Origin: Tubiluchus corallicola
Lineage: Eukaryota; Priapulida; Priapulimorpha; Priapulimorphida; Tubiluchidae
NCBI GenBank assembly: GCA_030141605.1
Contig: JAQGDQ010000505.1
Coordinates: 96,615 to 160,614, forward strand
Direction: 5' to 3'
DNA length: 64,000 bases
The position numbers were made by a program, and so were the translations under genes. The notes under the pieces are model-generated. The model did not search any database. It saw only the letters and a program-made list of their open reading frames with translations, and was not told the origin of the DNA. The first letter of the stretch is position 1. Every line of letters starts with the position of its first letter. This document shows, piece by piece, positions 1-64,000 of the stretch.

Positions 1-1918
1 TATATTTAATATTGTGTCATTAATGTATAAACTTAAAAATATAACCAGGTTCGAAAAGTATTAAAATAATAGATAAAATGGTCTCGTTAATAAATTTTTT
101 AGTCATTTTTGGTCGATAATCATATTAAAAATAGCATTAATAATATACAGTTATTTGTTATTCATTTAGTTTAAAACCAGTATGGCCTTACAGGTACATG
201 CAACTTTGCTTCTTTTAGTGTCACTATTGCATTGTCAAATTAATTTGTTAGCTATTTTGCTTTTAATTAGTTAGTTTTGCCCATAGAACTCATTTGCTTT
301 ACTAATTTTGTTTTGCGTAAATTTGCATAATTTTATTTACCATAATTGTTTGCTATTAATTAAATTTTGATCTGTTTTCCTATTCAAATCTTTATTTTGT
401 TCTAACAATATTTGCTCGCCATGCCGAAATTAGTAGACTCACTATTTAGGGATGGCAGACTAGATGATCTTTTGGTCTTTCGCCATCCCGCCCTTCTTTA
501 ATCTTTGTAAATCATTGTTATATACTATCTATGACTGTTATTTTGAAGGCAAAAAATAAATTATTATTATTATAAACGTGTGTGCATGCGTGCGTGTGTG
601 AGGGTGTGGAGTGCATGTTTGTGTGTATTCTTATAATTAAGTTCAACTTTGTCGACAACTAGAGGCCCATTTATTATGTAAATTGTATTTTAAAATAAGA
701 TTCATCATCATCATCATCATCGTCAAATCCAGCACTCAGTGGCAAGGCCTGCTCAGAATGAAACCGTGTGGCGGGACCGGATCTTGTCGACAAGAATCAC
801 TACCGAGGATAATCCTCTAAGACACTGAACCAGCAGATGTCAGGTATTTTAGCCACGTTTCGATGACACAAATCCTCCTTCAAGAAAAACCAGTATGGCG
901 AACATAATAGTCAATAGCAAGTACGTATTGACACCTTAAAAAACTTCGACCAGCAAGTCACTACGTTAATAACTTGATGACGGATGACGGTGTATCAAAT
1001 ATAACATGAACTACAATGACTGGTTCATATGACTGGTTCAAATACAGAGAAAAGAAATTTTTCGACCAATAAACACTTTTTGAACGATTATTGTTCATCC
1101 ACAACTTACCATAAATCTATCAAAAAATGTGGTGTGATTGATTTTCGGATAAATATAAAACAGTGCAAGTCCATCAAATGTTGTTCATTGAAATATATTG
1201 AGATAACTGGTAATTCAGAGTTCGTCTTAAAATGCAGAACTTCTAATTTACTAGCAAAAAATATCTTTTTTATTTTCTTGCTTTGTATCACTTATTGATA
1301 ACCTACCATCAAGAACCGACTGGTAGGCTTTGTCCTTTGGTTTGATTTTCTATTTCACAATAAAAGCTCATAAGTGGTTATACTGAGACTTAATTTTTTG
1401 GGTTTGTTGTGAGCTCACAAGAATTTAACTTAAGATTAATCAATCAGAATTTTTATATTTCTGGTTTTCAATCACCAAAATGATTTCAGATAACTAGATA
1501 TCACGACTTCCACATATCTTCTTTACACAAACACCATCCATCCACAGTTTCAAATTATTCCACATAAAAGCTATAGCTAATCAATAGTAAATATCAATTT
1601 TCTTTCCAAATTTTACAAATAATCAAACAAGTTCATTACTTCTTTAATGTCGCATAGCACAGTCATTATGAATTTCACTGAAACCCATTTTGCAACACTC
1701 TAACGATGAATAAACACAATCCTTTAAACTACTGACAAGAAGGAACATAGAAATAAATGACAGGTTCATATAATAACAATTTCTGTATTTGTACTTACAT
1801 GTGTACAGTAATTTCACTTCAAAATTACAAAAATAGTTTTTGCAAAAATAAAAAAATTCAACGTATTTTAGCAAATAAACTGAAATATTATTAATAAATT
1901 AGATAATATTTTGAAAAG
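1..1918. other. AT-rich intergenic DNA with a LINE tail
   Basis: No gene seen. About 300-573 resembles the 3-prime end of a non-LTR retrotransposon on the plus strand (Trp/Pro-poor UTR, then aaataaattattattattat). A (CAT)n run sits at about 702-722. The rest, 730-1918, is downstream flank or 3-prime UTR of HAUS6 with no convincing ORF. Confidence 0.4.
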
Positions 1919-4900
1919 TCAAAACTCTAACAAATTAAAGCTCTGTATATCTGCTGAAGAACTTGTTCCAGAAGAGTGGCCATCTGTATTTGACAGATCT
2001 GGAGATGGTGGGACCAACTCAACATTCTCACCTGAAAATTCAACACAATGAATAACAGGTAACAGTGTCCCAATAAAGGGATATTTTACACTATATGTTT
2101 TATGATTTTCAATTTTAAATAGCTTACAAATAAGATAAGTCCTAAATCTATCTTTATGACACATCAATGGATGATGCGGTGTAATATGATGTAGTCCTCA
2201 AAAACTCCAGTAAAACTTTTTTGTAACAACAGTATTGATTTTATGTTTGACAAACTACCACACTTAAATCTTCTTTCATTAAGGGACAAACTATTTATTT
2301 AACAGGAAAGGAAGCCTTACAATAAACTTTAGATTTTAGAACAAGCACCCAATTGATAACATATGCGAACTACTTTGACAAGTCATACAAACAGACAGCT
2401 ATAAGTCTGAAATAGACCTATTATATATATCCTACCTATGCTGTACTTTGTACTAATTATACTTTTAAATAATTACCAATCTAGTGTTTCGTGATTGTGT
2501 AAGTATGATTTATCAATAAAAAAAGTGAGATTTATGAAATAAACATAATTTTCTAAGGAGGTGCTGCAGATACAGCTTATGAAAAGACAGCAAAGTATGA
2601 CGTTTGTCAACAATGCAGGATTTAAATGTAGCTGCTCAAGTAACTGTACCAAAAAATGATAGCCATGACTAACATACGAGTAAAAGAAATCTTTTTAATT
2701 TAAATGTAATCATGCCAGTGGTGGCTCGTAATTGAAATTAGTGGCAGTGCTGCTTCAGAAAATTTTTAGCCATTGTTTTAATACTGTGTAAAACGAATCA
2801 ACCATATGTAATTTTAATGTCATAATTTGTAATTGTAACTTTAAACAAACAAACACATGAAAATTTATAGATAAACTTGATAAAACCCTAAACAAAAAAT
2901 ATTTTGCTTACGTAGTCTAAATTGCCGCAGTTCAAGAATATGCCAGTACATGGTTTGTAAGCACACGACCACTGACAACACTGTGTGAGCGACGGTACTT
3001 TCTCTACCTAGCAGCAGACACTAGTAGTGCAGTGTACAGTGCGTGTTATTTTAGACATGTGTGCATAGCCGCATGCGCACAACAGCCAAACACACCACTG
3101 TGCTGGGCTGCGAAGCAAACAGTACTACCCTCACATGCTCTGGTACCATACAAGTTAAAGAAAGAACTAAGAAAAACGACTTATTATACTGAATATTATC
3201 GATAACATCCAGTGAAAATAGGGGGTGCTGCAGTTCCACAGTACCTATACATGAGCCGCCACTAAATCATACCATTCACATAGTGACTGAATAAAAGACA
3301 GGTTGACACTGACTTAATATGGAAAGATTTGCAACACTTCAGCTAATAATATTTACCTTATCTGATTATAAAGATTCCTAGTAGATACCATACAAATACA
3401 GTGCAGATTAATGAATGACGATTCCATAGTAAAATGTAAACAAGTTTCCAGAAGAGAAACCAATTGACAATGTATTTGAACTTCCCATCCATTTCAAAAG
3501 AAATTGTGAGGTTCTAGATTTTATTCAGGCTTAAAAGCATTGCGCCACCAAACGCAGCTTCCGCAAAAAGCTAAGCCTTAGTTATTTCTTTTACTGGTCT
3601 GATTAAGTTTAAGTTTAAGTTTATTTATTTCCACTCTGCATCTAACAATTATAATAAAAAATACAGATAATTTCACTGAAGTAAATATAAATATAAATGC
3701 AACATTATCCAGAAATTACAAAGAGATTCTTACGCAGCATATACATGTGCAAGTTACATTACAGAGTAATTTTGATGCATACAGTTTGAGCCTAAAGCAT
3801 AGCTTGACAGGCCAAACTGTACGTGGAAATCTTAAAGAAGTGATTAATAATTGAAATAATAATAATATATACATAAAAGGGGGGGAGTAGTGAATGAAAG
3901 GTGAAATGGAGCGAGAACTAAGAAAAATTGTGATCATGATTACAGAACTTTTTTGTTTACCCCGGTTTTTAGTTATTTCTTTATTATTCTCGAGCCCTTT
4001 GTTGCTTTGCTAACTAGTATAGATGATATAGCTAAGATGACAAAACCCCCACGTGTATATTTATATCTGGGAAAACTATGTTTATACATGACCCACTAGA
4101 CTCAGGTCAAAGGTCACAGAGTAACTGTGAAACTTTTTCATTAGTCTGTAACTCCCTCTACAAATCTTGAGCTAGGGTCATAAACTTTTCAACTACACCC
4201 TAATCTTGCATAGTTGAAATAGTCGCTTTTGAAAATTTGAAAACAGTCATTTCTGGTCGGTTCATTTGTGAAGAAATTTCATCACGTTCACAAGACTTTA
4301 AGCTATAAATTAATAAATTTAAACAGACCAAATGAAAATGAGTTTATATTGCATGTAATATATTATATTAATATTGCATGTAAGTTAGAAAGTGGAGAAA
4401 AGTCACCCTATGACTAAATAACCAATGCTGTCTGCAGTGTGATGCGTATATTGTTTAATCGGTGAGAAGACATTATGATCTTTAATTTGGAATCGAAATG
4501 CATAACATCAGCAAGTATTATTTAACATCTCTGTTAATTCTGATAGTTACGTGTGTGGATAGCAGCATTCTTTATTTGTGTAGTTAACAGTAAACTGTTT
4601 TGCATGCTTGCATTTCACATCTGTAATTTGAATATAAATATGTTTATAACAAATATATAATATATTTTGCTCATCCATGGTGAAAATCCTGGCATTACTT
4701 TCAAATTCATTTCTCCCCTGTTGGCTAAAGTGGTTTTGACAATTCAATAAATATTAAGGTAGCATAAAAAATGGTGGAACGAACACGTTTTTATTGAATT
4801 TTTGAAACGAAGCTTGACAGAAAAAAGGAAATGTGAAAAAATGAGAACTCATGACCAAACTTGGATTTGAACAAAGGACCTACGGACACGTGCTCTTGGT

Positions 4901-7900
4901 ACGAATCCAGTCTCAGGACCAACTTAACTCATATTTCCTCTCCTTCCCATCAAGTTTGGATGAGAAAGTGTAATCCATGCACCTGTAAGTTAATTCCAAT
5001 ACTAATACATTTCAAATTTCTATTAAATAATACACATTGTAATACGTTATGTATAAAATACATGACAGTATACATGTAGTTCTGTCATACCTAATAGATC
5101 TCCTACTGAAGTATCAAATAACTTTTCAAACAAGTCACTATGTCCCTCGCTCTCACCTGAAAAGGTAAAAACGAAAAACTGCTCAAATTATCAAATCTGA
5201 CACAAAACACACGTATATATATATATAGAAGTGAGAAGAAGCTCATATCATATGTCATGCTTGGTTAGAGTAGAAAAGGTCAATTAGCCTAGCCTAAAAC
5301 TAACACATTTTGAAAACACAAAAAGTGCATTACTCAAGCAGATGCCCTTTAACGCTTTTAGTCATTTCACGTTAAAACTAAGTGTATCTGCTATTAGTGA
5401 ATTAGATCAAGTGACAGAGTAGAAGAAGATGAAGTTTTCCGTCATCATCTTCATCAGGAATGACAGCTCTGCAACTGTGGTTTGATTTATCTAAGGAATC
5501 AAAAGAGTTAGTTGCATGTGTTGCAACCTTTTAAGAAAGAATAGCAAGGCAAATGCTTTGTCCCTCGAATTTCTGAAAAAGCTTTTAGTACCATGAATGT
5601 GACGACGAAACCGAGAATTAATGGTAAATGCACTGCCTAAAAATGAATGATATCCAGTCGCCTCTTGCATTACAAAAAAAGTATGCAAGGGCTATACTAA
5701 AACACTCCTATATCAGTCGCTTGCACTTATGTTAATGCAGCAAAATGCGCTGTTCATAAATAAAACTTTCCTCAATACTGTTCACTTGTTTGTCTCTTCA
5801 GTAGCACACTCCGTGCCAAGCAAATTAAACTGCCATGACTCCGCAAGTGACTTTTGTGACATGTAGATTTTTGTAAATGCAACTCATTATATGCATTCAA
5901 TGTTATTATGAATTTTAAAGGCGTTTTTAGCAGGATATTGTGCTTGATGAATCTAAGAGACTTTGCAAATATATTGACTTCAACATTAAATTGTATTGAA
6001 ACTTATTTTTCTTTTATTTTTGCAAGTAGCGAACCCATTAAGTAACATTAGCGGTCTTAATTTATGTACTGGTTTATATTGTTAGTTTTAATTACATTGT
6101 GGCATAAATACCAATAAACTTGTGTTCAGCGAAAGATTTTACGATTATGTTTCTCATTTTGGCACACTATTTGCAAAAAAGAGCACATTATTGATTACTA
6201 GCGGAAGTATTGTTTGTTCGAATCGCAAAAATTGGAACTATTTTATGTCTTTTAAAATGTGAATTTATGGACTACTATAAAAAGTTTTTCACCTTCTGAA
6301 GTTTTATCAAATAATCCTATATGAAGGCAGTTTTTTGCTGGAGAAGCCGCAAAACGAAACCAGTTTTTTGCTGGAGAAGCCGCAGAAGTTAGACTGTTGT
6401 CTGTAGGAGATGCTTCTTCCAAACGAAACCAGTTTTTTGATGAAGAAGTGAAAGAGGTAAAACAGCTGTCCGTGGGAGACATATCTTCAAAATGAAGTTG
6501 ATTTGTTGCTGAAGATGATGAGTGAGTGTCTATAGGTGAAGTATCCTTCATCGTTGCAGTCTGAAAAATAAACGAGTTGTTAATATGCAAAAAATTGCAA
6601 TTCCACATTTTCCGGGCCTTGATAATCCAGACAATCAATTATCTGGATACCTTTTTGTTTTCGTTAGTTCCGATTAATGAAGCAAGTTCATTATCACCTC
6701 TGTTTTCAAGCGACTCGGCACAAAAATAAAGGCAGTTACAAAAGTACAGTGGTTTCAGCGGTTACAGTGAACAAGAGAACATTTACTGCAAATTTGGATG
6801 AACCATCTTTTACAATTTCCCAATATGCAAACTACAACTATTAATTCTAAAATAGTGGAAAATGAAGACTAATTCAACAATTTAACTTATCTTGTTCGTA
6901 TATTTAAAAATCTTGTGTAAAGAATCTTATTTTTGACAAAGTGCCTAACATGTTGGTTCTTCAGATACTTTAAAGCAAACTAATTAGGTTGCAATTAATT
7001 TTACTATCAAAATGATTGCAATATGATTAATTCCAAACCTAACAAACATTTTCATGATACACCTAAATCATGCTAAACATTCTTGACATTTTAAATTCAA
7101 AACAGCTAGTGTGAGCTGCTCAGAACTTTAAACTCTTATTAGGCATGTGCAAAGCAAACCCGCAGTGGCATTCATTGAGCTAAACAGTAATTGACAGGTG
7201 CTAGCCTAATATAAATTTCTTCACTGCTCACAAATGAATATAAGTTATGAATAATAATTAATATGCTGGCTAGTCAAAATTTTACTGAAAAACTAGTGAT
7301 TAAGTCATTCACCTGAGAAGATCTGGCAATCTGAGAAGCTTGTAATTTGATCAGTTTATACCGTTCTACAAGGTCCTGAAATTCTTCACCAAAATGAATC
7401 ATATCAGCAGCATCAACTGGCATGCCTGCAAAGTTGAAAAATAGTGCTTAACAGTATAAGTCAAAATTCATGTCAGTGAATACAGGGATGGAATTCAAAT
7501 ACTAGTTATCTAAAATAGGAGATCCTTGGCAAGTGCAGAAAGGAGTGAGAAAAGAATTAAAATGAGCTCCCAATATAATTTTTTAACTAACTATTGTCAG
7601 ACGATAGAGACTGCTCCGTAAAAAATCAGATAAAAATCATTCATGAATTGTTTTTGTACAATACGGCACCTCATTCCATTAATAAACCAATAAATGCTCC
7701 CATACGTAAATGCATGATGGAGAATAGATTCAATATCCTAGACCTAGAGGATGTTTACCAACACTGGAACGAAAAGAAATGGTAATTTCGAGTTCCGGAC
7801 AGTACCTATAGTGCAGAACAAGTAATTTTTCAGAATTGCATACCGACAGATAGCAAGAAATATAGGTTCTACAACAAAAACTGAACTGTCTATTTAACCC

Positions 7901-10900
7901 TTTCATTACGGAAAGCGGCACACTGCCACCTATGTTTTTCATGCAAGGGATGGAAGGCGATAGACTGCTGCCCAAACTCAGCACTAAGCGCAGGCACACC
8001 GGTCTGCTTATTTCACTGCTAAGGCTATGCAAAAACATTGTAGAAAAGTTTCACAGCCGTGGGATTGGGGTTGCTTCGCAACAAGTAATGCTAACCAGCC
8101 AAACAGCATCTGAAGCCAGGTGTATTCCACAATACTCTACTGTATGGTATGTTCCCATGCAAAATCACTTGTAGACTGTTGATGAAACGGATGTTTAGCT
8201 GGTTGTTCTGCATTTTTGTAAAATGATTGTGTATTATTGATTAGTATTGCGACTTTTGTGAAATCTGGTTTCTAAATGTTAGTACAAGCTTATTTATGAT
8301 TTTGAGTGCATATCCGCGCATGTGTGAGTGCAGGTGTGCTTGCACATGTGTAGGAATAAAACTAATATAAACTCAATAACGAACAACTATTTGTTTATTG
8401 ACAAGATTCTGTTTTAGTAACACACCACAAGAAGTTATTGTCGAATTGCAAAAGTCAATGTGGCCCAGTAAAAAGCAACAATGTAGCGAAAAGGTTAAAT
8501 TTTCACACCATTGCTCGAAAAGGAAATTATATCCACAAATTTCTCGAACTGCTCTTCATCTTATCTAGCCCGAAAAACAGTTATAAATTTACGCTACCTG
8601 TTGTCCTACTTGGTTTGCTGAAACTAATTAATGCATCTGGCGTTCTTAAAGTACTAGATCCCACATTGGTTTCCATGCTTACTGGTAGAACAGAATTGGG
8701 AGAAGTGGTTTTAGTACTTTGAAGAAACTGACCAGGTGAATCAAAGGCCTTTGTCACAGTCAGTAGTGGCGAGCTAAAGTCATCTGCTTTTGGTCGTATA
8801 TCAGGGGAACAGTATCCATCGCTTTGATGAAATCCAAGAAGGTGCAAAGGGGATGGTTCATTTTCTTCCACTGGTGAAGTATCAACTAGGCTTTCTGGAG
8901 CAACTTGACAGGTTAATAGGTCACTAGAGCTTGACGAGCTTACACTATCCATGGAACGTATAGGTTCGGCTTGCGGCATTGCAAAATGCAAAGACTCGAG
9001 AGCATCTGAATCAAAATCTGTATCTGCGTCACGTCCAGGTCGAGGAGAGTTGAAACTCAGAACCTCTGCCAAAGTTCTGCTGCTCGTTAAATCTTCCTCT
9101 TGCGATACGACGGGAAGGCCGTCAAGTTCTAATTTAGACTGTCCTTCACTCTTACAGGAATCTTGTTCATTTAAAGAAATTTGATCAGAATCAAGAACCA
9201 GACTTCCTTTTTTCCATAAAAATGTCTTTATATCATCTACAATCATAAATTAATTATTAGTTTCTACTATCAAATTTTTCAATTATATTTCATAGTAGTC
9301 TTTAAAGCATGACAATCTAGGCGGTTTACAAGTGTAAACAAACTAAGTTAACTGACTAAACTTCTCTTTCATTACTTATTTAAAAGAATTTGGAAAAGTA
9401 CTTTTAATCAACAAGCAGAACAGTTTAAGTCATAACAGCATTATAACAGTGGCTAAGCAATTATTATAAATCTAATAATGTAACCAGTTACTTCTACAAA
9501 AGCCAATTCCAATGGCCTAAACCTACACGATGTGGCCACCCAAGTAACAGCCACGATTTACTCTTACACCACCATTACCCGATAAGAAAAACTAGATAAT
9601 TGTTAGCTTAACGTTTACCATGCTCACTGTGCACGCTTGCTGATGTAGGTTGTGGAACAGTGTTTCCTGGAACAGCCTCTGGACTGTAAGCAAGTTTTTC
9701 TCTCTTTGCAAATGGATCCAAACCTATGTAACGTAAAATAATAAACTAGCATATAAGCACTACGCAAGCAGATTCCAAAGAGGATTAGGATAATGTTAAT
9801 ACCGTTTTGTGCTGCGGTCTTAATGACAAACAAAGATTTTTCTCAATGCACCTTGTCATTATCTTTGTCTAACACAGTAACATGTGTATATTTTATATCT
9901 ATAATAACTACTTAAATAATTGCAGCTACCGTAGACATTACAGGTTGCAAATAAGCCTTTTCACAGTTAAAATGATTGATGATGATCGTGAAATGGTCAA
10001 TGGTTCAGCGTACCAGACAACGCCTCGCAGGCCATGCTATTGTAATAATAGTTCATTTTTTCTTGTTGACAAGCATGATCCTGCTAGTAAATCAGATTAT
10101 AGACTGATTTTAGTGCATATTTAACAGATATACACGTTGTTTCCATTGCTCTTTCTTCTTGTTCAAGGTCTCATTCCATCTACTGTAGATATTGTGGCAT
10201 TAATATACATTAGAGTATTCCACCCACTTCTATCTGCAGCCAGCAGCATAAGTACTTGTATTCCTAAAGATAGATTTGGTTGAAGTTATTGAATACTTTA
10301 TTGATCTTAGCTATCCAAGTTGTTTTTTGGCTTGCCAGGTGGATTTTTTCAAGATTTTAACGCTTCCTTAAAGGCGATTCTTGCTGGTACTTCACTTGGT
10401 AGTCTTAGAAGGTGTCCTAGCCATCTTAATCTTCGGAACTCCAAGGAATTTCTTTTGTTCTAGTGTATAAGCCCTAGTTTTTGATTATGTATGGCCATCA
10501 TATTTAAGACTTTCTTTAGAAAACTTCTATGAAATGTGCCAATTTGCTTTTCTTGGACAATCATTAAACCCCATGTTTCACTGTTGTACATAAACATGCT
10601 GGTAACGTAAGTATTAAATAATCGAAGTCTTACGTTAAGACTAAATTTCTTGCTAGTTAATACATTCTTGTGTTAGAAAAGTATACATGAAAAAACCTTG
10701 CTCATATTCATATTTACACTCATGCTGCCAGTAATATTTATTTGCTCTTGTGAATCAGTACAAATTCGCCACATTACTAATACTGTTGTGAACACATGAA
10801 GCTGAATAAGCACGCCATGTGGAAGAAATATAAATGCAATCTGCTTACTGTAAAAATCAGGATTAGAAGGAATTGAGCAGCTGCGCAGTAATGCCTCATT

Positions 10901-13900
10901 AGCTTTCCGTGATTAATAATTTGAGAAAGACAAGAGCATCTGGCAATATTATCTCATAAATGAAAGGTGTTATCTGTTTCTCCTTTCGACTTTGTAGGTT
11001 TTCTGACTCTCATGCTTGACCCCCTGTGTTTCTTGACATTTGAAACAGGATCACTCTTTTTGGCTAAATTTGATTCACAAATTATCATAGGCAATAAAGG
11101 TATGCAAAGAGTACTAATTCCAAGCTGTGCTTCCTGGCCAAACAAGGTCAAATGATTTTTATGTCCAAATTTTCATATAACTGGCATTCTTAGCCACATT
11201 TGACAATTTTTATCTTTGTCCCAGGTAGTTAAATGTCACTGCCCATAAGTTCTCACCCAGCATCTAGCATTGACACTTGACATTTTATAAGGGAAAGCTT
11301 GCCTTTATACTACAATTGTTCTAATCCTGGATCCTCCCTCCCCAAAGGTCAAGAAGTGGATAAAATACTTTTGTCATAGATTAGCTGTCAATATGTGACA
11401 CCTTGAGCTGACTCAGATTCTTCCACTATACCAAACATCCTGGATCCTCCCTCCCACTGAGGCTCTGGAGGGATGAAGGGTCATTGCAGCGCTATCACCC
11501 AAAAGTTGTCACCCATCATCTAACATCTACATTACCATTTTGCAGGACAAAATCCGCCTTTATAACACAACTGCTGCAATTGCTAGAACCATTGGTAGAC
11601 ATAATACAGAATCCTGGATCTGCCCTAGAGGAGAAAGTCACATTGAGCTGATGCAAATTCTCCCTTTATCCCCTCCGTCCTGGATCGTACTTTCCTTTTT
11701 CCTGGGCGAGGGAGAGACAGCGTAGGCCATCATTCAAAAATTGTCAGTCATCACCTAACATATATACTTGATATTATGAGAAACAAAACCTACTTTATAT
11801 ATACCTACTAAATACACTACAGTTGCAATTGTTCAGATCATTTTTTCAACGTTGGATTGTCAACGGGTGACAGGTCACTTTAATCCCTCGCACTGAGCTG
11901 ACAGATTCTCCTAGCATACAATCTACACTGGATCTTCCTTCTCTCCCTCCTTGAGAAAGGGGAAAAATTATTTTTGTCTGTGTTGGGTTGATAGTACGTG
12001 CCAGGCCACTCTAATTCTTAGCACCCTTAATGCCCACCAATTCCATGCCGCTATTGAGGTTTCTACTTGTATTCCCTATTTTGAATATGCTCTCGGGATG
12101 GGCTTTGACTTTGACCATCATCTTGTCCAAAAATTATCCCACACCAAAAATGTCAAGGCCACCTGAAGTAGTCCAGGTGTAACTCGGAAAGTGGCACTCT
12201 TCGAGCTTGGAAAATCATGGAACGAAAATAGACACTGGTGACTAATCTTGAGCACATAGTCTCTTCCCTCTAGTTTCATTAAGAACAATGACATAAGTGC
12301 AAAAATTATAGACCAAACTAATAATTTTGAAAATTAGATATTATCAATGCCAAATTCAACTAATTTAACGAAATATAAAATTAACATTTGGCAAAAAAAT
12401 AGTTGGGACTTTGATCAAACATATATAGGCACTCAAATAAGAAAAAAATTACAGCATGTCCAAGAAGCATTCAAACGACTTACAGACTTTACTGAGTTTA
12501 TTATTTTACATGTATAAAATGATACACAGTTTACATGCGAGTGCTCTAGTACAAAAAAGTCAAACTATGTTGGCATAGTTATAGTAGCTGAGCTACAGTA
12601 TAATCAAATGGCAAGTCTTTATCCCGATTTCTTTGCACAAATGCCAGAACATCCTAGCATTTGCTGAATTTCTTCCCTTTTAGGTAAGCATTTGACTTAT
12701 GGAAAAGCAAGATGCCCATAAGAACTGTGATAACAGAAACAACAACTTACTAAGGGCACCAAGAGGGTCTTCAAGATTAATGTCTATAGGTGATGTCCTC
12801 GATGAAGAGCAGGCCGAATTGGAATTGCTCCTTATAGCACCACTTTCTCCGGTAACTGCAGACGCAACCTGTATGTAAGTGTAATAGAATAGTCTGCATG
12901 AAACAAATCGAAAAACTCATGTAAGTATTACAACTTATTTAATGATTATAATACAAATTTAGCCTACAAAGTCATTCCATTTTAAGGTTTTTCTTCAACC
13001 ATTAATGGAGCACTGAGCTTTTTTCTAACACAGTAGGCACTGCTTAAAAGACTCACGGTTAATAGACTCAATCGCTTAATTGACTCAAAAGTGCCTGGAA
13101 CGGACCGCTTCTATTCAAATATACATAAAAACTATCGGTAATTGACTCAAATAATTGCGTTTAATTGACTCAATATTTTTCCTTCACCTACTTAAAATAA
13201 AATATTTGTATGTGCCAAAACAGCCTTTCCTACTTTTGTGTCATCTTTACTTCGCTTTTGTACACTATGTATGCAGAAACAATCATGTTAAGTACCGTTT
13301 TGTTTGTAAGCAGGTAAGTTTATCATGCACTAATATGCTATAGCGTAGCGGTTTTGCTTTGAATCTGTTACCCGTTCTCCCACTGTTATCCAAAGAATTT
13401 CTGGAAGCTTTACATTTAATCACTTGCCAAGCGGTTTCCTCTTGATGCTCTCATTGCAAATCATGCTTTCAGATTGAAGATGCAGGCACAGTAATCAGTC
13501 GGTATTCCTTGTGACTTACAATTCATAAAAAATTGTTGCAGCACATAGTAAGCTGATGACTCATACTTCTATACCCATAATACTACACCCATCGGTTAAT
13601 AGGGTCAAACACATCAGTCCCAAAATGAGTCTTAAAGCGGCACCTACTGCTCTTTCTAAGTTCAATTTTGCTAATACTAATTAGTGATGATTTCTGCAGG
13701 TAGTGCTCATACAAGAGTTGGTGATCTTTTTCCATACGAAATCCCGTGACAATTTATTACCAACTGGCCAATCATGACTCACCGTTACATATAATAAAAT
13801 TTGTTTCATTAAAATTAGCATTCATATACTCATTTGTACACCTTCTTTCACACTGACAAATTAATGTTGAAAAATTAGTTCATTCCAATTTTACACAAAT

Positions 13901-16900
13901 GTTTAACTCCATCAGGACCACACCATTTAAAATAGGTCTCGTAGGACCTAAACTTTTCTGCTGCTGTATGCGTACAGACATAACTAAATGATTAGAAATT
14001 CAGTACTGTTCTATTCAGGCGAATCTCGGCTATCCAATCATGCTATTTGTTTAAACATTAATAGGTGATTTAATTGGATAAAATTAAGAAAAACACGCCC
14101 AGGCTCTACAACTTAACCCATTGAGTAGCTTGGTCCGGTGTACACCTGCGTGATCGTACACACTATTTTATTGATCGTCTGCTTGCTACAGCTCAAGCTG
14201 TGCAGTGTTCTACTGCTATTCCAAGAAAACCAGCCAATCAACCAAGGAAAAATTAGGGTGGTTTCATCTTTTAACAATAATTTCTCCTTAAAAAGACAGC
14301 AGACATGAGGTCAAAGTCTATCAGAGCGCTGTCGTCTGGATAGTTGAAATCTTCTGCATTAGCGGATTTCACATAAGTAATGCTGTACTTTGTTACAACG
14401 CAATCACTGCAGTTACTGAAGGCTTTTTTTCCAATTTTTTCGTCAAAAATCAATATTTAATTTGTCTAAGGTAAGCAAATGCATCTCATATATAATTTTG
14501 CATTGTGTGAGGAGTAGAAACCTGAAAATATTATCAAATATAACGTCACAGCTGCTTAGTGAAAGCCGTTTTCCATAAAGCCATGCAAAATGCAGCAAAC
14601 GCTTACGGTCCTGAAGGAGTTAAAGAAGTGCTTAAATACTAACTTCGTTTAAAAGATTTTCTTGAACGTGCTGAGACATTTCAGTTTGTAGTAATCGAGA
14701 TGAAACTGCAGGTTCGTTTAGCAAATAATTCTCTACTCTCCGAATGCCTGCTGTCCACTTATCAGAGGAAGCTGGCCTGCCCTTGGAATGCAACAAACCA
14801 CCTTTCTTTTTGGTGGAACTTTTACCTACTTCCTCTTTTAATGTTGGAGAGCAAGCAGGTTTCTTAATTCTAGGAGACACCTGAAAAAAACAATAATTTG
14901 CTTACTAACGTTATGGAATTAGTAGGAGCTATAATTCAATTGTCTTTAAGACACTTCGCCAAGTCAATTTGTTGTCTCGAGGTTTGAACCTCTGTTGTTT
15001 AAGAACATCAAATCCAAACAAAATCCCTTAGTTCAGTTTGATGGAATTTACAGAATTTTTGAACTGGAATTAGGGAAACTCTAAGTTACACTTTCAAAAG
15101 AATCTGCTGGTTACAAGAACTAGCGTGCTTTTAAAAAGTGAAAATCAAATCTTAGATACTGACAAAGAATTTTGATGTATAAAAATTGCGACACACAATG
15201 GACCCACCACTATTACATATTTACTTAGTAGTTTATAAATAACTACAACCTTTTCAAGACATCCACTTTTGTGATTAAGGGTATCACGCGCATTCTGGCT
15301 GACAGCTTGAATATTTTATATTTTACAGAAAAAAATTTGTTATTTACTAGAAATCATTTTGCTAGAATGTATGGACCATTTAGAAATCAAATATGGCAAA
15401 TATAGTCAATAAATCACAGAAATAATATAAGCTATCGCTTTAATGTTGCCAGAATAGAGATTTGGTTAAATCTCATTCTGGAATCCAAATTTTTAAGTAT
15501 CAGTCTACAGTAGGATTTGGCTTCAGTTCGGGTTTAGAGTAACATTATCCCAGGGCATCACCGTTCCTCAACTTTAAAATCAGAAACTGACATAGAAATT
15601 GAGATTTGTTTGTTATCTTTATTGCAAAGGCAAAGTTGGTATCCTTTTCTTTTCATTTTAAGTTGCACACTACACATACGATGGTTTCATATTTTTCTGA
15701 GTAAAACATGTCAAAGATAATAAATGCTATATGTGTACTGTGTTTGCATAGCAAAATCGTTTGTAAATTGGCAGTTTAGCTTTTCTAGTTATACACATAT
15801 CCTGAATTTCCATTTCGTGAGGATCATTTTGATACCAAGCTCAACGCTTTATGTTATTTCTAATCTGAGATAATCCACATTGAAACTGAGGTGTAGGCTG
15901 CACACTGAAAAACGTATCCTTGAGAAAATCACTGTTAAAGTTTGCCATTGCACAAATGTGGGTTGCTACAGACTTTGCAAGAAAACAAAAAAGTTATGTT
16001 TAAATCCAATAGATGGCCCTTACTGAAGAAGATCTGGGCTTGGCAACTGAAAAAAACTGAACAAAATGACCGCTTCCACGAGCTACTATAGCAGTTTGAA
16101 AATATGACTTTTTGACAAACACAACATTAGTTTTTACACAGAGAAGTGTGCAAGCAGTTCTAAAATTAGATTTTAGTATTTTTAAAATATTTTCTTGATA
16201 ATTTGACAATATAATATAAAAGTCTAATACACTTACATTTGGTTTCATAAAAAAAAAAATTGACTTTTAATGAAAGTTTGGTGCATCCACTTTGATAAAG
16301 TATCATAATGCAGTTTTCGCTATGCCGCCTTAAAAGAGCAAATTGATAAATTGGCCACAAGCAACAGATTAAAAAAATAACATACTAGTTTGCTTTTCGA
16401 ATTAACAAATTGTCTTCGAGTTGGACGCTTGTCATTTCCACTAGCAGTAATACGAGCATAAGGCACGCTGATAGCAGGAGACCTAGAGTAAACAAAACTA
16501 CTAAGTGACAATAATGACAATAATGTCAAGCGTGTAATGTAAAGTGTATTTTGTAGACGTGCCAACGGTGGCATAAAAACAAACTGAAATTCGTCAACAT
16601 TTTTTACACTAAATGACAATCTTAAATCAAGATCAATGTCATAAATAATTATTTTTAATAGTATCTCGGAAGCACTAATTATTAGAAAAAGTAGCATCAT
16701 CATACTTGACACGCTTGCGAATCTTCTCAGTTTTCCTTGTTTTTCTTTTTTGGACTAAAGAATTAATCAAATCGGTGGCTTCGTCAGGTGTACTCACTAA
16801 AATAGTAAATACAAATAATACACAAACAAATATTCTTGCCAAAACTTTGCAAATTCTAAGCGTGCATGAAAAACCTTTGCTTGCTTAAGATGTTGAAAAA

Positions 16901-19900
16901 TGTTTTTAAAAGAACAGGATTTAGATACTCTTACAGGCAACATTTAGAAAACATAAATTTCATTTGTTTGATTAAACTGTTGAATTTTTTAGAAGAACAG
17001 GAGTTTTGACCTTATCACAAGGAACATACAGAAAACATACGCTTACAGGTTAAATACATTGCCTATCGTTACCCAAAGCTAAATCACATTTTACTGAATA
17101 AGATCAACTTTCTTGTTCTTCAAGTTTCAAGCAACTTTACTATGCATATATAACAGCATCAGAAAAATCCTATAAAAGTAGAGTACTTGAAATTAACCAG
17201 TAATTTAATAATGTTGTAATGATATAGAAATCATTTACAGTTACGCTTAAATTGTGTTATAATTGTGGTTTAATGTCAAAATTGTAAGTGTAAGAGTCAT
17301 AAATAGAAAATGTGCAACAGCTGTTAGTAAGCAACAAACAGCTATTGGTAAATTTTTGTTTATTACAAGCATTTCTATAGGACACATGCCTGCCATATCT
17401 AGTGTCATTTAAACAGAATTATATTATATTATAAAACCATCCTAAAAAAAAACAGGGCATAAAGGACCGACAGGCAGTACACACTGCTAGACCATGGGCT
17501 TTTTAGCACCAGTTCCGTTAAAGCAATACATGGATGATGAATGTGGACAAGGGCATGGATGATGAATGTGAGCAAGGACATGGATGATGAATGTGAGCAA
17601 GGACATGGATGATGAATGTGAGCAAGGGCATGAATGATGAATGTGAGCAAGGGTATGGATGATGAATGTGAGCAAGGGCATGGATGATGAATGTGAGCAA
17701 AGACATGGATGATGAATGTGAGCAAGGGCATGGATGACGAATGTGAGCAAGGACATGGATGATGAATGTGGACAAGAGCATGGATGATGAATGTGAGCAA
17801 GGACATGGATGATGAATGTGAGCAAGGGCATGGATGATGAATGTGAGCAAGGCCATGGATGATGAATGTGAGCAAGGGCATGGATGATGAATGTGAGCAA
17901 GGGCATGGATGATGAATGTGAGCAAGGGCATGGATGATGAATGTGGACAAGAGCATGGATGATGAATGTGAGCAAGGACATGGATGATGAATGTGAGCAA
18001 GGACATGGATGACGAATGTGAGCAAGGGCATGGATGATGAATGTGAGCAAGGACATGGATGATAAATGTGAGCAAGGGCATGGATGATGAATGTGAGCAA
18101 GGACATGGATAAGGAATGTGAGCAAAGGCATGGCACAGATCTCAAAGCATTTCTATATAAAACACAATATACATGAATAAAACATTAAAACGGACTCAAC
18201 ATATTAACCTTGTTAGTTCAGTACTGCAGCACACTTCTGACCTAGCCGTTTTTCATTAAACACCTCAGGTAGTTACATGGGGGGAGGGGGGGGCATTATA
18301 CAAAATCAGAAGCTACCAGCAGTGCCAAATTGTCAGTCTTTTCACCAGCATTAATTAGCAAATTGGGCTTACCTGTATTTGGAAAAATATTTTTTTCAAA
18401 AAGAGGTGTCTTTTCCGCATTTCCTGGTGATTCCTGAAACACCTGCTCAGGGCTAGGAGGCACTAACCCAAACGTGTTGTCATTTCCTTTTGATGTTTTT
18501 GTCACGTAGTCAGACCGTCGTTCCAAATCTCGTCGAACATTCACTACAGTATGTTTAATGCTAGGAATGATTTCACCAGCAAGCCGATCCCTATTTGAAA
18601 AAAGCTGAGTCAACAATAATAAGTCATTGTGATTATGCATTTTAAACCTTTTTTTTATATCAATATTAATTGCACGTAATTGTACTGTTTTAAACCTTTA
18701 TACAACACCGGGATAACAACCAACTAAAGTAAACACAAATTCAAGATATTTATGTGACATTTTTCCCAATAACAGATTAGCTTTTCAAAGTCTAGGTAAC
18801 AAGATTGGAATGCTGCACCATCACATCGCATAAGAATTTGCAATACATCTAGCATATTTTTGTTCAGCCCAATGCAGAGATGACAAGGGACAGGAAGGGT
18901 ATGAAACATTGCCCAAGAAGCCTGCAATAGTGGTAGCTCTACTTCTGCAAAGGCAAATTATTGTTGTTCAGCACTAGTTTGCTTTCTTGACTTGATCACC
19001 AAACGAATGCTGACCAACCAGTTAAGGCTAAAGAGCTTCATCCATGCAGAATGCAGCCCTGTTGAGTGTCAAACCAGTTCTTTCAAAACTTAGATAGGAT
19101 TCATGTTAGGCAACTTTCTGCAATAACCTGATTTACAAACATGAGCAAAAACTTCTAGTTACAATGATAACACATTTTATTTAATAATTGCCCTCACTTG
19201 ATACTATCATATAAAACGTTAGATAGTTTTATAATTAGCCAGCACAGAATCCAAAGCCTATTGAGGCCAGAGAATCCATTTTGTGAATATGCTGTTTACA
19301 AGGTTATATAAGAACAGGCTAAAATCTTATTACATGAACAACAGTGAGAATGAGAACGGTTTCCTGGCGAAACGGATCTGTTTGTAGGATCACATCACAA
19401 GCATGTAGCTCAAAAACCTTTACCTTATTTCCAGCATATCAGTGATGTATCTGCGGTGAAGAGGAACTTGTTGCATAACCACATTACTCACTTCCAAAAA
19501 ATTAGGTAATGTACCTACAACAGTAAGTATTAATCACAATACCAATATAAGAATATAAAAGTACAATATAAGTACAATATAAAAGTATAAAAAATAAACT
19601 AAAGTAAATAAATAAATTGATTGATTGAAAAGAATGAAAAACAATTCCACTTTCATACCTTCACATTTCATCTTCTCAACATAAAGCTTCAGTGCCAAAT
19701 TGCATATGTGCAGAAGGCTTAGTGGGTTCAGCTTGCCGTGTTCATTTATGTTGGAAATATTTTTCTGTGATAAAACAAAGCAATAAAGCAATTAATGACT
19801 TTCAGAGGCATTTCAGGCGAATAAAGAATCTTTCAACAGCTGTATCTTGCAGTATACCATTAAAACTTATTCTGAACACTCCATTAAGACTGTCTGCATG

Positions 19901-22900
19901 CTCTAAAATTGTCTTTGTACAACATCTGTAGAAATCGCCAGACTTGCCATCTAGTATTATGCAAAACTAATATTTGTTTGTCATCTAGACAAACAAGATG
20001 AGGTTCCAAATATAACCAAAGTGATAGGAAATAAAATCACTGAATGACTAAGTATAAAGTGATCCTAAATTAGGCATAGAAAACATTCATTTATTAAGAA
20101 TAAGTTTCGTGCATTTAGGGTATGCTCCAAAGTTGCTTAGCATATGACAATAAACTCATGTAGCTTCAAATTCAACAAGAAATTTCCAAAATTTTCCATT
20201 CTAGTACACTACTTCTATAAAGTTCACCATTACCAGTAAAATAGTAATACTATTTGAAATTTTAATAGGCAACCGCTGTCACCATCATTGTCAAATGGAT
20301 TTATCTAAACAATAGTATCTTGATTACAGGGACACTCGTGTTATCATTGCACAGGGACACTAGCAGAATTAATGTATGTCAGACAGATACTAATACACAG
20401 ATCGCAAAATATCAATCAACCAGCGGGGGTCCACCTCGTGATGGCCAATTAAGTTGCCCTTTGTCTTCACTCCTCCTTCGCCTAAGTAACACAACAAAAG
20501 TGGCTCCCAAAACACAGGCAGAAAATGTACTGAGATATACTGCGACAGTTAAGGTCAAATGTGTATTATTATTATTATTAATTTTATTTTCTCCAGCCAT
20601 ACAAGATTTCTGCAACTAAAATTTGTCTAGCAGAGGTACAGGGACATATTGGTGAAGCATTATGTTTGAGTAATAGTTGTGCAGATGTATTATGCCTTGG
20701 AAAGGTTAGAAACAGTCAGATTTATCAGTTTCTCTAATACACTCAAAATACTCAAATAAATCTGCCGCTGAAAAAATCTCTTCCAGCTAGGTAGATAAAA
20801 TGAGCTGGTAGATAACATGAGCTGAACCGTCAAGTTAATAAAAATGCGGTCTGTCCCAAGGTAATTAGTTTCTTCAGTTTTTTTTTAATTAAAGATTTTA
20901 TAATGTTACAAGAGATTGCCGAACGCTACTATTGCATTAATGTTCATTAAGGTTGAACATTCAGTATTTGGCAGACCTCTTTAATTGTTATTCATAGTTT
21001 ATCTAGCGTAACTAACTTATGTTGTTTAAACCCTTAATGCTTACATAAGTCTTTTAGACTGATCATTTATAATGTCTTGTATGATCTTATTACGTACAGG
21101 TTTTATACAGGATTGCTATACCAAATTTTCCTGGTACCAACTAAATTTTTCCAGTACTCAAATTTCCTAGCACCAAACCTGTTCCGTACGATTTTTACCT
21201 TGTACCAGATTTACTTGTACCAAAAATGCTTGACAAAGCTCCGCCAGTATTGTATTAAATTTTTCTACTAATACAACTTTTTCCCATTTGCTACAATTTC
21301 GATATTCCAAAAATTCAAAGCAGCAAATTTTCCCAGTACCAAAATGTCCTCGTACCAAAATTTCTAGGACCAAATTTACTAGAAGCAAATTTTTCCATGT
21401 TTTTCGGTTTGTTTACATGCTGTAAACATTTACAGCAAGGGAGTTTGTGAGAACGTGTGTTACATCATCAAATTGGGCGGGGTAAATGCGGCTTGCAATC
21501 TACATATTACTAAGCATTAAGAAAACTTTGTTTGTTTTGTAAAGGAACCTACCTGGCGTATCTCCTCTTTAAGTTGTTGCAACAATACCTTTGGAACTTT
21601 GGCAGTTACGTTCGTTCCATCAAGCATGTATTTGTTTTCATTGCCAGACAAAATGCTCTCAATAACTTCTTTATTGTTACGGATGTGTTCACAAGCATTC
21701 TCAATTTGCTTCCAGTGTGCAGATATCTAAAAAGTAGACAAGAATTTAGGAAATCACAATTCTGTTCAAAAATGTTTTAAATAATGTGTTAATTAAATAA
21801 AAACAGGCAAAATATATTTAACGAAACACTTTGTTAAGTGATAGATTGCTTTTTAGCCTACTAATATTTTTGACAGCCTATCATATATTTTTGCTGCACT
21901 GTGTACAATAATGTTATATGATATATTACGCAAAGTCTTGATGCCATGAGATCTTCGACTAATGCACATGTAAATACTACAATGGGGCTAAATTTAAAAA
22001 AAGCAGGGCTGAAGACAATAATGATTATTACAAACATTAAATGCAGAATTACTTTATAAAATCTGGCATTTATTTAGCTACAACATTCACAGATAAGACA
22101 CGCTTGAGTCAACTTCAAGTGTAATATTTGCAATTTAAAATATATATGCATTAATTTGGTTTACTTGTAAATACTAATTATAGCTAATGAAGATTACTAA
22201 CTACAGAAACAGTAAATTAATACACATATAACCTAAATTTCAGATATCACAGATAAAGAAAAACTCAGGTAGAGTTCAAACATATCAAGTGTTTTAACAA
22301 GAATTGGAGAATTATCAGAAGATAGCTTCTGCTTTGAGGATATCTTTGTATATTTGACAAAGTATTAAACAAACAAGTGGTTAAGTACAATGTAGTGTAG
22401 ATGCCAGAGAGATGGCAAAACACTCAAGTGGTTAAAAAATGCATTTTATTTGCATATATTAAATTACAAACTGTTGATAACTACGTATTAGTCAAGGACA
22501 CAAAAGTCAAATTTTAAGGAAATGGAGAATGACGGGATACATTTGCCAAATTTTCAGGAATTATATGATTTCATGAAGCATAAGGCACTGAAAACAAGTT
22601 GTTATAAACTCTACCTTGCTGACGGCATCTTCTCGTTTAGAGAGCTGTTCTGAAACGACAGTCTCATAAACAGCAGTGTAATCTGACCTTTTCCCCGAAC
22701 TGCAAAACAAGATTCAAATAATAGAAAAAATAACACGAGGGAGAACAATTCAGTAACTATGATTATTGACTGCTTTGATCAGTGGACCAGTTTCTTCCGA
22801 AGTGAGCATTGCCATATATAGACAATAATTAATAATAATAATTTATTAGCCTCAATTCGTAAAAATGCTTTAGGGCTTTACAATTAATAATTGATAAAAG

Positions 22901-25900
22901 AGAGAGTAAAAATACATCATGAGTGGACTTAAAATTATACATTACAATAAAACTAGTCGCACAGACAAATAATGCATACAATACGATTATACAAATAAAA
23001 TTTAAGATATAATGTAAATCCAATTAAATTAATTTTATTATATAATTAAAGGTTAAAAGCTTCTTGGAATAAAAAATTTGAGGCTTCATTTAAAAACAGA
23101 TGCTGACTCCGACTGCCATATGTGAATTGGTGTTTATTCCACATTAGGGGAGCAGAATAATGAGAATGACCGTCTAGAACGAGTGACTAGTTTTGCTTTA
23201 TTTGCGCTGGATCAAGTTCATTGAATTTACTAAATGCAATTACCAATACCACATAAATTACTCAACGGACAATGCTATTCAGACCTGTTACTTTTGGGCT
23301 TTGGTGGTACAACATACAATACAACTGTGCTCTGTGATACACAACATTATATAACATATAATGTGTCTTCTGGTTGATTATTTAGGTATGCTAGGTTATG
23401 TTCAAGTAAGGAGGGGTTTTTGGGTAGGGCAGCCAGGTGATATAAAATTATGTCAAACGTGGGAGTCTTCTTCTATCTCGTGAAAATGTTTTTATAAGTC
23501 ACAGTCTTTTTTTATTTAAGTATGGTTGGTTTTGGTTGGTTCAGTTAAGCAAGTGGCTGTTGCCTTGACATAATTTTGGTGACGGTATACTTGTCTAGCC
23601 TTTTGTAACTTTGTGCTCATGTTGTAGGAGCAGCTTACGTTGATGTTCTCTATGTGTGTGCTTGGCATAAGTGTTATGTTTGTAGTTATCACTTTAACAT
23701 CTAAGGTTGGCCAGTCAGTGTGACTGGGTCCCACCGATAGAGTTTGACGACAGTGAGTAGGGACCGAAGTCTGAATCTTTCCCGGTGCCTCACCTGATGA
23801 CACTACCTTTGGTGATAATTTTGTATGTGTATGCAATTGTAGATTCTATGATTTGTAGTTGATTGTGTGTGGTGTTGTTGTTGTCATTTGAGTTTAAAAA
23901 CTCACCTTGTCTAATGGTTTTTTAATGATATACTGTGATCTACAAGTACAAAAACTACTACTAAGGTTGTAAAATGGTTAATGACACAACGATGATATAA
24001 AAAACTTACCCAGTTTGTGACGTTGGGATGTCAACTGCATCCAAGGCTGCTTTGAGATTTTCTTCAGCTTCCAACACAGCAGCTTTGTTAACTTTTAATT
24101 CAGCAGCTTGTTCTCTAGAATTTAGGCAGGTTCTTAACAACTCAGGTTATTTATTTAAAATAGTATAGTCTTTCTAGTACAATAATCTATACTAGAATGC
24201 AACATATTATGTGTTTTCAATGCGTAACTGTCATATCAAATATGACATATGGTGGGACAGAAAAATTTACATCTTTTTTTAACTTTGTAAACAATTCAAA
24301 CAATGACAAGGTCAGCTAATTTCTGACACTTAGGACTGAGTAAATGATAGTAACAAGTGACATTTTGGCATGCAATTCATTCCTTGTGAAGAACCACGAC
24401 AAGTCTGCATGTAAAATAAAAGGTGAATTGCTAGAAGCATCAAACTGACCTGAAAGCAAGCTTGAATAGATTAGGCAATTAGAAAAATGGATATGCACAA
24501 AGACACAGTGGCTGTGTTTAAGTGCCTCCAGGGCTCTGTTCCCGTTGGAAAGCTCAGGAATTAATGCTATCTTCATCATCTATTGAACTGTGATTGGACT
24601 CTTATTAAATACATAAATGTACAGAATGACTTATTTCAGCTGACATTTTGTAAAAAGATTAAATTGTGTCACAAACCTTATAAAATCCTTCCAATTTTCG
24701 TGCAAAATTGTCAGATGTTGTCGATTTTCTAAATATTCTGACATGTGGAGACATGCTGCTGTCTGGAGAGTAGTCGTCATGGGTCCCAATATGCCAATGT
24801 TTAGGCTGTTTAGGACAGGGTGCCTGATAGGAGGTTTCTTTAAAACTATGATAACAAAGTAGATACATGAATTTTTTATTTAATTATACAACCTGCTATC
24901 ACTTTCTTATAAAAAGTGAGACTTATAAAAAATTGATAAAGCAAAAAAAATTGATACCAGTTCCATTGTAAAAACACTGATAGTCTATTTGTGCCGTTGC
25001 ATAACATAAAATAAATGCAAATACAATCTGCAGCGACTAACAACCTGTCAAAACTATATTACAAATGCAGGTAATTGTTATAACACTAATGCAAGGTCAG
25101 ATGGTCTGTAATACTGAGAACTTATAAAAAACCAATTCTATCACAAAAATACGTAGCAATTAATAATTATAAAATGCAAAAACACTTACCTTTACTTTCC
25201 AGCTTGACCTAAATAACACAGTTCTAAATTGTCAGGAATTGTATAATTGATACTGTCAGTAGAAACTACAGTTAGAAATGCCTCTTACTTTTCTTTTTCT
25301 TCATTATTTTTAACAGCACAAATGTCGTAAAAGCCAGCAAAAAATCGTAGATTTTCCAGCCATGCGGAGACATCAACAAAGAAGAACTGACTTTTGGAAA
25401 GTTGGCATCACTTTCATTCTAAATGAACAAGACAAAAAAATAATATAGCCAGGTTGCTTGTTTCAGGCAAAAGGCAACTGTTTCCATTAAGAATTGTCAA
25501 AGCAGTAAAATGAACTTGTAGTAGCTATGTTAACAAGTTGTACTTAGCTTATAACAAAATCAACAAAAAACGGATAATTTTTATCACGTTTATGTAAACT
25601 GTTACCTCTATAATCTCGGTGAGCCAACTGTACACTGCTTTCCGAAATTCCTGTTCTTGTTTCTTATCAGTGGATGGCCAGCAAATTCTAAACAATGTTA
25701 ACAATACTCTGGTAAAACTGCTTAAAATAGACTTTGATGTTGCTGCACTAATTATGGCAAAATATTGTAATATTTAGTGTTTCCATCAGGTACCCGAGTA
25801 CTCACCCACCTGAGCAATTATTACCAGAGCCTGATATTCCAACACAGTTTATAAGTGAAAATGCAGACAATATTATTAATAGGATATCTATAGCTTAACA

Positions 25901-28458
25901 ATTCATTTAAAATTGAAATGCCACTTACTGCGACACACTTGTACTGTACAACAGCTACATACTAGCAAACTATTAACAGCTGAGCTGGAATACTGCCTAC
26001 CTGCACTCAATTTGAAATACTGTATATTAGAGTATTTCAGCATTAGCAAGTCAGCAGCGATTATATCTTTTTCTTTATCAATTGCAAGCGCATAGCAGAT
26101 CAAACCAATTTTGCTGATGTGGTGACCTAGGAAACTTTCCGAAAACAAACTGTAATTTTTTACGAAAAGGCTAATTATCCAAATGAAATGGTTTATTAAC
26201 ATTTAAAGAGCTTTCAGGCCACTAACAATGATACCAACAAACAGATTAAGTTTAACGAGACACAAAAACCACAATAAATTCTTATAACCCTTACACTGTA
26301 ACTGATTCATTGATAAAGTGTGTAATACAAGTAATTAAGAAGTCTGGAAAAGAAGGCAGTGCAGTGGCAAAACACTAACTTTTGTGACTCATAGCTCTTG
26401 TGAAGTGCACCATTGGTTGTTTTTATTTGCAAATATAAATGATTACAATTTATTCGCTACCACTGAATCTTAACAACTGGGTACCCGGGTACCCGAAGGG
26501 TATGAGAACAACGGTACCAGAGTCTGATTTATTGCTACCCATGTAAACACTAGTAATATTGCAATGACTGACATTAGAAAGGCATTCATAAAACAGGGTT
26601 GAAAAGACTCATAGCATAAAATCACATATATTTTTAATATTGATAATAAAAAAGTTGCAAATTAGCTAATTCAAAATTTTATATCAACTGATTTCTATTT
26701 GAAGTGCTCTGTCTTGCAATTCTTAAACAAACGGACAACATTTTTCCATTCTAAGTTCAGCTCAATTACATTTGTTTCTGTCAAAATAATGAATAATCTT
26801 CTCTGCTACAAATGTGTGACATGAAAACTTTTTAAACTGTGTAAATTTTTACATTTGGCTTCAATCAAAGCATTACTTTGTAACAGCAACTTTTTGACAT
26901 TTTTGGATGATAGGTACAACAGATATATTTAAAAGTTTAAGCTGTTTTTCAAAAAGAACAATGTGATGTTTTACTGTGACTATATATAATTCTTAATACG
27001 ATATAGAAATTATATTTACCTAAATTCATCTGCTGCTTTTTCTGGATCTAATTTGGTAAAAATAAAATGCATCACAACGTCAAAAGCCTTCTTGTTAGGA
27101 ACAGAAAACATCCCACTGCAACAGTAATGACCTTTTGATTTTTGTTTATTACTGGTATGTTGTTTGCATCATAAGGCACCAGAAAAGCGAAATTTTCAAT
27201 TTGCTGGGTCACAGTAGTAGCTAGCCATTTCACGAGATTATATGCAAAAACATAATTAGCCTACTTTACACTATTATAATAAACTTTCAACTGCTTTGGT
27301 TGCTAGCAGCAAGCCCGCACTTACAGCTCTGTTTGTTACATATCTTACAGCACCCTCTACAGTTGCAGATTGTATTACTTCAGAAATTTCACATCATTTT
27401 TATCAGCGGACAGACAAACAAGTGTTAAATAACAAAAATAACACAGATTATCACGATACGGATGCACTTTGATGATATGCATATCGTAATAAAAGATATC
27501 ATGATGCATTGATGTATCATGATATCATATGCATTGATGTATCATGATATCATATGCATTGATGTTACTTACAAACTTACGATTACATATATACTGAAAA
27601 CTAGCTCATAACTAGTTTGGTTTAAAGTTAGGATTTTTAATGATATGTCTGCGTGCATAGCAAAAATGCCTATAAGTCGGCAATTAAACTTTTCTAGTTA
27701 TTCACATATCTTGAATTTCCATTTCATGAGGATCATTTTGATACTAAGCTCATCACTCTATGTTATTTCTAAGCTGAAATAATCCACGTTGAAGGCGAGG
27801 TGCAGGCTATGCACTGAAAAACACAATCTTGAGAAAAATTGGTGTTAAAGTGAGCCATTGTTTTTCGCCGCGTCTCTACAAAACACTTAGCAACCGTACG
27901 AAAGTGTGGTTGCTAAGAACTTTGCAAGAGCACATTTAAGTAGTTTAAATCCAGTAGATGACTCACCCTGATGAAGATTTGGGCTTATCAACGGAAAAAA
28001 ACCAAAGCAAAATGAGTGCTTCCACGAGCTACTATCGTAGTTTGAAAATACAAGTTTTTTGCAATTACAGTTACACACAGAGAAATAGGCACAGGGTTAT
28101 AAAATTGAATTTTTAGTATATTTTTGACATTTTCTTGATAATTTGATGCTAGAATATAAAAGCACAATATATTTAGCATTTGTTTTTATAAAAAACAAAA
28201 AATTAACATTAGACCAAAATTTTGGTGCATTCTACTTTGAAATATCATAATGTAGTTTTAACTATGCCGACTTATGGATGGTTTTGGTTTGGAAGCACAC
28301 ATATATTGTTGTAGTTTATCAGATTATTAAAGTTACCTATGAAATGCTGTCCGATGCACAGCTTGAGCTTCAGTAGGTTGGAATCCCAGCAGCAGTAGAT
28401 TTGTGAAAAATGCTTGCTCTGCACTGTCTGACTGTGGAACTGGCACAGTACTGGTCAT
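1919..28458 (-). CDS. HAUS6: HAUS augmin-like complex subunit 6 (spliced, about 22 exons)
   Basis: Augmin subunit; the family docks gamma-tubulin complexes on spindle microtubules for branching nucleation. Exons in transcript order: 28458-28337, 27115-27020, 25687-25606, 25418-25289, 24837-24677, one near 24444-24330, 24114-24010, 22699-22615, 21726-21553, 19764-19659, 19514-19424, 18590-18373, 16796-16706, 16482-16386, 14880-14644, 12868-12751, 9723-9619, 9236-8598, 7425-7313, 6560-6293, 5156-5091, 2031-1919 (TGA stop). Phases agree at every junction except around the 24.4-kb exon. The N-terminal half matches HAUS6 block by block: the F..CWP...EFRK segment, LMSPHGWKIYDFLL, then coiled coil with DGTNVT.KVP and HGKLNPL. 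The C-terminal half is low-complexity and S/T-P rich, about 1,100 aa in total against about 955 in human. The start ATG at 28458 precedes a family-like N-terminus (LLLLGFQPTEAQAVHR); an upstream noncoding exon is possible. Confidence 0.9.
2716..3264 (-). mobile_element. hAT-type MITE, copy 1
   Basis: Terminal inverted repeats CAGTGGTGGCTCGTA at the left and, inverted, TAGTGGCGGCTCATGTATAGG at the right. The flanks repeat 8 bp with one mismatch (aatcatgc at 2708-2715, aatcatac at 3265-3272), as expected for hAT insertion. It is the reverse complement of the 47027-47553 element along most of its length. It has no coding capacity and lies in the last HAUS6 intron. Confidence 0.82.
4846..4925 (-). 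mobile_element. tRNA-like SINE fragment
   Basis: Minus strand contains gtaggtcctttgttcaaatc with a perfect GTTCAAATC B box; upstream ggattcgtaccaagagcac resembles an anticodon arm region. Adjacent ctctccttcccatc matches the pyrimidine-rich body near 45090. Last HAUS6 intron. Confidence 0.4.
10190..10670 (-). pseudogene. Non-LTR retrotransposon ORF2 C-terminal relic
   Basis: Minus-strand pieces in changing frames read LNVRLRLFNTYVTSMFMYN and SETWGLMIVQEKQIGTFHR (10520-10650), then RLRWLGHLLRLPSEVPARI (about 10357-10435). This is the typical post-polymerase end of LINE ORF2 proteins. Frameshifts and stops mark it as dead. It lies in a HAUS6 intron, in the same orientation as the host gene. Confidence 0.75.
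11220..11990. repeat. Degenerate tandem repeat, period about 235-257 bp, three units
   Basis: Anchors of the form agttgtcacccatcatctaa occur at 11247, 11504 and 11738, each followed at similar distances by a cctttata..aca..ttgcaattg block and by cctggatc..ccctcc. Divergence is high. It lies in the HAUS6 intron between exons 12751-12868 and 9619-9723. Confidence 0.7.
13031..13649. mobile_element. Tigger-like MITE, second copy in HAUS6 intron
   Basis: Starts CAGTAGGCACTGC and ends GCGGCACCTACTG, inverted to each other over 13 bp. Near the left end the motif ttaatagactcaa / ttaattgactcaa occurs four to five times. Homologous to 35701-36391 in the same orientation. The flanking TA is not intact here. 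Confidence 0.75.
15745..16333 (+). repeat. 600-bp interspersed repeat, copy A (HAUS6 intron)
   Basis: Shares many blocks in order with 27654-28276: the tttctagttat..cacatatc block, gaatttccatttc, tgaggatcattttgata, gcttccacgagctactat, atataaaag, and a terminus ctatgccgccttaa. Probably a MITE; its ends are less clear than in copy B. Adjacent to the HAUS6 exon at 16386-16482. Confidence 0.8.
17529..18128. repeat. 25-bp minisatellite, 24 units without indels
   Basis: Unit catggatgatgaatgtgagc followed by aaggg or aagga. The 24 units stay in perfect 25-bp register; variants include gtggacaag at units 1, 10 and 17, gacgaatg at units 9 and 20, and decay in the last units. It lies in the HAUS6 intron between exons 18373-18590 and 16706-16796. 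Because 25 is not a multiple of 3 and the unit lacks stop codons on the minus strand, all three minus frames are open for 190-240 codons; these ORFs are not genes. Confidence 0.97.
21110..21400. repeat. Degenerate cluster of a taccaaatttt-type motif
   Basis: About a dozen diverged copies of a 14-18-nt motif, e.g. gtaccaaaatttctagg, ggtaccaactaaatttttcc, gtaccaaaatgtcctc. HAUS6 intron next to exon 21553-21726. Confidence 0.6.
22822..23200 (-). pseudogene. LINE 3-prime end: C-terminal coding relic, UTR and (ATT)n tail
   Basis: Minus strand: YSAPLMWNKHQFTYGSRSQH ending in EAFNL and a stop at about 23055, similar to the SAP.LWN C-terminus of CR1/jockey-type elements, then a 200-bp UTR ending aataaattattattattaat at 22822-22850. 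It may extend right to about 23880, where no intact frame remains. In a HAUS6 intron. Confidence 0.6.
25775..26552. mobile_element. hAT-type MITE (778 bp) with perfect 8-bp TSD
   Basis: In the intron between HAUS6 exons 2 and 3. Left end TAGTGTTTCCATCAGGTA, right end (inverted) TAGTGTTTACATGGGTA. Flanked by identical gtaatatt at 25767-25774 and 26553-26560. Contains gggtacccgggtaccc near the right end, a palindromic subterminal block. No transposase ORF. Confidence 0.85.
27506..27565. repeat. Short 25-bp tandem repeat with palindromic core
   Basis: Unit gcattgatgtatcatgatat followed by catat, about 2.4 copies starting at 27506, 27531 and 27556. The core atgatatcat is self-complementary. In HAUS6 intron 1. 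Confidence 0.85.
27654..28276 (+). repeat. 600-bp interspersed repeat, copy B (HAUS6 intron 1)
   Basis: Same family and orientation as 15745-16333. Here inverted ends can be seen: ATAAGTCGGCAATTAAAC from about 27672 and, inverted from the right end, ATAAGTCGGCATAGTTAAAAC. This suggests a DNA-transposon MITE with about 11 bp of conserved terminal sequence. Confidence 0.8.
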
Positions 28459-28977
28459 GCTAATCAGATAAAAATCTAAAACTAATGCACACCAAATGTG
28501 AAAATTTAGAGCTTACTTTTAGTACATAATCATCTATAATTCTGAAATTATAAGCTTTTTCACTGTTTTACATACAACTACACTTTACATGCATTGGCAT
28601 TGTAATAACAGATTTGTACTTAGCATAAGAACTTAGGTAAATAAATTCCTTCTCCTACAATTTCAGCAATTTCTTTACATTTAATGCAATCTACCCCTAA
28701 TCTTTGTCAACAATTACTTCAGTGGTGGAAATTTATTATAATATAAGAATGCTTTGTCATCTATATGTTCGTCATTATCTAGCAAGGCAATATGTACAAT
28801 GCTCTATAATGAACATGACGCAGGGACAATAAACAATAAGAAAAATTATAACATAAATCCAACTTATAAATCGTGCTGCAGTCAAGGAACTAAGCAACAT
28901 ATAACTTACATCTCGGTTCTAAGGGAAAATTATAAAATACAGACTAAACCAAAACACAACTTGCTAGTTCGGCATTC

Positions 28978-29125
28978 ATCATCATCATACGCCCGTCACG
29001 TCTATTGTAGACATTGGGCAGGCAAAATTCTAAAACAAAAGAAATCTGCCTTCAGACAGGTAAACGCAGCAGTAATCCAGCAAAAAAAACTAGACACTGC
29101 TAAGCCAGTGGCTTGTCAGATTCGC
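28978..29125 (-). repeat. LINE/SINE-tail-like repeat, copy 1
   Basis: Shares gtctattgtagacattgggc, cagcagtaatccagcaaaa and ctagacactgcta with 35279-35433. On the minus strand it ends in (ATG)n, so it looks like the 3-prime end of a retroelement. Lies upstream of HAUS6, between it and RPS6. Confidence 0.6.
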
Positions 29126-30260
29126 AGATTTCGCGCTATTTTGATGGTAAGCGTCTGTCATCTAGCGACGAAGAAGAGAGTTAAATAAATTAAAAAGATG
29201 CCAAAGATGACGTACATCATGTTATGTATACAATTAACTATTGCAACCATGGGCAAAAAGCTATTAGATTCCGCCTGATCAGTGATCATCGAAGGTAATC
29301 AAAACGTTCATTTTTTCACGTTTGTCATGCAGTAGTAATAACTGCCTATCTAAATAAAAAACTCCTCAGTATCAGGCAGTTGCCAGGGGAGGGGCACGAG
29401 CATAAGGGATCCATATTATTCTATGTTAAGACTATGTATGTTGTTTCTTGCTGTCAATAAAAAACTATACTAAACTATTATTATTTGTTATTGTGTGACA
29501 ATCTCCGTCTATGTGGTTTGCCAGATGACCATCATTTATAATTTATGTTGAAATTTTTGTTTGTCAAAGCTCGGATTTTTCGTCAAGACTGATATATTGT
29601 TCAAATGTTTGTGTTGATTACAGCATGTTTCTTAACTTTTAACGACTTTATTTGGAAATATCAATACAATAAATATCATGTTTAATTTTGTTGTTGTGTA
29701 GGTAGGGCTTCAGCTTAGTGCACTGCTTTGCCGGGGTCCTATAATGCTGTTAAGATGGGCCTACTCATATACCGATAAAAAACAACTGCACAGCAAATCA
29801 TGCATTCTACAACAAACAATGTGTTATAAGTTTGTTACCATACGTTTCCAAGCGAGCAAAATCAAAAATTCGGAAAGCCTGAATAAGATGAATAAAAGAT
29901 GGTGGCCTACGACAAACTGCAATTTTCTGGTCAATGGTCAATTTGCACAATCTAGGAGTTGCTTTTTTTGAACAATTCTTTATCAAGTGCAGCTAAATAT
30001 GCTATAGACAAAACGAACGAATAAAGCGTGTCATCCACTTAAACAACATACAAAAGCGTAATTATACTATTACAAAATAAGCGTGTTCCAAAAGTTCGGC
30101 AATGGAGCTGCACTGGCAAAGAACCAAACTGACGTAAGTAATCTCCAAATAAAAAATCTGAGCTGCCCATTAATGCTCTATAAATAATAATAATTCGAAT
30201 TAATAGCTCAATGAAAAGTAAATACAAAGAAGAAAGTCACAAAGGTTCTTGTCTAAATAC

Positions 30261-30266
30261 TTTATT
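30261..30266 (-). terminator. Polyadenylation signal of RPS6
   Basis: AATAAA on the minus strand, 28 nt after the TGA stop, giving the very short 3-prime UTR usual for ribosomal protein mRNAs. Confidence 0.75.
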
Positions 30267-30293
30267 TTAACATTATCACTTGTACAGAAATTT

Positions 30294-37005
<6,712 letters not shown>

Positions 37006-38113
37006 ATTGGCAAGCTCTTTTAGAGCACCGAAGCTTATGGAGGAAAGAACGATCACGCGATTTTATGCGAGATTTTCGGTACTGTATATTTTGGTAAACA
37101 AAGTCACGTTGCAAATCTGATAACATGCATGTGCCATACGTTTGTTGACTTTGCTCTAATTTTGATAATAATGTAATTTCGTTTTTATCTTAGCGACCTG
37201 TGTATTTTTATAAAGTTTGGCGTCACAATTTATTGATTTTAATTGTTGGTTACAATAGACGTAACTGTGCTTTTCTGTATTCACATTCCGTTTATTCAGT
37301 TGCCCTGTTGACACGTACTGTAGTTGCAGAAGCGTTTGTTGGTGGAATCAATCATGGTCAAAGATAAAAGTTTAACAGGCAGCTCTTAGACGCTAAAGAT
37401 AATCGTAAACTTAACCTTTTGTCCACCATGGGCGCCTTATCTTATAGGACTGTTTTTCAAGTCAAACAGTGCTCCTGTGATTAATAAAAATTAATGTGAT
37501 TGTGCGGAAGCTCAACCACATGCATAGCGCTAATAAAAAAGAAAATTTCCTTGCTGACGTTGAATAAAGTCCCTCGTTTCAGTGAAGCAAGAATGAGTTA
37601 TTATCCTGCCATGTTTATAATTCAATTATTGAAGAATTCTATCATTTAATCTGCAATGAAAATAATTTTTACATTCGAATAAATATGAATGGTAAAAAAA
37701 TCATTTATTAGCTAAGACTTGCACCCTCTTCTTTTCCACGCCAGTTGTAGGAATTGTCATTTGCTTATCACGGTGGACATTTGTGATTTTAATAATATGA
37801 TAATTCATCAAAATTATTTAAACATGTACTTTCATTAATAGAAACTGGTGAGAATCATAAAATTAAATCATTTAAATATTTTTCATTATAATTTATTTCA
37901 ATATTTATGCAGAGTGAAATTTTTCAACTTTTTTTATCAAATTCAAAAAAGCATGTTACTTTCTTTTTGTAGGTTTCTCTTACGATAATCCCTAATATTG
38001 AAACGTCATATTTCTGGACTTTTTCTTAAATATTGTTTGATTTTAAAATATTAAGACTCTTTACTTTATGTGAACCTAATATTTTATTTTGTATTTCAGT
38101 TTTTTCTGACACT
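37006..38113. promoter_or_regulatory. Head-to-head intergenic region between RPS6 and allantoicase
   Basis: The 1.1-kb stretch between the RPS6 start codon (minus) and the first recognised allantoicase coding exon (plus). It must contain the RPS6 promoter near its left end and the allantoicase promoter plus at least one noncoding 5-prime exon, because the 38114 exon begins at a splice acceptor (tatttcag ending at 38099). I see no open reading frame or repeat of note in it. Confidence 0.6.
37039..37047 (-). promoter_or_regulatory. Candidate 5-prime TOP start of RPS6
   Basis: On the minus strand, CTTTCCTCC lies 34 nt before the RPS6 ATG. It is a C followed by a pure pyrimidine run, the layout of the TOP motif that places ribosomal protein mRNAs under growth (mTOR/LARP1) control. 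A cataaaa stretch at about 37062-37068 could be a weak TATA-like element. The transcription start itself is inferred. Confidence 0.5.
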
Positions 38114-51130
<13,017 letters not shown>

Positions 51131-51497
51131 TAGAACTTAAATATTTGTGATGTGATAGCTCTAGTAAAAAAAAGTTTGCAATTTTTTTATTGTAAGCAAT
51201 TAGTGAATCCATTGAGGAGTTGTCTGACAACCTAATCTATGAAAAATGCAGCAAATTTTTGGTACAATGGGAGGAAATGCTTCCTGCAAGGTTTATTGCC
51301 TGTGGCTGTGCTATGTTTGGTTGTAAGTTTAGATTTCCATGGATTGTTAGTTTTTATGGATTTGATGCTGAATTAGAAAACAATTCACTAATTGAAATGA
51401 AGCTCTCTAACGTCTAATATTTTTAAGCAAATCATTGTATCATAAACATGTTTGATTTCAATATTTGTTAACAAAACTTGAATGTATGCAAGTTCCG

Positions 51498-52595
51498 AAT
51501 ATTCTACTGAATTGGCTATCTGACTTCCTCTTTCAACGTCAGGTCAGTTACTTCCAAATGGGAGTTACTGGATGGGGAGATTCCCCAAGGTACTAAGACT
51601 GACCCGAGTCTGTTCATTACTATGATCAATGACATTCAGACAATATGTGATGATGTCAAGTATATCGATGACACGACTATATTTCACTTTGGCACCTCTA
51701 CTGACTGTCTCAAAATTCAAACCGCAGCTAATCAGACATTACAATGGGCAAATGCCAATAACTTAAATTTCAATACATCTCAATTCAACGAAATGATTGT
51801 GACTTTCCTTTCTAAGCTTCCCGATATTCCTCCAATTATCATCTCTAATTTGAAGGTAAAAAGAGTTGATTCGGTTAAACTTTTAGGTGTGCAAATAGCT
51901 AAAGATTTAACATGGAACATCCATGTCCATTCAATTTATGCTAAAGCCAGTAAAGGAATTTATCTTTTGTGATAAATGAAAAGAGCTGGGAAATCTCCTA
52001 ATGATTATATAATGATGTGATAAAAATGTTCTGCATCGTGATTAGGCCAGTTGTTGAATACGTTTCTCAGGCATGGCACTCATCTCTTTCCCAGAATTTA
52101 CCTGATTCGTTAGAAACAGTTCAAAAGTGCTCATTGAAAATAATTTATCCAAATGAAAACTACGCTAAGGCTCTAATTTTGGATAATCTTCAACATTTAT
52201 TTAACCGTCGTCAAAGTTGTTGTTATCCCAATTCGGTATTCTAATAATAAAATCCACACTCTATTGCCAGATGCCCTTACTCATAGATACAGCACTCGCT
52301 ACCATTTGAAATATCCCTTACATAAATGCAGAACAGAGATTCAAGTACAGTTTTATCTCATATGGCTTATTTAATTTTGACTCATTTAATTTTAATTTAT
52401 TTCAATCATGTATCTTGTAACAGTGTAATAATGCTTGTCGCTGTATGATCTACCTTGCTTATTCTTTTTAAAAAATTTTGTATTTTGTAATTTTATGTTG
52501 TACTGTAATTCCACCTTTTGGTTGTAATGATGATAAATAAACTTATTAAACTTGTTATTATTATTATTATTAGTAGTAGTAGTATTATTAAACTT
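51498..52595 (+). pseudogene. Truncated non-LTR retrotransposon (reverse-transcriptase part) with (TTA)n tail
   Basis: Fragments in at least two frames: LLNWLSDFLFQRQ, EIPQGTKTDPSLFITMIND, the polymerase box KYIDDTTIF (Y-x-D-D), a long segment to HVHSIYAKASKGIYLL, a stop near 51970, then IRPVVEYVSQAWHSSLSQ. The 3-prime end shows gataaataaacttattaaac followed by ttattattattattag. The 5-prime part is missing. Just downstream of allantoicase, same strand. A CR1-like clade is my best guess. Confidence 0.82.
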
Positions 52596-54524
52596 ATTAA
52601 GAACAAATTTTAGGATTCACTTGCCTGTGATGTACTGCATTAACATTTTCATAGTTTTCAAGTTTTGGATTTTGTAATAAAAGGCTACAAAAAAGCATCG
52701 GTGATTCATTGGTGCTTGCACCTGGTTATTAGTAGAGGAACAATCCTAATATGATTGACTTCATAATCATAATTATTCACCTTAATGAGCTCTAGCACTG
52801 TGCAAAGTTTGATGCCTTTGAATCAAACTATTTTTTTCACCATTCTTGTAGACTAAAGACCCATTCATTGTGGACAAAAAGTGGCCATATTTTTAACGTC
52901 ATAATTAGACCCTTTCTAGTGTGAAATTTCGGGCTGTGATTCTGTGGGACCAAGTACTACAAGAAAACACCATAAAACGTTTTCTCGCTTGGGGGGGGGG
53001 GGTAAGTCAGCAAATTAACTCTACTACTAACATTGTGGGTAAATTTGAAAATTAGCTGCAAGTGCATAGACCTTATCAAATTTGCAGTCATAGTGACCTA
53101 GCAAAAGGTCAAAGATAGGCCAAATTATATATATATATACATTCATATGTATGTATGTATGTATATTTATTCAGGGTGACAAGACGAATAATTTGATAAC
53201 CATTTTATTAGGATTTGTGCTTTTTTGAAATTTGTCTCCCCCTACATAAATTGCTGACATTTTGAAGAAGGCAGCCCAGGCTAGATTTTTTAGTGCTTCT
53301 CGGGTAATTCTAAACAGCCTTCAAATGTTTGTTCTAGCAGAAGTGTTACGGAACATTAAGACTGTTCCTCTACTATATTGTGTAAGCCAATACTGCCTGG
53401 ACACCATCTAGTGTATACTGTATGTAAAACAGTGCCTGAAAACAGGTGTAATACATACTAAAAATATCAGTAAACTTAATCATAGGCAGTAAACTTTTAT
53501 ACACTGCCGAATCTTGTCTTTAACGTATTAATTATAGCATGCATTATACCTTGATTATAAACAATGATTATCATAAATTATTATGGGTTTGGTGCAAGAA
53601 ATCGAACAATAAAATGAACAGTTAGTATAGTACTGTTACTACAGTAGTCGAACAGTATAATTTTGCAATTAGTGAAAATCCGAAATAAAGACAGATTTAA
53701 AAGCATGCTTGTGCAAGAGGTTTCTAAACTCATCTTTAATAACTGGTTTTCTTAAAATTGATGTCCTTGGAAAATTAAGATTTCTTAATTATTTTATTAG
53801 AGTAGGTGAACGACTTAAGTTAAGAATGGTAGACTGTTTTTAAAGTGGTACTAAAAATTATGAAGGAAAAATGTACGGGGGAGAATGAAGGTTTGCTTAA
53901 TGAATAGAGAATTCATCCACTGAGCCACTCGTGCGCATTGCAATCTGTTCATTGTCATAGCAGGGATAGAATTCAGTCTTCAATAAAAACACGATTAATT
54001 GTCCTATTGATCGTTCTGATGTATGTGCAGTGGCATTTAATTTGTGATGGATACTTGTCTACATCAATGGTGTTACAATGTGGTACTTCAATTTTCCCGA
54101 ATTGCAAAAAAGCTGACCCTTAGAACATGAAAATTATCATGGCAAATGGAATTGATTACTGGTAGCAATTGGTAATTATGTCACTTGAACTCTGCTACTA
54201 GTCATTTTCTTCTCTTTGCCCGTTTAATTATTATTACAAATGTAACATTGCAGTCATTTACAAATATGTACCTTGTCACAAATTAAATATTTTGTTATTA
54301 AATAAAACACAAAATGAACGGTCTGTATCAAAACGTAATTTATTTTTCGATACAATTCAATTTATTAATAGACTTCAATACAACTGGTAGTTTTTAAATA
54401 TTACATGTGCAGTAAATTCTTACCAAGACTGTTTTTTTAAAAAAACGGTCTTTATACTAACTTTCATGCTGGTAATTTGATGAAGTTTTTTTAACTGTGA
54501 GGTTTAAGGCAAAACCATACCCAA

Positions 54525-55118
54525 TGTTAAACTGTAGGTCAAAACAACCTATTCTTTAAAATATTGAAAGGAAACATACTATTTCTTAAAGAATGACTTA
54601 TGTGAAATAATTATTACCACACAAACATAATTTCGCATTCCGGCCACTAGTTCTTCGCTGTTACATGCATTGCGCCATTCGCTAGTTAGACATTTCGCCA
54701 TGCACTAGTGTCTGCATTTCGGAAAGCATTGCCCAAAAAACAGGTGCTGTGCCTCTCAGTTCAGATGTGTTAGTTTGTGAAGAAATGCACATGTTCGACA
54801 GCTCGTGTGAGTACAATAATAAATTTGAAAGTTGATTATTTTTCTTAAAACTTGCCTAGTTTTAGTACAACACACTGAATCTCTATGTACTTCAATTTTC
54901 GCTTTCGCAAACACGTGCAATATGCTCATGGAATATTTTTGCTGTTGAAAATTATGTTAGTTTGTGATGTCATCAATAGTTGGGCTTGCTGTTAAGTTCT
55001 TAATCTATTATTTAATTATCAGTAACGCTTTTGCAGTATTAAAGGTGTTAAAATGCATACTTTCTATCGGACTTGAAAATCGGCAAGTATATGAAAAATC
55101 ATCCTGTCTTCTTTTAAA
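54525..55118 (+). repeat. 600-bp interspersed repeat, second family, copy 2 (intergenic)
   Basis: Same order of conserved blocks and same orientation as 42988-43600, with short indels between them. Its presence both in an intron and between genes shows a mobile family rather than a local duplication. Confidence 0.8.
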
Positions 55119-55564
55119 GCCCCATTGTCATTTTCTCAAACCTTGTTCAACTTAGTAGCTGTACTACTTGTCTTACTTGAATCATTCATATACTCAGGTG
55201 ATCAGTGCATGCAAAAGTGGCTTTTATACAGAATCCAGCACTCAATGATAGCATTACATTAATCCTCTTATTACATAAGCAACCACAAATTCACAATTTT
55301 GTGAATTGTGAGATGGGCAGGAAAGCACTGTGAACCTAATTCATCCTAAAGTCTTGATACGCTGCTGACTAGGCTGTGAGCAGTGTGCAGATGCAAGTTT
55401 TATAGCCATTTTACAAAAATTCAGAATAAATTCTGGAAGATTAAGTATGCAATTCACTCATCTTATTTCCAGACAGAGATACTATTGCTACCATTGCATC
55501 TAAGAACTGCTATGTGCTGATGACTGTTCAAACCGTTTGACATCTTAGAAGTTGTTCATTTAAT

Positions 55565-55686
55565 TTTTTGCATTTTATTCCTCACTGCACCAACTTGTAC
55601 ATGCAGGAAAATGTTAAAACTATAATTTTTTTGCATTTTGTTCCTCACTGCACCAACTTGTACATGCAGGAAAATGTTAAAACTAA
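55565..55686. repeat. 62-bp tandem duplication
   Basis: Two near-identical units containing cctcactgcaccaacttgta and catgcaggaaaatgttaaaa, immediately left of the MITE at 55691. Confidence 0.9.
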
Positions 55687-55690
55687 AATA

Positions 55691-55883
55691 CAGTCAAACA
55701 ACATTACATCGCCCACTTTGGGACACGGGAGGCCTTATAGCGAGTTTGGCATTATAATGAGTTGCATTAATACACGCATTTCTATGCAAATCTAGATATT
55801 TTCTTTATCCGAGAATTTTAGTATTAAGCAAGGCTGGCATTATGAAGGCGGAGAGTGGGAGGCATTATAACGAGGTTTGACTG
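55691..55883. mobile_element. Short Tigger-like MITE (193 bp)
   Basis: CAGTCAAACAACATTACATC at the left, inverted CAGTCAAACCTCGTTATAATG at the right, flanked by TA on each side (55689-55690, 55884-55885). Carries repeats of the motif cattataacgag / cttatagcgag / cattataatgag inside both ends. Intergenic, downstream of allantoicase. Confidence 0.8.
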
Positions 55884-56361
55884 TATTCATTTAAGATTTC
55901 GTCAACAATACAAATTCTTGAAGTCATTCGTTCAAAGTTCTATGAAACTTTTTTGAAATGCACAAACAAGCCGAACCCTTTACATTCTGAGCAAAAGCTA
56001 TTCTTTGTGACTGGTGGAACGGAACCAGTTCCTATGCAAGTGGTTAATGAGCCTAGAAAAATTTGCTGCGCAGACATATCTGAATCCCTCAGGCTCACTT
56101 CTCTGAATAATTAGAGGCCAAAGCCAATTCGTGCCCTAGGTGCTCAAGATTGAGTGCTTTAGATTTTACTAACTCGAAAAGTCAAACACAATTGCACTTA
56201 GTTAAACACAGCTCTCCAGGCCTAATTGTATTAGACTATCACTACTGCTGTGTAACATCGTTAAAATTGTTACCTACAGAATTTTTCAGTTTAAATTTTA
56301 CAGAATTCATTGTAGTTTAATTTTTTATGCAGAAGTTATTTACACATACGTTTGTAACAGT

Positions 56362-56367
56362 TTTATT
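56362..56367 (-). terminator. Polyadenylation signal of BUB3
   Basis: AATAAA on the minus strand about 100 nt past the BUB3 TGA stop. Confidence 0.65.
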
Positions 56368-56465
56368 GCGAAATTGTTATGTACTTGAGATTAAACTAAG
56401 CAACACAAGACAAGACAAAACAGAAAGAAAAACAGACCACTATATAATGATTATTTACAATTGCT

Positions 56466-59400
56466 TCATTTCGGTTTTGTTTCCTGGTCTGTAACAGTGC
56501 GAATAAAAATTGAATCCTCGGGAACGTCTTCCATTTCTTCTTGTTCATACATGTAAGAAGATGAGATTGCCAATAGGCTGCCATCTGGACTGAATGCAAG
56601 AGAAGATATGGAAGTGGGATATCTGCAAGCATAACAGCATTTTCCTAATAATATCATCACTTTCTTACATTGTCTTGTAATATATTTAGTAATGCACTGC
56701 AAATTTAACTAATTTGGTAGCTCCATTTTGTTGAAGCGCATTATTCGAGCTGTATGTTCTGGAGATTTGTTTGCTCAAAATTTTATGGAGGACATTCAGT
56801 TGCTGTTTCACTCTTTACTAAGTTCTGTGAATTAGTTAATTGAAGGCAACAGAGAAACTGAAAAGGTCTATCATGCAGGATTGAACATATAACCAATGAA
56901 ATCGCATGCAGCACAAACTTATTCGTCAAACTTAATTGCAAACTTTTACCTTCCTCTAGTCCAGACACATACAATTTGGCAATATTTATTTAATAAGTAT
57001 CTGCCAGGACAATAATCTAATCTTAGGGGACAGTTGGCATCACAACAAAAAAATATTTTAAGCCAGGACTGCAATTAGCAAATTATATGCAGGCGCAGCA
57101 TTAAGACATACCAGAAAAGACATTTAAAAGAAATAGATTTTCTCCTTTAGTGAACATGGTACAAAATTAAATATTATTAATAGTTTTAAGTTCTGCAAAT
57201 TATGCCAGTTGACCTCTGTTGAAAACTGTTCCCCTTTTATTGGCTTCTTGCTTCAGAAGGAAGTAACTGTGCAGAACCATTAAATTATGGACTAGCCGTT
57301 GTATACGAGACAAGTTTATACTAAATAACATTCAAAGAACTTTCCAGAGTCATCAGTTAACTATTTAAATTAGCACAGACAGACTGTTGGAGTTAAATCA
57401 GTTCAATTTGTTTCTATATTGTAGATTCTGCTGATTGCATCTAATGTTATATTTTCTACTTGTAAGTGAATGGATGTACCAACAAAGGCACCAGATTTAA
57501 AAATGGTTACAACAATTTCACTTGGTATTTCTAAAAAATTTTAACCAAGCCTTTGACATAAAAATAATGCTGTAAATATTTTTTTGGTTTGGTACATTAT
57601 TTAAGCTGTTAATTTCTGTGCTTTGGCCACTTTGTTAAGCTGACCCTGCTCTCCATTAGTTCAGCAATATCAATAAACCTAAATCACATAAGTTAGTAGA
57701 TGCGAATGCTGAATTACACCCATGAAGTTTTGCCCATCCGCAAATAGGGCCTTTGACATCATATAAATTCTCTGTATTTAATAATTCAATGTACAATCAG
57801 AACTAGGGTTTTACTGTATATATATATATATATATATTTGAAAAGTAATCACATATATATATATATAATCCAAAGATTTTGCAGCATACCAAATTTATCA
57901 AGTTATTCTAATGACACCAAATCAAGAAGTCATCAAGACATACAAAGAAGAAAATTCTATTAGCATAGATCGTTAACAATATCCTTTTACCTGTGGAATT
58001 GGCATAATCTCTTTTTGTTGAAACCATCCCAGATGTTCACAAATCCATCTGAGCCTCCTGTGGCAAATGTAGAGTGTTGCTGATGGAATGCAATGGCGTT
58101 GACAGGATAAATGTACTCCATTCCATTTTCTTTTATACGATGACATTTGAATGCATACTTCTTTTTCTGTGTTTCAGGACTTGGATCTAAATACTCAACA
58201 GCTACACGACCTAAAAGCGTTTTGGTGGAAATGAGTATTTTTTAGCATTCTTAATTAAATGAGTTTCTGTATCAAAAGTGACACTTTAGTTCATGCAAAC
58301 GGGGAACAAATTATCACAAATGTCAAAATGTCGTTGTATTGTGTTTTACACAACTTATATTTGCTGTGCGTATTAATAACTGGTTCACTTTCTAACTGTA
58401 ATAGTAGTAGTTCTAGCAAATCTACTTGTAATAGATACTAGCAGTTGCAACATAGGCATCAACATAGGTTGACAAACAGGTCATTTGACCCCCCCCCCCC
58501 TAGATCAGGCCTTCTAACGAAGGGGTTTGGAAGTTGGAACCATATAATAAATTCCCCAAGGAGTGTCGGGCCTTGGAAATTTCTGTTGTCTGCCTCATTC
58601 AATAGTACAGTGAATTACCAGATAAAAGTTTTTGTCACTCTGACTTAAAAGGTTAGGCCAAGGGGTCAAGCAGTCAACACGAACAGTGACAGCTTAGGAC
58701 GAATCTCAGCTGTCGATACAAAGGGAAGGATTAAAGTCTTCAACAGCGGCAAAACCATGCAGTCTCAGGTCATATCAGTTCAATGTTTGTCTGAAAAGTT
58801 TTTTCTTTTTTTTGAATCTCACTATTTTTATATAGCAGTTTTTACGATTTTTGCTCCGCAGAACTTGCGAGAATTCCGATGCTCTCCAGTCTTAACTTAG
58901 GAAAAACCATCGAGCACCCTGCTCATGAATGTTACTTTTACCGTTGATTATATGGTTCTTTTTGTTTAAATCCAAGAACCAGTTAGATGTCGGCATGTCG
59001 CATTTTATGGATAATTTAAAGCAATAATTGTGATAGTATGAGTATATCCTTTTGACTCCCCACTGGAAAAGTTGCAGCGGACGCCTTTGAGTTGCAGTAT
59101 TAGTAGATCTGAATAACTTGAAAAATAAACATCAACATTACACAAATGCATTCTTTCAAGCAATTAACCCGCAAGGTTAATAATGATAAAACAAAAAGCA
59201 AATGGGAAACAGCATTTGTAGGTATATACATACCCTCTATAGAGCTAAGTACATATCCTTGCTTATTTGGAAAACAACGAATGCATCTGGTCTGATACTT
59301 GAGACTAGACTCTCTTCGTTGCTGAACAAATCCCATGTTCCTTAGGTCCCACACAAGCACACGTCTGCCTGCTGTGCCCACAATCAACTTGTCGCCGCAT

Positions 59401-59948
59401 GTCGCCAATGTATACACCTAAAACATTCCAGCCAGTTAAGCAAAAGCCTTCATTTATCAATATTATATTGGTCCTAGGGCCTAGAACAACCCTCATCTGA
59501 AATCTAAACTTTATTTTTAGATAAACAAATCTATTCACAAATGGCTACAAAAATGTGTCGAAATAACGATATAACCATTCATCTTTGAGACAAGATTGGT
59601 ATTTTTTACACTAATTTCTAATATTTAAACACCTGTGGACCAATGCAGTGAGACCTTTTTGTAATATTAAGCAGTATACCCAGCACCATTCACAGACAAG
59701 GGGACATTTGCAGTTCTGTAAGCTATCAATAACTAGTGTTGTGTGGATACAGCTAAATCTATTGCGATAACAGTCCTGCAATATAATGACTGATTTGTAT
59801 TTTATCCAACTAGTTACTTTCAGCTTCAGCTATATTACAATTTTTTTAACGTGACAGATAGACTAAGGTTGCCAGGTTAGAAAATTAGAAATACGGGACA
59901 CTCTTAAAATTTTTCTCTATATTTCTATATCTATCTATCTATCTATCT

Positions 59949-59981
<33 letters not shown>

Positions 59982-61454
59982 TATATTCCTGTAAATTTAA
60001 ATATAAATTTATATGCCTAATACCCAGACCTATATACTGTATAAAAGTTTAGACACAAGTTAAAAACATAAAGCGAGGATTTTTATGGGTCCTAAAATCA
60101 TTTGTAAGTTATTCAATGCAGGCAAACAAATTCTGTAAAAGTGACACATTTGAAAGTATTTATTTAATACAGACTACAGAGAAATATTTTTAAGAGAATC
60201 TGAGAAAAGAAGTTATAATTACAATTATAATTATAATTAAAAGAAGTTATAGTTAGCTAACAACCATAAGAAGGTAGTAAGAACATATTTTTATTACAAA
60301 ATTTCAAAACTAACTATATACAGGACATTTGGGTGTCTGTAAAAGGTCAGTAAAGGACAGGGGACAAAATTATCACACATGGGACATGTCTCATATATAA
60401 CTGACATCTGGCAATCCTAGGATAGGCAGGTAGAAATTTGATTTTTATAGAAAAACAGAAAGGTGCATTTCTCAGTACTAACTAAATATTAAATTAATAA
60501 AAACAACATGATGTGCTAAAACTAGTTCTGAAGAACTATATGCAGACATGGAATGTAAAGGTGGATTATGGACACATGAACTGCCAGCTTTCTCTTGGAA
60601 AGCTGTAGATGCTTGAAATAAGGAATAATTAGTCTCCGAACTTTGGAAGATTTGTACTCCTCTAAATACATTTCTATCACATGGCCAATAAGCCACTTTT
60701 GAAAATCTAAGCCTTACATGTCCCGACTGTGTACTCAGTAGTTGGTGTAACATGAATATGACAAAAATTCGTACTTTGTCAGGTTGAGAAAATGAACCAG
60801 CACTACACGGTGTCCTTGGATCCCACAACTTCACGGTCATATCCCAACTTCCTGTAATGACGACATTTACATCTGGAGCATATTCTACGCAGCGAATAGG
60901 TGCCTCGTGTTGACCAACTATCATTTCTGTAAAGAAAAAGAAAACAGTCAGAAATCTGGGCAGTTAAAAGCTATGATAATAAAATTACGCACATCAGTTC
61001 TAAATCGTTCATTCATTTGTGTTACCAGTTTAATTCGAACTATGCACTATAAGGAAAAATTAACATTTTTTGTTTCAGAAAACCGGCAATACTTCTAAAG
61101 GTTTTCTAGGAGGTCCCGTTAGTTAGTAGATTTTTGAAAATTTACCTAAAGGTTGCTCAAAAGAGGCCAGGCATAGGAGCAAGCACAAAAGCTGCAAAGG
61201 TTTGCATTCTGTAGAGTCAAATTAAAAAAAACAGTGCTCTTTCTTTGAAGAAGAATAACAGGAAAAACAATGGAAGATTAAAGACTTTATATCATATCAA
61301 CAAATTAAATGTGTAAATGCTATGCATTATCCTTTTAGTCAACTACACAAACGAAGCATTCAAGCACGAATGGTATCTACTCACCTGAATTAGCATTGAA
61401 ATCAAACATTTTAAGATTCTGGTCCAGCCCGCCACTATATGCATGCACTGCATC
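56466..61454 (-). CDS. BUB3: Mitotic checkpoint protein BUB3, C-terminal 260 residues (N-terminus absent)
   Basis: WD40 propeller of the spindle assembly checkpoint that binds BUB1/BUBR1 and MELT-phosphorylated KNL1. Exons: 61454-61385 ([19 protein letters not shown]), 60926-60775 ([32 protein letters not shown]), 59417-59234 ([32 protein letters not shown]), 58210-57991 ([39 protein letters not shown]), 56622-56466 ([32 protein letters not shown]). Phases are consistent (1,0,1,2) and 783 nt encode 260 aa plus stop. Human BUB3 has about 328 aa, so roughly the first 65-68 residues (blade 1 and part of blade 2) are missing. No exon for them occurs between 61455 and the TBC exon at 61743, nor in the TBC introns that I read. 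The first visible exon starts in phase 0 after a normal tttag acceptor, so it is an internal exon. An AATAAA signal lies downstream. Confidence 0.93.
58489..58500. repeat. C12 homopolymer
   Basis: Twelve consecutive C in a BUB3 intron; a G12 run lies at 52991-53002 and a G-rich tract at 18279-18293. Confidence 0.95.
59863..60420. mobile_element. Candidate TIR element in a BUB3 intron
   Basis: Left end CTAAGGTTGCCAG and right end CTGGCAATCCTAG are inverted copies with 2 mismatches over 13 bp. A partial flank duplication (gataga / gatagg) is possible. A (CTAT)n(ACAT)n microsatellite lies inside at about 59931-59985. No ORF. Confidence 0.5.
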
Positions 61455-61570
61455 CTAAAGAAAAAATAGTGATGTGTATTGGGGGGTCCAGGGTGTTGAA
61501 AAAACTTTTTCTCATGGCTTGATATCTAATAGTGAGTAAAAATTGTTTTTCAATAAATAAATTTATGGAG

Positions 61571-61612
61571 CAATACGTAACTTCCAATTGTACTTCGTTC
61601 AGTTACGTATTG
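61571..61612. repeat. 12-bp perfect inverted repeat in the TBC/BUB3 junction intron
   Basis: CAATACGTAACT at 61571-61582 and its exact reverse complement AGTTACGTATTG at 61601-61612, with an 18-nt loop. It lies within the 288-bp interval separating the TBC exon from the BUB3 exon. Confidence 0.9.
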
Positions 61613-61742
61613 CTTAGATGCACTATAGATGTGCAATGTGTTTATCAATGATGGTAGGTATGGAGACATAGGGTAAAAAAAATTAAGTGTACCCTCTATC
61701 AAGTCGTATCTGAAATATTACCAAGTTAAAACTTCATCTTAC

Positions 61743-63843
61743 CTGAGCAAATTTCCTCTTTTCCACATGCATTTTAATTGATTCTATGTTCTTGAATAGC
61801 AGCTCGGGCATCATGTCTTCTGGCAGCTTGGTCAAGAATTGAGCAAGATGAATGAAATCAAGGTTGATGAGTATATCTTCATACATTCTTAACACACCTA
61901 CAATAAGAACGTGACTTTCTACACATCCAGTTGAAGGTTTTTTTACACTAATAAAGGAATGTATTCATTCTGTGATTGCTGACGGTTTAACAAAAAATGG
62001 CAGCAGTGCATACTAACCAAGTGCGCAACGAAAAAGAAACTCCTCTCCATCACGACAAAAAAGGTCCCAAACCCGTGATGCAATATCCAGAGGAAGTGAC
62101 TTGCTGAATATTGTATAAACCCTGCAAGATACAATGAAAATTGGCAGTTTGAATCCTGTGTTAATGCCATGTATGAATTACTTTCCTTTGACTGCCATGC
62201 TTATAAGAAAAACAGAGGCAAGAATATACGTTATTAATAAACACTCATTGCTGACTTACCAATCAATAAGATAAAGATCAGGAGTCAGATTGTGTTTTGC
62301 AAAGTGATCAAACAATTTGGGCAAGTTCTCGGCAAACATTTCTTCATAAGTACTAAAGTAAGCCTTCATCTGCAAAGAGCAAGGTTTTTCACATTAAAAA
62401 CTACTGTGATTAAGGAATTATTACCAGAACCATGCTTAAAGAAACAACTACTTAACGAAGCTAAGACCACAATTACATATAAAAACTGTACAAAAGTTTG
62501 TAATGTTGATTACTAAACAACAAAATTGCACAAGTAATATTTTTAATTAAGCATTTACAATGTAACAAGCACCACTTATAAAACTAAAGCTTGACTATAC
62601 ATAACTATTGTGTATCTAAAATGTGCAACACAATTTTTTTATTTTAAACTGCATATTGTTAAAAAATTATACATTACAAAATTTCTCAAGCACTGCAGTT
62701 TCGACAAAAATTGTATGTAAAAGTTTTTCACGCCATTTTTTGCATAAAAATCAATGGTACAAGCAATGCCAATGAACTTTTTTGTTTGTTTACAGGCATA
62801 AAGTCTGTCCTTACCAACCCATCATCCATTCGGAAGAAGGCTAGATGACACGGCTTGTTAAGTAGATTAGCAAAGCAGATAAATGCATCGTCAACATCAA
62901 CATTAAGTAGCAACATGGCAGCAACAAATGACATTCCTTGTACCTGAAAACACATCTTGTACTTTAACATTTGCATTAAGCCAAATAAGATCTAATTAGT
63001 TTCTCAAATGCATGGAGACATTTTCTGCACCACGATTTTCTGTTTCTGAAAAGTTAATTGGTAACTAATTAACTAATATCAGCTTTCAGATCCATGACAT
63101 AGTCACATTTTGTTTTACAAATCACCACGTCAGTTAAATTAAAGCCTTTCTACATACCACTGAGGTTACTACACAGAATATATAAATATGCATGTTACAT
63201 TTAAATATAAGGTATGTAAGTACACATGGTACATACTAATACAAACATTAAAATGTAGGTGACACTTACATAGCCAACATCGGGTCTATAGCAGGCATAA
63301 GCACCCAGCAGATTTTGCAATAAATCATGGTATGGACCGCCCTGCAAGCAAAATAAAATGGTAAGACTCAAAATAACAAAACATATATCAAACAACAGTA
63401 CATTTGATTTTGGCATTATATATATATATACATATACACACACGCACACGCACACACACACACATACACACACACATATAAAACTTCTCAAAACACTTAT
63501 AAAAATGCTTCTCAGATATAGCAAAGCAATATTTAAAGCAAATAATATGTAAAGCAAAATGTATTTATATGATATTCACCAAATAACAAACACGATTAAA
63601 AGAAAATGAATACTCAAGTAAAATGTTAGATGAGTCATAGTACTCAACCATTAGCTGCAAAAAAATTCTGCAATGCTTCTGAATAATTTCACATCAACTT
63701 AAATGATGCATGCCTAAGCAAATTTGACAAGCTTCCAAGCATTCATCCATATCTCACCTTTTGAAATATACAAAGACCTGGGAATGTCCTAGATACATCC
63801 AGACGTATCAATTCTACACTGTTTTCTCGACTTGTTGGTGAAC
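61743..63843 (-). CDS. TBC1D12/TBC1D14-like Rab GTPase-activating protein (3-prime part of gene; 5-prime beyond window)
   Basis: TBC-domain Rab-GAP; the closest match I recognise is the TBC1D12/TBC1D14 pair (RAB11/recycling-endosome and autophagy regulators). Exons: 63843-63758, 63341-63270, 62943-62815, 62369-62260, 62121-62018, 61897-61743, with phases agreeing at all five junctions. Motifs in order: [10 protein letters not shown] (the IxxDxxR arginine finger), [23 protein letters not shown] joined across an intron to [10 protein letters not shown] (the YxQ glutamine finger), [47 protein letters not shown] and finally KRKFAQ before gtaag. Both catalytic fingers are intact, so the domain looks active. 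In TBC1D14 the equivalent of this last exon is followed by about 20 more residues; that terminal exon is not recognisable here. A weak substitute is an ORF of 8 codons plus TAA after a tttcag acceptor (61709-61683). Confidence 0.88.
63418..63480. repeat. (TA)n(CA)n microsatellite
   Basis: Dinucleotide tract in a TBC intron; the short frames across it are artefacts. Similar (TA)n tracts occur at 48097-48121 and 57815-57868. Confidence 0.95.
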
Positions 63844-64000
63844 CTGGAAAACAGCAGAAGATTATAGGGATAGCCATTTAGAAGTAAAGCGTGTAAAATT
63901 AATAATATGCAACCACAATTTTTCATATTAGTGCAAGTGTGAGAGCTGACATGCTGAAGAAAAAAGAATACTGCATACACAGTGCTTCTAAATACAACAG

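Follow-up and report, generated by a model that had tools for sequence, protein, structure and literature searches.

The question raised by this locus is whether a TBC Rab-GAP gene and a gene for a WD40 propeller protein, lying one behind the other on the minus strand at the end of a Tubiluchus corallicola contig, form a fusion gene. The window, that is, the whole stretch of 64,000 nucleotides that was analyzed, comprises bases 96615-160614 of contig C1954, and window base 64000 is the end of that contig. The WD40 gene at 56466-61454 is putatively BUB3 and is called so here. The initial annotation described the TBC exon ending in KRKFAQ at 61743 and the BUB3 exon starting with DAVHAYSGG at 61454, both in phase 0 and with good splice sites, and our analysis confirmed these exon ends, phases and sites. 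The splice acceptor upstream of the BUB3 exon reads TTTCTTTAG and ends in TTTAG, and its downstream donor is GTGAGT. The two genes had also been thought to meet inside a single intron, and this view did not hold. The 288 bp between the two exons consist of three segments and are not one intron, because an adapter-holding stretch of 52 bases separates two intron parts. The features of the region are as follows:

61618-64000, minus strand: contig tail that is misplaced and duplicates C1366:440401-442781, running to the end of C1954
63841-63758, 63341-63270, 62943-62815, 62369-62260, 62121-62018 and 61897-61743, minus strand: the six TBC1D14-like exons of the tail
61897-61743, minus strand: the TBC exon ending in KRKFAQ, after GTAG and before the donor GTAAGA, phase 0
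61742-61618, minus strand: TBC intron part of the 288-bp interval
61617-61566, minus strand: the 52 bases that hold the adapter
61614-61569, minus strand: Oxford Nanopore ligation adapter, with the Y-bottom end adapter followed by the Y-top 3′-end remnant of the next molecule's start adapter
from the adapter stretch down to 61455, minus strand: BUB3 intron part of the 288-bp interval
61454-61385, minus strand: the most upstream BUB3 exon recognized on C1954, starting with DAVHAYSGG, phase 0
56466-61568, minus strand: BUB3 side of the join, an intron remnant and the remaining BUB3 exons to the stop codon (exons and stop codon read by eye); the 5′ exons are missing

Read on the minus strand, the central segment, 61617-61566, is CTAAGCAATACGTAACTGAACGAAGTACAATTGGAAGTTACGTATTGCTCCA. 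Positions 61613-61592 are identical to the bottom strand of the Nanopore Y-adapter at 22 of 22 bases, as its letters are printed in PMC9965538 and also in PMC7490894. All 26 bases of 61614-61589 agree with the beginning (26 of 28 bases) of the reverse-complemented start adapter, and the 14 bases of 61582-61569 are identical to the 3′-terminal 14 bases of that start adapter's top strand. The left edge of the adapter remnant lies somewhere within 61568-61566 and is not fixed exactly. By chance, the exact 22-mer would be expected about 4e-5 times in a genome of this size with equal base frequencies. In the window, it occurred once with up to three mismatches, compared with no occurrence in 100 shuffled windows. 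An end adapter followed by a start adapter is the order that would be expected of two molecules read as one. A scan of 61000-62000 against Rfam gave no match. The first idea for the 46 bases had been a dispersed repeat or a transposon, based on at least 37 and at least 38 other copies among the matches listed. This reading was dropped because the letters matched the adapter and many of the copies lay within tens of bases of contig ends. A fold-back (duplex) artefact was also rejected, as the right flank had no blastn match (1e-6) in the rest of the window.

Next to the adapter, the TBC side turned out to belong elsewhere. The stretch 61618-64000 matched C1366:440401-442781 on the opposite strand with 99.5% identity over 2,385 blastn columns, and the match stopped at 61618, so that the copy extends from a point three bases off the adapter to the end of the contig. 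Realignment gave six substitutions and one 2-base indel, none of them in the six shared exons, all of which are present letter for letter on C1366; blastn itself reported six mismatches and split or placed the microsatellite gap differently. The differences would most simply be explained by a second haplotype or by residual read errors.

On C1366, the TBC gene continues past the break. At a distance of 544 bases beyond the break point, where an intron of 669 bases ends, a CTCCAG acceptor is followed by a terminal TBC exon of 51 bases (443326-443376), which encodes VLSTHVEMLKDRNKES*. The initial annotation had stated that the interval on C1954 lacks the TBC terminal exon, and this was correct, as the exon is carried by C1366 and is absent from the window. 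A RabGAP-TBC domain (PF00566) was found in the TBC part with 4.7e-50, and the closest solved relative was TBC1D14 (2qq8) with 1e-107, the next one following at 2.9e-24. The alignment with PDB 2qq8 passes through the last splice (KFAQ-VLST versus KWAQVLTA). A search with the TBC family yielded the same three exon matches on C1954 and C1366, and at C1366:440062, upstream of the shared exons, an open stretch resembles the start of a TBC domain (by eye, unscored). Because the six exons, the terminal exon and the 2qq8 alignment are all found there, the TBC gene is, judged from its sequence, an ordinary gene located on C1366. The exons of the window together with the last exon of C1366 align with TBC1D14 (2qq8) across this splice; unlike what the join suggests, the gene is not a fusion and is taken for a normal orthologue. 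The 8-codon stretch at 61709-61683 had been proposed as an end of the TBC gene next to a truncated BUB3 copy. This proposal found no support, as the stretch is also present on C1366, where identity extends to 61618; at most, it could be an alternative TBC end on that contig.

WD40 repeats (PF00400) were detected in the BUB3 part with 2.7e-19, which is over the cut-off of the model. The THOC3 propeller model scored similarly to WD40 on this part, yet far under its own cut-off. When solved structures were searched with a query to which a presumed BUB3 N-terminus had been added, chains named 'mRNA export factor', which we take to be Rae1, the paralogue of BUB3, ranked higher than yeast BUB3. Like BUB3, the gene of the window encodes a WD40 propeller protein, and it keeps the remaining exons in order; in contrast to BUB3, it has no 5′ exons on C1954. 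The initial annotation had also claimed that the N-terminus of BUB3 is missing. No upstream exon stands out, as local tblastn of the window with two presumed N-terminal BUB3 queries gave later WD repeats of the gene itself and weak hits that are presumably noise. The loss would amount to about 65-68 N-terminal residues.

The N-terminal WD repeat and the other 5′ exons of BUB3 were likewise not found elsewhere in protein searches of the whole genome with three presumed BUB3 queries, and neither was a full BUB3 gene, which the proposal of a truncated copy had placed at another locus. The best non-self match to the BUB3 queries was a single ORF of 367 residues on C1809, presumably the mRNA export factor Rae1, which was reached by the first query at 34% identity. 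Therefore, a BUB3 exon of similar length would be expected to appear as well if it were well conserved, but short exons or a gap could hide the 5′ exons. A WD40 gene on C570 that we assume to be TAF5-like was also retrieved, and further weak matches were obtained on C510, C2137, C2308 and C1543. As a side observation, the Rae1-like ORF on C1809 is apparently intronless and may be a retrocopy or an intronless orthologue.

The TBC::BUB3 join is almost certainly a misjoin of a chimeric Nanopore read at a contig end and not a biological fusion. On the TBC side, proof of the misjoin comes from the duplicated tail and from the rest of the gene on C1366. A DNA molecule from the TBC1D14-like gene of C1366 and another from inside BUB3 would have been basecalled as a single Nanopore read, either because they passed the pore in succession or because they had been joined by ligation. 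In the middle of the read, this would have left the first molecule's end adapter and the final part of the second molecule's start adapter. We infer that there was a single chimeric read and that, with low coverage at the end of C1954, the assembler placed it there and thus attached 2.4 kb of TBC sequence to a broken BUB3. The in-frame splice across the join is due to chance, because both breaks are intronic and both introns have phase 0. Two points count against a misjoin, namely that the tail is not a letter-for-letter copy of C1366 and that the BUB3 side has no demonstrated true neighbor.

According to PMC6156371, an adapter located inside a read is a signature of chimera, and 2–3% of the reads in that study were chimeric. 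The case described there resembles the present one in that a mid-read adapter joins two molecules. The difference is that it concerned viral reads and barcodes, whereas in the present case the chimera persisted in an assembled contig. Residual adapters in assemblies appear in PMC9965538, with the same Y-adapter bottom strand left after assembly; there they were found at phage assembly termini, whereas here they are found inside contigs as well.

Several alternatives were weighed against the chimeric read. The initial annotation had proposed either a deletion that fused the two genes or an assembly that dropped sequence between two introns. A real deletion or translocation that fused TBC1D14 and BUB3, producing a propeller without its first blade, would find support in the good splice sites that flank the junction, with phase 0 in both cases. 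However, the junction of a genuine fusion would consist of genomic DNA only, and 46 bases of sequencing adapter were found at 61614-61569. In addition, the TBC gene has its own, proper last exon on C1366, and the joined TBC part extends only to the contig end. The fusion gene was thus rejected, and the chance that it is real is vanishingly small. It would be no larger for a TBC/BUB3 allele that was really rearranged and received the adapter bases at the same spot through a read or assembly error. A recent segmental duplication could have put a second TBC copy beside BUB3, and a second copy with few differences does exist. But its boundaries are the adapter on one side and the contig end on the other, and its few differences, all outside the six exons, also argue against this origin, which we regard as extremely improbable.

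The proposal of an assembly error was right in kind, but the mechanism was different: an untrimmed adapter joins two molecules and a tail of 2.4 kb is duplicated, and no sequence was simply dropped. If the TBC gene and BUB3 were true neighbors in the same direction, a loss of the sequence between them would be in line with the same orientation of both genes in the join. It would also be in line with the end of C1366, which follows the TBC stop codon at a distance of 8,456 bases, so that the true neighbor of the TBC gene may lie beyond the contig. Against this, a simple drop would neither insert an adapter nor make a second TBC copy. Furthermore, in these last 8,456 bases of C1366, no BUB3 N-terminus was detected by local tblastn, which gave only presumed noise, and no blastn match (1e-5) to the window was found. 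A dropped stretch between true neighbors is therefore very unlikely. Reading the join as a chimeric-read misjoin eliminates a spurious fusion gene and a spurious truncated BUB3 from this genome.

The occurrence of the adapter was then quantified for the whole assembly. With up to two mismatches, 77 adapter sites were listed genome-wide, compared with none for a reversed control pattern. The distance to the nearest contig end was at most 100 bases for 41 sites, 101-5000 bases for 16 sites, including the BUB3 junction, and larger for 20 sites, in a tally made without the lengths of the 16 contigs whose site lies at most 70 bases from the start. Examples are C1874:548693, C2049:131854 and C2214:983646. 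The assembly is thus flagged: the 36 of 77 sites located deeper than 100 bases within contigs need to be checked wherever gene order, fusions or 'lost' exons are concerned. After omission of the 16 sites within 70 bases of a contig start, 60 other sites were inspected for a second adapter arm. A 12-base piece of it was present within 34 bases, with up to two edits, at 40 of them (a count made without a shuffled control), and the site on C1874 is among the 20 that lack it. When the 60 sites were compared all against all, many of the flanks proved to be tandem repeats.

Four of the 35 other internal sites (more than 100 bases inside contigs) were tested for a misjoin by searching 1 kb around each, and the results were not uniform: one site, or perhaps two, has the appearance of a misjoin, and another has not. 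The site C2082:2401 is close to a contig end. All 499 bases queried of its left flank, which reach to within two bases of the adapter, show 100% identity to C448; the right flank resembles repeats. This layout is the same as that of the BUB3 junction and supports a misjoin. To the right of the adapter at C1874:548693, a stretch of 300 bases that begins 13 bases after the 22-mer has 100% identity to C1020, and the match goes no further. The first hundred or so of these bases resemble a dispersed repeat, and this site supports a misjoin more weakly than C2082. The site on C1152 has only repeat flanks and was uninformative. On C1076 (52600-53600), both flanks are adjacent on C1771 (4349-5164) at 97-98% identity. 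Here, the adapter is part of about 180 additional bases, and an inverted copy of nearby sequence, 133 bases long, lies in and beside this piece. The C1076 case is thus best read as an adapter artefact and not as a join of distant loci. Judged from these four sites, an internal adapter is a warning and not proof of a misjoin.

Two further observations concern the adapter sites. C478:2900-3900 and C790:104900-105900 carry the same adapter junction with flanks that are 97% identical over 934 columns, so that both contigs appear to hold one and the same adapter-bearing segment near an end. At four internal sites, runs of N begin at the adapter or within about 20 bases after it, and these may be scaffolding gaps.

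Irregularities of another kind were observed at two loci with TBC exon matches. C1234:1-1284 is a 99.8% identical inverted copy of C1234:3387-4670, 2.1 kb further in. TBC exon matches are found in both copies, and no adapter was detected there with up to four mismatches; the start of this contig is possibly a fold-back assembly end. On C1744, two TBC exon matches (879017-880495 and 940187-941671) form mirror-image pairs about 60 kb apart, which represent either a true inverted duplication or another fold-back.
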